DNA of 64,000 bases from Clostridia bacterium (GTDB taxonomy: Bacteria > Bacillota > Clostridia > Peptostreptococcales > JAAYPU01): positions 1-64,000 of the forward strand of contig JADQBM010000003.1 in NCBI GenBank assembly GCA_016278615.1, written 5' to 3'. The notes under the pieces are model-generated. The model made no database searches. It was given only the letters and a program-made list of their open reading frames with translations, and was not told the origin of the DNA. Numbering within the stretch: position 1 is the stretch's first letter; each line of letters starts with the position of its first letter. Both the position numbers and the translations under genes were made by a program. Below are positions 1-64,000 of this stretch, one piece after another.

Positions 1-224
1 ACCATAGCCTTTTTACCCCAAGCTCGCTTGGCTAGGTAAAACGGACAGCAGGGAGTGCAGCGAGTCGGAGGCGAAGCCGTTGGGTTCCCTAGCGGAGTGG
101 TGTTAGCCACCTTTTTATATAATATTAGTGAATAAAACTATTTGGGGGAAGCCTAAAGAAAAATCTTCTTTGAAAGGATTACCTTAGAATTTAAACGAAA
201 AGAGACTGAAAGGATGGAAAAATC

Positions 225-3200
225 ATGTTCAAAAATTTATCCAGTAAGCCAATAGCAGAGATACAGGGTTCCCAGGCAGATCAATGGGATCAAAATGAAT
301 TATTAAAAAAGTGTGTTTTGACTCGAGACAAACAACCGGCTTTTGTATTCTATGAAGGGCCACCTACAGCAAATGGAAAACCGGGAATTCATCATGTAAT
401 CGCCAGAACATTAAAGGATAGTGTCTGCCGTTATAAGACCATGAGAGGCTATGAAGTTAAAAGAAAGGCAGGATGGGATACCCATGGACTGCCAGTAGAA
501 ATAGAAGTTGAAAAGCAATTGAATTTATCCAGCAAGCAGGAAATCGAAGCTTATGGCATGGATAATTTTAACAATAAATGCAAAGAATCTGTTTTCACTT
601 ATGAAAAGCAGTGGCGTGACATGACGAGAAAAATGGGATATATGATTGATCTTGATCATCCCTATATAACCCTTGAAAACAATTATATTGAAACAGAATG
701 GTGGATATTGAAAAGATTTTTTGAAGAAGGCATGATTTATGAAGGCCATAAGATAATGCCGTATTGTTCCAGGTGTGGAACTGGTTTGGCTTCTCATGAG
801 GTTGCTTTAGGTTATAAAGAGGTCAAGACCAATACAGTGGTTGCTGCTTTTAAGAGAAAGGATGTTGAGGAATATTTTCTTGCATGGACTACAACACCAT
901 GGACTTTGGCTGCCAATGTTTCTCTTACAGTTCACCCTGATGTAGAATATATCAAGGCTCAAGTAAAAGGAAAGATTTATTATGTAGCTAAGAATTTGGC
1001 TAATAAGATTTTCGGTGAGGAATATACCCTTTTAGAGACCGTGAAAGGTAAAGCCTTAGAATACATGGAATACGAACAATTAATGCCTTTTGTTCAAGTG
1101 GATAAGAAAGCTTTCTTTGTGACTTGCAATGATTATGTGACCACTGATGATGGAACTGGGATTGTTCATACAGCACCTGCTTTTGGTGAAGATGATTATC
1201 AGACTGGAAGAAAGTATGATCTGCCTGTGCCCAAACCCGTTGGCGAAGATGGAAAATATACAGAAACGCCATGGAAGGGCAAGTTTGTCATGGATTGTGA
1301 TGTGGATATTATTAAGTGGTTGCATTCAGAGGGAAAGCTTTTTAGCAAAGAAAAAATGGATCATAATTATCCACATTGTTGGAGATGTTCCACGCCGCTT
1401 CTTTACTATGCCAAGCCAAGCTGGTATATAGAAATGACCAAGATTAAAGACCTTTTGATTGCAAATAATAATTCAGTCAATTGGTATCCGGACTATGTTG
1501 GAGAAAAGAGATTTGGGAATTGGCTGGAGAACTTAAATGATTGGGCGATTTCACGAAACAGATATTGGGGAACCCCTTTGAATATATGGAAATGTGAATG
1601 CGGGCATCTTGAGTCCATAGGGTCTCGAAAAGAATTAGCTGAAAAGGCCATAGAGGATATCACGGAGGACATTGAATTACACAGACCTTATGTAGATGAG
1701 GTGCATATAAAATGTAGTCAATGTGAGAAAACCATGTCAAGAGTCAGTGAAGTCATTGATTGTTGGTTTGATAGTGGGGCGATGCCTTTTGCCCAACATC
1801 ATTATCCTTTTGAAAATAGTGAGAATTTTGATAAAGAATTGTTTCCTGCGGATTTCATTTGTGAAGGCATCGATCAGACAAGAGGATGGTTTTATTCCCT
1901 TTTAGCCATTTCCAGTTTCATTAAGGGAGCATCTCCTTATAAAAATGTCTTGGTTAATGACTTGATATTGGATAAAGAAGGAAAGAAAATGTCCAAATCA
2001 AAGGGAAACACAGTAGACCCTTTTAGCCTTTTTGAAAAGTATGGTGCAGATGCCACCCGATGGTATCTTTTATATGTTTCTCCTGCATGGTCACCAACAA
2101 AATTTGATGAGGAAGGTCTCAAAGAAGTACAGAGTAAATTCTTTGGAACCTTAAGGAATGTATATAATTTCTTTGTACTATATTCCAATACGGATAAAAT
2201 GGATCCCAATGCATTTTTCATCGAGTATGATAAAAGACCAGAATTAGATCGATGGATTCTTTCGAAGTACAATAAATTGGTTAAAAATGTTATTGATGAG
2301 ATGGAAGTATATGATTTAATGAAAGCAGTACGAAGCATACAAGGATTTGTGGATGAGGATTTATCAAATTGGTATATTCGAAGGGCAAGAAGGCGGTTCT
2401 GGGCGACAGAACTTAGCGATGATAAAAAATCAGTCTATAATACCACTTATGAAATCCTATTAGGGGTCTCGAAACTTATAGCACCTTTTGCACCGTTTCT
2501 TTCTGACGAAATGTATAAAAAGCTTTCAGGAGAAGAATCTGTTCATCTTGCCTATTTTCCTGAAACAAATGAAAAACTTATAGATCATACAGTAGAAGAG
2601 AGAATGGACCTTGTTCGGGATTTAGTAGGACTAGGACGTTCCGCCCGAGAAAAAGAAAAAATTAAAGTCAGACAACCATTGCAAAAGATTTTAGTGGATG
2701 GCAAGTTTGAGGCGCTTATTGGAGATATGACACAGCTTATTAAGGAAGAATTAAATGTAAAGGAAGTATTCTTTGAAAAATCTTTAGAAAAATATATGAA
2801 CTACAGTCTGAAGCCTGATTTTAAAGCGGCAGGCCCTGTGTTAGGACCAAAAGTTAAATTTTTAGCAAAGGAATTGTCAACCATGGATGCTTCAAAGGTT
2901 GTTTCTCAGTTGGAAGAGCAAGGCAAAATCTCAATTAATCTTGAAGGAGAAAATGTTGAGATAGATAAAGCTTTAATAGACATTAACATTTTGGCAAAAG
3001 AAGGCTTTACTGTGACCATGGAAAACAATCTATTTACCATCTTAGATACGACCATTTCTGAGGAATTGATTAATGAAGGACTTGCAAGAGAATTTGTATC
3101 TAAAGTTCAGCAGATGAGAAAAAGCAGAGATTTTGCAGTTTTGGATCATATTAATATCTATTATCAAGGGGATGATGAAGTAGAGAAAGCATTAGCAACG

Positions 3201-3320
3201 CATAAAGACTACATTATGAAAGAAACCCTTGCACTTAAGCTGGAAAAAACAGTCAAAGAGACAGAGCTACAAGACCTCAATGGCCGACAAACAGGAATCG
3301 AAGTTGAAAAAGTGAGTTAA
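225..3320 (+). CDS. ileS: isoleucyl-tRNA synthetase
   Basis: 1031-aa ORF; class I aaRS signatures 'GPPTANGKPGIHH' (HIGH-like) and 'KMSKSKGN' (KMSKS); 'WDTHGLPVE' typical of IleRS. Confidence 0.98.
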   Translation: MFKNLSSKPIAEIQGSQADQWDQNELLKKCVLTRDKQPAFVFYEGPPTANGKPGIHHVIARTLKDSVCRYKTMRGYEVKRKAGWDTHGLPVEIEVEKQLNLSSKQEIEAYGMDNFNNKCKESVFTYEKQWRDMTRKMGYMIDLDHPYITLENNYIETEWWILKRFFEEGMIYEGHKIMPYCSRCGTGLASHEVALGYKEVKTNTVVAAFKRKDVEEYFLAWTTTPWTLAANVSLTVHPDVEYIKAQVKGKIYYVAKNLANKIFGEEYTLLETVKGKALEYMEYEQLMPFVQVDKKAFFVTCNDYVTTDDGTGIVHTAPAFGEDDYQTGRKYDLPVPKPVGEDGKYTETPWKGKFVMDCDVDIIKWLHSEGKLFSKEKMDHNYPHCWRCSTPLLYYAKPSWYIEMTKIKDLLIANNNSVNWYPDYVGEKRFGNWLENLNDWAISRNRYWGTPLNIWKCECGHLESIGSRKELAEKAIEDITEDIELHRPYVDEVHIKCSQCEKTMSRVSEVIDCWFDSGAMPFAQHHYPFENSENFDKELFPADFICEGIDQTRGWFYSLLAISSFIKGASPYKNVLVNDLILDKEGKKMSKSKGNTVDPFSLFEKYGADATRWYLLYVSPAWSPTKFDEEGLKEVQSKFFGTLRNVYNFFVLYSNTDKMDPNAFFIEYDKRPELDRWILSKYNKLVKNVIDEMEVYDLMKAVRSIQGFVDEDLSNWYIRRARRRFWATELSDDKKSVYNTTYEILLGVSKLIAPFAPFLSDEMYKKLSGEESVHLAYFPETNEKLIDHTVEERMDLVRDLVGLGRSAREKEKIKVRQPLQKILVDGKFEALIGDMTQLIKEELNVKEVFFEKSLEKYMNYSLKPDFKAAGPVLGPKVKFLAKELSTMDASKVVSQLEEQGKISINLEGENVEIDKALIDINILAKEGFTVTMENNLFTILDTTISEELINEGLAREFVSKVQQMRKSRDFAVLDHINIYYQGDDEVEKALATHKDYIMKETLALKLEKTVKETELQDLNGRQTGIEVEKVS

Positions 3321-3330
3321 ATGTAAGTAA

Positions 3331-3368
3331 AAGGCATTGTGAATTAAATTCACAATGCCTTTGTTTTT
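3331..3368 (+). terminator. intrinsic terminator after ileS
   Basis: AAAGGCATTGTGAATTaaATTCACAATGCCTTTGTTTTT hairpin followed by a T tract. Confidence 0.85.
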
Positions 3369-3741
3369 AATAAAAGAAAGTAACAAACTTAATTGAGTAA
3401 ATATCACACATTAATAAGTCATCGGTTCTGGGTTCCTGAATAACCAAATAACTGATACCTACTTCCTTAAGTATTCCTTCCCTATCTACCAACATGTTGG
3501 TGCCAATAAGAAATTCTACTTTAATATATCTTCCGATATTTTCAGCCAAATATCCTTGGGTATAGAGTGGATCCGTATAGACATTGCCTCCGTTCATTAC
3601 TTCTTGCCTTGGTGTAGGCATTGGCATGGAAGGAACGGAAGGTTTTGTTGCAGGGGACGGCATATAGGGTCTCGGTGGATAGGCAGGCATTTGGGAGCAT
3701 CCTGCTTTGGGTGGATACATATATGAGGGCAAAAGAAACAC
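3367..3741 (-). CDS. GerQ-like spore coat protein
   Basis: Pro/Met/Tyr-rich N-terminus, then 'QGYLAENIGRYIKVEFLIGTNMLVDREGILKEVGISYLVIQEPRTDDLLMCDIYSIKFVTFF', resembling the GerQ domain; adjacent to a CwlJ-like gene. Confidence 0.72.
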   Translation of the reverse strand: MFLLPSYMYPPKAGCSQMPAYPPRPYMPSPATKPSVPSMPMPTPRQEVMNGGNVYTDPLYTQGYLAENIGRYIKVEFLIGTNMLVDREGILKEVGISYLVIQEPRTDDLLMCDIYSIKFVTFFY

Positions 3742-3761
3742 CTCCTTTGATTTCTTAAATT

Positions 3762-4214
3762 TTAAGTTTGTGCATAAAGCTGAGTCGGATTAAAAAAACA
3801 ATGTTCATTAATTCTTACTTGGTGATAACCTGTGCGATTATAAGGGAAAAAGGGAGGGCATTCCGGAACAAAGGGATTCATATACCATAAGGACTCTCCG
3901 GTGGTATTAATCTTATTCCCTGATAAAGCCCAATCCGCAATTTCATAATGGATTTCTTCAGGGGGGGTCGCCCAAATGGTTTGTGGGTTTGCAATTCCTC
4001 GAATTTCTCCTCTGACACAGTCAAACTGACCAGGCTGAAAAATAACTTTTCGAATGTCCCCCTGACCTGTTCTTAGGTATTCACCGTATGCCACGTGAAC
4101 ACGGTTCATGACAACATTAGCAACGGCTTTCATCCCAGTCTCGCCTTCCCCGCCAGCCTCACACTTTATTATTCGAGCCAGTAATTCTCGATTGCCATAA
4201 GCCATTTTTGTCAC
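3762..4214 (-). CDS. cwlJ: spore cortex/cell wall hydrolase, SleB/CwlJ family (Hydrolase_2)
   Basis: 'LLARIIKCEAGGEGETGMKAVANVVMNRV' and 'VIFQPGQFDCV' motifs of CwlJ/SleB hydrolases. Confidence 0.88.
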   Translation of the reverse strand: MTKMAYGNRELLARIIKCEAGGEGETGMKAVANVVMNRVHVAYGEYLRTGQGDIRKVIFQPGQFDCVRGEIRGIANPQTIWATPPEEIHYEIADWALSGNKINTTGESLWYMNPFVPECPPFFPYNRTGYHQVRINEHCFFNPTQLYAQT

Positions 4215-4254
4215 CTCGAAATCTTAGCTTCTATATTACAATTTATGATATAGA

Positions 4255-4890
4255 ACCAAAAAGGTTATTATTTTTTTAAATTACTTACTTTCCCACTTTA
4301 AGGTAAAGGGACACACCCTTCGCTTAAGGGTCTATCTTTCCAAGGAATGTCCCTGAGGATGATAGATAACCAAAAAGGTTATTATTTTTTTAAATTACTT
4401 AACTTTCTCACTTTAAGGTAAAGGGACACACCTTTCGCTTAAGGGTCTATCTTTCTAAGGAATGTCCCTGGTCTATTTACGTCCAACTTACTTTTTCAAG
4501 ATCATATGATAAAAACTTAAGATAGGTTTTGCTCTGCTCTATAATCTATCTATTACTTTCCAACTCCATTTATGTAAGAGATGTTTAATGTATTTATTTT
4601 TGTTTTGCACTTAGTTTTTGAATAAAAACCGGTCCCTACTCATATTTTGCGTGGACTTAGCGCACCGCGTCTTTGCGGGGGCTTAACCTTATCTTAAGGG
4701 TTCGTTTGCAAAACAAGAATAAATAGATAAGGTAAAGGGACACACCTTTCACTTAAGGGTCTATCTTTCTAAGGAATGTCCCTAGCCTAGATTGATCTAT
4801 TAACGTCCAACTTGCTTTTTCGAGATCGTAAGATAAAAAATAGTTTTGAATGTCCCTGGTCTATTCATATTCAACTTGCTTTTCGGATGC
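4255..4890. repeat. cluster of REP-like repeats (GGGACACACCTTTCGCTTAAGGGTCTATCTTTCTAAGGAATGTCCC)
   Basis: Copies at about 4302-4353, 4413-4470 and 4733-4783, plus a partial flank copy at about 4850-4880; the first two lie in a 114-bp tandem duplication (4255 and 4369 both start ACCAAAAAGGTT); GGGACA/TGTCCC ends and an inner ACCCTT/AAGGGT hairpin. Confidence 0.85.
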
Positions 4891-4995
4891 AAAAGTTGTT
4901 GGTTAGTCCCCAGCATTTGACACAGAGCCAAAAAAAGATAGGCAAAGGAATTTCCTAAAGCACTATCTTTTTAATTATTTATATTTTCGACTCGA

Positions 4996-6111
4996 TCAAG
5001 TCATATAGATCTTTTTAATAGGGTCCATCATTTCAAATTTGCAGGACTCTAAGGTTTCGTTGACGTATTTGATGCTTTCCCCGCCCCAGCCATAGGAGCC
5101 AAAGGCAAGACCTGTTCTGTTTTTAGGTGCAAGACCTTTCATATAAGTGAGAAAAGCGGCAACATTGGGGAGCATCTGCTTGTTAAGAGTAGATGAGCCC
5201 ACACATATGTATTTTGCTTCCATAAGGGCACCCATGACTTCAGAAATATGGGTTTCCTTTAGATAATATACTTGAGTATGTATGCCTTTGCTTTCAAAAT
5301 CTTTAGCAATCTCATGGGCCATGCCTTTTGTTGCACCCCACATGGTATCATAAACAATCACGGCTTCGTTATCATTGACCTTATTGTTTGCCCAGTCAGA
5401 ATACTTAGCAAGGATTGTATTAATGGTGGTTTTAAGAACAAGGCCGTGACTTGGACAGATCAAGGATAAATTTTTACCGTCCAGATCCTTAAATGCTTTT
5501 AGCACCTGAGCTCCATAAGGCAAAACGATGTTGGCATAATAATCCTTAGCTCTTTCTAAAACCAAGGATTCACCCACTTCATAATCATGTCTTTCATTGG
5601 AAGCATAATGCTGTCCGAATGCATCGTTGGAAAACAACATTTCCTTTTCCTTTAAATAAACCATCATATTATCAGGCCAATGGACCATAGGGGTTTGTAT
5701 CACTTCAAAAGTATATTGTCCCGTGTTGATGGTATCATTTGTTTTAACAATTTTAAAATTCCAATCTTGATGGTAGTAGGCTCTTAGCCCTTTCTCTCCG
5801 AGAGGCGTTGTATACAGTGAGGCATTTGGAGCAATCGCCAATATTTCCATTAGACTACCAGAGTGATCTGGCTCTACATGGTTGGAGATGACATAGTCAA
5901 TTTTAGAAGGATCAATAATTTCTGAAATATTTTTCAATAATACATCTGAAAAGCTTGATTTTACAGTATCAATGAGTGTGATTTTTTCATCCAATATCAG
6001 ATAGGCATTGTAAGTTGTTCCATGGGGTGTTTCATACCCATGGAACTCTCTAATTTCAAAGTCAACTGCACCCACCCAATAAATATTATCAGATATTTTT
6101 ACGGCAGCCAT
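4996..6111 (-). CDS. fprA: A-type flavoprotein / flavodiiron protein (FprA-like)
   Basis: MBL-like diiron domain 'SNHVEPDHSGSLMEI' plus C-terminal flavodoxin domain 'VIVYDTMWGATKGMA'; start chosen at MAAVKISDNIYWVG after GAGGAGGAAT, not the longer ORF start at 6183. Confidence 0.93.
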   Translation of the reverse strand: MAAVKISDNIYWVGAVDFEIREFHGYETPHGTTYNAYLILDEKITLIDTVKSSFSDVLLKNISEIIDPSKIDYVISNHVEPDHSGSLMEILAIAPNASLYTTPLGEKGLRAYYHQDWNFKIVKTNDTINTGQYTFEVIQTPMVHWPDNMMVYLKEKEMLFSNDAFGQHYASNERHDYEVGESLVLERAKDYYANIVLPYGAQVLKAFKDLDGKNLSLICPSHGLVLKTTINTILAKYSDWANNKVNDNEAVIVYDTMWGATKGMAHEIAKDFESKGIHTQVYYLKETHISEVMGALMEAKYICVGSSTLNKQMLPNVAAFLTYMKGLAPKNRTGLAFGSYGWGGESIKYVNETLESCKFEMMDPIKKIYMT

Positions 6112-6112
6112 T

Positions 6113-6271
6113 TTATTCCTCCTCGAAAGCGTCTTTCCCTGCTCCACAGACAGGACAAACCCATTCTTCAGGGATGTCTTCAAAAGAAGTACCAGCCTCT
6201 ACACCGTTATCGGGATCTCCCATTTCAGAGTCGTATACATAAGCGCAAATGGTACAAACATATCTTTTCAT
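6113..6271 (-). CDS. rubredoxin
   Basis: Not in the ORF track (52 aa). My translation: [52 protein letters not shown]; two CxxC motifs typical of rubredoxin; RBS GAAAGGAGAAAA upstream. Confidence 0.95.
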
Positions 6272-6348
6272 CTTTTTTCTCCTTTCAAATTTGGTTTCAT
6301 ATTTAATTTTTAATTGGTATTTAAATCTCTGTTATAAATAATATCTTA

Positions 6349-6858
6349 TCATGCATTTTCTATGTATGTAGGTGCTGTTTTTGGAGATTTTCCTTTTATT
6401 ACCTTATGATAATAATGATAGGTCATAGGTTCAGAAGCATTTAAAACTTCGGAGTCTACTACTTCGCCTAAGAACAAAGTATGGGTGCCGCAGTCAATGG
6501 AATTGATTACTTTACATTCTACCCATGAACGGGTATTATCTAAAACAATAGGCGTTCCTGACGCCGTCATTTTGATATTTACGTCTTTAAATTTGTCTAT
6601 ATCTCTTCCACATTTAAACCCAAAATTACCAATAAACTTAAGGTCAGCATTGGTATTAATAACAGATAATGCCATAATCTTTGATGTTTCAATGTATTCA
6701 TGGGTTAAGTTTTGTTTGTTTATGCTAACTCCTATGGTAATAGGTTCTGAAGTAATTTGAAATACTGTATTTGCAATCTGTGCATTGCATTTGCCTTCTT
6801 TTTGAGAGGAAACGATATACATACCATATCCAATATCTCTGAGTGCTTTAAGATCCAT
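6349..6858 (-). CDS. flavin reductase-like domain protein (Hrb-type flavin reductase)
   Basis: 'MDLKALRDIGYGMYIVSSQKEGKCNAQIANTVFQIT...PITIGVSINKQNLTHEYI' matches the flavin reductase domain; next to rubredoxin and a flavodiiron protein; start after AGGAGG. Confidence 0.87.
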   Translation of the reverse strand: MDLKALRDIGYGMYIVSSQKEGKCNAQIANTVFQITSEPITIGVSINKQNLTHEYIETSKIMALSVINTNADLKFIGNFGFKCGRDIDKFKDVNIKMTASGTPIVLDNTRSWVECKVINSIDCGTHTLFLGEVVDSEVLNASEPMTYHYYHKVIKGKSPKTAPTYIENA

Positions 6859-7131
6859 AAAAAACCTCCTGGATTTTTCCATAAGGACATCTAACCTCTA
6901 AGCACGATATTCTTCCTAAAGATAAGAACCCCATTTTTCTTATTTCCTTATATTATGCGATAGTTTAAAAATTTTTTCAATATTTATATTTTCTCTATAT
7001 ACCCTGATATTTATCCTTTTAAACACATTAAAAAGTTATACTGACAGGCGCATATACAAGAAAAGGTTTGGAAAGAGCCACTTTTCATGTATAATGAAAT
7101 AGAAACAAATATAATTTACGGAGGAAATAAA

Positions 7132-7896
7132 ATGGAAAAAACGATAATCGCAAAGGTTGGGGAAAGAGAAGTAACACTAGAAGACATAAAGAGAACTAAG
7201 GAATATATGCCAAAAGAACATTTGGAAATCTTGAATACCCTGGAAGGGAAAAAAGAATTTATAAATAAGGTCGTTATTCAGGAAATGATATATCTTCATG
7301 CAATGGAAGAAAAGTGGGATCAAGAAAAGGAATTTATTGAAGAGATGAATCAAATTAAATCTGAAAGGCTCAAAGGGTATGGAATCAATAGAATTCTTGA
7401 AGATGTCCAGGTGAATGATAAAGATGTTGAAGCTTTTTATGAAAGTAATAAAGAAAATTTCAAAACAGGTGCAACAATAAGAGCCAGTCATATTCTTCTG
7501 GATGATAAGGAAAAAGCTGAAAATATACGCCTTGAGATAAAAAGTGGAAAAGATTTTGCTGAAGCAGCTTTAGAGAATTCCAAATGCCCATCCAAGGCAA
7601 ATGGAGGAGATCTGGGTCTTTTTGAAAAAGGAAGAATGGTTCCCGAATTTGAAGATGCTGCATTTGCCCTTGAGCTTGGCGCCCTTAGCGATGTAGTGGA
7701 GACTCAGTTTGGGTATCATATCATAAAACTTGAAGAAAAGAATGAACCCAAAGAGCTTGCTTTTGATGAGATGAAAGATAAGATAGAGGAGCACTTAATG
7801 GCACAAGAAAAAAATGCAAAGTTTACAAAAGTAGCTGAGGAACTTAGATCAAAGTACACCATTGAGGTCAATGAAGACTTACTTAAGGAAATATAG
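7132..7896 (+). CDS. peptidylprolyl isomerase, parvulin/PrsA-like (no obvious signal peptide)
   Basis: 'IRASHILLDDKEKAENI...GGDLGLFEKGRMVPEFEDAAFALELGALSDVVETQFGYHIIKL' rotamase signature; start at MEKTIIAKVG after GGAGG. Confidence 0.93.
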   Translation: MEKTIIAKVGEREVTLEDIKRTKEYMPKEHLEILNTLEGKKEFINKVVIQEMIYLHAMEEKWDQEKEFIEEMNQIKSERLKGYGINRILEDVQVNDKDVEAFYESNKENFKTGATIRASHILLDDKEKAENIRLEIKSGKDFAEAALENSKCPSKANGGDLGLFEKGRMVPEFEDAAFALELGALSDVVETQFGYHIIKLEEKNEPKELAFDEMKDKIEEHLMAQEKNAKFTKVAEELRSKYTIEVNEDLLKEI

Positions 7897-7977
7897 TCGT
7901 AAAAGTAAGAGCGCGTATAATACAAAGGGTTTTGGGAAATATTGTTAAGCAAGAAAGCAAAAGTTAGGAAACAAATG

Positions 7978-9012
7978 ATGAAACGAAATATTAAAGACTG
8001 TACCCTTGGAGAATTAGAAAGTTTTGTCCTTGAATTAGGAGAAAAGAAGTTTAGAGCGAAGCAGATTTTCAGTTGGTTGTCAAAAGGAATTTACGATTTT
8101 GAAGAGATGAGGAACATCCCTAAAAAGTTTAGAGACCAATTGAAAGACAGTGCTTATATTGAAAACATTGTATGTGAAAAGATTTTATTTTCAAAAGAGG
8201 ATGCCACTAGAAAGTATCTTTTTAAATTGAAGGATGACCATTTGATTGAAAGTGTGTATATGAATTATCGTTATGGTAATTCTATATGCATTTCCTCTCA
8301 GGTGGGATGCAAAATGGGATGCTCTTTTTGTGCATCCACAATTGGAGGGGTGAAAAGGAATCTCTCTCCATCCGAAATGTTGGAACAGGTCTTGAAAATT
8401 CAAGAGGATGTAAAGGAAAGAATATCTCATGTTGTAGTAATGGGAAGTGGTGAACCTTTTGAGAATTATGATGCCTTATTAAAGTTTCTGGAAATTATTC
8501 ATTCCCAAGAAGGGCTTTATTTAAGCTATAGAAATATAACGGTTTCAACATGTGGCATTATTCCCAAAATTATTGATTTTGCTCGTAAGATGCCACAAGT
8601 AACATTAGCAATATCATTACATGCACCCAATAACCCTATCAGGAATTCCATCATGGCGGTTAACAAGAAATACCCCTTAGATCAATTGTTACAAGCATGT
8701 AATCAATATATAGAGCTTACAAATAAAAGAATTACTTTTGAATATGCGCTGATACAGGGCGTAAACGACTGCGAGGAACATGCTGAAGAACTTGGTAAAA
8801 TTCTGAAAGACATGCTTTGCCATGTAAACTTGATTCCATTAAATAAAGTTCAAGAAAATACATTTATAGGCTCTGAAAGAAAAAAAGCAGAAAGATTCCA
8901 GGAAATTTTGGAGAAATACAGAGTAAACGCAACCATAAGAAGAGAGCTTGGAAGTGACATTGAAGCTGCATGTGGACAATTAAGACGGACCCAGATTGCT
9001 AATGAAGAATGA
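7978..9012 (+). CDS. rlmN: 23S rRNA (adenine(2503)-C(2))-methyltransferase
   Basis: 'ISSQVGCKMGCSFCASTIGGVKRNLSPSEMLEQV' radical SAM motif; 'VVMGSGEPFENYD'; C-terminal 'RRELGSDIEAACGQLR'. Confidence 0.95.
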   Translation: MKRNIKDCTLGELESFVLELGEKKFRAKQIFSWLSKGIYDFEEMRNIPKKFRDQLKDSAYIENIVCEKILFSKEDATRKYLFKLKDDHLIESVYMNYRYGNSICISSQVGCKMGCSFCASTIGGVKRNLSPSEMLEQVLKIQEDVKERISHVVVMGSGEPFENYDALLKFLEIIHSQEGLYLSYRNITVSTCGIIPKIIDFARKMPQVTLAISLHAPNNPIRNSIMAVNKKYPLDQLLQACNQYIELTNKRITFEYALIQGVNDCEEHAEELGKILKDMLCHVNLIPLNKVQENTFIGSERKKAERFQEILEKYRVNATIRRELGSDIEAACGQLRRTQIANEE

Positions 9013-9156
9013 AGAATTCTGGTTGATTTTCTTTGGATAAAATCTTCCGAAGATTTAATTTAGAAAAATTATCTTATAAATCTTCTAAATTCTTTGAAAA
9101 GTCATGGGTAGGTATTGTATAATGAAAGAAAAACAAAGAATGGGGAGGCGATTCCG

Positions 9157-9573
9157 ATGGTGAAGCTATTTGTAGGAATAAAAGGCAGTGGAAAAACAAA
9201 GAGAATGATCAATATGGCCAATGATAGCAATAACACTGGAGATGGTAGTGTCGTATTTATTAATAAAGACAGCAGGTTGATGTATGACCTGCATTACAAT
9301 ATCAGATTCGTAAGTCTTGAAGAATACGAAATAGATGATGTGGCTACCTATATAGGCTTTATATATGGTATTCTATCTTCTGATCATGATATTGAAATTA
9401 TCTATATTGACAGTTTGCTTAAACATGCAAATATACATATTGACGATGTTCCAGATTTCTTAGAGAAACTTTTAAAAATAGGAGAGAAAAGAAACGTTCA
9501 ATTTAATGTAAGTTTAAGTTCAGCGATAGATGCTTTACCGGAAGCAGTTAAAAAATATACAATAATTGAATAG
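9157..9573 (+). CDS. small P-loop ATP/GTP-binding protein of unknown function
   Basis: Walker A 'GIKGSGKTKRM' at the N-terminus; start after GGGGAGG. Confidence 0.6.
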   Translation: MVKLFVGIKGSGKTKRMINMANDSNNTGDGSVVFINKDSRLMYDLHYNIRFVSLEEYEIDDVATYIGFIYGILSSDHDIEIIYIDSLLKHANIHIDDVPDFLEKLLKIGEKRNVQFNVSLSSAIDALPEAVKKYTIIE

Positions 9574-9639
9574 ATCCATTATAAAAGAAATAGAAAAATA
9601 GGAATAGTATATTTTTTAAGTCCATTCTGTTTTATTTAA

Positions 9640-9675
9640 AAGGATTTTGACCGACGGGTCAAAATCCTTTTAAGT
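9640..9675. terminator. intrinsic terminator
   Basis: AAAAGGATTTTGACCgacgGGTCAAAATCCTTTT hairpin. Confidence 0.8.
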
Positions 9676-9821
9676 TGGTTAGTTCGTAGTCGCACAATTG
9701 AAATTTGAAGGATTATTGATATCTTACCTAAATTGAATTATAAAATATTAGTGGTAAATCAAGGGTCTCTATTGTATAATTAAGTTGGTATTTAAAGAAA
9801 CTATCTAAGGGGTGTTTGCAG

Positions 9822-10217
9822 ATGAAAAATGTTATGGTTTGTGTGACACAACAGAAAACCTGTGATCGGATAATAAAACAAGGTGCTGATTTTTTAGGTG
9901 AAGAAGAAGGGGAACTTTTTGTTATACATGTTTCGAAATACGGTTTCAATTTCTTAGGAAACTCTCAAGAAGGGGAAGCATTAGAGTATTTATACGAAAA
10001 AGCCAAAGAGTATGGGGCTAATCTTACTGTTGTTCGGTCCAATGATGTGCTCAAAACATTAATCGATTTAACAGAAAAAAATAGTATTACCCATATCTTC
10101 TTAGGTGAATCCAGCGAAGCTGAGCAAAAAAATGATATGGTTAAAAACTTGAAAAAGCAGATAAGAAGGCGCGTCAATCTTGAGGTCATTCCTTCAAATG
10201 AAAATGTTGAAGTATAA
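9822..10217 (+). CDS. universal stress protein (UspA-like)-domain protein
   Basis: 'KNVMVCVTQQKTCDRIIKQGADFL...THIFLGESS' resembles UspA/KdpD-USP. Confidence 0.7.
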   Translation: MKNVMVCVTQQKTCDRIIKQGADFLGEEEGELFVIHVSKYGFNFLGNSQEGEALEYLYEKAKEYGANLTVVRSNDVLKTLIDLTEKNSITHIFLGESSEAEQKNDMVKNLKKQIRRRVNLEVIPSNENVEV

Positions 10218-10218
10218 A

Positions 10219-10443
10219 AGGCTAGGGGACAGGTTACAGGGAACAGGGGACTGGGGACAGAAGAGATAAAAAGATGAGAGATGAAAGTTAAGGTTAGTTT
10301 TACGAATGTAAAACTCTCTAATTCCCACCTTAAGCGTTAGCGTAGGTGGGTTTTTAAACTTATTCTTAAGCTTCATTATTTAACGTAAACTTACACTTAA
10401 ACTTTTATTTAAACTTATACTTTTTATTTACACTCAAACTTAC
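10219..10443. repeat. heptamer/hexamer inverted-array element (mixed arms)
   Basis: AGGGGAC AGGTTAC AGGGAAC AGGGGAC TGGGGAC words, then GTTAAGG, core GTTTTACgaatGTAAAAC, then AAACTT-type hexamers. Confidence 0.65.
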
Positions 10444-10461
10444 TTATCTCTGGAGGAAGAA

Positions 10462-11433
10462 ATGCGATATTGTACTTACTCAGAACATATGCAGCGAAAG
10501 CATGGGGAGAAAGTGTATAAGATACCCATTAATATTCCAGTATCTTGTCCAAATAGGGATGGAACGCTTTCTGATGGAGGATGTATTTTTTGTGGTGAAA
10601 AAGGTGCGGGCTTTGAAAATCTCTCCAATACAATGTCTATTCAAGAGCAGTTGGAAAAGAACATCCTTTACATTAGAAAAAAATATAAAGCTTATAAATA
10701 TGTAGCGTATTTTCAGAACTATTCCAATACCTATCTACCTATTGAAAAACTGGAGGAATACGCAGAAGCTGCTTCCTTGGATAATGTTGTAGAGTTATCT
10801 TTTTCTACAAGGCCAGACTGTATATCAGATGCATATCTTGAAAAGTTGGCAAGTATAGCTACAAAATTAAACAAGGAGGTAAGTATTGAATTAGGGTTAC
10901 AGACAGTTAATTATCACACGCTCAATAAAATAAATCGAGGGCATACTTTAGCTGAATTTATTGATGCGGTCATACGAATAAAAAAATTCAAATTTGAAGT
11001 CTGTGCTCATGTCATTTTGAATCTCCCTTGGGATGATCAAGAGGATGTGATAGAGACTGCTAAAATACTCACCGCATTATCTGTGGAACAAGTAAAACTT
11101 CATGCTTTATATATTGAAAAGAATACAAAAATGTGTGAACTGTATCAACAGGGCAAAATTGAAATTATTTCTTTGGAGGCTTATGTGAATAGAGTCATTT
11201 TGTTTTTACAGTACCTATCGCCTAATACCATTATTCAAAGAGTTGCTGGAAGAGCACCGGAAGAAGACACTGTTTTTTGCAATTGGAACACCAGTTGGTG
11301 GAAAATAAAAGATAGAATAGAAGAAAAAATGGAACAATGCGATACCCTACAAGGCGAAAAATGCGATTATCTCAATGGGAAAGCATTGAATGTATTTGAA
11401 AAAACAGATATAGAAAAGACAGATAAAAGATAA
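10462..11433 (+). CDS. TIGR01212-type radical SAM protein (YhcC/YtqA-like)
   Basis: 'CPNRDGTLSDGGCIFCGEKGAG' and 'VELSFSTRPDCISDAYL...SIELGLQTVNYHTLNKINRGH'. Confidence 0.88.
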   Translation: MRYCTYSEHMQRKHGEKVYKIPINIPVSCPNRDGTLSDGGCIFCGEKGAGFENLSNTMSIQEQLEKNILYIRKKYKAYKYVAYFQNYSNTYLPIEKLEEYAEAASLDNVVELSFSTRPDCISDAYLEKLASIATKLNKEVSIELGLQTVNYHTLNKINRGHTLAEFIDAVIRIKKFKFEVCAHVILNLPWDDQEDVIETAKILTALSVEQVKLHALYIEKNTKMCELYQQGKIEIISLEAYVNRVILFLQYLSPNTIIQRVAGRAPEEDTVFCNWNTSWWKIKDRIEEKMEQCDTLQGEKCDYLNGKALNVFEKTDIEKTDKR

Positions 11434-11630
11434 CAGACTAGAAAAAACAGATAATAGATAACAGCCTAGAAAAGACAGATAATAGATAACAGATAATAGA
11501 TAAGAGTTAAGGTGAATTTTGTTTCACAAAATTATCATTTAAAAATATAGATCAAATTGGTTTTGCCTAAAGGCAAAACTTTCCGCAACTGTTATCTCTT
11601 ATCTATCATCTATTATCTATCATTTAAGTG
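11412..11630. repeat. heptamer inverted-array element (AGATAAY word)
   Basis: Left AGATAAC/AGATAAT/AGATAAG/AGTTAAG; cores TTTTGtttcaCAAAA and GTTTTGCctaaaGGCAAAAC; right GTTATCTCTTATCTATCATCTATTATCTATC. Confidence 0.8.
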
Positions 11631-11640
11631 GGGTGTAATT

Positions 11641-12327
11641 TTGCGAAACATACTTTTGATCTGGGATATTGATGGAACTTTGATGCATTGTGGTGGATGT
11701 GGAAGGGAAGCCCTTAATGAAACCTTTAAAGAACTTTTCGACATAGATAATGCTTTTGAGTATGCGAAAATAGGCGGGGCTATGGATGCCACTCTGTTAA
11801 ATGAAATATTAAAGAAAAGTGGTATTTCTCAGGATAAGAAAAAAGACATCTTAAATAAATATGGAGAAAAATTGATTAAAATATTGAAGGAATATGAACA
11901 AAACAGAATACTCCCAGGTATTAAAGAGATATTAGAGGAGACTCAAAGGCATAATCATATTTATAACACCATTGCAACAAGCAACTTTGAAATAGGTGCA
12001 AGAATAAAGTTGGATTCTCATGGGCTAAACCCTTATTTCGTTACGGGTGGATTTGGCGACATTGAAAAGGAAAAATGGCATGCGGCACAAAAGGCCATAG
12101 AAGAAACGGAAAATCTTTTTAATGTGCGATTTAAGAAGCATAATATATACATCATTGGGGATACATGGTATGATATTGAATGTGCCAATAAATTGGGAAT
12201 TAAATCAATCGCTGTTGCCACGGGGTGGGTATCTTATGAGGAGCTTAAAAGTTATCATCCAGATTTTATCTATAAAGAATTGAGGCATGACCATTTAATA
12301 TTGGAAACAGTACTAAATGATATCTAA
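11641..12327 (+). CDS. HAD-superfamily hydrolase (phosphatase-like)
   Basis: 'LLIWDIDGTLMHCGG' motif I; 'YIIGDTWYDIECANKLGIKSIAVATG'; TTG start at 11641 chosen because the longer ORF start lies in the repeat element. Confidence 0.88.
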   Translation: MRNILLIWDIDGTLMHCGGCGREALNETFKELFDIDNAFEYAKIGGAMDATLLNEILKKSGISQDKKKDILNKYGEKLIKILKEYEQNRILPGIKEILEETQRHNHIYNTIATSNFEIGARIKLDSHGLNPYFVTGGFGDIEKEKWHAAQKAIEETENLFNVRFKKHNIYIIGDTWYDIECANKLGIKSIAVATGWVSYEELKSYHPDFIYKELRHDHLILETVLNDI

Positions 12328-12370
12328 TATAAGACGTTATACTAATGATGGTAAAAATAATAGAAGATGA

Positions 12371-13270
12371 ATGAAGAATGGAAAAATGAGGAAAGTATTA
12401 TTATTTATAAGTATTTCTGCAGTTTTATTCAGCACTATGGAAGTTGCACTAAAAATAGCAGCATCAGATTTTGACGCATTTCAGATGACCTTTACAAGAT
12501 TCTTGTGGGGAGGAATTGTACTTCTTCCATTTGCTGTAATGGAATTCAGAAAACGTTCTATTATGATAACAAAAGATGATTTAATATATTTCATGCTTCT
12601 TGGTATCATTAATATTGTAGTTAGCATGACATTTTTTCAATTTGCTGTTATATACACAAAGGCTTCTTCGGTTGCAGTTGTTTTTTGTACAAATCCAATG
12701 TTTACAATGCTATTTGCTCATTTTTTAACAGAAGAAAAAATGAACAAAAACAAGATGATAGCGCTTATAATAAGCATTGTGGGATTAGTGTTTATAATGA
12801 ATCCAATGCATATCCGTCAACCAGATGATTTGTTGGGTATTATTTTTGCATTTGCATCATCTGTTACTTTTGGGCTTTATAGTGCTTTTGGCAAGCGAAG
12901 AATAAAGAGATATGGTGGTATTGCACAGACCAGTATTAGCTTTATACTTGGCACTTTGGTATTGTTGGTATTTTTAATAATAATGGATAAACCAATATTA
13001 ATCGACATTCACTCAAATAATGTAGTCTTAATCATTTATATAAGTGTCTTCGTAACTGGAGGCGGATACTTGGCCTATTTCATGGCTATGGAACATTCAG
13101 ATACATCTTTCGCATCATTGGTGTTTTTTGTTAAACCTGCATTAGCACCTATCGTTGCCGTATTAATACTAGGCGAAGTGATTACTTGGAATGTGATTGT
13201 AGGAATTGTTTTTATCCTTGTAGGATCTTATATTACATTAGGGACAGGAAATTTGATTAAAAAGATCTAA
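12371..13270 (+). CDS. DMT-superfamily (EamA) transporter
   Basis: 10-TM-like pattern with two EamA-type repeats. Confidence 0.88.
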   Translation: MKNGKMRKVLLFISISAVLFSTMEVALKIAASDFDAFQMTFTRFLWGGIVLLPFAVMEFRKRSIMITKDDLIYFMLLGIINIVVSMTFFQFAVIYTKASSVAVVFCTNPMFTMLFAHFLTEEKMNKNKMIALIISIVGLVFIMNPMHIRQPDDLLGIIFAFASSVTFGLYSAFGKRRIKRYGGIAQTSISFILGTLVLLVFLIIMDKPILIDIHSNNVVLIIYISVFVTGGGYLAYFMAMEHSDTSFASLVFFVKPALAPIVAVLILGEVITWNVIVGIVFILVGSYITLGTGNLIKKI

Positions 13271-13319
13271 TGGGTAATGCATATTCAGTTTCTTCTTTTA
13301 TAAAGGTGGTGTCAGAGTA

Positions 13320-14126
13320 GTGATCTATTGGAGAGATTTTTTAATTCCTTATGAACAGACAGTTGAAGAATTGAAAATAAAAATCAAATCGCTTAGAGAT
13401 GAGTTTAGGAAACGAAGTGAATATTCGCCAATTGAATTTGTAACTGGAAGGGAAGCCGTTCCAAGCATTATTGAAAAAGCAAGAAATCTGGGGTACTCTG
13501 AAGACGAGATAGCAATGAGGATGGAAGATGTTGCGGGAATTCGGATTATGTGCCAGTTTGAAGATGACATCTATAAAGTGATTGAGTTGATTAAAGAAAG
13601 AGATGGAATAGATTTAGAAATTCAATATGAAAAGAATTACATAGAAAATAAAAAGGATAGCGGATATCGGAGCTATCACATGATTATTAAATATCCCGTC
13701 ATCACTGTAGAAGGACTTTCAGTAGTTTTGGCAGAAATACAAATCAGAACATTAGCCATGAACTTTTGGGCGACCATAGAACATTCGTTGAATTATAAGT
13801 ATAAAAGTAATATTCCTGAGATAATAGCAGAGAAATTAAAAAAATCTGCTGAGGCAGCCTATCAACTTGATCAAGAAATGCTATCCATACGAGACGAGGT
13901 TGTGGATGCTCAGGAACTGTTTACGATTAAATCAAATATGGTTTCAAAGATCATAACTTATATCAACATGTTAGAGAACGTAGGTGAAAACGAGACTGCT
14001 TTTTATTATAGAAAAAGATTTGAAGATGTTGAAAATATCGTAGACGAAAAGAACGAAGGATTAAAAGAACAAACATTGAAAAACATCGTAGAGGAATTAA
14101 GAGTTTTAGTAGATGAACAAATGTAA
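13320..14126 (+). CDS. RelA/SpoT-domain small alarmone synthetase-like protein (YjbM/RelQ type)
   Basis: 'YSPIEFVTGREAVPSIIEKARNLG...VAGIRIMCQFEDDIYKVIELI...KDSGYRSYHMIIKYP...EIQIRTLAMNFWATIEHSLNYKY'. Confidence 0.9.
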   Translation: MIYWRDFLIPYEQTVEELKIKIKSLRDEFRKRSEYSPIEFVTGREAVPSIIEKARNLGYSEDEIAMRMEDVAGIRIMCQFEDDIYKVIELIKERDGIDLEIQYEKNYIENKKDSGYRSYHMIIKYPVITVEGLSVVLAEIQIRTLAMNFWATIEHSLNYKYKSNIPEIIAEKLKKSAEAAYQLDQEMLSIRDEVVDAQELFTIKSNMVSKIITYINMLENVGENETAFYYRKRFEDVENIVDEKNEGLKEQTLKNIVEELRVLVDEQM

Positions 14127-14147
14127 TAGAAAATTTGAAATCAAAAA

Positions 14148-14798
14148 GTGCAGCTCATAAAGAGAGGCAGGTGGATATGTTTGGAAATCTCATTTTTAGA
14201 AAAAATATTTACAAATAGACAGGTGGAAGTACTAAGTGATTATGCTTTTTTTTCGGTATTGGTACCGTTGGTTTACTATAACAACACCAGTCACCTTCTT
14301 TTCGAAATAAGATCGGATAAGCTTAAAAGGCAGCCCAATGAGATTTGCTTCCCAGGAGGTAAAATTGAAATGGGAGAATCACCAAAGGCGTGTGCACTAA
14401 GAGAAACAAGCGAAGAATTAAATATCTCTTTAGATCGAATAAAAATTATAAGTGAATTAGATTATATTATTACATACAGTAATTTCACCTTGTACTCTTT
14501 TTTAGGTGAAATTGATTACTCAGATGTAGCGGGAATGAACTTCAACAAGAATGAGGTAAAAGACTATTTTCTTGTTCCTTTTGATTTTTTCATGGAGGCA
14601 AATCCCATTCACCATGAGATAGAAATATTACCAAAAACCCCAGCAGAATTTCCACATCATCTTATTCAGAATGGAAAGGATTATAATTGGAGAAAAGGAA
14701 AGATTCCAGTGTATTTATATACTTATGGAGATAAAGTAATATGGGGACTGACGGCCAGAATTATTGCAAACATGGTTAAAATTATTAAGGAACATTAA
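14148..14798 (+). CDS. NUDIX hydrolase, CoA pyrophosphatase-like
   Basis: 'EICFPGGKIEMGESPKACALRETSEELNI' NUDIX box; exact start uncertain. Confidence 0.85.
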   Translation: MQLIKRGRWICLEISFLEKIFTNRQVEVLSDYAFFSVLVPLVYYNNTSHLLFEIRSDKLKRQPNEICFPGGKIEMGESPKACALRETSEELNISLDRIKIISELDYIITYSNFTLYSFLGEIDYSDVAGMNFNKNEVKDYFLVPFDFFMEANPIHHEIEILPKTPAEFPHHLIQNGKDYNWRKGKIPVYLYTYGDKVIWGLTARIIANMVKIIKEH

Positions 14799-14835
14799 AA
14801 TTAGAGTTTAAAATGAGAAATAAATCAAACCATTA

Positions 14836-14872
14836 AAAGGCTGTGTCTATTGTAAACACAGCCTTTGTTTTA
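14836..14872. terminator. intrinsic (possibly bidirectional) terminator
   Basis: AAAAGGCTGTGTctattgtaaACACAGCCTTTGTTTT. Confidence 0.8.
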
Positions 14873-15295
14873 CTATTGTATTTCGATGACTTTTTTAGTT
14901 GGAGCTTTTTTATCTTTAGGTAATTGAATCTTTAAAACGCCGTCTTCATAAGAAGCTTGAATATTTTCATAATTAATATCTTCTATATAGAAGGAACGGT
15001 TCATTCTTCGGCTTGCTCTTTCTTTTCGAATGTAATTTTCCTTTTCTTCATTAATCTCATTTTTACTCTCAATACCTATTGTAAGATAGTTGTTCTGATA
15101 GTCCACCTTGATTTGCTCTTTGTTGACACCGGGGACTTCAGCCTCAATAAGGTATTCTGTTTCATTATCCTTGATATCTACTTTCATATCTGTCGAAAGG
15201 GTACTCGGAAGATTGAAAGTGTCGTCAAAGAGTCTACCTACAAGAGAGTCCAAGTTATTTAGATTTCTTGAAAAGGGAACCATACTGTTAAACAT
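14873..15295 (-). CDS. Hsp20/alpha-crystallin family small heat shock protein
   Basis: 'KDNETEYLIEAEVPGVNKEQIKVDYQNNYLTIGIE...RSFYIEDINYENIQASYEDGVLKIQLPK'. Confidence 0.93.
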   Translation of the reverse strand: MFNSMVPFSRNLNNLDSLVGRLFDDTFNLPSTLSTDMKVDIKDNETEYLIEAEVPGVNKEQIKVDYQNNYLTIGIESKNEINEEKENYIRKERASRRMNRSFYIEDINYENIQASYEDGVLKIQLPKDKKAPTKKVIEIQ

Positions 15296-15511
15296 AATCA
15301 ACACCTCCATTTAATATTTATATTCATATTATAAAACTAAAGGTCAAAGAAAGTCAAAGATCGAATTGGGCCAATATAACTGAATACATGGCAATTTTAT
15401 CAATTATTTGTGTTTTTCTTAGTATTATTAAAAATTACGGGGTTTTTCATGCAAATATTATATAATTTAATAAAGAACGAACTTATTGCCTTGTGAAATG
15501 AGGAAAGAGAT

Positions 15512-16126
15512 ATGGAGAAATTAAAAAAATCTTTTTACACAAGAGATACTCTTATTGTGGCTAAAGAACTCTTGGGCAAGTATTTAATGGTGAAGAATTC
15601 TAATGGGGACATGGGGGTTAGGATTGTGGAAACGGAAGCCTATATAGGGCCAATGGATAAAGCTTGTCATGCTTATAATAACAAACGAACAGAAAGAACT
15701 AAGAGTATGTACCGTAATGGTGGAAGTGCCTATGTTTACCAAATATATGGGATGCATTTCTGTTTCAACGTTGTCACTGAAAATGAAGAAGTGGGGACTG
15801 CAGTACTTATCCGCTCAGGAGAGCCCATAGAAGGTTTGAACCAAATGTCTATTAATCGGTATCTTAACCCTTGGAATGAACTAACACCTAAAGAAAGAAT
15901 AAACCTAACCAATGGACCTGGTAAGCTGTGCAAGGCTTTATGTCTTGATAAGCAGTTTAATGAAGAGAGTCTTTTGGGAGATGTGATTAATATATGTCAG
16001 ATCCCAGGTGAAGAGAATTTTGAAATAGCTGCTTCTAAAAGAATTAATATTGATTATTCGGAGGAGGCAAAAGATTATAAGTGGCGGTTTTATATAAAAG
16101 GGAATTCATACATATCCAAAAAATAA
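15512..16126 (+). CDS. DNA-3-methyladenine glycosylase (AAG/MPG family)
   Basis: 'VRIVETEAYIGPMDKACHAYNNKRTERTKSMYRNGGSAYVYQIYGMHFCFNVVT' AAG signature. Confidence 0.94.
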   Translation: MEKLKKSFYTRDTLIVAKELLGKYLMVKNSNGDMGVRIVETEAYIGPMDKACHAYNNKRTERTKSMYRNGGSAYVYQIYGMHFCFNVVTENEEVGTAVLIRSGEPIEGLNQMSINRYLNPWNELTPKERINLTNGPGKLCKALCLDKQFNEESLLGDVINICQIPGEENFEIAASKRINIDYSEEAKDYKWRFYIKGNSYISKK

Positions 16127-16220
16127 GGCGTTATTGGCTATTATGAAGACATTTGCCGATGATTTTTTATTTATTCTTTTTCTCTTATTGTATATAATAA
16201 AGAAAAAGGGAGGAAGTACT

Positions 16221-17042
16221 ATGAAGCTAAAAATTGGGATATGTCAGATGAATATAACGGATAGTAAAGAAAGAAACCTTTTAAAAGCTGAGGAAATGAT
16301 ACGGATAGCGGCTAAAGGGAAAAGTCAGATCATTGTATTGCCGGAAATGTTCAATTGCCCCTATGAGACTGAAGCCTTTCCTAAATATGCTGAAGAATAT
16401 CCTGGGAAGACTGCTCAGCTATTATCTTCTTTATCGCAAGAGTTAGGCGTTTACATTTTTGGGGGATCTATTCCGGAACTGGATAACGGAGAAGTCTATA
16501 ATACATCCTTTATATTTAATAAAAATGGGGATTTGATTGGAAAACATCGGAAGATTCATTTATTTGATATTGATATTGAAGAAGGCATAAAATTTAAAGA
16601 ATCAGATACCCTGGGACGAGGAAATAGCATTACAGTGGTAGATACTGAATATGGCAGCATAGGAGTAGCCATATGCTATGATATGAGATTCCCAGAGTTG
16701 ATGCGTCTTATGGTTTTGAAAGGTGCGAAAGTAATCATTGTACCAGCGGCATTTAATATGACCACAGGGCCCGCTCATTGGGATCTAACATTAAGAGCCA
16801 GAGCAATAGATAATCAAGTTTATTACGTGGCAGCTTCCCCGGCCAGAAATTTAGAAGCCTCTTATCATGCTTATGGACATTCTGCACTGGTAAATCCTTG
16901 GGGAGAGATCATCAGTCAGGCAGATGAAACAGAAATGGTCCTTTACGGAGAAGTAGATTTGGATTATTTGGAAAATATACGAAATCAACTTCCCTTACTC
17001 GCTCATAGACGAACCGATTTGTACGAAGTAATAGAAAAATAG
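16221..17042 (+). CDS. carbon-nitrogen hydrolase (nitrilase family, omega-amidase/Nit2-like)
   Basis: 'QIIVLPEMFNCPY', 'KHRKIHLFDIDI', 'GVAICYDMRFPELMR' (Glu-Lys-Cys triad contexts); start after GGGAGG. Confidence 0.92.
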   Translation: MKLKIGICQMNITDSKERNLLKAEEMIRIAAKGKSQIIVLPEMFNCPYETEAFPKYAEEYPGKTAQLLSSLSQELGVYIFGGSIPELDNGEVYNTSFIFNKNGDLIGKHRKIHLFDIDIEEGIKFKESDTLGRGNSITVVDTEYGSIGVAICYDMRFPELMRLMVLKGAKVIIVPAAFNMTTGPAHWDLTLRARAIDNQVYYVAASPARNLEASYHAYGHSALVNPWGEIISQADETEMVLYGEVDLDYLENIRNQLPLLAHRRTDLYEVIEK

Positions 17043-17075
17043 AAAAAATGCATAGAAAAAAATAAGGGGGATATT

Positions 17076-17384
17076 ATGGAGAAGGACAAATTAATTGAGG
17101 AAATCGAAGGTATTTTTGATAAAAGGATGGAGGATTTGAAGCAGTATGTGGATTCAAAGATTAACGCACAAAACACTATGATTAAGGATTTGCTTAGTAA
17201 CCTTCAAACAGGAAAAAAGGCGGAGGAAATAGTAGACAGGGGAATGGATCAGTTTATAGAAGATTTAGCTTATCTACAAAAAGATTTTGTAGGCGCTGCA
17301 AAGGACATAACCTGTATAAAATCAGATATGAATTTTGTAAGAGACTATATCATACGTGTTGATAAAAAAATCAATGATGAGTAA
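17076..17384 (+). CDS. hypothetical coiled-coil protein
   Basis: 102-aa charged ORF with RBS; heptad-like pattern. Confidence 0.55.
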   Translation: MEKDKLIEEIEGIFDKRMEDLKQYVDSKINAQNTMIKDLLSNLQTGKKAEEIVDRGMDQFIEDLAYLQKDFVGAAKDITCIKSDMNFVRDYIIRVDKKINDE

Positions 17385-17423
17385 TATATACATCAAACAT
17401 CTCTTTCACATTGGAATTACAAT

Positions 17424-19772
17424 TTAAGAAGTGACTTTATAAGGTAGGCAAGTTGAGTTGCTTACTGTTGCATTAATTAATTCAAAGGCATTTTTTTCAG
17501 ATAAGGGCTTGCTAAAAAGAAAACCTTGAATAGCAGTGCAGCCTAAATGGGTAAGCAATTCTAATTGTTCATGTGTTTCAACCCCTTCTGCAACAGTTTC
17601 TAAATCAAGCTTGCCACATAAGTCAATAATAGAGGTAGTTAGATCCCTTACTCTTTTATTTTGTGAGATGTATTTAATAAATGATCGATCAATTTTCACA
17701 GTAGAGATAGGCAGTCGCCATAAATAATTTAGAGAAGAATATCCCATTCCAAAATCGTCAAGAAATATTTTCATGCCTCTATTTTCTAACTTTGATAAAA
17801 CAAGCATGCACTTTTCAAAAGAATTTATTAAAGTTGTTTCAGTTATTTCCAGGCCAATTAAATGATACTCTATTTCGGTTTCATTTATGATTTGGTCTAT
17901 TGTTTTAATGAAGTTATCCTGAGCTAATTGCAAGGGTGACAAATTAATGGATACGACAATAGCCTCGTCACGATCTTTATTAATTTTCTTTGCAAATCGG
18001 CAGCCTTCTTGGATGACCCAATGACCAATATCGTAAATGAGTCCAATTTCTTCAGCAAGCTTAATAAATTGTTCTGGGGGCACTTGGTTATAGTTGGGAT
18101 GATTCCAACGCAATAAGGCCTCAAAAGTAATGACCTTATTTTTTGTGGAATCATAAATGGGTTGGTAAAAAACAGTAAACTCTTGGTTCTCAATGGCATG
18201 CAATAATGCAGTGGACATCAACATTCTCTCAGATATTTCTTTGTTCATTTTTATATCAAATAACGCACAACGATTTCTGCCATTTTCTTTGGCCTTGTGC
18301 ATGGCAATATCTACATCTCGTAATATGGTTTCTCTGTTGGTATTTTTGGTCTGACAAATCACAATTCCGATACTTGCAGTAAGGTTTACTTCAAAACTAT
18401 TTATAAAGAAAGGTTTGTTTATTAGGCCTATGATTTCTTTTGCTTTATACTGAAGTTCTTTTTCACTGGTTTCATTATAGACCAAGAGTGCAAATTCATC
18501 TCCACAAAGTCGACTAAAAAAATATTGATCTGTATGAATTGAACTAACTCGTAGGGCAGTTTCTTTCAAGATTTCATTTCCATAACTATGACCGAAGACA
18601 TTGTTAATATACTTGAAATTGTCTAGATCAATATGCATTACAGAAAGTTTCTTATCATATTTCTGATAATCCATAATGGCTGCATCAAGCTTTTTATTAA
18701 ATAAAACTCTGTTGGGCAAATGAGTCAAAGTATCGTAATAGGCTAACTCATGAAGCATTGAATTGGTAGTCTCAAGCTGAGACTTGGATTCTTCAAGTTC
18801 TGTGGTTCTTTTGTTAATCATTTTCCTCAGCTTTCTATTGAGTATTACAAAAAGAATAATAAGAAAAATAGCCAAAAGAAAAGCCGCTATTTGAGTTTTG
18901 GCTAATCCTTTGGAAGCTGAAAATTCTTCTCCAAACCACTTCTTATAAATTTTTTCGTAGGTCCCATTTTTCTTTATTTTAAGAATGCCATTATTAAGAA
19001 TGTTATAAACATATGGGTTATCTTTTAAGGTAACGACACCATATTTTTCTTGATAAATAGGGTTTCCTATGATTTTAATTTTTTCATATTGCTTTTCTCT
19101 CAGAAGGTAGTTGATTCCAGTTAAACGATTGCCAATAAAGGCTTCCACGGAACCCATTATGAGCAAATTCATTGCTTGCTCTTGATTCTCTGTGGCAGTG
19201 GCAATACATTGTGAGTCATTAACTATTCTTTCAACAATATCTCCTTTTTGGTGACTGACTTTTTTACCAGATAGATCATAAATATTCTGCACATAATAAT
19301 TATCTTTTGAAACAAATATACAATGTTTATTGTACAAGAGTGGTTCGGTAAAGGCATAATATTGACTTCGCTCATCATTATAGGTCATGCCTTGAATGGC
19401 ATCTACCTCTTTCATATTTAATGCATCAATGGCTTCATTCCAAGGCATAGGGATCAGTTGGATTTCTATGCCCATTTCAATGGCAACTGCGTTCATTATA
19501 TCCACATTGAAACCTTTATATTGTCCATTGTCATCAACATATTCATAAGGTGGAAAATTATTATCACCTGCAATTATTAATGTTGGAATTTGAATACTTC
19601 CATGAGTAATGAGAGAATCAACAAAGAAAAGGTTAATCAAAACGAACCCTATTATACTTTTCAACAAAATACGGTGAGACTTAGGCATATGGACCACCAA
19701 CTTAAGGAAATCAAAGTAATATAAAGAGTCAGAAAATAATGAAATAAGTCGCAAAAAGACTATTAATGTCAA
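17424..19772 (-). CDS. membrane GGDEF-EAL protein with extracellular SBP_bac_3 sensor domain
   Basis: N-terminal TM, SBP_bac_3-like 'NFPPYEYVDDNGQYKGFNVDIMNAVAIEMGIEI', TM, GGDEF variant 'RLCGDEFALLVY', EAL 'TFEALLRWNHP...' with 'DDFGMGYSSLNYL'. Confidence 0.93.
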   Translation of the reverse strand: MTLIVFLRLISLFSDSLYYFDFLKLVVHMPKSHRILLKSIIGFVLINLFFVDSLITHGSIQIPTLIIAGDNNFPPYEYVDDNGQYKGFNVDIMNAVAIEMGIEIQLIPMPWNEAIDALNMKEVDAIQGMTYNDERSQYYAFTEPLLYNKHCIFVSKDNYYVQNIYDLSGKKVSHQKGDIVERIVNDSQCIATATENQEQAMNLLIMGSVEAFIGNRLTGINYLLREKQYEKIKIIGNPIYQEKYGVVTLKDNPYVYNILNNGILKIKKNGTYEKIYKKWFGEEFSASKGLAKTQIAAFLLAIFLIILFVILNRKLRKMINKRTTELEESKSQLETTNSMLHELAYYDTLTHLPNRVLFNKKLDAAIMDYQKYDKKLSVMHIDLDNFKYINNVFGHSYGNEILKETALRVSSIHTDQYFFSRLCGDEFALLVYNETSEKELQYKAKEIIGLINKPFFINSFEVNLTASIGIVICQTKNTNRETILRDVDIAMHKAKENGRNRCALFDIKMNKEISERMLMSTALLHAIENQEFTVFYQPIYDSTKNKVITFEALLRWNHPNYNQVPPEQFIKLAEEIGLIYDIGHWVIQEGCRFAKKINKDRDEAIVVSINLSPLQLAQDNFIKTIDQIINETEIEYHLIGLEITETTLINSFEKCMLVLSKLENRGMKIFLDDFGMGYSSLNYLWRLPISTVKIDRSFIKYISQNKRVRDLTTSIIDLCGKLDLETVAEGVETHEQLELLTHLGCTAIQGFLFSKPLSEKNAFELINATVSNSTCLPYKVTS

Positions 19773-19917
19773 AATTTATCATATGTTCATATTTTAGCAT
19801 GACATAAAGAATTATTCAATAATAGGTATTTAAGGGCACTTTTTAGTAGTCGAAAGGTATTTTTCGACGTCTAAAATGAATAAGGCTATTTAATTGTAAA
19901 CTATTCTTATTATCAAG

Positions 19918-19945
19918 TTGACAATTTCTCGAGGTACGTTACAAT
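19918..19945 (+). promoter_or_regulatory. sigma-A-type promoter upstream of bioY-like gene
   Basis: TTGACA - 16 bp - TACAAT. Confidence 0.6.
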
Positions 19946-19990
19946 ATAATTGATAAAAATTATGAATTAAAGATTTTGGAGGTAATGAAT

Positions 19991-20551
19991 ATGCGAAATT
20001 CTAAGGTAAGAGATATGATCTTGATTGCAATGTTTGCAGCATTGACCGCTGTAGGGGGCTTGTTTAAAATACAGCTTCCTTATGCATCCATCACTTTGCA
20101 GTTTTTCTTCTGTGCCTTTGCGGGTGTGTTTTTAGGGGCAAAAAAAGGGGCTTTATCACAAGTATTGTATCTGGTAATCGGTTTATCCGGTGTTCCTATT
20201 TTCGCGGAAGGCGGAGGTATTATGTATGTCTTAAAGCCTTCCTTTGGTTATTTGATAGGCCTTATGCCGTGTGCTTATATGATTGGTCATTATATTGAAA
20301 AGGGTAAGCGCGATTTCATTCATATTCTTGGCATCATGGTGGCAGGCATGTTGGTTGTATATATGGTCGGCGTTCCTTATCTTTATCTTATTGTTCGTTA
20401 TTATCTTGGGAGCGCAATTTCCATTAGTAGCGCACTTTCAATAGGGTTATTGCCTTTTATTGTACCGGACTTGATAAAGTCCGTTGTTGCTGCATTAATA
20501 TATAAAAAAGTGGAACCGGCGTTAATAAAGCAGGGGATAGGTGACAGGTGA
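19991..20551 (+). CDS. bioY: BioY family biotin transporter (ECF S component)
   Basis: 'MRNSKVRDMILIAMFAALTAVGGLFKIQL...LSQVLYLVIGLSGVPIFAEGGGIMYVLKPSFGYLIGL'. Confidence 0.9.
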   Translation: MRNSKVRDMILIAMFAALTAVGGLFKIQLPYASITLQFFFCAFAGVFLGAKKGALSQVLYLVIGLSGVPIFAEGGGIMYVLKPSFGYLIGLMPCAYMIGHYIEKGKRDFIHILGIMVAGMLVVYMVGVPYLYLIVRYYLGSAISISSALSIGLLPFIVPDLIKSVVAALIYKKVEPALIKQGIGDR

Positions 20552-20710
20552 CAGGGAAGTGAAAAAAACTAATAACTGAAAGATAAAAACATGATATAAC
20601 TGAAATTGAAACTGAAAGACAAAGGAAGGATTATTATATTTGTGTTGTAATAAGTAAAGGAATTCAGGTAAAATCAATGTATATGAAAAGTTTTAATGGG
20701 AGGGGTATGA

Positions 20711-21322
20711 ATGGATCATATGATTGAAAAGACACTGGAGAATTTAAAAAAGAACCATTTTATTACGAAATACTTTAATTCAAAAGAGGAAGCCATGGAG
20801 GATATTCTTAAAGAAATACCTGCAGATGCCTCTATAGGTATTGGTGGGTCTGTTACCATAGACCAATTGGGGCTTTATGAACGGCTTATATATAGAGGGA
20901 ATGCGGTCTATTGGCATCATAGGTGTGAACCTTATGAGAAGAAAACTGTCCTAAAAAATGCCGCTGTTTCAGATATTTATTTGTCTTCAACCAATGCTGT
21001 GACAAGAGATGGTACACTTATAAACATTGACGGTGCTGGAAACAGAGTAGCAAATATGTTTTGGGGGCACCATAAGATTATTATTATTGCCGGAATTAAT
21101 AAAATTACATTCAATTATGATGAAGGGGTAAAAAGAATTAAAACAGTAGCATGCCCTCAAAATGCAGAGAGGTTAAATCTTGATGTTCCATGCAGGTATT
21201 CAGGTAAATGTGAAGACTGTAATTCTCCCCAAAGAATGTGCAGGATTCTTTTGACTTTAGAACGACAGCCTATGAATGGCAATGTACACGTCTACTTGAT
21301 AAATGAGGAACTGGGATATTAG
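20711..21322 (+). CDS. LUD-domain (DUF162) lactate-utilization-like protein
   Basis: 'ASIGIGGSVTIDQLGLYERL...NAVTRDGTLINIDGAGNRVANMFWGHHKIIIIAGINKI'. Confidence 0.87.
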   Translation: MDHMIEKTLENLKKNHFITKYFNSKEEAMEDILKEIPADASIGIGGSVTIDQLGLYERLIYRGNAVYWHHRCEPYEKKTVLKNAAVSDIYLSSTNAVTRDGTLINIDGAGNRVANMFWGHHKIIIIAGINKITFNYDEGVKRIKTVACPQNAERLNLDVPCRYSGKCEDCNSPQRMCRILLTLERQPMNGNVHVYLINEELGY

Positions 21323-21332
21323 ATTCACTAGT

Positions 21333-21555
21333 CAATTAAGAATTAAGAATTAAGAATGAAGAATGAAGGAAGAGATTTTGCCCTTAGCACAAAATCTCAT
21401 AATAAATTAAAGAAATGAATGTTTGAATTGGGGAAGAATAATTTAAATTAAGTACGATCTTTAAATGTTAAACAATAGATTTTTTATATAAAATAGAAAT
21501 TTGTTTACAAATTTTTTCCTTAATTCTTAATTTTTCATTATTAATTCTTAATTAA
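21333..21555. repeat. heptamer inverted-array element (AATTAAG word)
   Basis: Left AATTAAG x3, AATGAAG x2 then GAAGAGATTTTGC...GCACAAAATCTC; right AAATTTGtttaCAAATTT, TCCTTAATTCTTAATTTTTCATTATTAATTCTTAATT. Confidence 0.85.
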
Positions 21556-21568
21556 AGAGGGTGGTTTT

Positions 21569-23422
21569 ATGGCTTTTTTACCTACAACAAGAGAAGAAAT
21601 GAATAGTAGAGGCTGGAAACAGCTGGATTTTGTTTATGTTATTGGGGATGCTTATGTAGATCATCCTTCTTTTGGGCATGCGATAATTAGCAGGCTATTA
21701 GAAGCAAATGGATATAAAATTGGCATTATATCTCAACCCAACTGGAGTAAGTTAGAGGATTTTACCAAATTAGGCAAGCCTAGGTTGGGTTTTCTGATTT
21801 CGTCAGGTAATGTGGATTCTATGGTAAATCACTATTCAGTGTTTAAAAAGAAAAGAAGACAAGATGCTTATTCTCCAGGTGGTGAAGCAGGATTAAGACC
21901 AGATCGAGCAGATATTGTGTATGCCAGTAAAGTAAAAGAGGTCTATAAAGACGTCCCTGTTATTATCGGTGGCATTGAAGGCAGTCTTAGACGATTTGGA
22001 CATTATGATTATTGGGATGACAAGATAAGACGGTCCATTCTCATGGACTCCAAAGCCGATATGCTGATTTATGGAATGGGGGAAACCCCCATTGTTGAAA
22101 TTGCAGATGCACTGGATGCAAAAATCTCTATCCACGATATTCGATGGATTAAAGGCACGGCTTTTAGAAGTAAAGATTTAGAAGGAATCGGGGACTATTT
22201 TATGTTGCCTACTTTCCAGGAAATAACTAAATCAAAAAAAGCATATGCAGAAAGTTTCATGGTTCAATATAAGAACAATAACCACAATAGCGGTAAAACC
22301 CTTGTGGAACAGTATGATACACATACTTATATTATTCAGAATCCTCCCCCTGAGCCTCTATCCATGGAAGAAATGGACAAAGTGTATGGGTTGCCTTATA
22401 TGCGTACGAGCCATCCTGCTTATGAAAAACAAGGGGGCGTTCCTGCGCTACAAGAAGTAAAATTTAGCATTACCAGCACTCGAGGGTGTTTTGGGGGATG
22501 TAGCTTTTGTGCTTTGGCCTATCATCAGGGAAGAGTGGTACAACCCAGAAGTAGTGCATCCATTGTAGATGAGGGCAAAAAAATAAGTGAAGATAAAGAT
22601 TTTAAAGGATATATTCATGATGTGGGAGGACCAACGGCAAACTTTCGTCAGCCTGCATGTGAAAAACAGATTAAAAATGGGACTTGTTTGCACAAAGACT
22701 GTTTGTTCCCAAAACCATGTGATAAACTAATCATAAATCACGAAGAGTATATAGACATTCTTCGTAGGTTGAGAGACATCCAAGGAGTGAAAAAAGTTTT
22801 TGTCAGATCGGGCGTTCGCTTTGATTATGCCATTTATGATAAAGACCATACATTTCTTGAAGAACTGTGTAAACATCATGTTAGCGGATATTTGAAAATT
22901 GCACCGGAGCATATTTCAGATGCTGTTTTGTCAAAAATGGGCAAACCCTCTAAAGAGGTATATGAAAAATTCACAAAAGAATTCCAGAGGATCAATCAGA
23001 AGATAGGAAAAGAGCAGTATATCATTCCCTATTTTATTTCATCTCATCCTGGGTCTACACTTACGGATGCCATTGAATTGGCATTATACATCAAGAAAAC
23101 TGGGTTCATTCCAGAGCAGGTTCAAGATTTCTACCCAACCCCAAGTACTTTGTCCACTTGTATGTATTATACAGGCTTTGATCCCCGTAACATGGAACCT
23201 GTATATGTACCTAAAAGCATGGAAGAGAAACAAATGCAAAGAGCGCTTATGCAATTTAATCGACCGGAGAATTATGATAAAGTGTATAAAGCTTTGATAA
23301 AGGCAGATAGAAAAGATTTAGTGGGGTTTGACAAACAATGCTTAATAAAGCCGAAAAACAGGAGAAAAAGCAATGCGCATACTGGAAAAACTACCTCAGA
23401 TATTAGAAGAAAGCCAAAATAA
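21569..23422 (+). CDS. YgiQ family radical SAM protein
   Basis: 'FSITSTRGCFGGCSFCALAYHQGRVVQPRSSASIVDE'; 'HDVGGPTANFRQPAC'; RBS GAGGGTGG. Confidence 0.94.
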   Translation: MAFLPTTREEMNSRGWKQLDFVYVIGDAYVDHPSFGHAIISRLLEANGYKIGIISQPNWSKLEDFTKLGKPRLGFLISSGNVDSMVNHYSVFKKKRRQDAYSPGGEAGLRPDRADIVYASKVKEVYKDVPVIIGGIEGSLRRFGHYDYWDDKIRRSILMDSKADMLIYGMGETPIVEIADALDAKISIHDIRWIKGTAFRSKDLEGIGDYFMLPTFQEITKSKKAYAESFMVQYKNNNHNSGKTLVEQYDTHTYIIQNPPPEPLSMEEMDKVYGLPYMRTSHPAYEKQGGVPALQEVKFSITSTRGCFGGCSFCALAYHQGRVVQPRSSASIVDEGKKISEDKDFKGYIHDVGGPTANFRQPACEKQIKNGTCLHKDCLFPKPCDKLIINHEEYIDILRRLRDIQGVKKVFVRSGVRFDYAIYDKDHTFLEELCKHHVSGYLKIAPEHISDAVLSKMGKPSKEVYEKFTKEFQRINQKIGKEQYIIPYFISSHPGSTLTDAIELALYIKKTGFIPEQVQDFYPTPSTLSTCMYYTGFDPRNMEPVYVPKSMEEKQMQRALMQFNRPENYDKVYKALIKADRKDLVGFDKQCLIKPKNRRKSNAHTGKTTSDIRRKPK

Positions 23423-24716
23423 TTATGAAAGACATTTTAAATCTTATGAAGTAGAGGAATTAACCCTACAAGAACGAATTCATTTAAAAGACCATGCAGA
23501 GTATAAGAATAAAATTGTTCAAGGGGACAATTTAGAATTAATGAAGCATCTTTTGAAAGAAAAGATAAAAATCAATCTCATCTATATAGATCCGCCTTTT
23601 TTTAGCAAAAGTGATTATAAAGTCAATATAAAAAAAGCATCAGATAAAATAGAAAGCATCCCTGTCATAGAACAGTTTGCTTATAAAGACACATGGAAAG
23701 AAGGTATGGCAGATTATTTGAAGATGCTTTGTACCAGGTTGTTCTACATGAAAGACCTTTTAAGTGAAACAGGAAGTATCTTCGTACACTTAGATAGACA
23801 TAGTGTTCACTATGTGAAAGTATTAATGGATGAGATTTTTGGCCAAGATCATTTTATTAATGAAATTATTTGGAGCTATAAATCTGGAGGGGTGAGCAAA
23901 AGATATTTTGCTCGAAAACATGATACGGTTCTTTTTTACTCCAAAAGCGAGAATTATCATTTTGAGTGTTTAAAAGAAAAATCATATAATCGAGGATTAA
24001 AGCCATATAAATTTAAAGGGGTTACGGAGTATCAAGATGAAAATGGTTGGTACACACTGGTAAGCATGAAAGACGTATGGCACTTGGATATGGTAGGAAG
24101 AACCTCTGGGGAAAGAGTTAATTATGCGACTCAAAAACCGGAAGCTTTATTGGAAAGGATTCTATTGGCTTGTTCATCTGAAGGGGATATTTGTGTAGAC
24201 TTTTTTGGAGGTTCGGGTACACTTGCTTCAGTTGCTTCCAAATTAAAACGGAAATGGATTATTTGTGATATGGGGAAAATCGCATGTATGATAGCTCATA
24301 AAAGAATGGTATTAAAAGGTGTGGCGTACGATATGTGTGCCATTGGAAATACAGAAAAAGTTGAAAGTTTTATTGATTTCACTGCAGAAGTTGCGGATAA
24401 AGGAAAATTACATATTTCTTTAGACAGGTATGGATATAAAAATGATAATGAAATACCAGCTTCCCCTAAGTACCAGGAAACAGTAAAGGCTTTGATGGAA
24501 GAAGATTCTTTGAAACTCATTGAGTATTGGAGCGTAGATATGGATTATGATGGTCATGAATTTAAGCCTTCATGGATCAGTTGCCAAGAGTCTAAAGAAG
24601 TGGTAACGGATATTTTGTTAGATTATTTGGCACAAGAAAGGATTGCCATACGCGTTTTAGATGTGTTTGGAATCGAGACCTTTGTCAATCAAAATATAAT
24701 AAAGGAGGTGGAATGA
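23373..24716 (+). CDS. site-specific DNA methyltransferase, beta-class N6-adenine/N4-cytosine (type III Mod-like)
   Basis: Motif IV 'LIYIDPPFFSKSDY' precedes motif I 'DFFGGSGTLASVA'; 50-bp overlap with the upstream gene; no restriction partner seen nearby. Confidence 0.88.
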   Translation: MRILEKLPQILEESQNNYERHFKSYEVEELTLQERIHLKDHAEYKNKIVQGDNLELMKHLLKEKIKINLIYIDPPFFSKSDYKVNIKKASDKIESIPVIEQFAYKDTWKEGMADYLKMLCTRLFYMKDLLSETGSIFVHLDRHSVHYVKVLMDEIFGQDHFINEIIWSYKSGGVSKRYFARKHDTVLFYSKSENYHFECLKEKSYNRGLKPYKFKGVTEYQDENGWYTLVSMKDVWHLDMVGRTSGERVNYATQKPEALLERILLACSSEGDICVDFFGGSGTLASVASKLKRKWIICDMGKIACMIAHKRMVLKGVAYDMCAIGNTEKVESFIDFTAEVADKGKLHISLDRYGYKNDNEIPASPKYQETVKALMEEDSLKLIEYWSVDMDYDGHEFKPSWISCQESKEVVTDILLDYLAQERIAIRVLDVFGIETFVNQNIIKEVE

Positions 24717-24719
24717 TAT

Positions 24720-25595
24720 ATGAAAGAAAAAATTAGTAAAGCAATTCTTGATTTAACTTTTATTACAGTAGGTTGTGTAATAATGGCATTTTCTGTGACA
24801 GGGATTCTTATTCCCAACGGTTTAAGTGCTGGAGGTATTACTGGGATCGCGCGTATCCTTCAAAATTATATTCCTTTTAGTTATTCACTTTTGTTCTACT
24901 TTCTTGCCCTTACAGTCTTTATTATTAGTTGGATAACTTTAGGGTGGAAAGAAGCCAGAAAAATACTGGTCATGGCCATTATGTATCCAACCATTTTGAT
25001 TATTTTTGAACAGACCGATTTTTATCTTTTAGAGCGAAAAGATATGTTTTTAGCTGCTATTTATTTTGGGGTGTTAAATGGTGTTGGGATGGGCTTGCTT
25101 TTCAGAAGAGGGTATTCTTTTGGAGGAACAGATACCATAGCCAAAATAATCAATAAGAAAATATTACCTTTTGTGAGTATGAGCCAACTCCTTATGTTCA
25201 TAGATGGCATTATTATTGTTCTTTCAGGAATCGTTTATGGAAGAAATGTGGCTATGTATGCATTGGTTGCACAGTTGGTCTATACAAAATCAATAGATGC
25301 GATCCTATTTGGATTTGGGTCACAAAAAGTAAAGATTGAGATTATTAGTGATGAACATGGAGAAATAGAACAATATATCATCAATCAAATCAATAGAGGT
25401 GTAACCAGATATGAAATAACAGGAGGTTACTCAGGCAATAAAAGGACAATGCTCTCTACAATTTGCTCTCCAAGAGAGAGTATGCTCATTAAGAATTTTA
25501 TTTCTCATACGGATTCAGATGCTTTTGTTAATGTGCTTCCTATTAATTCAGTATGGGGAACGGGTACAGGTTTTGAGAGCTTGAAGGAGAAGTAG
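24720..25595 (+). CDS. YitT family membrane protein (DUF161/DUF2179)
   Basis: 'GILIPNGLSAGGITGIARIL...RRGYSFGGTDTIAKIINKK' and C-terminal DUF2179-like 'EQYIINQINRGVTRYEITGGYSGNKRTMLSTICSPRE'. Confidence 0.92.
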   Translation: MKEKISKAILDLTFITVGCVIMAFSVTGILIPNGLSAGGITGIARILQNYIPFSYSLLFYFLALTVFIISWITLGWKEARKILVMAIMYPTILIIFEQTDFYLLERKDMFLAAIYFGVLNGVGMGLLFRRGYSFGGTDTIAKIINKKILPFVSMSQLLMFIDGIIIVLSGIVYGRNVAMYALVAQLVYTKSIDAILFGFGSQKVKIEIISDEHGEIEQYIINQINRGVTRYEITGGYSGNKRTMLSTICSPRESMLIKNFISHTDSDAFVNVLPINSVWGTGTGFESLKEK

Positions 25596-25597
25596 AT

Positions 25598-25868
25598 TGT
25601 ATGTGGAAGTGGAAGTGAAATTTAAGTGGAAGTGTAAGTGTAAGCTTAAGTAGAAGTTTAAGTGTAAGTGTAAGTAGAAGTAGAAGTGTAAGTGGTAGGG
25701 GCTGGTCTCTGTGCCTGCCCGTAAAAGGTACTCAAACTAAATCTTCATTTTATAACTTTGTTTATACACCTACATTGGTGCAGATGGGCACGGGACCCAT
25801 CCCTACTACTCAAACTTAATCTTAAACTCAAACTCAGACTCAAACTTAATCTTAAACTCAAACTTATT
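25598..25868. repeat. hexamer inverted-array element with embedded GTAGGGGCTGG inverted pair
   Basis: Left AAGTGT/AAGTAG/AAGTTT/AAGCTT hexamers; GTAGGGGCTGGTCTCTGTGCCTGCCCG; inverted GGGCACGGGACCCATCCCTAC; right CTCAAA/CTTAAT/CTTAAA hexamers. Confidence 0.82.
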
Positions 25869-25889
25869 ATTCATCGAGGGGGTAAGAAG

Positions 25890-26639
25890 ATGGAATATAA
25901 AGCTGATATTGGTGTTTTTGGTGGATCAGGTTTTTACTCACTACTTGAAGGGGTGAATGAAATTCAGATAGACACGCCCTATGGAAAGCCCAGTGATAGT
26001 ATTGCCATTGCAAGAATTCATGGAAAGGATGTTGCTTTTCTTCCAAGGCATGGGAAAGACCATAGATATCCACCGCACAAGATTCCATATAGAGCCAATA
26101 TATATGCCATGAAGCAGTTAGGGGTAAAAGCTCTGATTTCTCCTTGCTCATGTGGGAGTCTTCAAAAAGGGATAAAACCAGGAGACATTGTCATTACGGA
26201 TCAATTTGTAGACAGAACTTATGGAAGGGAACATACCTTTTTTGATGGTCCAATAGTAAAACATATGAGTTCAGCAGATCCATATGATGAGAATTTGAGA
26301 GGAATTGCCATTGAAACAGCAAGGGATCTTGGGATAACCGTACATGAAAAAGGCACTATTGTAGTCATTCAAGGGCCTCGTTTCTCCACAAAGGCTGAGA
26401 GTCATTGGTTCACGGCTATGGGGTGGCAAGTTGTTAATATGACACAGTTTCCCGAAGGATATCTTGCCACTGAACAAGAAATTCCCATGGTCAACGTAGC
26501 TTTAGTGACGGATTATGACGCAGGATTAGTAGCAGAAGAAGATATAAAACCAGTTACTATGGATGAAGTTCTTAAAGTATTTAACGAAAATATTGAAAAT
26601 GTTAAATCACTTATTTTTAAAATGATTGAAAAAATTTAG
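25890..26639 (+). CDS. mtnP: S-methyl-5'-thioadenosine phosphorylase (MTAP/PNP family)
   Basis: 'IGVFGGSGFYSLLEGVNEIQIDTPYGKPSD', 'FLPRHGKDHRYPPHKIPYRANIYAMKQLGVK', 'VVIQGPRFSTKAES'; start at 25890 after GAGGGGG. Confidence 0.93.
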   Translation: MEYKADIGVFGGSGFYSLLEGVNEIQIDTPYGKPSDSIAIARIHGKDVAFLPRHGKDHRYPPHKIPYRANIYAMKQLGVKALISPCSCGSLQKGIKPGDIVITDQFVDRTYGREHTFFDGPIVKHMSSADPYDENLRGIAIETARDLGITVHEKGTIVVIQGPRFSTKAESHWFTAMGWQVVNMTQFPEGYLATEQEIPMVNVALVTDYDAGLVAEEDIKPVTMDEVLKVFNENIENVKSLIFKMIEKI

Positions 26640-26756
26640 ATCATCCAAGTGCTTGCTTGAAGGGGATGAAATATGGAAAATACTTTCATTTTTATTGGGC
26701 TTGTATTATAATAGTAAGGAAATATCTTTTTGAAAAGATGAGGGGAGAAAAGAATT

Positions 26757-27836
26757 ATGATGAAAAAAGCTTTAACGGTATTACTGGTATTTGTATTGGT
26801 TTTTGCTTTAGTAGGTTGCGGAGGGGATGCTCCTGTTGAAAGTGAAGAAGGAGCAGAAGAAGGCGAAGCATTACCTGGCGAAGGCATGGTAGTTACTATG
26901 ATTACGGATACAGGTGGGTTGGGAGATAAATCTTTCAATGATTTAGCTTATGCAGGGCTTGAAGCAGCTCAAGCTGAATTAGGTTTTGAATTAAAAATCT
27001 TACAATCTGCAACTGAAGATGATTATGCACCCAATATCCAAACAGCTTTAGAAGATGAGCCAGCATTAATCGTATGCGTTGGTTTTATGATGGAACAGGC
27101 TACAGTAGATGCTGCTGCAGAAAATCCTGATATTAACTTCGCTATCGTTGATGGTGTTGGAGATATGGACTATGACGGTGAACAAGATGTGGATAATTTA
27201 TTAGGATTAAAATTTAAAGAAAATGAAGGATCATTTTTAGTAGGTGTTGCTGCTGGTCTAACAACGGAAACAAATAAAATTGGTTACATAGGCGGAATGG
27301 AATTCCCTACAATTATCGTATTCGAAAGTGGATTTATTGCAGGTGTAAAAGCGGTTAACCCAGATGCAGAAGTCTATGTAGAATATGCAGATTCCTTTGG
27401 TGATATCGCAAAAGGTAAGGAAATTGCAACAGCCCAATACAATAAGGGAGCAGATGTTATTTATCATGCAGCAGGCGGTGTTGGTCTTGGATTGTTCCAG
27501 GCTGCTACAGAAAATGATTTTTGGGCCATTGGGGTAGATGCTGACCAAGCATTAACTTCTCCAGAAAATGCTGATAATATTCTTTGCTCTATGTTAAAAC
27601 GTGTAGACACTTCAACTTATATAGCTGCTAAAAGTGCTATAGAGGGTACTTTTACAGGGCAAGTACAGACATTTGGTTTAGCAGATGATGGAATCGGCGT
27701 CGGTGATGGCGGCGAAAACTTAACGGAAGAACTTAATGCTGAAATTGAAAAATGGAAGACGGCTATTATTGAAGGTCAATTTGATGTGCCGGCAACACGT
27801 GAAGAAGTAGAAGTTTTTGAAGTGCCAGAAATCTAA
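26757..27836 (+). CDS. BMP family lipoprotein, nucleoside ABC transporter substrate-binding protein
   Basis: Lipobox 'ALVGCGG'; 'TDTGGLGDKSFNDLAYAGLEAAQ'; PnrA/TmpC-like. Confidence 0.93.
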   Translation: MMKKALTVLLVFVLVFALVGCGGDAPVESEEGAEEGEALPGEGMVVTMITDTGGLGDKSFNDLAYAGLEAAQAELGFELKILQSATEDDYAPNIQTALEDEPALIVCVGFMMEQATVDAAAENPDINFAIVDGVGDMDYDGEQDVDNLLGLKFKENEGSFLVGVAAGLTTETNKIGYIGGMEFPTIIVFESGFIAGVKAVNPDAEVYVEYADSFGDIAKGKEIATAQYNKGADVIYHAAGGVGLGLFQAATENDFWAIGVDADQALTSPENADNILCSMLKRVDTSTYIAAKSAIEGTFTGQVQTFGLADDGIGVGDGGENLTEELNAEIEKWKTAIIEGQFDVPATREEVEVFEVPEI

Positions 27837-27850
27837 AAAAGAATTAATAA

Positions 27851-27887
27851 AAAAGGCCGGATGTAAGTCGTCCGGTCTTTTGTTTAC
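27851..27887 (+). terminator. intrinsic terminator after BMP lipoprotein gene
   Basis: AAAAGGCCGGATGtaagtcgTCCGGTCTTTTGTTT. Confidence 0.75.
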
Positions 27888-27921
27888 TTATAAGATAGCA
27901 GATCAGTACAGCAAGAAATAA

Positions 27922-28102
27922 AGTAAGAGATAACAGATAAGAGGATAATAGTTATGGTGAATTTTATTACATAAAATTTCCGATTTGATTTTTAGATCTA
28001 ACATATAATGGAAAGTTTTGGTTACAAAACTAACCTCAACTCTTATCTATTATCTGTTATCTATTATCTTATCTCTTCTCGATTCTCTCTTATCTATTAT
28101 CT
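27922..28102. repeat. heptamer inverted-array element (AGATAAY word)
   Basis: Left GAGATAACAGATAAGAGGATAATAG; cores TTTTATtacATAAAA and AGTTTTGgttaCAAAACT; right CTTATCTATTATCTGTTATCTATTATCTTATCTC...CTTATCTATTATC. Confidence 0.82.
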
Positions 28103-28199
28103 TTGGTTTAATGTAATGGTATATTAAGCCAGAATCGCTTATAATTAAAAAAAGAGAATTTATCTTAACTTTTAAGAACCTGCAAAGGAGTGAACGGCC

Positions 28200-29762
28200 T
28201 TGTCTTATGTGGTAGAGATGAAGAAGATTACAAAAGTATTTCCTGGTATCATTGCCAATGATGATATTGATTTTCATTTAAAAAAGGGTGAAATTCATGT
28301 TTTGCTTGGTGAGAATGGTGCTGGAAAGACGACGTTGATGAATATTTTGTATGGATTGTATCAGCCAACTTCGGGGGAAATCTGTATTAATGGAGAAGTG
28401 GTCAATATCAAAGACCCTAATATGGCGATTCAGCATGGCATCGGAATGGTGCATCAACATTTTATGCTGATAAAGCCTTTTACTGTGGCTGAAAATATCA
28501 TTTTAGGGAACGAGCCCGTAACCCATAAAGGGATTCAACTGGATATGAAAAAGGCCATCCAAAACGTTGAAAGGATTTCCAAAGAGTTTGGATTGAAAGT
28601 GGATGCAACGGCAAAAATTCAGGACTTATCTGTCGGGATTCAGCAACGTGTAGAGATTCTAAAGGCGCTCTACCGGGGAGCCGATATTTTGATTTTGGAT
28701 GAACCTACAGCTGTATTAACGCCTCAAGAAATCGACGAATTGGGTATTATTATAAGAAAACTTGCTGATGAAGGAAAATCAATTATTTTAATCACTCACA
28801 AATTAAAAGAGGTTATGGCAATGAGTGATAGAGTCACAGTAATCAGAAGAGGAAAAATGATTAATTCCTTAGATACAAAAACAACCAATACAGATGATTT
28901 GGCAGAGATGATGGTGGGAAGAAAAGTTAAGATGGAAGTGGATAAACAGAATAAAGAATCTGGAGAAGTGATTTTCTCCGTTAAAGGACTTAAGGTAAAA
29001 GACAACAGAGGTTTAGATGCTGTCAAAGGGGTGGATTTTGACGTACGGGCCGGTGAAGTGCTTTCCATAGCTGGAGTAGATGGAAATGGACAAACGGAGT
29101 TGATTGAGGCCATTACAGGATTGAGAGAAATAGTAAGTGGACAAGTGCATCTGGATGGAATCGATATAAAAAATTTTACAACAAGAGAGATTATGAAAAG
29201 TGGCGTGAGCCATATACCTGAAGACAGGCACAAAAGAGGATTGGTGTTGGAAAACAGCTTAGCCGAAAATATGATTTTAGGGTATCACCATCAAATGCCT
29301 TTTAGTAAGAATGGGATCATCAACTACGAGAAGGTTCATGAACACGCCAAAATACTCATTAAAGAGTTTGATGTTCGAACACCGGATGAAAATGTTAAAG
29401 CAGGGTCTTTGTCAGGTGGAAACCAACAGAAAGCAATTATTGCACGTGAGATGTATAAAAACCCAAGATTGCTAATTGCAGCACAGCCTACCAGAGGATT
29501 GGATGTTGGGTCCATCGAGTTTGTACATAAGAAAATCATAGAGTCTCGAGATAATAATCAAGCCGTCTTATTGGTCTCATTAGAATTAGATGAAGTCATG
29601 AATCTTGCAGACCGAATTGCTGTTATTTATGATGGAAAAATTATGGATACCATTGATGCCAAAGATGCTTCAGAAAAACAGTTGGGGATTCTGATGGCAG
29701 GAGGCGATCGGAAGGTGTCTGCTAATATGAATAGTAAGGGGATGAGCCATGATGAGAAGTGA
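28200..29762 (+). CDS. nucleoside-type ABC transporter ATP-binding protein (two ABC domains)
   Basis: 'LLGENGAGKTTLMNILYGLYQPTSGEI', 'LSVGIQQRVEILKALYRGADILILDEPTAVLTPQE', second domain 'GSLSGGNQQKAIIAREM'; TTG start. Confidence 0.94.
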   Translation: MSYVVEMKKITKVFPGIIANDDIDFHLKKGEIHVLLGENGAGKTTLMNILYGLYQPTSGEICINGEVVNIKDPNMAIQHGIGMVHQHFMLIKPFTVAENIILGNEPVTHKGIQLDMKKAIQNVERISKEFGLKVDATAKIQDLSVGIQQRVEILKALYRGADILILDEPTAVLTPQEIDELGIIIRKLADEGKSIILITHKLKEVMAMSDRVTVIRRGKMINSLDTKTTNTDDLAEMMVGRKVKMEVDKQNKESGEVIFSVKGLKVKDNRGLDAVKGVDFDVRAGEVLSIAGVDGNGQTELIEAITGLREIVSGQVHLDGIDIKNFTTREIMKSGVSHIPEDRHKRGLVLENSLAENMILGYHHQMPFSKNGIINYEKVHEHAKILIKEFDVRTPDENVKAGSLSGGNQQKAIIAREMYKNPRLLIAAQPTRGLDVGSIEFVHKKIIESRDNNQAVLLVSLELDEVMNLADRIAVIYDGKIMDTIDAKDASEKQLGILMAGGDRKVSANMNSKGMSHDEK

Positions 29763-30891
29763 TATTAAGCGTGTTGCAGTGCAACTATGGTTGACTCTTA
29801 GATTTCCACTTGTTTCAATTGTCGCAGGATTACTTGTGGGTGCGATACTGATTCTCATAGCAGGAAAGAGTCCTATAATTGCTTATACAGCCTTATTTCA
29901 GGGAAGCTTTGGCGGCGTAGATAAAATAGGAGAAACGCTTTTTAAAATGACACCTATTTTATTAACGGGCTTATCTTTTTCAATTGCATTTCGTACGGGC
30001 TTATTTAATATTGGTGGAGAAGGACAGTTTTTAGCAGGTGCTATTACTGCCATCATTACAGGATGGTTTTTCCAAGACTTACCTCATTTAATTCTAATTT
30101 TGATTATGCTCATATCCGCCATTATTGCGGGTGGGGCATGGGCTTCTATTGCAGGTATTTTAAAAGCAAAAATGGGCATTCATGAGGTTATTACAACGAT
30201 TATGTTAAATTATACAGCACTCTATTTAGTAAACTATATTGTTAGAGCGGTTATGAATCCGCAGATATTGATGGGGACTAAGGCGGAAGCGCATACGGTT
30301 TCATTGCCTGATGTTGCGAGACTAACTAAGTTGAAAGATGTTTTTGAGATATTTGGAAGATCCAGTGTCCATACAGGTATTTTTATAGCCATTGGATGTG
30401 CACTATTTATGTATTTTATATTATTTAAGACAACAGTGGGTTACGAATTACGGGCAGGTGGCCTTAGCCCAGATGCAGCAGAATATGGTGGCATTAAGAA
30501 ATCTAAGAATATCATTATGGCTATGGGAATTTCAGGGGGGCTTGCAGGTTTGGCAGGAGCAGTAAATGTTATGGGCATTACTTACTATGTGGCTCAATCC
30601 TCCACAACACCGGGATATGGGTTTGATGGGATCGCGGTTGGCCTAGTTGGCGGGTTGCACCCAATTGGCAACATTGCCAGTTCATTTTTATTCGGTATTT
30701 TATCTAACGGAGCCAGGAGAATGCAGTTAGAAGGCATACCCAAGGAAGTCATTGCTATTATTCAAGGGGTCATTATTGTCTTTATTGCAAGCCAGTATAT
30801 TATTAAAATAGTCTATAAAAAGAAGAAAGAAAAAGAAATCAAAAGAGAAAAATTGAGAGCTGAGCAAGGCAATGAAGGGGAGGTGCAGTAA
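29749..30891 (+). CDS. ABC transporter permease (BPL/nucleoside type)
   Basis: 'FSIAFRTGLFNIGGEGQFLAGAI', 'IHEVITTIMLNYTALYLVNYIVR'. Confidence 0.93.
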   Translation: MMRSDIKRVAVQLWLTLRFPLVSIVAGLLVGAILILIAGKSPIIAYTALFQGSFGGVDKIGETLFKMTPILLTGLSFSIAFRTGLFNIGGEGQFLAGAITAIITGWFFQDLPHLILILIMLISAIIAGGAWASIAGILKAKMGIHEVITTIMLNYTALYLVNYIVRAVMNPQILMGTKAEAHTVSLPDVARLTKLKDVFEIFGRSSVHTGIFIAIGCALFMYFILFKTTVGYELRAGGLSPDAAEYGGIKKSKNIIMAMGISGGLAGLAGAVNVMGITYYVAQSSTTPGYGFDGIAVGLVGGLHPIGNIASSFLFGILSNGARRMQLEGIPKEVIAIIQGVIIVFIASQYIIKIVYKKKKEKEIKREKLRAEQGNEGEVQ

Positions 30892-31830
30892 ATGTGGATT
30901 GTAATTTTACCGATTTTGGCCTCTGCGTTAAGATTGGCTACACCATTGATTTTTTCTGCCTTAGGAGGAACATTCTCTGAAAGATCCGGAGTTGTTAATA
31001 TTGCCTTAGAAGGTATCATGGTTATGGGCGCTTTTTTCTCAATACTTTTTGCTGATTTAACGGGCAACCCCTGGATAGGTGTTTTGGCGGCTATAGCGGC
31101 AGGGATGCTCACAGCATTACTTCTTGGAGTTGTATCCATTCATTTGCAAGGGAATCAAGTTGTAATGGGAACAGCCATAAATATATTGGCCATAGGTCTT
31201 ACTTCTTATTTGCTGCAAATTATTTATAAAAGATTTGGACAGACGGATGCTATTTCCAATGCATTAACGGGGAATCCTGAGATATTATCCTTTTTAGAAA
31301 ATATACCTGTTGTAGGAAAATTATTTTTTGCAGGGCTGACGCCGTTTGTATACTTAGCTTTCTTTGCAGTGGGTTTGTCTTATTATGTTCTTTTTAAAAC
31401 CCCGTTTGGTTTAAGAGTCAGAGCAGTAGGAGAACATCCAAAAGCGGCGGATACAGTTGGGATTAATGTTTATAAGATTCGATACATATGCGTGCTTATT
31501 TCTGGTGCTTTGGCTGGAATAGCTGGGGCAAGTTTGACTGTAGGATATACAGCGATATTTCGAGAGCATATGGTCTCGGGAAAAGGGTTTATTGCATTGG
31601 CAGCAATGGTTTTTGGAAAGTGGCATCCCGTGGGTGCGCTGTTTGCTTGTCTTTTCTTTGGATTAGCGGATGCCTTATCCATTCAGGGTTCTATGTTAGG
31701 CATTAAAATACCTACAGAGTTTATGCATATGCTACCTTATGTTGCGACCATACTGGCGCTCATTGGGGTAGTAGGCAAGGCTACAGCACCTGCAGCCGAT
31801 GGAGAACCTTATGAAAAAGGGGAAAATTAG
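30892..31830 (+). CDS. ABC transporter permease (BPL/nucleoside type)
   Basis: 'TFSERSGVVNIALEGIMVMGAFF', 'GLRVRAVGEHPKAADTVGINVYKIRY'. Confidence 0.93.
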   Translation: MWIVILPILASALRLATPLIFSALGGTFSERSGVVNIALEGIMVMGAFFSILFADLTGNPWIGVLAAIAAGMLTALLLGVVSIHLQGNQVVMGTAINILAIGLTSYLLQIIYKRFGQTDAISNALTGNPEILSFLENIPVVGKLFFAGLTPFVYLAFFAVGLSYYVLFKTPFGLRVRAVGEHPKAADTVGINVYKIRYICVLISGALAGIAGASLTVGYTAIFREHMVSGKGFIALAAMVFGKWHPVGALFACLFFGLADALSIQGSMLGIKIPTEFMHMLPYVATILALIGVVGKATAPAADGEPYEKGEN

Positions 31831-31835
31831 AAACC

Positions 31836-31893
31836 AATGAATAATGAACAATGAAGAATGAATAATGAAGGAAAATTTTGTTTCACAAAATCT
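31836..31893. repeat. one-armed heptamer array element (AATAATG word)
   Basis: AATGAATAATGAACAATGAAGAATGAATAATGAAGG then AATTTTGtttcaCAAAATC core. Confidence 0.75.
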
Positions 31894-31920
31894 TATAATC
31901 TTATGGAAAATCGCTTTAAA

Positions 31921-32025
31921 TAGGTCAGGGACATTCCTTAGAAAGATAGCCCTTAAGCGAAAGGTGTGTCCCTTTACCTTAAATATTTATTTCTGTTTTG
32001 CAAACGAACCCTTAAGATATTAAGC
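31921..32025. repeat. REP-like repeat copy, inverted relative to the 4.3-4.8 kb cluster
   Basis: TCAGGGACATTCCTTAGAAAGATAGCCCTTAAGCGAAAGGTGTGTCCCTTTACCTTAAATATTTATTTCTGTTTTGCAAACGAACCCTTAAGATATT; reverse complement matches 4693-4785 including flanks. Confidence 0.9.
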
Positions 32026-32244
32026 TTGCAAAATTTTACAGTTCATATTGGAAAAAATTTGAAATTTGTAATATAATGAAGTGAGCCCCATTAGTGGGAG
32101 TTTCAAACTCTTCACTGATGGCAAGACGAACAAATTTCGAATTTAGCAGTTCTTGATCTCGCCACCTATAGAGGTGGGAGTCTTAGAGCTGTTTAATGAG
32201 ATTAAGTCAAACTATTAAAGAGTTTATTATAAGGAGGATGTAAA

Positions 32245-32610
32245 ATGGCAAATGCAAACGAAATAATGAATTGGACTTTTATTTCAGAGACGGAGGTTCC
32301 CAATGATGTTACGGATATACTAATTGACGGGGAAGAAGTTGAAGTGGCGTATAAAACAATCCGTGATGTTGCTGTGGTGACCAATAAGAGAATCATAGTA
32401 GCGGATAAACAAGGCATAACAGGCAAAAAAGTGGAGGTCTATACCATACCATTTAAATCCATCAATATGTATTCAAGTGAAAATGCAGGCACTATAGATT
32501 TTAATTCTGAAATACAATTATGGACAAGAGCCGGAAACTTTAAGCTCAACTTAAAAAAAGGTGTGGATATACGTAAATTAGATAAGATAATTGGAAGCCA
32601 TATATTATAG
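32245..32610 (+). CDS. PH-domain (bPH-like) protein
   Basis: 'VEVAYKTIRDVAVVTNKRIIVADKQGITGKKVEVYTIPFKSINMYSSENAGTIDFNSEIQLWT'; RBS AAGGAGG. Confidence 0.82.
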   Translation: MANANEIMNWTFISETEVPNDVTDILIDGEEVEVAYKTIRDVAVVTNKRIIVADKQGITGKKVEVYTIPFKSINMYSSENAGTIDFNSEIQLWTRAGNFKLNLKKGVDIRKLDKIIGSHIL

Positions 32611-32716
32611 AAAGAAATGAAAGGGTTTCAAAATAACCGCCCTCGTTGGGCGAAGATGTTTTCGTAGTGGCGGGTCTCTGTGCCCGCCAGTCGTGTTGTA
32701 GTGGGAGTGTGATACA

Positions 32717-33559
32717 GTGAAACTTACGATTCTGGTAGATAACAATACTTTAGTAGATAAGTATTACTTAGGGGAACCGGCGCTTTCGTTTGTGATTGAA
32801 ACGGAAAATAAAAAAATACTTTTGGATACAGGCTATTCAGATTTATTCTTAAAAAATGCGGCAAAAATGAATATGAATTTATTAGATGTTGATGAAATTG
32901 TGATTTCTCATGGGCATAATGATCATACAATGGGTTTAATTCCTTACATAAAATATATCATGGAAAAGAAAGATGAAGGAATGAAGATTGAAAAACCCAT
33001 TTTAAGAATGCATCCATATGCATTAATTCCTAAGATGGATTCAAAAATAGGAAATATTGGGATGATGATTTCTAAAACCCAATTGGAACATCATTTTAAT
33101 GTGATGACATCCAAAGAGCCTGTTCATATAACTGATCGGTTGGTATTTCTTGGCGAAATTGAAAGGCAGAATGATTTTGAAATAGTGGATAATCCAAGAA
33201 AAATTAACATAGAAGGTCAAGAGATAGACGATATTCTTTTAGATGATACGGCATTGGTCTATAAATCTCCAAAAGGATTAATAATTATTACAGGCTGTTC
33301 CCATTCGGGCATCTGCAATATTTGTTCTTATGCAAAAAAAGCATGTCAGGATGATCGGACCATAGATATCATTGGAGGGTTACATCTTCAGAATCCATCC
33401 GAGGAAAGACTTGAAAAAACCATTAAATATTTGAAGGAAAATAGTATTAAACAGTTACATGCTTGTCATTGTACGGATTTAAGGTCAAAAATAGCTATTG
33501 GAAATGAAATTCCTGTTATTGAAGTGGGAGCAGGAACGGTTATTAAATATAATGAATAA
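32717..33559 (+). CDS. MBL-fold metallohydrolase
   Basis: 'EIVISHGHNDHTMGL' HxHxDH-like; 'LIIITGCSHSGICNI'; start at 32717. Confidence 0.88.
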   Translation: MKLTILVDNNTLVDKYYLGEPALSFVIETENKKILLDTGYSDLFLKNAAKMNMNLLDVDEIVISHGHNDHTMGLIPYIKYIMEKKDEGMKIEKPILRMHPYALIPKMDSKIGNIGMMISKTQLEHHFNVMTSKEPVHITDRLVFLGEIERQNDFEIVDNPRKINIEGQEIDDILLDDTALVYKSPKGLIIITGCSHSGICNICSYAKKACQDDRTIDIIGGLHLQNPSEERLEKTIKYLKENSIKQLHACHCTDLRSKIAIGNEIPVIEVGAGTVIKYNE

Positions 33560-33606
33560 TGAACAATGAACAATGAAGGAAGAGATTTTGCTTAGGGCAA
33601 AATCTC
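33549..33606. repeat. one-armed heptamer array element (AATGAAC word)
   Basis: AATGAATAATGAACAATGAACAATGAAGGAAGAGATTTTGCttaggGCAAAATCTC. Confidence 0.78.
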
Positions 33607-33809
33607 GAATTTTTAAGGGGAATTTTTTGTATTCTTGTGGTGAAACTAAGGTTTAGGGATAAGTCATTTTGACGATGTTATTGTCAAACATTAGAAAAAA
33701 TGATAACATGAAAAAGATTTAAGAGAAAGAAAAATTTAGGATTGAAGGATGATTAAAATATAGAACGGTTATTAATATATATAGCTTTAATCGCTTTCGG
33801 AGGAGAAAA

Positions 33810-35138
33810 ATGAGTAAACCTATTGTTGCAGTCGTGGGTAGACCCAATGTTGGGAAGTCTACTTTTTTCAATAAAATTGCAGGAAAAAGAATTGCTATTG
33901 TTGAAGACACCCCTGGTGTTACTAGAGATCGAATCTATGCAGATGCGGAATGGAATGGTGTTTCTTTTTTATTAATTGATACAGGTGGGATCGAACCAGA
34001 TTCTAAAGATGTTATTTTATCTCAGATGAGAATACAAGCACAGATGGCCATGGAAACAGCGCATGTTATTGTGTTTATGGTGGATGGAAGAGAGAGTATT
34101 ACATCTGCTGATAGAGAAGTAGCTTCTATGTTAATGAAAACAGGGAAAGAAGTTCTTTTGGTGGTAAATAAAATTGACGGCAAAGAACTTCCGGACCATT
34201 ATTATGACTTTTTTGAATTGGGTGTGGGAGAACCCATTCCTATTTCTTCAGCGAATATGCTAAATTTAGGGGATTTGTTGGATGAGATTGTGAGTCGATT
34301 TCCAAAAGGAGACCATTTTGACGAAGAAGAGGATTCCATTAAAATTGCAATCATTGGAAAGCCCAATGTAGGCAAATCTTCGTTGATAAATGCGATGTTA
34401 GGAGAAGAACGGGTCATCGTAAGTGATATTCCAGGCACCACCAGAGACTCTATTGATACACCATTTTCAGAAGGTGAAGACAAATATATTTTTATTGATA
34501 CTGCTGGCATTAGAAGAAAAAGCAGAGTGTTTGAGAGTATCGAAAGATATAGTGTCTTAAGAGCGGTAAGTGCCATAGAACGAGCAGATGTATGTCTGCT
34601 GATGATGGATGCAGAAAATGGGGTAACAGAACAAGATAAAAAAATCGCTGGGATTGCACATGAAGCCGGAAAAGGGATTATTCTTGTTGTAAATAAATGG
34701 GATTTAATAGAAAAAGAAACAGGTACGCTTAATGAGTTCACAAGAGAAATAAAGAATGAACTTTCTTTTATGTTGTATGCGCCTATTCTGTTTATTTCCA
34801 TTCACAAAAAACAAAGATTGAATAAAATAATTCCTTTAATCAAGCACGTTTCCAATCAATGTGCCATGCGTATACCTACAGGACAACTGAATGATCTGAT
34901 TTCTGATGCAATTATGATGAAGCAGCCCCCTTCAGACAAGGGAAAACGCCTGAAACTCTATTATGCTTCACAGGTAGGTGTTAAACCACCACTATTTGCT
35001 TTTTTTATAAACAGCAGAGAATTAACGCACTTTTCATATTCTCGATATTTAGAAAATAAAATTCGAGAAGGTTTTGGATTTGAAGGCACTTCAATTAAGA
35101 TTGTGTATAGAGAGAAAGGGGAAAAGGATGATCATTAA
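33810..35138 (+). CDS. der: ribosome biogenesis GTPase Der (EngA)
   Basis: Two G domains: 'GRPNVGKSTFFNKI' and 'GKPNVGKSSLINAM'; C-terminal KH-like domain. Confidence 0.97.
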   Translation: MSKPIVAVVGRPNVGKSTFFNKIAGKRIAIVEDTPGVTRDRIYADAEWNGVSFLLIDTGGIEPDSKDVILSQMRIQAQMAMETAHVIVFMVDGRESITSADREVASMLMKTGKEVLLVVNKIDGKELPDHYYDFFELGVGEPIPISSANMLNLGDLLDEIVSRFPKGDHFDEEEDSIKIAIIGKPNVGKSSLINAMLGEERVIVSDIPGTTRDSIDTPFSEGEDKYIFIDTAGIRRKSRVFESIERYSVLRAVSAIERADVCLLMMDAENGVTEQDKKIAGIAHEAGKGIILVVNKWDLIEKETGTLNEFTREIKNELSFMLYAPILFISIHKKQRLNKIIPLIKHVSNQCAMRIPTGQLNDLISDAIMMKQPPSDKGKRLKLYYASQVGVKPPLFAFFINSRELTHFSYSRYLENKIREGFGFEGTSIKIVYREKGEKDDH

Positions 35139-35724
35139 AGCTTTTTTGGTCATAGCTTGCTACCTTATTGGTAATATTTCTTCATCGATATTAATCGGAA
35201 GAATGGTAGCAGGAATTGATATCAGGGAGCATGGTAGCGGAAATGCAGGCACGACAAATGTGTTGAGAACCATAGGGAAAAAGGCAGCTGTAGCCACTTT
35301 AATAGGAGATGTCTTGAAAGGTGTTATAGCTGTTTTAGTGGGGAGATTCTTTGGAGGAGAAAATTTAGCCATGCTATGCGGATTTGCCGCAATAATTGGA
35401 CATATATGGCCAATCATCTTTGGCTTTAGAGGTGGTAAGGGTATTGCTACGGGAATAGGTGCTGTGTTGGCGCTATCCCCTCAATTGGCCGGCATATGTA
35501 TACTAATAGGGTTATTGATTATTCTTTTTACAAAATATGTTTCCTTAGCCGCTATAATCGGCGTATGTGTGCTACCCATTGCCGCTTTTTTCTTAAATAG
35601 TCAGTATCTTTTTTGGGGGCTATCAGTAGCGCTTGTAGCGTTGATTAAGCATAGAAGCAATATTAAAAGATTATTAGCAGGTACGGAATCTAAAGTGAGC
35701 TTGAAGAAAAAAAATGAACAATGA
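35128..35724 (+). CDS. plsY: glycerol-3-phosphate acyltransferase PlsY
   Basis: 'CYLIGNISSSILIGRM', 'HGSGNAGTTNVLRTIGKK', 'FRGGKGIATGIGAVLAL'. Confidence 0.95.
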   Translation: MIIKAFLVIACYLIGNISSSILIGRMVAGIDIREHGSGNAGTTNVLRTIGKKAAVATLIGDVLKGVIAVLVGRFFGGENLAMLCGFAAIIGHIWPIIFGFRGGKGIATGIGAVLALSPQLAGICILIGLLIILFTKYVSLAAIIGVCVLPIAAFFLNSQYLFWGLSVALVALIKHRSNIKRLLAGTESKVSLKKKNEQ

Positions 35725-35890
35725 ATAATGAACACAATGAAAACAATGAACAATGAATAATGAACAATGAACAATGAAGGAGGATTTTGCTGGGCAAAAT
35801 CTACATATTTTATATATATAATGTAGAAATTTGTTGCAAATTTCATCCTCAATTATTCATTATTCATTATTCATTATTAATTATTAATTA
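35713..35890. repeat. heptamer inverted-array element (AATGAAC/AATAATG word)
   Basis: Left AATGAACAATGAATAATGAAC...AATGAACAATGAAGGAG; cores GATTTTGCtggGCAAAATC and GAAATTTGttgCAAATTTC; right CCTCAATTATTCATTATTCATTATTCATTATTAATTATTAATTAATT. Confidence 0.87.
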
Positions 35891-35906
35891 ATTACGGGGT
35901 GGTTAT

Positions 35907-36932
35907 ATGAAAACATCAGTAAGTGTTTTGGGTTCAGGGAGTTGGGGGACAGCATTGGCAATATCCCTCGCACAAAAAGGATATAAAATTAAATTATGGG
36001 GAAGAAATCAGGAACTTCAGAAGATCTTAAGAGAAAAAAAGGAAAATGTAAAATACTTACCTGGAATAATATTACCTGAGAATATCGAAATAATAGATTG
36101 TTTAGAGGAGGCGGTAGACGGAATAGACGTAATGGTTCTTTCTATTGCTTCTCAAGGAACCCGAGAAGTCTTGCGAAAAATAAAAAATATTGTACCCAAA
36201 AATTGCATTATAGTAAATACGGCTAAAGGGATAGATAAGGATAGTCTTAGTACGTTATCTGTTGTGGCTAAAGAAGAACTTCCTCAGAATCCATTTGTGA
36301 CTCTTTCTGGCCCTTCCCATGCTGAAGAGGTTAGTAAAGGTATGCCAACCACTTTGGTGTCTTCTTCAAGTAGAAAAAGTGATGCTGAGTCTATTCAAGA
36401 CCTATTTATGTCCCCGAGATTAAGAGTTTATACCAATCCAGATATTTTAGGAGTTGAGGTTGGGGGCGCTTTTAAAAACATCATTGCTTTGGCAGCAGGA
36501 ATCTCAGATGGACTTGGGTTTGGGGATAATGCCAAAGCCGCGCTAATGACTCGTGGCATTGTTGAAATATCACGCCTGGGAGTAGAAATGGGTGCTCAAA
36601 TCAGTACTTTTTCAGGACTATCTGGAATTGGAGACCTTATTGTGACTTGCACCAGTATGCATAGCAGGAATAGAAAATGCGGTATTCTTATAGGGCAAGG
36701 AATGTTGCCAGAACGTGCAATAAAAGAAATTGGCATGGTTGTAGAAGGTATTTACGCGGTAGATGCTGCGTATAAACTTTCAAAAAGATTTGGGGTCGAA
36801 ATGCCCATTACAGAAGAGTTGTTTAATCTTCTACATAATAAAAAGGAAGTCAGAGCATCTGTCATGCACCTCATGACCAGACAAAAAAAACATGAGATGG
36901 AAGAGAACGCAGCAGATGGATTGTGGCAATAG
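35907..36932 (+). CDS. gpsA: NAD(P)H-dependent glycerol-3-phosphate dehydrogenase
   Basis: 'VLGSGSWGTALAISLAQKGYKIKLWGRN', 'LSGPSHAEEVSKGMPTTLV', 'GVEVGGAFKNIIALAAGISDGLGFGDNAKAALMTRG'. Confidence 0.96.
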   Translation: MKTSVSVLGSGSWGTALAISLAQKGYKIKLWGRNQELQKILREKKENVKYLPGIILPENIEIIDCLEEAVDGIDVMVLSIASQGTREVLRKIKNIVPKNCIIVNTAKGIDKDSLSTLSVVAKEELPQNPFVTLSGPSHAEEVSKGMPTTLVSSSSRKSDAESIQDLFMSPRLRVYTNPDILGVEVGGAFKNIIALAAGISDGLGFGDNAKAALMTRGIVEISRLGVEMGAQISTFSGLSGIGDLIVTCTSMHSRNRKCGILIGQGMLPERAIKEIGMVVEGIYAVDAAYKLSKRFGVEMPITEELFNLLHNKKEVRASVMHLMTRQKKHEMEENAADGLWQ

Positions 36933-36957
36933 TAAGAAAAGAAAATAGATGAATTAT

Positions 36958-37132
36958 TTATGATTTAAGATTTAAGATTTAAGATTGAAGGAAGAGATTT
37001 TGCACATGTAAAATCTCTTAATTTTAATTAAGAAAGAAATAATAAGCTTCTGGATGATGGAGAATGATGGAGGTTTTGCATTGCAAAACCCTCATTAAAT
37101 CATAAATCTTAAATCATAAATCTTAAATCACC
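36958..37132. repeat. heptamer inverted-array element (ATTTAAG word)
   Basis: Left GATTTAAGATTTAAGATTTAAGATTGAAGGAAG; cores GATTTTGCacatGTAAAATC and GGTTTTGCattGCAAAACC; right CATTAAATCATAAATCTTAAATCATAAATCTTAAATC. Confidence 0.87.
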
Positions 37133-37244
37133 TGATTATTTTGTTTGTCCAAAATGGACGACTTTTTTATTGCTTTTAAGAATAATAAAGTAGATTTACT
37201 CATATAGATGTAATGTTAAAATACCATAAAAAAGGAGGGACAGA

Positions 37245-38723
37245 ATGGATCATCAAAATATATATGAAAACATTACAGAAAGAACTCAAGGGGATATCTA
37301 TATAGGTGTGGTAGGACCTGTTCGTACAGGAAAATCTACTTTTATAAAAAGGTTTATGGATCTATTGGTTATCCCAAATGTAGAAAACGTTTACGTAAAA
37401 GAAAGAGTAAAAGATGAAATGCCTCAAAGTGGGGCAGGAAAAACGATTATGACAACAGAACCAAAGTTTGTGCCCAACGAGGCTGTAGAAGTAACCCTCT
37501 CTGAGAATTCAAAATTCAAGGTCAGATTGGTTGACTGTGTTGGATACATGGTGCCAGGTGCAATCGGGCACATGGAGGATGGAAAACCAAGAATGGTGAA
37601 TACGCCATGGCATGAGTCCGATATTCCTTTTGAAGAGGCTGCGGAAATAGGGACTCGTAAAGTCATTGCTGACCATTCAACTATTGGGCTTGTTATTACT
37701 ACAGATGGCTCCATCGCCGAGATTGAGAGAAGCAACTATATACAAGCAGAAGAAAGAGTTATTAATGAACTGAGGGAATTAAACAAACCATTTATCATTG
37801 TATTGAATTCAATATTTCCTGAATCTGAAAGAGCCGTAGAATTAAGAAAGGACATAGAAGAAAAATATGGCGTCCCTGTAATCGCAGCGAATTGTGCAAG
37901 AATGAATATTAGTACCATTAATAATATTTTGGAAAATATTTTATTTGAGTTCCCCATTAGTCAAGTTAACTTCAGGTTGCCGGGATGGACGGATGGTTTA
38001 AACAGAGAACACTGGATCAAAGAAAGCCTCATTGAAAAAATCCGGGTTTGGAGCAATGAGATTGGTAGCATACGAGACGTGAGTAATAGTGTGCAATTTT
38101 TCAAAGATATGGACATTATCAAAGAAAGTCAAATTAATAGTGTGAATCTTGGATCTGGGGTTGTAGAAGTTGGAATAGATACAGGCGAAGAGCTTTTTTA
38201 TCAGGTGTTAGAAGAGATGACGGGGTATGAGGTTAAAGGAGATTATCAGTTTTTTGAAATGATAAAAGATTTTGCCTTTGCTAAAAAAGAGTATGACAAA
38301 ATGAAGGATGCTCTGACTCAGGTTAAGGAAAATGGTTATGGAATGGTGGCACCTGACTATACCGATATGGAATTGGAAGATCCAGAAATATATAAACAAG
38401 GCAATCGATATGGTGTAAGACTAAAGGCGAAAGCACCCTCTTTGCATATTATCCGGACGGATATCTTTACAGAGGTGGCACCAGTAGTTGGAAGTGAAAA
38501 ACAAAGTGAAGATCTGGTGAAATATCTTTTGCAGGAATTTGAAACAGATCCTTCGAAAATTTGGGATACAAATATCTTCGGGAAATCACTAAATGATTTG
38601 GTTACTGAGCAAATGCAAAGTAAGCTAATAGGTATGCCAGACAATGTAAGAATTAAAATGCAGAAAACGCTTCAACGTATTATCAATGATGGAAAAGGAA
38701 ATTTCATTTGTATTATCATATAA
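37245..38723 (+). CDS. spoIVA: stage IV sporulation protein A
   Basis: 'DIYIGVVGPVRTGKSTFIKRFM', 'VRLVDCVGYMVPGA', C-terminal 'NDGKGNFICIII'; RBS AAGGAGG. Confidence 0.97.
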   Translation: MDHQNIYENITERTQGDIYIGVVGPVRTGKSTFIKRFMDLLVIPNVENVYVKERVKDEMPQSGAGKTIMTTEPKFVPNEAVEVTLSENSKFKVRLVDCVGYMVPGAIGHMEDGKPRMVNTPWHESDIPFEEAAEIGTRKVIADHSTIGLVITTDGSIAEIERSNYIQAEERVINELRELNKPFIIVLNSIFPESERAVELRKDIEEKYGVPVIAANCARMNISTINNILENILFEFPISQVNFRLPGWTDGLNREHWIKESLIEKIRVWSNEIGSIRDVSNSVQFFKDMDIIKESQINSVNLGSGVVEVGIDTGEELFYQVLEEMTGYEVKGDYQFFEMIKDFAFAKKEYDKMKDALTQVKENGYGMVAPDYTDMELEDPEIYKQGNRYGVRLKAKAPSLHIIRTDIFTEVAPVVGSEKQSEDLVKYLLQEFETDPSKIWDTNIFGKSLNDLVTEQMQSKLIGMPDNVRIKMQKTLQRIINDGKGNFICIII

Positions 38724-38789
38724 TGGTTGAAAATCAGCAAGAAAGAATTGTATAATTAGAGTACTAAGAGAACAGGCTGAGGAGAAACT

Positions 38790-39170
38790 ATGGTTATAGA
38801 ATACTTTATCACAATACTGATCGTTCTATTACTAACCTGCATTGTAGGCTATGTTGCTGCTACTATGAAAGAAAAAGTATACTTGTCTAAAGATATGATT
38901 GTCCTTAACAACAGGAATATATCTCAAAATGATATAGATAAGGTAGATGCCCGTTGCTTCTCCATTGGAAGTGTTGAGATCATGTCGGGAGATGAAATTA
39001 AAATAGTTAGAGACAATTTAGAAATAGTGAAAGGTATGGTTATTGGAGCCAATACTCAAAAAAATACAATTGTAGTAGCAGAAAACAGTAAGCCTGTTGA
39101 AGTAGGTACAAACGGGATTAAAAGAATAAAGATTATTAGTAGATATGGGAAATTTCTGAAAAACTTTTAG
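38790..39170 (+). CDS. hypothetical protein with N-terminal TM segment
   Basis: 126-aa ORF with RBS; TM at N-terminus; directly precedes a terminator. Confidence 0.6.
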   Translation: MVIEYFITILIVLLLTCIVGYVAATMKEKVYLSKDMIVLNNRNISQNDIDKVDARCFSIGSVEIMSGDEIKIVRDNLEIVKGMVIGANTQKNTIVVAENSKPVEVGTNGIKRIKIISRYGKFLKNF

Positions 39171-39196
39171 ACTACGGGAGTAGTCTGTTTTTTTTG
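39168..39196 (+). terminator. intrinsic terminator
   Basis: AGACTACgggaGTAGTCTGTTTTTTTTG. Confidence 0.85.
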
Positions 39197-39273
39197 TCCT
39201 GATAAATTTTATTTTTATGAAGGAAAAATTTCATAACTAAAGAATATAGAGTGTTATAGATTGGTCTATTGAG

Positions 39274-40530
39274 GTGTTTGAAATGAACAAAAAAAAGCAA
39301 TCAAAATTTAAAAAACTCATCATATCGTTGTTTATGGTGGCAGTTGTTTCCTTATTTATACTCATTTATTTTGTTCCTAATGTGGGCGAGACCTTTCAAA
39401 AAACAAGAGTGGTCACTTATGATACCATTCAAGTTACAGATCGTATTGACTGCTATATTATCAGGAATGAGAAGGTAATCTTTTCAAATGTTGAAGGGAC
39501 TATTGATTACAATATATCCGAAGGGGAAAGAGTAAAGAAAGATAAAGAGATTCTTCGCATAAATCAAGAAAAAGTTGATCCAGATGCAGAAAATAAGTTA
39601 GAGCTTATAAATCAAAGAATTGAAAGAATCAATAATGGAGAAAGTATATTTGAAAGTGATATTAATAGAATAGAGGCGCAAATTCAAACAAATATTGATG
39701 AGATTAGAACAGCAAAAGATAAAGGGGATCTTTCCTTAGTTCGTAAAATTGAAGAAAAGATGAGAAGACTTATTGATAAAAAAAATATTATTCTCAGTAA
39801 TACAGGCTTAAAAGATAACAGTATAGAAGTATTGAAAGAGGAAAGAGGACAGTTGGAGAATATGTTAAATCAATCCGTTTTTTCTTATAAAACCCAAGAT
39901 GCCGGTCTTATTAGTTATTATGTTGATGGATATGAAAGTGAGTTAACACCTATCAATATGTATCTTTTAGATAAGAGTGAATTGGAAGAGACGAGTATGA
40001 CGGGACAAGACACCTATAGAGAAAAAACTTTCCCAAATGAACCTTTATATAAAATTATTAATAGTCCTGTTTGGTATGTTGCTACTTGGGTGGATTCAAA
40101 CAAGATAGATAAGTATATTATAGGGAATACGGTTTATTTAAATTTCGCCAATGGGCAGACGAAAGGCCTGATTTATGATATTATAAAAGATGATATTGGA
40201 AATCTTGTCATAATAGAAATAGGCCACTACTATCCGGATTATTGGAAGCTTAGAAAGGTTACTACAGATATTATTGTTGCCAATTACGAGGGAATCAAAA
40301 TAGATAATGACAGCATTGTTGAAGTGGATGGACAAGCAGGTGTTTATACAGTGGACATTAATGGAAAATATGTTTTTGAACCCATTAAGATTATTGGAAG
40401 CGATGGAAAAAAGACCATTGTGGAAAGCGGTTATTACTACAACGAGACGGAAGAAGGCTTGAAAAAAGTCAAGACCATTGATTTATATGATGAAGTTCTC
40501 AGAAATACAAAAAGAAAATTAAATCTTTAG
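39274..40530 (+). CDS. HlyD-like membrane protein in the cell-division cluster
   Basis: N-terminal TM; biotinyl-lipoyl-like 'NVEGTIDYNISEGERVKKDKEILRIN' with coiled coil; directly upstream of ylmE/sepF. Confidence 0.75.
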   Translation: MFEMNKKKQSKFKKLIISLFMVAVVSLFILIYFVPNVGETFQKTRVVTYDTIQVTDRIDCYIIRNEKVIFSNVEGTIDYNISEGERVKKDKEILRINQEKVDPDAENKLELINQRIERINNGESIFESDINRIEAQIQTNIDEIRTAKDKGDLSLVRKIEEKMRRLIDKKNIILSNTGLKDNSIEVLKEERGQLENMLNQSVFSYKTQDAGLISYYVDGYESELTPINMYLLDKSELEETSMTGQDTYREKTFPNEPLYKIINSPVWYVATWVDSNKIDKYIIGNTVYLNFANGQTKGLIYDIIKDDIGNLVIIEIGHYYPDYWKLRKVTTDIIVANYEGIKIDNDSIVEVDGQAGVYTVDINGKYVFEPIKIIGSDGKKTIVESGYYYNETEEGLKKVKTIDLYDEVLRNTKRKLNL

Positions 40531-40541
40531 GAGTAAAGGTC

Positions 40542-41222
40542 ATGGAGAAGATTAAAAAGAATATTAATGAAATTAATGAGAGAATTTCAAAAGGCTCATT
40601 AAAGTCAGAAAGGTCTTCTGATAAAGTAACTCTGATTGCTGTGACTAAAACTCGGAGTACTGAAGAGATTAATAAGGCCATTGAAGCAGGAATAACAGAT
40701 ATTGGAGAAAACAAGGTTCAAGAAATTATCAATAAGTATGATAAAGTACTTCCTGTTCGTTGGCATATGATTGGGCACTTGCAGACAAATAAAGTTAAAT
40801 ATATTATAGATAAAGTTAAAATGATTCATTCTGTTGATAGCATACGACTTGCAAAGGAAATCAACAAAAGAGCAATTCAAAACAACCTTGTTATGGATAT
40901 TTTAGTCCAAGTTAATATAGCAGATGAGGAAAGCAAATTTGGATTAAAGCCCAAAAGCTTAGAATCTTTCTTAAATGATTTGGAAGAATATAAAAATATT
41001 AATATGAAGGGCTTCATGATGGTTGCACCTTTTGCAGAGCATGCAGAGGAGGTTAGAATTCATTTTAGACAGATGAAACAATTGTTTGATACATATAAAC
41101 GTTCAAAATGTTTTGAAAATATGGTATATTTATCTATGGGCATGACAAATGATTTCGAGATTGCTGTGGAAGAGGGCGCAAATATGGTAAGAATTGGAAC
41201 TGCTATCTTTGGCGCTAGATAA
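40542..41222 (+). CDS. ylmE: YggS/YlmE family PLP-homeostasis protein
   Basis: 'VTLIAVTKTRSTEEINKAIEAGITDIGENKVQE', 'WHMIGHLQTNKVKYI', 'LSMGMTNDFEIAVEEGANMVRIGTAIFG'. Confidence 0.95.
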   Translation: MEKIKKNINEINERISKGSLKSERSSDKVTLIAVTKTRSTEEINKAIEAGITDIGENKVQEIINKYDKVLPVRWHMIGHLQTNKVKYIIDKVKMIHSVDSIRLAKEINKRAIQNNLVMDILVQVNIADEESKFGLKPKSLESFLNDLEEYKNINMKGFMMVAPFAEHAEEVRIHFRQMKQLFDTYKRSKCFENMVYLSMGMTNDFEIAVEEGANMVRIGTAIFGAR

Positions 41223-41254
41223 TTATTTTAATTAATAATAGATGGAGGGATTAC

Positions 41255-41701
41255 GTGGGAGAAGGTTTTTTTGATAAAATGAAATTACTTGTAGGACTTG
41301 AAGGTGAAGAAATTCAGGAGATACCAAAAGAAGCGAGACGAACAGTTAAAGAATACATTCCCCCAATATCACAAAAAGAATTTAATGACAACCGAGTCCT
41401 GAATTTCCATACAAAAAATCAAATGAAATTAATACTACTAGAACCTAAAAGTTTTGATGAGTGCCCAAAAATAGTTGATAATTTGAAAAATAAGAAGCCA
41501 ATCATTTTAAATTTAGAGAAGCTCGATAGTGATTTGGCAAGAAAAATTTTTGATTTTATCAGTGGAGCAGTTTACGCACTAGATGGGAATGTTCAAAAAG
41601 TTGCAAATAATATTTTCCTATTTGCACCAGAAAATGTGGACATATCAGGAAATATTGAAAGTTTTCTTCCTAAAGATGAGTTTAATCCATGGAAGAAATA
41701 G
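41255..41701 (+). CDS. sepF: cell division protein SepF
   Basis: 'KMKLILLEPKSFDECPKIVDNLKNKKPIILNLEKLDSDLARKIFDFISGAVYALDGNVQKV'-type SepF core. Confidence 0.94.
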   Translation: MGEGFFDKMKLLVGLEGEEIQEIPKEARRTVKEYIPPISQKEFNDNRVLNFHTKNQMKLILLEPKSFDECPKIVDNLKNKKPIILNLEKLDSDLARKIFDFISGAVYALDGNVQKVANNIFLFAPENVDISGNIESFLPKDEFNPWKK

Positions 41702-41717
41702 ATGGAGGAGTTTGATT

Positions 41718-41984
41718 ATGTGGATGTTAGCTAAAACCATTGATTTATTATTTACAGTCGTTTATTATTTAATTTTTGCTCGTATTATCTTATCATGGGT
41801 TGTAAGGAACCCTGGCAATAGGTACTATGCCATTTTAATACAATTAACTGAACCAATTCTTGGTCCTGTTAGAAATCTGTTATCTAAGACTGGAATCGGA
41901 AGATCAGGAATAGACCTTTCTCCAATGGTAGCCATATTGTTGTTAATATTCATTAGGAATATTCTTTTAGGAATACTTATTTAA
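41718..41984 (+). CDS. YggT family membrane protein
   Basis: 'YYLIFARIILSWVVRNPGNRYYAILIQLTEPILGPVRNLLSKTG...DLSPMVAILLLIFIRNIL'; start corrected from 41583 to ATG at 41718 after GGAGG. Confidence 0.93.
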   Translation: MWMLAKTIDLLFTVVYYLIFARIILSWVVRNPGNRYYAILIQLTEPILGPVRNLLSKTGIGRSGIDLSPMVAILLLIFIRNILLGILI

Positions 41985-42734
41985 GTGGAAAAAGAAAAAG
42001 AAGTTCTGAATAAAATTAAAGATAAGGTTAAAATTTGCAAAAAAAGAGGAATGATTACCTATACCGATTTTTTAAATCCTTTTCAATTTGATTTATGCAG
42101 TTCGTTTATTAAAGCAAATGAAGTGAATTTTTTTGGTTTTGGTGGTTATGAACAGGCTGAGAGGAAGATTATCGTTCTCTTGCCCTCTGATATGAATCAA
42201 GAGGATGTTGAGATACCCATTAAAGTCATTCATATCAAATCAAACTCAAAAACAACAAAACTTGAACATAGAGATGTTTTAGGAGCAGTGTTAGGGTTAG
42301 GGTTGAGCAGAGAGAAAATTGGGGATGTTATCCTTCAAAAAAACAGTGTGGATGTTATCGTTTATAAAGAAGTAGCAGAATTGATTCTCATGTATTTAGA
42401 AAAACTTGGGAAGGATATGGTTTCATGTGAGGAAATCGATTTTACCCAGCTTAGTATTATAAACCAACAATTCAAAACCATTCATGCAACAGTTGCTTCT
42501 TTGAGAGCAGATGTCATTATGAGTTGTGGATTTAATGAATCAAGAAGCAGTGCTTGTGGGTATATTAATAAAGGAAGTCTTAAAATTAATCACAAGGAAG
42601 TGGTAAACCCGTCATTCATGTTGAAAGAGGGAGATTTGATTTCCGTTAGAGGCAAGGGCCGAATGTTGTTGGAAAAAATAGAAGGAACAACGAAGAAGGG
42701 CAGACTTAAAATTGTGATCAAAAAAGTCATTTGA
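41985..42734 (+). CDS. ylmH: YlmH-like S4-domain RNA-binding protein
   Basis: C-terminal S4 domain 'LRADVIMSCGFNESRSSACGYINKGSLKINHKEVVNPSFMLKEGDLISVRGKGR'; GTG start, no intergenic gap after yggT. Confidence 0.92.
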   Translation: MEKEKEVLNKIKDKVKICKKRGMITYTDFLNPFQFDLCSSFIKANEVNFFGFGGYEQAERKIIVLLPSDMNQEDVEIPIKVIHIKSNSKTTKLEHRDVLGAVLGLGLSREKIGDVILQKNSVDVIVYKEVAELILMYLEKLGKDMVSCEEIDFTQLSIINQQFKTIHATVASLRADVIMSCGFNESRSSACGYINKGSLKINHKEVVNPSFMLKEGDLISVRGKGRMLLEKIEGTTKKGRLKIVIKKVI

Positions 42735-42749
42735 AAGGATGGATGTTTT

Positions 42750-43214
42750 GTGATTACACCTTTGGATATTCAAAATAAAGAATTCAAAAAAGGTATCAGA
42801 GGATATAAAGATGAAGAAGTAGATCGTTTTTTAGATTTGCTGACATTGGATTATGAAAAAGTTATTGAAGAGAATCATTCTATGAAAGAAAAGCTTAATG
42901 AAATGAATAAGTCACTTAAAAACTATAAGGAACAAGAGAACTCTATCCTTGAAGCTGTTGAAACAGCTAAACACTTAATGAGTGATATTTCTTTAAGTGC
43001 TGAAAAAAGAGCAGAATTATTGATTAGAAATGCTGAGCTGGATGCTGAACGAATTGTTAAAGAATCTAAAGCATCTACAGAGAAACTGTTTGAAGAATAT
43101 GAAGAGGTAAAGAATAGAATTAATATTTTTACCACACGTTATAAGAATCTTTTAGAGTCGGAGCTGGATCGATTTAATGGTATTAGTACTGAATTGTTTG
43201 ATGATACCTTATAA
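42750..43214 (+). CDS. divIVA: DivIVA domain protein
   Basis: 'ITPLDIQNKEFKKGIRGYKDEEVDRFLDLLTLDYEKV' DivIVA N-terminus plus coiled coil. Confidence 0.95.
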   Translation: MITPLDIQNKEFKKGIRGYKDEEVDRFLDLLTLDYEKVIEENHSMKEKLNEMNKSLKNYKEQENSILEAVETAKHLMSDISLSAEKRAELLIRNAELDAERIVKESKASTEKLFEEYEEVKNRINIFTTRYKNLLESELDRFNGISTELFDDTL

Positions 43215-43249
43215 TACTGTCCTCAGAACAACAGATGGGGTGAAGAAAG

Positions 43250-43711
43250 ATGCATTTTGTAATCATTGCCGTAGTCATTCTTTTAGATCAGATTAGTAAA
43301 TATTCAATTTGTGACAATATGAGCTTATATGAATCCATACCAGTAATAGAAAATGTATTTCATATTACACATGTACAGAATTTTGGGGCGGCCTTTAGCA
43401 TACTTCAAAATCATAGAGGATTATTTATTGGCATAAGTAGTGTCGCTATTGTTATTATTTTTTATATTCTAATTAAATATAAAAAGAAGCTGCATAAGAT
43501 GTATTTATATAGTTTAAGTCTCATTGCTGCAGGAGCCATGGGCAATCTAATGGATCGTATTCGGTTGGGCTATGTAACTGATTTTTTAGATTTCAGGATA
43601 TGGCCTGTTTTTAATGTAGCGGATATTAGTATTGTATGCGGTACCATAATATTAGCCTACTATATTCTATGGATCGAGCCCAAGGAGAGAAAAGCAGATG
43701 ATAAGGGATGA
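43250..43711 (+). CDS. lspA: lipoprotein signal peptidase (SPase II)
   Basis: 'LDQISKYSI', 'HVQNFGAAFSIL', 'IAAGAMGNLMDRIRLGYVTDFLDFRIWPVFNVADISIV'. Confidence 0.96.
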   Translation: MHFVIIAVVILLDQISKYSICDNMSLYESIPVIENVFHITHVQNFGAAFSILQNHRGLFIGISSVAIVIIFYILIKYKKKLHKMYLYSLSLIAAGAMGNLMDRIRLGYVTDFLDFRIWPVFNVADISIVCGTIILAYYILWIEPKERKADDKG

Positions 43712-44631
43712 GTATTTTGAACACATATGAGCTTATAGTTACGGATCATGAAGAAGGCGAAAGACTTGATGTTGTCTTAGCTTCAAATATTGAAGATTTA
43801 TCCAGGAGTTATATTCAGAAATTAATTGAGAAAAGCTCAATTGAAATAAATGGTTGCATTGAAAAATCTAAAAAGTATAAAGTTAAGGAACAAGATAGAA
43901 TTGTTGTTCATATTCCAGAACCAGAGAGACTTGAAATTGATGGAGAGAACATCCCCTTAGAGATTGTCTATGAAGATGATGATCTAGTAGTCGTTAATAA
44001 GGCTAAAGGAATGGTAGTTCATCCTGCTGTAGGGAATTATACAGGGACTATGGTCAATGCATTGCTCTTTCACTGTAAAAACTTATCTACCATTAATGGC
44101 GTCATTAGACCCGGAATTGTTCATAGGATCGATAAAGATACTAGTGGACTTCTTGTTTCAGCTAAAAATGATAGAGCACATGCTTCATTGGGAGAACAAT
44201 TTAAGGCACATTCAATTAAACGCATTTATAATGCTATTACTTACGGTAATATCAAAAATGACTCTGGGACGGTAGAGATGCCCATTGGCAGGCATCCAAC
44301 CAATAGACTGAAAATGGCTGTCACAGATATGAACTCGAAAAAAGCCATTACACATTATAAAGTCATAGAAAGATATGGAAATTTCACCTTTATTGAGGCC
44401 AGACTTGAAACAGGAAGGACACACCAAATCAGGGTGCATATGGCCTATATTCATCATCCGTTACTTGGAGATAGGGTATATGGGCCCAAAAAGCCAAAGT
44501 ATCATATAGAAGGACAGATATTACATGCAAGGGTTTTGGGGTTTATTCATCCTTCAACTGGGAACTATATGGAATTTGATAGTGATTTGCCTTATCATTT
44601 TAGAGAAGCCATGGGTAAAGTTAAAGCATAA
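43708..44631 (+). CDS. rluD: RluA/RluD family pseudouridine synthase
   Basis: S4 domain; '[20 protein letters not shown]' and '[23 protein letters not shown]'. Confidence 0.95.
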
Positions 44632-44648
44632 AGGAAGAAGGTGGAAAC

Positions 44649-45188
44649 TTGAAATTCAAGACCAAGATAATGGATGATCAATCAATAAAGCGTGTCATTA
44701 CAAGAATCTCACATGAAATATTGGAAAAAAACAAGGGAACAGAGGACCTTGTTATAGTAGGGATAAAAACACGAGGTGTGCCTATTGCCAGAAGAATTGC
44801 TGCAAAGATAAAGGAATTCGAAAAAAAAGAGTTGCATGTGGGGATTCTGGATATAACTTTATATAGAGATGATTTGGAAAAAATTGACTACAACCCCATT
44901 GTAAACAATACGATTTTGAATACAGATATAAATGGGAAAGTGATTGTCTTAGTGGATGATGTTATTTACACAGGACGAACTGTAAGAGCCGCTATGGATG
45001 CCATCATTGACTATGGAAGACCAAGTTCTATACTGTTGGCAGTCCTAGTGGATAGAGGGCACAAAGAGCTACCAATAAGGCCTGATTTTGTGGGTAAAAA
45101 TGTGCCGACTTCGAAAAATGAAGTCGTAGAAGTACATTTCGAAGAAACAGATGGGTTGGATGAAGTGATTATTAATGAGTTTGAATAG
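44649..45188 (+). CDS. pyrR: PyrR-like bifunctional pyr regulator / uracil phosphoribosyltransferase
   Basis: '[18 protein letters not shown]', PRPP motif '[22 protein letters not shown]', '[26 protein letters not shown]'. Confidence 0.95.
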
Positions 45189-45189
45189 A

Positions 45190-45320
45190 ATAAGAAAAGT
45201 GAAAGCAGTAGGGGCTGGCCTTGCGTCTGCCCGCAAAAGAAACAAGTAAACAGTAGGGGCTGGTCCCGTGCCTGCCCGTAAAAGGTAAAGATAAGTGTAA
45301 GCTTAAGTGTAAGTAAATAA
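45190..45320. repeat. GTAGGGGCTGG tandem pair plus AAGTGT hexamers
   Basis: CAGTAGGGGCTGGCCTTGCGTCTGCCCGCAAAAG and CAGTAGGGGCTGGTCCCGTGCCTGCCCGTAAAAG followed by AAGTGTAAGCTTAAGTGTAAGT. Confidence 0.78.
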
Positions 45321-45348
45321 GGAAGGCGGATGTCCCGCCTTTTTTATT
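45321..45348. terminator. intrinsic terminator between convergent pyrR and threonine aldolase genes
   Basis: GGAAGGCGGgatgtCCCGCCTTTTTTATTT-type hairpin. Confidence 0.75.
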
Positions 45349-46369
45349 TATTCGCTAATTTCTTTATTTCATCAACAAAGGTATAGATTTCATCTTCTGT
45401 GGTGTCAAAAGAGGTTACCCACCTGACGATATTATCACTTTCTTCCATGAGATAAAAATCATACATATCTTTTAGTGGTTGTATCCAGGGTTGAGGTATT
45501 TGGGCAAAAATCATATTGCCTTCTCCTTGATTCATTAAATGGATTTGTGGAAACTTCTTAACCTCAGACACCAAAAGAGCGGCCATTTTATTGGCTTGTT
45601 TTGCATTTTTCATCCATAAATCATCTTCAAGATAGGGAATAAATTGAGCGGATATGTAACGCATTTTAGATATCAAATGCATCCCTTGTTTTCTCATATA
45701 TTTTAAATGTTTGCTTATATCAGAATTCATAGAGATAATCGCTTCGCCCATCATCATACCATTTTTTGTGCCACCAAAAGATAAAAAATCTACGCCAGTG
45801 TCTACAATCATTTCTTTGAAGCTTACATTTAATGCCACTGCTGCATTAGCAAGTCGGGCACCATCTACATGGAGCAATAAATCATGTTTATGAGCAAAAT
45901 CTGCAATTTCTCTAATTTCTTCCAATGTATAAAGGGTGCCTAACTCCGTAAGCTGAGAAATAGACACTACTTTTGGCTGAGTTTGATGTTCATCTCCTAT
46001 AGAGGAGAAAAAACTTTCGATATCTTGGGTTGTAATTTTACCGTTTCTATTTGGGACATATAGCAATTTACAGCTGCTGAACCTTTCAAAAGCGCTACAT
46101 TCATCTACATTAATATGAGCAGTATCTGCACATATAACACCTTCGAAGGGTCTTAAGAAATTGCTGAGAGAAATTACATTGGCTGCTGTTCCTGTGCCAA
46201 CAAAATATATATCAGCATTAGGTCCGAATGCATCCTTAAGCTTTACAATTGCCTTTTTTGTATAGGAATCATCACCATATGGATATTCATGCTCTTTGTT
46301 ACACTCGCATATGGCATTTAAGATTCTTGGATGTACGCCAGAATTATTATCGCTTAAAAACATTTTCAT
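45344..46369 (-). CDS. ltaA: low-specificity L-threonine aldolase
   Basis: 'FLSDNNSGVHPRILNAI', 'LLLHVDGARLANAAVAL', 'VDFLSFGGTKNGMM' PLP-binding site. Confidence 0.93.
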   Translation of the reverse strand: MKMFLSDNNSGVHPRILNAICECNKEHEYPYGDDSYTKKAIVKLKDAFGPNADIYFVGTGTAANVISLSNFLRPFEGVICADTAHINVDECSAFERFSSCKLLYVPNRNGKITTQDIESFFSSIGDEHQTQPKVVSISQLTELGTLYTLEEIREIADFAHKHDLLLHVDGARLANAAVALNVSFKEMIVDTGVDFLSFGGTKNGMMMGEAIISMNSDISKHLKYMRKQGMHLISKMRYISAQFIPYLEDDLWMKNAKQANKMAALLVSEVKKFPQIHLMNQGEGNMIFAQIPQPWIQPLKDMYDFYLMEESDNIVRWVTSFDTTEDEIYTFVDEIKKLANK

Positions 46370-46509
46370 ATTATCTTAGTTCCTTTCTAATATCATTTTA
46401 TTGCCTCAAGTTATTTAGTTAATTATATCAAAGATGATCATAATTTAACAGAGAACAGTCTCGTTCCAAAATGTTCTTTTTTGTTACCAGAGGGCTTTCA
46501 CCCCAATTC

Positions 46510-46548
46510 AAAAGCTCACCACTGGTACCTTTAGGTGAGCTTCTCAAA
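46510..46548 (-). terminator. intrinsic terminator for the LapA-domain gene
   Basis: On minus strand: AAGCTCACCTaaaggtaccagtGGTGAGCTTTTG. Confidence 0.6.
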
Positions 46549-46554
46549 TTGCAT

Positions 46555-46923
46555 TTATACTTGTCTGTTCTCATCTGACGCTTCTTTTATAGCCGCTTCT
46601 TTTATAATCTCATCTTTAGGGGTCTCCTCAGGTTCGATCCCAGGTAAGTCCTGATTTTCTTTTTGTAGTTTTTCAATTTTGCCTTCTAATTCTTTCACCT
46701 GATTTTTTAGTTCGCGGTTTTTAAGAGAAGTCTTTAATTTATTAAAGATGCCAAAAAATGTTGCGACAATGGCACCGATGGCTGCGGAACCTAAGATGAC
46801 CACGGACTGACTTAAGTCCATTTGCCAGAAACCAAGTTGAATCGTAACCATAGCCGAATTTAAAACAGCAAAAAAAGCAATCAATACAGCAAAGACCAAA
46901 GACATTATAAACCATAATTGCAT
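46555..46923 (-). CDS. LapA-domain (DUF1049) membrane protein
   Basis: 'FAVLNSAMVTIQLGFWQMDLSQSVVILGSAAIGAIVATFFGIFNKLK' two TMs then coiled coil. Confidence 0.85.
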   Translation of the reverse strand: MQLWFIMSLVFAVLIAFFAVLNSAMVTIQLGFWQMDLSQSVVILGSAAIGAIVATFFGIFNKLKTSLKNRELKNQVKELEGKIEKLQKENQDLPGIEPEETPKDEIIKEAAIKEASDENRQV

Positions 46924-47009
46924 AATATCATTCCTTTCAATCGTTCTATAATCTATATGTTTTAATTATATACCCATTTATAAAGAACGGAAAGCAAATA
47001 TTATTCAGT

Positions 47010-47132
47010 GCACAGGGCACAGGGAACAGGGGACAAAAGATAGATAAGAGATAAGAGTTAAGGAAGAGATTTTGCCAAAGGCAAAATCTCAACATTCATT
47101 GTTCATTATTCATTGTTCATTATTCATTTTCC
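47010..47132. repeat. heptamer array element with mismatched arms
   Basis: Left AGGGCACAGGGAACAGGGGACAAAAGATAGATAAGAGATAAGAGTTAAGG; core GAGATTTTGCcaaagGCAAAATCTC; right CATTCATTGTTCATTATTCATTGTTCATTATTCATT. Confidence 0.82.
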
Positions 47133-47135
47133 ATG

Positions 47136-47858
47136 TCATTTCACTGGGGCTTTCCTGATTAGAAGGAAACTTAGAGCACTGAATATTATGAAACCAATAC
47201 TCATACTCAAGACAGCAATATAGGGATTGTAACCGTGTTTAAACCCCCATATAAGAGCAAAGAAATCGGTTATGACATATGAAATGGTCCCATTGGTGAT
47301 GCGATTTAGGTAGCCCAAAACACTTAATAATATAAAAGGAGAAACTGAGACAACAATTTTTGTCAACGTATTACTTCTATAATATACCAATGCTACAAAA
47401 TATCCAATAATGGCAAACAGCGACAGTGCAGAAAAGGACCAAATAAAGTTATCCATAATATTTGGGTTGGCTCCTACAAAACTAACTGTTCTGAGATATA
47501 TCTGAGAAAACAATGAGTTGTAGACGCCAAAAATATTTGTAACACGGTTAATGATGATGTCAAAAGCAGCAATGAAGGCTGTTACAGGAAAAATGCTAAG
47601 TATGTGTCCCTGAAAATATCTCTTCCTCGTAATGTTATTGGCCTGCATAAAAATATAACTTTGCTTAAAAATAGAGATTCCTGATACAAAAATGAAAATA
47701 ACAGAAGCAAAGTCAAGACCGCCTATAGATACATTTCCATGGTGTTGGGCCGTGGCTAAGGTTAGTAAAGTTGCTATGGCTATGATGATCAGGTAGTAAA
47801 CCAGTAAGGCCGATTTCATTTCATTTATCTCATATTTTACAATCTTAATGGTGTTCAT
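47136..47858 (-). CDS. ABC transporter permease-like membrane protein
   Basis: 6-TM-like hydrophobic ORF coupled to an ABC ATPase gene. Confidence 0.75.
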   Translation of the reverse strand: MNTIKIVKYEINEMKSALLVYYLIIIAIATLLTLATAQHHGNVSIGGLDFASVIFIFVSGISIFKQSYIFMQANNITRKRYFQGHILSIFPVTAFIAAFDIIINRVTNIFGVYNSLFSQIYLRTVSFVGANPNIMDNFIWSFSALSLFAIIGYFVALVYYRSNTLTKIVVSVSPFILLSVLGYLNRITNGTISYVITDFFALIWGFKHGYNPYIAVLSMSIGFIIFSALSFLLIRKAPVK

Positions 47859-47872
47859 ATATTCATCCTCCT

Positions 47873-48742
47873 TTATGAATTGGTAAGCTGAATAAACAGC
47901 TTTTGCAAATCCAGTTTTGTTATTTCAAGGTTGTGTTTATTCATGGTCTCTATCAAGGGGCGACTCCCAAGGATATAGGCGGATTTGAATCTGCCTATGG
48001 TATCTATACCAATAACTCTCTTATCTTGAATGAAAGAGTCGACATCTTCTGCCTTGCCTGAAAGGGTATATCCCGATGATAAGATGCTCTCTGTATGATC
48101 TGAAAGCATTAATTTTCCATTGTTGATAATAATCACTTCTTCAATTATATCGGCCACTTCTTCAATAAGATGGGTAGAGATAATAATTGTTTTTGGTTTT
48201 CCGCTGTAGTGATTAATGAGTTCTTTATAGAACATATCCCGATGGTTTGCATCAAGACCCAAAATAGGCTCATCAAAAAGTAAGATTTCTGCATTTGAGG
48301 ATAGGGTCAGGATAATTTTTAGGATAGAGGCGTAACCGGTAGAAAGCTCTCGAAATTTCTTATTCTTTTTGAGTCCGAATTTATCAGATAGATGGCTGGC
48401 GTATTCCACATCAAAATCCCAATAGAATTCCTTTGTCCATTTGAAAAGATCCTTAACTTTCATTGTGGGAGGATAAAGGTTGAATTCAGACATATAATAG
48501 ATTTTGGACAAAGCATTTTCATTTTCGAATACAGTTTCAGAATCAATGGTGATTTCGCCATTAGAGGGAAATAATTTGTTGGTTATTAAATTTAGCAAGG
48601 TGGTTTTTCCAGCGCCATTTCTACCTAAAAGACCGTATATTTTATTTCCTTCTATGTTAAGGGATAAGCTTTCCAGCGCTACAGTTTTTCCATAAAGTTT
48701 CGTTAAATCTTTAATTTCTATTTTGCTCATTATTGAGAACAC
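47873..48742 (-). CDS. ABC transporter ATP-binding protein
   Basis: 'GLLGRNGAGKTTLLNLITNKL', 'LSTGYASILKIILTLSSNAEILLFDEPILGLDANHRD'. Confidence 0.92.
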   Translation of the reverse strand: MFSIMSKIEIKDLTKLYGKTVALESLSLNIEGNKIYGLLGRNGAGKTTLLNLITNKLFPSNGEITIDSETVFENENALSKIYYMSEFNLYPPTMKVKDLFKWTKEFYWDFDVEYASHLSDKFGLKKNKKFRELSTGYASILKIILTLSSNAEILLFDEPILGLDANHRDMFYKELINHYSGKPKTIIISTHLIEEVADIIEEVIIINNGKLMLSDHTESILSSGYTLSGKAEDVDSFIQDKRVIGIDTIGRFKSAYILGSRPLIETMNKHNLEITKLDLQKLFIQLTNS

Positions 48743-49098
48743 TCCTTTCTAAGCATTATGATGATTTCTTCTTTAGTAATCTTTAGTTTTTTAGCTTCAT
48801 TTAATAAAGTAATAATATAATTTTCATAAAAATCTTTCTTTCGTTTTTGAAAGATTTTTTCCTTCGCATCGGCACATACAAACATACCCACACCCCTTTT
48901 TTTATATAAAATACCTTCATCTACAAGGAGATTAATCCCTTTACCAGCAGTAGCTGGATTTATTTTAAAATTCATGGATATTTCAGTAGTGGAAGGGATT
49001 TGAGCATCTTCTTCAAATATTCCCTTTAAAATATCATCTTCTACGGTCTCTGCTAATTGAAGGTAGAGTGGCTTAGTAGTATCAAAATCAAGCAGCAA
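48730..49098 (-). CDS. GntR family (YtrA-type, short) transcriptional regulator
   Basis: 'PLYLQLAETVEDDILKGIFEEDAQIPSTTEISMNFKINPATAGKGINLLVDEGILYKKRGVGMFV'. Confidence 0.92.
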   Translation of the reverse strand: MLLDFDTTKPLYLQLAETVEDDILKGIFEEDAQIPSTTEISMNFKINPATAGKGINLLVDEGILYKKRGVGMFVCADAKEKIFQKRKKDFYENYIITLLNEAKKLKITKEEIIIMLRKECSQ

Positions 49099-49552
49099 AG
49101 AATCACCTCCTAGGTTTTTAAGTTAAATGGTTAGTTACTTGTGTAATTAACTATATAACTACACAAAAGAATTGTCAATAGATCTATTATAAAAATATTT
49201 TTTAAACTTAGATGCATACTTATGACATTAAGTCACAAAGTTGAAGCATTGAAGAGTGTAGGTGTCGTGAATATTTTTAAAAGAATTTTTTGTACAAATA
49301 AAAAAACATGAATAATAAAATTGAGGTTTAAGAATAAGGATATAAAACTTCCTACTGATTTAACAGAGAAATGACATATGATTCAAAGCTATACAAGCAA
49401 TAGTCGTTTCATTGAAGAATAGTCATATAGATGGAGAAAGAATTCAGAAGGTTTAGGAGAGAAAAGATAGGAAATAGAAAAGAATTTTAAAAAAAGCATT
49501 TGATAATTACAAAAAACCATGTATAATCAGTAAGAGTTATACTGATATTGAA

Positions 49553-49580
49553 AGTTGCACAGATGTGTGCAATTTTTCTT
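49553..49580 (+). terminator. terminator-like hairpin in the ABC-F gene leader
   Basis: TTGCACAgatgTGTGCAATTTTTCTTTT. Confidence 0.6.
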
Positions 49581-49603
49581 TTGAAATAAGTAAGGAGGCA
49601 ACT

Positions 49604-49636
49604 ATGCACATAAATTGTATAGTAAATAGATTATGA
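49604..49636 (+). CDS. candidate leader peptide ORF (MHINCIVNRL*), ATGA overlap with the ABC-F start
   Basis: AAGGAGGCAACT-ATG with ideal spacing; the ABC-F ATG (49633) has no evident SD of its own. Confidence 0.45.
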   Translation: MHINCIVNRL

Positions 49637-51252
49637 TAACAGTTAATGGCTTGGGATTAAGATTCGGTGGTCAAAAATTATTTGAAGATGTGAATTTAAA
49701 ATTTACTCCTGGCAATTGCTATGGGGTCATAGGCGCTAATGGAGCAGGCAAATCTACATTTCTAAAGATTTTATCAGGCGAAATAGAATCTACCGAAGGG
49801 AATGTTTCTATAACACCTGGGGAAAGAATGGCAGTCTTAAAGCAAAATCATTTTGAATTTGATGAGTTTAATGTATTAGACACAGTGATTATGGGACATA
49901 AAAGACTGTATGAAATCATGCAAGAAAAGGACGCTATTTACCTTAAAGAAGCGTTCACAGATGAAGATGGAATCAGAGCTGCTGATTTAGAGCAAGAGTT
50001 TGCTGAATTAGATGGATGGGATGCAGAGACAAATGCAGAAAAGTTGTTGGTGGGCTTAGGCATTGCCAAGGACTTACATTCAAAAAACATGGGAGAACTA
50101 CTGGGAAGTGAAAAGGTAAAAGTGTTGTTGGCGCAATCCCTATTTGGGAATCCGGATATATTACTTCTTGATGAGCCTACGAACCATTTGGATTTTAGAG
50201 CCATTAATTGGGTGGAAGAATTTTTGCTCAATTATGAGAAGACTGTAATCGTGGTTTCTCATGACAGACATTTTTTAAACAAAGTCTGTACTCATATGGT
50301 GGATATTGATTACAGTAAAATCAAGATGGTAGTGGGTAATTATGATTTTTGGTATCAATCCAGTCAATTAATGCTAAAATTAATGAATGATAAAAATAAG
50401 AAGAATGAAGAAAAGATTAAAGAGCTCCAAGCATTTATTGCAAGGTTTAGTTCAAATGCATCTAAAGCAAAGCAAGCCACCTCGCGGAAGAAGCTACTGG
50501 ATAAAATCACGGTGGAGGATATCCAACCCTCTTCACGTAAATATCCTTTTGTTGGTTTTACGCCAGATAGAGAAGCGGGAAAAGATATCTTGCAAGTGGA
50601 GGGAATCAGTAAAACCATCAAAGGCATTAAGGTTTTAGATAACATTTCTTTTACCGTCAATAAAGGGGATAAAATTGTATTCTTAGGAAAAGAAGAAATT
50701 GCCAGAACCACATTGTTTAAGATATTAACAGGAGAATTAGAACCGGATCAAGGCAGCTACAAATGGGGTGTAACCACATCCGTTTCCTACTTCCCAAAAG
50801 ATAACGAAGCTTATTTTAAGCATATGGACCTAAATTTAATCGATTGGCTTCGTCAGTTTTCAGAAGAAAAATCTGAAATATATATCCGAGGATTTTTGGG
50901 AAAGATGCTGTTTTCAGGAGAAGAGGCTTTGAAAAAAGCCAGTGTCCTTTCTGGTGGAGAGAAGGTGCGTTGTATGCTTTCCAGACTCATGTTGTCAGGT
51001 GCCAATGTTTTGGTTTTGGATGAACCCACCAATCATCTTGACTTAGAGTCTATTCAATCTGTGAACAATGGATTGACAGCATATAAAGGAACTCTTTTAT
51101 TTGCATCCCACGATCATAGCTTCATAGAAACCATTGCCAACAGAGTCATTGAGATTACCCCTACGGGCATTTTTGATAGAGTCATGGACTTTGATGAATT
51201 CTTGGAAAGTGAAGAAATTCAAGAGATGATTGAGAAGATGTATCCTGTTTAA
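49633..51252 (+). CDS. ABC-F family ATPase (YkpA/YbiT-like)
   Basis: Two ABC domains: 'GVIGANGAGKSTFLKILSGEI', 'LLGSEKVKVLLAQSLFGNPDILLLDEPTNHLD', 'VLSGGEKVRCMLSRLMLSGANVLVLDEPTNHLD'; no TM. Confidence 0.93.
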   Translation: MITVNGLGLRFGGQKLFEDVNLKFTPGNCYGVIGANGAGKSTFLKILSGEIESTEGNVSITPGERMAVLKQNHFEFDEFNVLDTVIMGHKRLYEIMQEKDAIYLKEAFTDEDGIRAADLEQEFAELDGWDAETNAEKLLVGLGIAKDLHSKNMGELLGSEKVKVLLAQSLFGNPDILLLDEPTNHLDFRAINWVEEFLLNYEKTVIVVSHDRHFLNKVCTHMVDIDYSKIKMVVGNYDFWYQSSQLMLKLMNDKNKKNEEKIKELQAFIARFSSNASKAKQATSRKKLLDKITVEDIQPSSRKYPFVGFTPDREAGKDILQVEGISKTIKGIKVLDNISFTVNKGDKIVFLGKEEIARTTLFKILTGELEPDQGSYKWGVTTSVSYFPKDNEAYFKHMDLNLIDWLRQFSEEKSEIYIRGFLGKMLFSGEEALKKASVLSGGEKVRCMLSRLMLSGANVLVLDEPTNHLDLESIQSVNNGLTAYKGTLLFASHDHSFIETIANRVIEITPTGIFDRVMDFDEFLESEEIQEMIEKMYPV

Positions 51253-51289
51253 AAATTAAGAATTAACTGAAAAACTCTAGCCAATCAAG

Positions 51290-51585
51290 CAGTCTCAACG
51301 ACGAAATTACAATTTCCGCAGTCTCGATTACGAAATCGGAGATTTCCACAGTCTCGAAGACGAAATCAGAGATTTTTATCTCGTTATGAATGGCAACTCT
51401 TGCTAATGGGAGATTAGAGAGTTCCACTTATCTCGTTGCGAATGGCAACTCTGTTCAATCCAAGATTGGAGAGTTCCACTTGTTTCGTTGGACCTGCGAC
51501 GTAATCGAAGATTACTGCTAGGGCTTCAACATTGGAGAGTTTCAGTATAGGACCTACATCAGAATCAAAGAATTCTGTGTTAGGT
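51290..51585. repeat. array of small hairpin units (3 x ~30 bp, 2 x 52 bp, plus related hairpins)
   Basis: Units CAGTCTCNANNACGAAATNNNRATTTYNR at 51290/51319/51349; TCTCGTTRYGAATGGCAACTCT...AGAGTTCCACTTR at 51379/51431 (52-bp period); further stems at ~51501-51515 and ~51561-51578. Confidence 0.85.
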
Positions 51586-51589
51586 CTCT

Positions 51590-51645
51590 AAGAATTAAGG
51601 TGGATTTTGCTTCAAAAACAAGAAGCAAAATCTGTTTTTTTTTGT
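51590..51645 (+). terminator. intrinsic terminator built from the GATTTTGC core
   Basis: GATTTTGCTTCaaaaacaaGAAGCAAAATCTGTTTTTTTTT. Confidence 0.85.
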
Positions 51646-51672
51646 CTTTGCGAGGGGAGCGAGGCAATCTCA
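51646..51672. repeat. short dispersed-repeat-like motif TTTGCGAGGGGAGCGAGGCAATCTC
   Basis: Resembles the widely seen ATTGCGAGGAGCGAAGCAATCTC interspersed repeat; single copy here. Confidence 0.5.
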
Positions 51673-51798
51673 TTATGAGTTGACTGTTGCTTATAACTTG
51701 AAAAATGCATTATAATAAAAAGAATATAAGAATTTTATGAAAAGGAAGAATAATAAAATCAGAAGAAGTGAAATGAAGAGAAGGAAAAGCGTGACGAT

Positions 51799-52461
51799 AT
51801 GTACAAAGTTATTAAATGTAAAGAATATATCAAATACAAGGATGGGCTTATTTTGCAGCAAAGAGCCTTTGATAAGGTTATTGATGGGATATATGATGGG
51901 GTATTGATCCTATTAGAACATGCGCCTGTTTTTACAATTGGAACCAATGGTGGCCTTGAAAATTTCTTAATATCTGAAGAAGGATTGGCAGCTAAAGGTG
52001 TGGATGTTGTTGAAACGAAACGAGGCGGGAATGTCACTTTTCATGGCCCTGGACAGATTGTGGCATATCCTATTTTTTCTTTGGAGAAACTTAAGAAGGA
52101 TGCTCATTGGTATATGGATTGCCTTGAGGAGGTCGTTATAAAAACACTCTCCCAATACGGCGTTCATGGGTCTAAAAAGCCAGAATATAGAGGGGTTTGG
52201 GTTGGAAATTGTAAAATATCTGCAGTAGGGGTATATCTTAAGAAGTGGACTACATTTCATGGATTATCCTTAAACATTGATATAGATAAGGAATATTTCA
52301 ATATGATTAATCCTTGTGGCATTACGGAATTTGGCGTGTCCAATCTTTTAGATTATGTAGAGTCTATTGAAATGGAAAAGGTTAAGGAACAGTTGGTAAG
52401 AGATTTTCAAAAGGTATTTGAAATAGAATTAGAAAATGCAGATAAAAGCATTTTGGAATAG
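51799..52461 (+). CDS. lipB: octanoyltransferase LipB
   Basis: 'VLILLEHAPVFTIGTNGG', 'TKRGGNVTFHGPGQIVAYPIFSL', 'WVGNCKISAVGVYLKKWTTFHGLSLNI'. Confidence 0.95.
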   Translation: MYKVIKCKEYIKYKDGLILQQRAFDKVIDGIYDGVLILLEHAPVFTIGTNGGLENFLISEEGLAAKGVDVVETKRGGNVTFHGPGQIVAYPIFSLEKLKKDAHWYMDCLEEVVIKTLSQYGVHGSKKPEYRGVWVGNCKISAVGVYLKKWTTFHGLSLNIDIDKEYFNMINPCGITEFGVSNLLDYVESIEMEKVKEQLVRDFQKVFEIELENADKSILE

Positions 52462-52472
52462 GATGTGAATTT

Positions 52473-53333
52473 ATGGAAGAATTGAAAAGACCCCATTGGA
52501 TAAAAAAACGTGTAAGTGAGATTGCAAATATTGAAGAAACAGAGAAACTGTTAAGGAGTTTGGGGCTTCACACGGTTTGTGAAGGGGCTGAATGCCCTAA
52601 TATCGCAGAATGCTTTGGTAATAAAACAGCAACATTTATGATTTTGGGAGGCGTTTGCACCCGTCAGTGTAGATTTTGTGCCGTTACCAAAGGTGCACCT
52701 GAGAAAATTGATGGGCAAGAACCGGCCAATATTGGAAAAGCAAGCAAAGAAATGAATTTGAAACACATTGTCGTCACATCTGTAACAAGAGATGATATGC
52801 CCGATGGCGGTGCAGAGCACTTTGCTAAAACAGTGAAAGAAATAAGAAAACATAATCCCCAATCCACAATAGAACTATTGATTCCTGATTTGCAGGGAGA
52901 TTGGGATGACCTAAAAACCATCGTTAACTCAAAACCAGATGTTTTAAATCATAATTTAGAAACCGTCCCTTCTTTATATAAAGAAGTAAGACCTCAAGCC
53001 AATTATAACCTTTCTTTGGAATTATTAAAGAAAGTAAAAGATTTTAATCCTTCTATCTATTCTAAATCTGGTATCATGTTGGGATTAGGGGAGAAGGAGG
53101 CTGAAGTCTATCAAGTGATGGATGACCTAAGAGAAGTAGAGTGTGACATCCTAACCATGGGCCAGTATCTAAGGCCTACAAAAGAGCATATTTCAATAAA
53201 AGAATATATTCATCCAGACAAATTCGAAGAATACAAAAAAGTTGCGTTACAAAAAGGTTTCAAATACGTCGCTTCGGGACCTTTAATCAGGAGCTCCTAT
53301 AATGCAGGACTGGCTATGGATGAGATGGAGTAG
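52473..53333 (+). CDS. lipA: lipoyl synthase
   Basis: 'CEGAECPNIAECFGNKTATFMILGGVCTRQCRFCAV' two Fe-S cluster motifs; 'SGIMLGLGEKEAEV'. Confidence 0.97.
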   Translation: MEELKRPHWIKKRVSEIANIEETEKLLRSLGLHTVCEGAECPNIAECFGNKTATFMILGGVCTRQCRFCAVTKGAPEKIDGQEPANIGKASKEMNLKHIVVTSVTRDDMPDGGAEHFAKTVKEIRKHNPQSTIELLIPDLQGDWDDLKTIVNSKPDVLNHNLETVPSLYKEVRPQANYNLSLELLKKVKDFNPSIYSKSGIMLGLGEKEAEVYQVMDDLREVECDILTMGQYLRPTKEHISIKEYIHPDKFEEYKKVALQKGFKYVASGPLIRSSYNAGLAMDEME

Positions 53334-53413
53334 TAAAATCTTCTTTTTTGGTCAACCATCCACTCACTTTAGTTTGCAGAGAAACATATAACTAATTAGG
53401 GGTGGAAGATTCA

Positions 53414-54124
53414 ATGAAATTTAATGTTGCTTTTAAACATATATGGTGGGGCATTTTACTTTTTGGCTGTTTATTATTACTGGGTCAAAGATTCCATATA
53501 ATTCAGAAAGGACCATTAAGCGATTATGATGTTGTGGTCGTCGGGTTACTAGTTTTAATAGCTCTAATGCCATTCTTTTCTGAACTTTCCTTTTTGGGAT
53601 TTTCAATAAAGAAAGATATGACAGAGTTTAAAAGAGAAGTAAAGGATGATATTCTTGATCTTAAATATGAAGTCACTAATGTAATGAATAACAACGCTAA
53701 TGCAAATATTAATTTTGATCTAAATGTTCCAATACCCGATGAAGAATTAAGTACCCTCGAAGAAGAATATAAAGCAATACTAAATCAATCATTACCTGAG
53801 TCAGATGCAAGAAATTCTTTTAATTTTGATGTTCCTAGAGAAACAAGCTTATTTTTTGAAGCACGATATTCTATAGAACAAGAATTAAGGCGCCTATGGA
53901 ACAATCATTTTAATGAGGATAATTTCACAAGTTATACCATTAATAAAATAATACAGAAACTTGCCCAAAATAAAATTGTACCCAATAATCTTGCCCAAAT
54001 CATAAAAGAGGTTTACTCTATTTGCACGCCTGCCATTTGCGGGGAAAAACCCAGCAAAAATCAGTTTGCTTTTATTAAGGAGGTTGTACCTGGGTTATTG
54101 GCTGTTTTGAAAGAAGTTGATTAA
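53414..54124 (+). CDS. hypothetical membrane protein
   Basis: Two N-terminal TMs plus soluble domain; start uncertain (53402/53414). Confidence 0.6.
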   Translation: MKFNVAFKHIWWGILLFGCLLLLGQRFHIIQKGPLSDYDVVVVGLLVLIALMPFFSELSFLGFSIKKDMTEFKREVKDDILDLKYEVTNVMNNNANANINFDLNVPIPDEELSTLEEEYKAILNQSLPESDARNSFNFDVPRETSLFFEARYSIEQELRRLWNNHFNEDNFTSYTINKIIQKLAQNKIVPNNLAQIIKEVYSICTPAICGEKPSKNQFAFIKEVVPGLLAVLKEVD

Positions 54125-54276
54125 CTGCAAAATAGTTTTCGGTATTCCAGTTATTGACGTTGTTAATAAGTGCTTAGCAAAAAAGGTTGAATAAATAGCC
54201 AAAATCGAGATAGTATGTAGTAGAAAAGAAATATGAAATAGAGTTACACTTCATAAATGTTTTTCGGGAGGTAATT

Positions 54277-55164
54277 ATGATAAAAAGACCTGTAACAATT
54301 TCAATAGTTGGATGGTATTTGCTGGTAACAAATATGTTGGCATTATTAATCTTACCTTTAATTACATCCGTTTCCGGCCCGAGTATTAAAGCAGAATTAG
54401 AGGGAAAAGGGTGGGTTTACTTTGCTTTGTACATCGCTCTTGTTAATATTCCAGGAATCATTTCCGGAATATTAATCATGAAAGGTAGAAATTGGGGGCG
54501 ATTTTTGTATCTTATAATTATTCCTATTAATATTATTCTTAACGGTATATACGATGGGTTTGAACCAACAATTCTAAAGAGCGTTATTCATGTGGTTTTT
54601 ATTATACTAGTCTTCTTGCCTCGAAATAGAGGTTTCTTTAGCAGCAAAAACAGCCAAGAACAAAAAAATGCAGGAGATACTCAAGACAGTTTAGATCATG
54701 ACCACAGGGTAAGTATCAAATATGGATCTAAACTGAAGCGGGTTGGCAGTGTTACATTATTCGTAAGCGGTATACTAATGATTTCTCTTCTATACACAGC
54801 AATTCCCAAAATGCTTGAAAAAGTGGATAACCCACCTCCCATTCTTATCATGGTAATGCTCATTCTCTTCGTTAGTATCGCCTTTTGTATAATTCCCTCT
54901 ATATTCTTGTGGGGAAAAAGTGATTGGAAGAAGCTAACATCTACTGGTTTTTTTGTAGCAGGAGGATTGCATCTATTACAAGGGAGTATTAATTTTTCAA
55001 AGGTTTCTCCTCTATTAAGCATTTCAGATAATGAGTTTGTTAATAAGATAAAGGCAACAATATATTCAGATATTATTTTAGGCTGCATATATGTTAGCAT
55101 AGGCGCTTTACTATTTATTATAGTTAAAAAGTTGGGAAAGGAAAATGAGAAAAACACAGAATGA
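54277..55164 (+). CDS. hypothetical multi-pass membrane protein
   Basis: Hydrophobic segments, RBS GGGAGG. Confidence 0.65.
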   Translation: MIKRPVTISIVGWYLLVTNMLALLILPLITSVSGPSIKAELEGKGWVYFALYIALVNIPGIISGILIMKGRNWGRFLYLIIIPINIILNGIYDGFEPTILKSVIHVVFIILVFLPRNRGFFSSKNSQEQKNAGDTQDSLDHDHRVSIKYGSKLKRVGSVTLFVSGILMISLLYTAIPKMLEKVDNPPPILIMVMLILFVSIAFCIIPSIFLWGKSDWKKLTSTGFFVAGGLHLLQGSINFSKVSPLLSISDNEFVNKIKATIYSDIILGCIYVSIGALLFIIVKKLGKENEKNTE

Positions 55165-55180
55165 CGCCTGACAGGCTTTC

Positions 55181-56197
55181 TCAGTTAATAACAGTAAAAT
55201 AATCATCTTCCTGAAGCATAAAATGACCGGAACTGTAGGGGTTTCCATCTGTAGAGATAAAGACCTTTTCAACCTGATAATAGTTTCCTAATGTGTTTAC
55301 AATACTTTGAATCATTAAACTTTCCATTAATGAACCTGCATTCATTTCTGTAATCAATTCTTCGGAAAAGTCTGCTTTAACTAATTGATTGCTGTAGTCC
55401 AGTAAAATACTGTTTATTTTAGTATTTTCACTAATAGGAGGGGTTAAATCATTCTCCGGAATATTTTTAAATTGAGATTCAAAGATACTTTTTACATCAT
55501 CATTGGTATGAAAAGCAATTTGTTCATCAAAAAAAACTAATTGTTCACTTTTTAAATCAGGATAATAAAACCTAATAGTCAATGGAAGAGCAGTATCTCT
55601 CTCTATTTTTTCAAGTGTGGTTGTTACTTTAAAGTCTTCTGAGTTAAAAACGGAAAATACATGACCCATATCTAAAACATAATAATCTATCATATTTGTT
55701 TTATCATCTATTTCTGTTGTTACTTCTAGAGCTTCGTAGGTTCCTAAAGGAGTCTCAATCTCTGTATCTGTGCTGGTAATACTTCTTTGCCTGCCGTCTG
55801 GCAAAGTCCAAGTAGTGCCTGTTACAAGAGGCTCTTTCAAAATTACTTCTTTGTACTCTTCTTGGATAGCAGTTAAATCTTCCATATAATAAAATTCTTC
55901 TCTCGAAGCAACCACCCTCAACTCACCATCTTTTAATTCCAGTACTTTTGCAAGAGTAGTTCCACCTGTTATGTTTCTCGTCTGAGCTCGATCCCCCCTG
56001 ATAAAGTCAAAGAAAATATCACTTTCAGCATATTCATTTCCTTCACCAGCATAGGAAAGAAGCGTATTCTCTAAAAAGGGATAATAATCTTCTATTCCAA
56101 CTGTTACCGGAGGCTTATCATTATTTTCAGGCGGAGGCGTTCTTCCGCAGGAAGTGATTAATAATAAGGAAAGTACAAGCAATAATATTTTTTTCAT
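55181..56197 (-). CDS. GerMN-domain lipoprotein
   Basis: Lipobox 'LLITSCGR'; C-terminal GerMN-like 'LTIRFYYPDLKSEQLVFF...INSILLDYSNQLVKADFSEELI...QSIVNTLGNYYQVEKVFISTDG'. Confidence 0.8.
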   Translation of the reverse strand: MKKILLLVLSLLLITSCGRTPPPENNDKPPVTVGIEDYYPFLENTLLSYAGEGNEYAESDIFFDFIRGDRAQTRNITGGTTLAKVLELKDGELRVVASREEFYYMEDLTAIQEEYKEVILKEPLVTGTTWTLPDGRQRSITSTDTEIETPLGTYEALEVTTEIDDKTNMIDYYVLDMGHVFSVFNSEDFKVTTTLEKIERDTALPLTIRFYYPDLKSEQLVFFDEQIAFHTNDDVKSIFESQFKNIPENDLTPPISENTKINSILLDYSNQLVKADFSEELITEMNAGSLMESLMIQSIVNTLGNYYQVEKVFISTDGNPYSSGHFMLQEDDYFTVIN

Positions 56198-56332
56198 TGT
56201 ATGACACCTCTAATCATAAATAAGATACTTATTTATATATTACCCAATTTTTATAAAAAAATCTTTTGCATTAAAATCCTTTTCCATCGCAACCTCGAAT
56301 AAATTAACAAATTATATCAACTCTTAGAAGAA

Positions 56333-56803
56333 TTATAGGACTGCATCAATAAAACTGAATACCCTGTTGGAATAAAACGGATTATCATACGCATTATTAC
56401 ATAGAATGATAACCGTATTTTTATTCCCTATGTCCCGATATATACCTGTTTCAAAGCCAAAGGCCCATCCTGTATGCCTTACAATATGCCTTGAATCTGA
56501 TTTATCAACCCAAAACCCGTATCCGTAACCACCTTGATTTGAAACAAATGCTTTGTTCAAGTTTTCCTGCTTTATAAGCTTTTCTGTATATAATGCCTGA
56601 TCCCATATGAATAAATCTTCTATTGTTGATTGGAGCCCGCCTGCAGAATATGCTACTGATTTATCAACATAATCTGCTTCCTCACACATGTCCTCTATGT
56701 GTGAGTTCTTGCCGTTTATATATTTGTAACCGGTTGCTTTATTCTCAAAATTATCATTATGATCTATGGAAGTATTCTTCATGCCAAGAGGGACCAAGAT
56801 ATC
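56333..56803 (-). pseudogene. 5'-truncated serine beta-lactamase-like (class C/PBP-related) gene remnant
   Basis: Reading frame begins '...DILVPLGMKNTS' and ends normally, lacking the N-terminal SxxK half; abuts the truncated dehydratase gene. Confidence 0.82.
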
Positions 56804-58173
56804 TGGGCTTGGGGAGAGCCAGCGCCATGCATGGATTCTGTTCTGTAACCAACTGCGCCAGTTCCCAAAGTTAAGTTTTCAATGAGTCTCATGATTCTCA
56901 TTCTATACTCTGTTGGGACGGAAGAGACGCCACGGAGATATTTTTCTATATAATGTCCGATTTCAGGGCTTCTATAGTCTTTTTCGGAGGGTTGGGTTAC
57001 CATGATGCCCCCTGCAATATCTTCGGCTAAGCGTGCAATTTCGTAAGGAAACCGTGTCACATTTTGCTTGCAAACATTTGCCAACATCATGTCAATTAAA
57101 TAAGCGCCTGAATCAGTGGGAAATCCTTCATAAGAGCAGGCAAGAGCAGATGAATAGATGGTTTCATTTAAATGAGTCATTTCAATCAATTTATCTTTAA
57201 TATGGGAAGCTTTTGAAACGCCATTATACTCTGCTGCCAATGCAGATGCTCCAATTAGAACATCCCCAACACCTACTTTACAGGCATAACTGGGTCTATG
57301 GTGTCCTGCAAATCTTTCAACTAACATTCCAACAAACTCTGTTTCTCCATCTAAAAAAATTCTTTCGTTAGGTACAAAAACATTATCAAAGACCACAAGA
57401 GCTTCATGACCACCGTAGGTGCTATTACCTACGTCCATATCTGAATCTTCAAGCTTTCGAGTATCACAAGATTGGCGTCCGTAAATAATAACAATACCTT
57501 CAGTATCTGTAGGGACTGAAAAGCTAATAGCATAATCCTTGTCTTCTGGTTCCATGGATATGGTTGGCATGACTAAAATCTCATGAGAATTTACAACTCC
57601 GGTTTGATGAGCCTTGCACCCTCTTACGACAATGCCATCTGTGCGTCTTTCTACAACTCTTAAATACATGTCGGGGTCTTCTTGCTGGCTCGGAGATAGA
57701 GCGCGGTTCCCCTTAGTATCTGTCAAGGCGCCATCTGTAACGAGATCTTCTTCTTGAACATATTCTAAAAATTTTAATAGGCGTTGGTGGTATTTTGTAT
57801 CATATTTTTGGTCAATTTCGAAAGAAGTGCTATAGACTGCATTTAACGCATCTTGGCCGACGCATCTTTGAAAGCAACAAGCACTTTTTTGGCCTAAGAG
57901 ACGTTGTCTTTTTACCTTTTTAACTAAGTCTTCTGTATTTTGAAAGATATGATTATAGCGGTTAATTCTTTTAGAAGTCACGTGAGAAATTGCTGTTGTT
58001 AAATCCATGTGTTCGGGATCTAAAGCTAAATCGTAAGTGAGGGCAACGGCATTCATAGAAGGCCGTATCATAGGATGGTCTACTGGATTATCAATTTTTT
58101 CTCCAAACATATAGATCAATAGGTTATGTTTTCTTAAGGAATCAATGTATTCTTTTCCAGTCTTTAGAGCCAT
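56779..58173 (-). CDS. abfD: 4-hydroxybutyryl-CoA dehydratase / vinylacetyl-CoA isomerase family protein, C-terminally truncated
   Basis: 'SACCFQRCVGQDALNAVY', 'GHHRPSYACKVGVGDVLIGA', 'TESMHGAGSPQAQ' then abrupt foreign tail ISWSLLA*. Confidence 0.87.
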   Translation of the reverse strand: MALKTGKEYIDSLRKHNLLIYMFGEKIDNPVDHPMIRPSMNAVALTYDLALDPEHMDLTTAISHVTSKRINRYNHIFQNTEDLVKKVKRQRLLGQKSACCFQRCVGQDALNAVYSTSFEIDQKYDTKYHQRLLKFLEYVQEEDLVTDGALTDTKGNRALSPSQQEDPDMYLRVVERRTDGIVVRGCKAHQTGVVNSHEILVMPTISMEPEDKDYAISFSVPTDTEGIVIIYGRQSCDTRKLEDSDMDVGNSTYGGHEALVVFDNVFVPNERIFLDGETEFVGMLVERFAGHHRPSYACKVGVGDVLIGASALAAEYNGVSKASHIKDKLIEMTHLNETIYSSALACSYEGFPTDSGAYLIDMMLANVCKQNVTRFPYEIARLAEDIAGGIMVTQPSEKDYRSPEIGHYIEKYLRGVSSVPTEYRMRIMRLIENLTLGTGAVGYRTESMHGAGSPQAQISWSLLA

Positions 58174-58301
58174 GTGAAATCCTCCTCGTTTTTTTACTCA
58201 TATAATATATACACTTAATATAAGCATTTGAATCATCGGATTTATATTAACCTCTCACTAAAGTCTATATTTTCACATCAAAAAAACAAACTCTCTTACC
58301 T

Positions 58302-59216
58302 TTATCGGTTTTTTTCTAATACTTGGATTTGATTATAAAGCATCTTATTGATTGGAACTTGAATTCCGTATTTTTCCCCTAATTTTATGACACTTCCTGC
58401 AAAAATTTCGACCTCAGTTTTTCTTCTCGCTTCCATGTCTTGAAGCATGGAGGTTTTTCCCTGAGGTGAGAGCTTGTGCAATGTAGTCATTATTCTATCA
58501 AGATCTTGAGAAGTTAGGTTGACACCAGCCATTTTTGATAGTGTGATGACTTCTTCTGATGCCATTAGAACCAGTTCCATGGCTTCCTGGGAGGTTTGAA
58601 AAACACCATAAGGTGCGCCTAGAACCGTGGAAACCTGATTGATTCCCACATTGAGCATAAACTTCCACCACTGTTCTCTTACTATATTTTCAGGAATTTC
58701 ATAGGGAATCTGTGATCTTTCAAACAACTCCTTTACTGCAAGAACTTCAGATGAGTTATTATTGATTGGGTCACCCAATACAATTTTACCTATATGTGTA
58801 TAGGTTACTTGTGTTTCATTTCGTATGGCATCCTGACCAACACAAAAAGCATAAAGGATTTTATTTTCAGTAAACTCTTTCTCCAAGATTTGCTCGCTTT
58901 CAATACCATTTAGTAAAGACATCAAAATCGTATGTTTCCCTACATAATTCTTTAAATCTTTTATTGCTCCTTTAAGTTGATGTTGTTTTACAGAAATAAT
59001 CATTAAATCAGCTGGTGCACCACTTTGCTCAGGAGTGATATAAGTAAAGTCATAACCCTTTTTATTTATACTGACAGGGTTTTTTGTATATCTTTTGATA
59101 CGTGCTTCATCAGCAATTACTTTCAATATCTTCGGATTCATATCATGAATCTTGCTGGCAAAAATACTGCCAATAGCTCCAATCCCTGAAAAATATACAT
59201 TTTTTATAGGATTCAT
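58302..59216 (-). CDS. ketopantoate reductase family (PanE/ApbA) protein
   Basis: 'VYFSGIGAIGSIFASKIHDMNP', 'ADLMIISVKQHQLKGAIKDL', 'EQWWKFMLNVGINQVSTVLGAPYG'. Confidence 0.9.
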   Translation of the reverse strand: MNPIKNVYFSGIGAIGSIFASKIHDMNPKILKVIADEARIKRYTKNPVSINKKGYDFTYITPEQSGAPADLMIISVKQHQLKGAIKDLKNYVGKHTILMSLLNGIESEQILEKEFTENKILYAFCVGQDAIRNETQVTYTHIGKIVLGDPINNNSSEVLAVKELFERSQIPYEIPENIVREQWWKFMLNVGINQVSTVLGAPYGVFQTSQEAMELVLMASEEVITLSKMAGVNLTSQDLDRIMTTLHKLSPQGKTSMLQDMEARRKTEVEIFAGSVIKLGEKYGIQVPINKMLYNQIQVLEKNR

Positions 59217-59384
59217 TAAATCACTCCCTAAAGAAAAAATAGTTATCTGAATTGTGTCCCTTAAGTGTAATATTTATTTGAAATATTTTATCAGTTATAT
59301 GTCCAAAGTGCAACGTAACCTTTGGAAAACACTGGATGACAAAATTTCAATTTACATTAGAATATAAAAGTAGTATGCAGTATA

Positions 59385-59901
59385 ATGATGAAAACAAATG
59401 AGATTTTAAAGAAGGATGTGTTGAAAATGAATGAGAAGAATAATGCGGTTATCGTTTATTTCTCAAAGGATGGAAATACAAGGAAAGGGGCTAAGATTTT
59501 AGGGGAACGATTAGATGCCAAGTTGATTGAACTTAAAGAGGCGAAAAAAGGGAATGTACTACAAGCAGTTTTTAAGAAAGTTCATCGCTAATGAATGAAC
59601 CATGGAACGAAACAGAAGAAAAGAATGTCTATTTAATGTTCCGATTTGGGCGAGCAATGGTGCACCCGCAATGAATGCATTTTTGGAAAAAGCTGATTTT
59701 ACTGACAAAGGGGTTACAATTATTACTTTTCAACAATTTGTAGATATAAAAAATAGCCCAAAGGTGCATAAACATATTGGTAATATTGCAAGGAATTAAA
59801 ATGGGACCATTCATCAATGCTATGCTTTAATTGGCGGTAAAATGGGACATTTTGCAGGTGAGGAAAGTATTAGAGAACAAATAGATAAGATCATCCTTTG
59901 A
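59385..59901 (+). pseudogene. degraded flavodoxin gene
   Basis: 'NAVIVYFSKDGNTRKGAKILGERLDAKLIELKEAKKG' then frameshifts; later pieces 'NVYLMF' / 'PIWASNGAPAMNAFLEKADFTDKGVTIITF' / 'IGGKMGHFAGEESIREQIDKIIL*' in different frames. Confidence 0.85.
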
Positions 59902-60041
59902 ATTATTGTATAAAAATGTCCTGGAAAAATTGTATACTATGTTGAGCAGGACGACACAATGGACACCTAAAAATTTTGCTATAATATAACACTGTTGGTT
60001 CGGGTTCAATGAATGAGCCCCTACAGAAGGCATGGGAAAAT

Positions 60042-60935
60042 ATGATAAAAACAAAAAGACTCATTATCTTGATAAGCTGTATATTTATTCTCTCGTCTTG
60101 CACATCCAATCCAACTAGGCAAAATCAAGATGAAGAGAAAACTGAATTAGAATTTGATGTGAACCATAATGATGAATTGATTGATGAGAAAGGAAACACC
60201 CTCCAAGAAAGAATAAAAGTGCCAGAGGGCTTTGAGAGGATAGAGGTTAACCAGAATTCATATGAGGCCTACCTGCGGAATTTATCATTAAAGCCTCATG
60301 GTTCCAAGGTAAAGCTTTACAATGGTGAAGGTAAAAATCTAGATGTCTATGTTGCAGTAATAGACATAGATGTAGGAGATAGAGATTTGCAACAATGTGC
60401 CGATGCAGTCATAAGGTTAAGAGCTGAGTATTTATATCGGCAGGGTTTATATGACCAAATTCATTTTAATTTTACAAATGGCTTTACAGCTTATTATTCT
60501 AAATGGATGCAAGGAAATAGAATAGCTGTGAAAGGTAATGATGCCTATTGGTATAAAGCAACTGGGTATTCTAATGAATACAGCAGCTTCAGAAAATATC
60601 TGGATATGGTTTTTGCCTATGCAGGAACCCTTTCTCTTTCAGAGGAATTGGAAAATATCCCTGTTGAAGATATGAAAATTGGAGATGTTTTTTTGAAAGG
60701 TGGTAGCCCAGGGCATGCCGTTATCATTGTTGACATGGCAGAGAATATATCAACAGGGGAGAAGCTTTTTATGATGGCGCAAAGTAATATGCCAGCGCAA
60801 GACATCCATATCTTCAAGAATCTTACAGATAAAGGATTGAGTCCATGGTATTCGGTAAATTTCCAAGGAACCCTTATTACCCCCGAATGGGATTTCAAAA
60901 AAGATCAGTTGGTGCGATTTAATGAATCCTTTTAA
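60042..60935 (+). CDS. DUF4846-like lipoprotein
   Basis: Lipobox 'FILSSCTS'; 'GFTAYYSKWMQGNRI...GDVFLKGGSPGHAVIIVDMA'. Confidence 0.78.
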   Translation: MIKTKRLIILISCIFILSSCTSNPTRQNQDEEKTELEFDVNHNDELIDEKGNTLQERIKVPEGFERIEVNQNSYEAYLRNLSLKPHGSKVKLYNGEGKNLDVYVAVIDIDVGDRDLQQCADAVIRLRAEYLYRQGLYDQIHFNFTNGFTAYYSKWMQGNRIAVKGNDAYWYKATGYSNEYSSFRKYLDMVFAYAGTLSLSEELENIPVEDMKIGDVFLKGGSPGHAVIIVDMAENISTGEKLFMMAQSNMPAQDIHIFKNLTDKGLSPWYSVNFQGTLITPEWDFKKDQLVRFNESF

Positions 60936-61099
60936 GAAGAAAAATTGGTAGAATGATAATAAGTTGCCAAATTATGTAAAATGTGATAATCTATAATAGA
61001 TTTGCGGCTTAAGTTAAATAAATTATTTCTTGTTTTATGATATGCATAAAAATCATTGCATATATATTAATGACCTAAGGTATAAAACGAGGTATATTT

Positions 61100-61579
61100 A
61101 TGAAATTCAATACGATAGAAAAAGAATGTAGCAATTGTTCATGTGTCGTAGCAGATATGCCAGGAAAATTTGCACATTTAGGATTTAGAGCATTTTACGT
61201 AGTTATAGCATATTTTGTATTAGGGTATTTTAGAAATGATGGATTTTTTACTTCTATGTTTTTATTTGCTCTTCCATTAGGCTTAGATTACTTAAGCTTT
61301 ACTCCGAGAACAAAGATAAGAAGAATAATCCGAAATATAGCTTTAATTCTAAATGTTTTTTGGATTATTATTGGAATCTTAGGTTTGATGGGAATAATAT
61401 ATATTATAAAAGAAGAAAATGGTAATATATTTATATCATTAGCAGATGCTTATTTAGTTGGTACTCAAATAAGGTTGCAATTGAGCACCTTGTTTATCGC
61501 TATGATTTCCAGTGTTGTATTTGCTATTATGGATGTATTTGTATATCAGTACCCGGCAGAAAAGGTTTTTATCACTTAG
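61100..61579 (+). CDS. hypothetical membrane protein
   Basis: 159-aa ORF with four hydrophobic segments and an N-terminal Cys pair. Confidence 0.6.
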   Translation: MKFNTIEKECSNCSCVVADMPGKFAHLGFRAFYVVIAYFVLGYFRNDGFFTSMFLFALPLGLDYLSFTPRTKIRRIIRNIALILNVFWIIIGILGLMGIIYIIKEENGNIFISLADAYLVGTQIRLQLSTLFIAMISSVVFAIMDVFVYQYPAEKVFIT

Positions 61580-61584
61580 AAAGG

Positions 61585-61947
61585 ATGGAAAAAATGAGCC
61601 GCTTAAACATAATATTACTATTTGCTATTTATTTAAGTATTGTAATAGGGATCTTTGTTAAGATTAGGTGCATTTACAATAGAAATATTAAACTTAGCAA
61701 TTTAATAATCGTACCTCTAATCGTATTTTTTGCGAATATTATGGTTGCATTTAATATAACTCAAAAACAGAAAACGGCTAAATCATTTATTAAATCAATC
61801 TGCATTGGATTTAGATATTTTCCTGTGTTAGTTTCAGCCGGAGCCTATCAATTATCATATAATAAGAGATATAAGCCTAAAAATAAAAGTATAAAGCGTG
61901 TATTCGACTGTTCTAAAAAGGAAATTATTTCTTTGAATTGCTGTTAA
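61585..61947 (+). CDS. hypothetical protein
   Basis: 120-aa ORF immediately downstream, two TMs; start may be the ATG at 61594. Confidence 0.5.
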   Translation: MEKMSRLNIILLFAIYLSIVIGIFVKIRCIYNRNIKLSNLIIVPLIVFFANIMVAFNITQKQKTAKSFIKSICIGFRYFPVLVSAGAYQLSYNKRYKPKNKSIKRVFDCSKKEIISLNCC

Positions 61948-61959
61948 GCAATCAAAAAT

Positions 61960-61986
61960 TCAAGCTGTATATTTTGTATGCAGCTT
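61960..61986. terminator. intrinsic terminator between convergent genes
   Basis: AAGCTGtatattttgtatgCAGCTTTT. Confidence 0.6.
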
Positions 61987-61989
61987 TTC

Positions 61990-63195
61990 CTACTTTTTGC
62001 CAAAAGGTCCCTTAGTTTTTCGTCGACGTTTAGAACGGGGCTTGCCCGAATTATTGAGTTTGAGTTTTTGATCAGTCGTGTCAGAATCTTCAGATACTGT
62101 GATTCGATTGATTTTCATTTCAATAAATACTTCGATGGCTTCAAGTCTTTTCTCATCCTTAGATGTTAAAATTGTATAAGCGACACCACCCTGTCCTGCG
62201 CGCCCTGTTCTACCTATTCTATGGACATAGCTTTCGGGCTCGTCGGGGAGATTGTAGTTAAATACATGAGTAACGCCCTCCACATCAAGTCCTCTTGCGG
62301 CCACATCCGTTGCAACCAAGAACTTGATTTTATTGTTTCTGAAGGCAGTCATAACAAACTCTCGCTTGGCTTGCGTTAAGGCGCCATGAAGTTCTTCTAC
62401 GTTAAAACCAGATGCGAGCATTAGTTCATAGAGGGTATGTGTACCCATTCGGCTTCTGCAGAAAATAATCGCTTTATTGGGATAGTTTTGTTTCAGGACC
62501 TTAAGGAAATCATCGTATTTTCTCCTATTAGATGTTTCAACAACAAATTGAGTGATGTTTGTTAGGGTAACCTGTTCTTTTGGTGCTCTTACATGTTGGG
62601 GGTCAATTAAATGCTTTTTTGAAAACGTGTTCACTACATGACTTATGGTTGCGGAAAAGCATAGAGTTTGTCTGCTTCTTGGCAATTGACTCAATATATC
62701 ATCTACTTCTACTTTGAAGCCAATATGAAACATTTGGTCTGCTTCATCCACTACCAGTGTTTTTAGTTCATTAAAGTTAATAGTACCGCGTTTTAAATGA
62801 TCCAAAATTCGCCCAGGTGTGCCAATGACCAGTTGGATGCTTCCTTTGAGTTTGTGAAGTTGTGCGTTGACATCTTGTCCTCCATATACTGAAAGAATAT
62901 TAATAGGGATTATTTCACTGAGCTCATTGGCTACATGAGTGATCTGGATGGCAAGTTCGCGAGTCGGGGTGATAACAAGACCTTGAATATGATTGTTTTC
63001 AATATCGATGTTTTGAAACAAGGGAAGCAAGAAAGCAAGTGTTTTGCCTGTTCCGGTCTGTGCTTCTGCAATTAAATCCTCTCCCGCAAGAACTAAAGGA
63101 ATACTCAAGGATTGAATGGGTGTAGGGGTGAATATGTCTTGGTTTTCTAAAGCGTATACCAGATCGCTATTAATGCCTAATTTATAAAATGACAT
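61990..63195 (-). CDS. DEAD-box ATP-dependent RNA helicase
   Basis: 'AEAQTGTGKTLAFLLP', 'VVDEADQMFHIGF', 'CFSATIS', 'HRIGRTGRAGQGG'. Confidence 0.96.
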   Translation of the reverse strand: MSFYKLGINSDLVYALENQDIFTPTPIQSLSIPLVLAGEDLIAEAQTGTGKTLAFLLPLFQNIDIENNHIQGLVITPTRELAIQITHVANELSEIIPINILSVYGGQDVNAQLHKLKGSIQLVIGTPGRILDHLKRGTINFNELKTLVVDEADQMFHIGFKVEVDDILSQLPRSRQTLCFSATISHVVNTFSKKHLIDPQHVRAPKEQVTLTNITQFVVETSNRRKYDDFLKVLKQNYPNKAIIFCRSRMGTHTLYELMLASGFNVEELHGALTQAKREFVMTAFRNNKIKFLVATDVAARGLDVEGVTHVFNYNLPDEPESYVHRIGRTGRAGQGGVAYTILTSKDEKRLEAIEVFIEMKINRITVSEDSDTTDQKLKLNNSGKPRSKRRRKTKGPFGKK

Positions 63196-63362
63196 GATTT
63201 TTTTCCTCTCGTTTATGTTGATTTTATTATTATATCTCAGAATTCTACCTTTACCCAAACATTAAATCATAATAAAACAATTTTTTTTATATTTAAGAGA
63301 AGGTAAGTGTGTGGATTATGATATTATGTAGTGTGAAAATAATGGAAAGGGTTGAATATTTA

Positions 63363-63923
63363 ATGAAAAATAAAGATTTCTTTTGTATGCGAAATGTCAT
63401 TATATCTTTTTTGCTTTTTATGTTCATGTATTATTTAATAAACAATTCTTCATTTGGATTGTCCAAACTTTTGGAGATTACAGGTGGACAAAGTATTTTG
63501 GATATGGAGATGATGAAAGGGTACTCGGTGGATAGGGCTTATGAGATTTTCGAGGCTCTTGGCGAAACCGGTAGAGCTTTTAATTTGAAATATATTATTC
63601 CTCTTGATTTTCCCTTTCCTTTAACTTATGGCTTATTTTACTTCATGACAATCACATTTCTTGTAAAAAAACAATTCGAAAAGATGAAAAAGCCATGGAT
63701 GTTTGGGCTTGTAGGTTTGTTGCCAGCTCTTTTTGATTGGTTAGAGAACATAATGGTTATTCAGCTTTTGCTAAATTATCCAGAGCGCCTTGAAGGAATT
63801 GTTAAAATGGCGAGTTTATTTACTCAGTTTAAAAGCTTTTTCATCATGGGTAGCATGATTCTCATTATTATGGGTTTGTTGGGCATGGTTTATAAAAAAT
63901 ATTTCTTGAAAAGCATCAGTTGA
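63363..63923 (+). CDS. hypothetical multi-pass membrane protein
   Basis: 204-aa hydrophobic ORF; start at MKNKDFF chosen. Confidence 0.65.
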   Translation: MKNKDFFCMRNVIISFLLFMFMYYLINNSSFGLSKLLEITGGQSILDMEMMKGYSVDRAYEIFEALGETGRAFNLKYIIPLDFPFPLTYGLFYFMTITFLVKKQFEKMKKPWMFGLVGLLPALFDWLENIMVIQLLLNYPERLEGIVKMASLFTQFKSFFIMGSMILIIMGLLGMVYKKYFLKSIS

Positions 63924-64000
63924 CTAAATAATCTGAAGTTGTTTTAAATAAATAATTATAATTTTTTTAGTATCGTGTAAAATAAATCTATAATTCGTAT

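Follow-up and report, generated by a model that had tools for sequence, protein, structure and literature searches.

Two genes in the window, by which we mean the whole 64,000-nucleotide stretch that was analysed, are cut at one shared junction, and a recent illegitimate deletion probably made two pseudogenes from them (Table 1): an AbfD-type dehydratase gene lacking its 3' end and a serine hydrolase gene lacking its 5' end. Such a deletion, proceeding with short or no homology, would have cost a second, expendable dehydratase gene its last 25 codons and stop, and the hydrolase gene downstream at least about 0.65 kb comprising its promoter and roughly its first 220 codons. The two pseudogenes would have been left fused out of frame. 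The earlier note had described a dehydratase fused to a headless beta-lactamase-family gene on the same strand, and this is borne out by the reading frames and by matches to PF11794, PF03241 and PF00144 that are far beyond chance. Its breakpoint, placed near 56800-56806, was right within a few bases and is refined here to 56803, perhaps 56802.

Table 1. Coordinates of the junction, the two broken genes and the intact genes on either side
Feature	Coordinates	Strand	Remarks
Lipoprotein-like gene with GerMN ('Germane') domain	55181..56197	minus	Intact; downstream of the hydrolase remnant
5'-truncated beta-lactamase/PBP-like serine hydrolase remnant	56333..56803	minus	About 155-156 codons plus stop; PF00144 match
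Out-of-frame tail ISWSLLA plus stop codon	56779..56802	minus	Stands where homologues have a conserved C-terminal tail of 24-41 residues
Truncated 4-hydroxybutyryl-CoA dehydratase (AbfD-type) gene	56779..58173	minus	464 aa: 457 homologous residues plus the 7 junk residues ISWSLLA
Junction	56801..56805		Dehydratase codon CAG (56805-56803) overlaps hydrolase codon GAT (56803-56801); sequence ...CCCCAAGCCCAGATATCTTGGTCCC...
Ketopantoate-reductase-family (ApbA/PanE) gene	58302..59216	minus	Complete and intact; upstream of the dehydratase gene

The dehydratase gene starts at an ATG preceded by a good ribosome-binding site, GAGGAGG. In profile searches its match to PF11794 (HpaB_N) is complete (E 6e-100), and its match to PF03241 (HpaB; E 2e-63) stops at position 180 of the 202 in the model. 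The full-length fold of HpaB_N plus HpaB is absent, the N-terminal domain being whole and the C-terminal domain short. Read on the minus strand, the 3' end runs ...TES MHGAGSPQAQ and then ISWSLLA to the stop at 56779. Homology ends at Q457 (codon 56805-56803); the seven residues that follow have no counterpart in homologues and are hydrolase coding DNA read out of frame. Judged by its sequence, this gene is derived from the AbfD family but truncated.

Comparison with homologues supports the same boundary. At least 24 further residues follow Q457 in 99 of 99 intact homologues, and at most 41 in the tabulated set. None of the 99 ends at GSPQAQ, an ending that the earlier note had set against its own reading; a family that naturally stops there is ruled out, and the truncation stands. 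The alignments of all 80 loci from a scan of 84,980 species genomes stop at query residue 456 or 457, and matches in the genomes of 60 relatives do likewise, one fragment excepted. Conservation in the lost tail matches that of the core, where the median frequency of the top residue is 0.93: R458, I461, R463 and K470 are invariant in all 99 homologues, and M460, K471 and A474 are conserved in at least 98% of them. By title or abstract, we found no literature addressing the C-terminal tail of AbfD. Structure predictions for the truncated protein and for the intact paralogue of the same genome, from an alignment of only nine rows, gave a confidence in the C-terminal part that is too low for any verdict on the tail.

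On the other side of the junction, the hydrolase frame reads D(56803-56801)ILVPLGMKNTSIDHN... through to its stop at 56333. Its PF00144 match covers only model positions 172-316 of 329 (E 1.7e-11), and full-length relatives have about 350-430 residues, an example being a 349-aa lipoprotein in genome G056. What remains is the C-terminal part of the fold, including the third motif (the RHTGWAFGF segment). The Ser-xx-Lys and Tyr-x-Asn motifs, which in full-length relatives are both located upstream of this break, are gone; the remnant therefore cannot be catalytic. A sequence search of the PDB with the remnant gave no significant match.

The junction itself is clean. It holds no filler DNA, and the two homologies overlap by no more than about two bases. 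The dehydratase homology extends through 56803 and perhaps 56802, the next codon in relatives being Arg, mostly AGA, while the first recognisable hydrolase codon is the Asp codon GAT, which shares base 56803 with the codon of Q457. Scanning 55.8-58.0 kb revealed no repeat of 14 bases or more at the junction, only short imperfect two-copy repeats elsewhere. No transposase-type gene adjoins the junction and no target duplication is present at it. A scar of an IS or other mobile element, which we also considered, is ruled out by the lack of a repeat at the junction and of a neighbouring transposase-type gene.

The missing pieces were sought in the genome's own assembly (3.5 Mb, 128 contigs, 99% complete), a check that the earlier note had proposed, and neither was found. 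The genome has two other PF00144 genes, each extending over the catalytic part; an orphan N-terminal half of such a gene was not found in the assembly. It also has one other HpaB-type gene, which is complete. With the degenerate pattern RIMI(A/G)R.GN, no second dehydratase tail was detected in the genome at zero to two mismatches besides that of this paralogue, and matches at three mismatches proved unrelated once translated. Both genes are thus cut at one junction with their missing parts absent from the assembly, the pattern of deletion pseudogenes. Since the pieces are absent, loss fits, and a misjoin or a reciprocal rearrangement fits badly, though assembly gaps remain. The intact locus was also looked for in relatives, again as the earlier note had advised. 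No intact side-by-side pair of dehydratase and hydrolase genes was found among the 60 relatives or the 80 loci, and the flanking genes are not syntenic; gene order therefore does not distinguish a deletion from other rearrangements. The simplest reading is that the two genes were formerly neighbours and that the event was one deletion. The note's proposal that a single deletion explains both lesions accordingly stands in so far as both genes are truncated and share one clean junction; the neighbouring origin and the single event are an inference, since a different rearrangement followed by loss of the pieces would leave the same picture.

A rearrangement (an inversion, a translocation or the end of an insertion) might instead have joined loci that were never adjacent, with its other ends lost or lying in assembly gaps. 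None of the relatives searched shows an ancestral pairing of the two genes, and an assembly in 128 contigs necessarily has gaps, both of which this reading would accommodate. It is nonetheless unlikely, as the missing pieces are absent from a 99%-complete assembly and neither a transposase-type gene nor a long repeat nor a target duplication marks the junction. We also weighed whether two true segments of the same organism were misjoined by the assembler at 56803. The junction lies 7.7 kb from the end of the 64,489-base contig, which would suit this reading; yet the true continuations would be expected in the assembly and none was found, and the junction is outside repeats, where misjoins usually arise, which makes a misjoin quite improbable. 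The earlier note had offered an assembly chimera as its alternative. In tetranucleotide profile, the 7.2 kb past the junction correlate with the rest of the window at 0.885, within the 0.836-0.922 of other pieces, and this equal composition on both sides makes a cross-species chimera unlikely; the absence of the missing pieces elsewhere speaks against the same-organism form.

A further possibility is that selection has kept the shortened dehydratase as a functioning enzyme whose 7-residue tail is re-made. All four equivalents of the [4Fe-4S] ligands are kept (C100, C104, H292 and C298), as are E446 and nearly all invariant residues, and the dehydratase body has not decayed. The roles of the ligands Cys99, Cys103, His292 and Cys299 and of E455 in AbfD are what we take to be established knowledge of that enzyme. 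Against this possibility, the lost tail contained four residues that are identical in all 99 homologues, the substitute tail is only out-of-frame hydrolase coding sequence, a complete paralogue is present in the genome, and a recent loss predicts the same lack of decay. We therefore regard a working enzyme as very unlikely. Because the conserved tail is missing, the shortened protein would be expected to be inactive or unstable. The suggestion in the earlier note that function may be partly retained holds insofar as the active-site motifs CCFQRC and HRPSYAC are present, but with so strongly conserved a tail missing, retained function is unlikely. The HRPSYAC context is one residue shorter than the HRQSYGGC of AbfD; it is common to intact copies of C. 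aminobutyricum and C. viride and is not damage. Were the truncated dehydratase folded and active, which we consider a far-fetched prospect, the conserved AbfD-type C-terminal tail would be dispensable.

The complete AbfD paralogue of this genome has 484 residues and lies on contig C121, beside genes for a sigma-54 activator, a 4-hydroxybutyrate-type CoA-transferase, an iron-containing alcohol dehydrogenase and a TRAP-type transporter. Drawn from the sequences and general knowledge, the assignments to TRAP and to the pathway are presumptive; with them, C121 apparently carries a complete 4-hydroxybutyrate utilisation cluster. Given this complete paralogue, the truncated copy is dispensable. The latter stands alone between the ketopantoate-reductase-family gene and the hydrolase remnant. 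A second broken gene is found nearby, where a flavodoxin-like gene lies in pieces at 59385-59900 (plus strand): an N-terminal piece at 59430-59580 and a C-terminal piece at 59620-59900, the latter in a different frame and containing an extra in-frame stop. When joined, the pieces give weak matches to NF005501 (E 7e-7) and PF12682 (E 0.002). These fragments suggest ongoing gene decay in the stretch. The window also holds a lipoyl-synthase-type radical SAM gene at 52473-53333 (plus strand), which is not linked to the junction finding; its relatives, at 51-67% identity, occur in about half of the searched genomes of the order.

We examined divergence for signs of age. The closest relatives of the truncated gene, intact paralogues in C. 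aminobutyricum (L004, 80%) and C. viride (L003, 78%), are its sister copies with support of 100/100. The dN to the C121 copy as outgroup is 0.224 for the truncated gene versus 0.231 and 0.244 for the intact orthologues, and its terminal branch is 0.16 versus 0.19 and 0.26 summed for the sisters. Of 125 columns that are otherwise invariant, it departs at 2. No stop interrupts the hydrolase remnant over about 155 codons, and about 0.25 stops would be expected per 1% of neutral substitution; this open frame implies a neutral divergence of probably less than about 12% since the break. Both broken frames are open and no acceleration is seen in the evolution of the dehydratase, so that either the break happened recently or the dehydratase body remains under constraint; a recent break needs fewer assumptions. 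Elsewhere in the same order, one genome has an AbfD copy with an open frame in which only residues 1-122 and 331-457 are recognisable (G051:C13:948592-949743), and another has a 27-residue AbfD relic with a stop (G008:C3:175849-175929). Spare copies may often be lost.

The truncated copy and its two sisters (L003:5001-6449 and L004:5001-6449) form a rare AbfD subfamily, marked by an additional Cys next to the first cluster ligand (CCFQRC) and by a His-x5-Cys ligand loop that is one residue shorter (HHRPSYAC). Both marks occur in 3 of about 100 homologues, and the short loop alone in three others. The sisters share both motifs with the truncated copy; unlike it, they are complete, with a 25-residue tail RIMI(A/G)RLGNF..., and have different gene neighbours. 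The genes that accompany the intact member in C. aminobutyricum (L004:44-7221) encode two 2-hydroxyacyl-CoA dehydratase subunits, a BadF-type activator, a FabA-like dehydratase, a CoA-transferase and an FMN reductase. This neighbourhood hints that its substrate or pathway is not plain 4-hydroxybutyrate.

In annotations, 56779-58173 should appear as a truncated gene copy rather than as a functional 4-hydroxybutyryl-CoA dehydratase, and the hydrolase fragment should be left out of any count of beta-lactamases. The intact copy on C121 covers the pathway, and the finding has little significance beyond annotation. The three-member short-loop subfamily may merit biochemistry on its intact members, those of C. 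aminobutyricum or C. viride.

The best solved relative of the truncated dehydratase is AbfD of Clostridium aminobutyricum (PDB 1u8v), with query residues 3-457 aligned to AbfD 2-466 of 490 (455 residues). The two have in common both Pfam domains and the equivalents of C99/C103/H292/C299 and E455. The truncated gene differs in lacking everything after AbfD Q466 (24 of 490 residues), in having H-x5-C where AbfD has H-x6-C, and in the extra Cys adjoining the first ligand. The hydrolase remnant resembles the PF00144 family, as in the G056 lipoprotein, over its C-terminal 150 residues, including the H-x-G motif region, its best relatives being only 44-47% identical; it differs in having lost the N-terminal 220 residues with the signal peptide, SxxK and YxN. 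Ordinary bacterial deletion pseudogenes likewise show a clean junction, the loss of one 3' end and one 5' end, and a functional spare copy elsewhere. Set against them, the present lesion has nothing unusual: it is an ordinary recent gene breakage.
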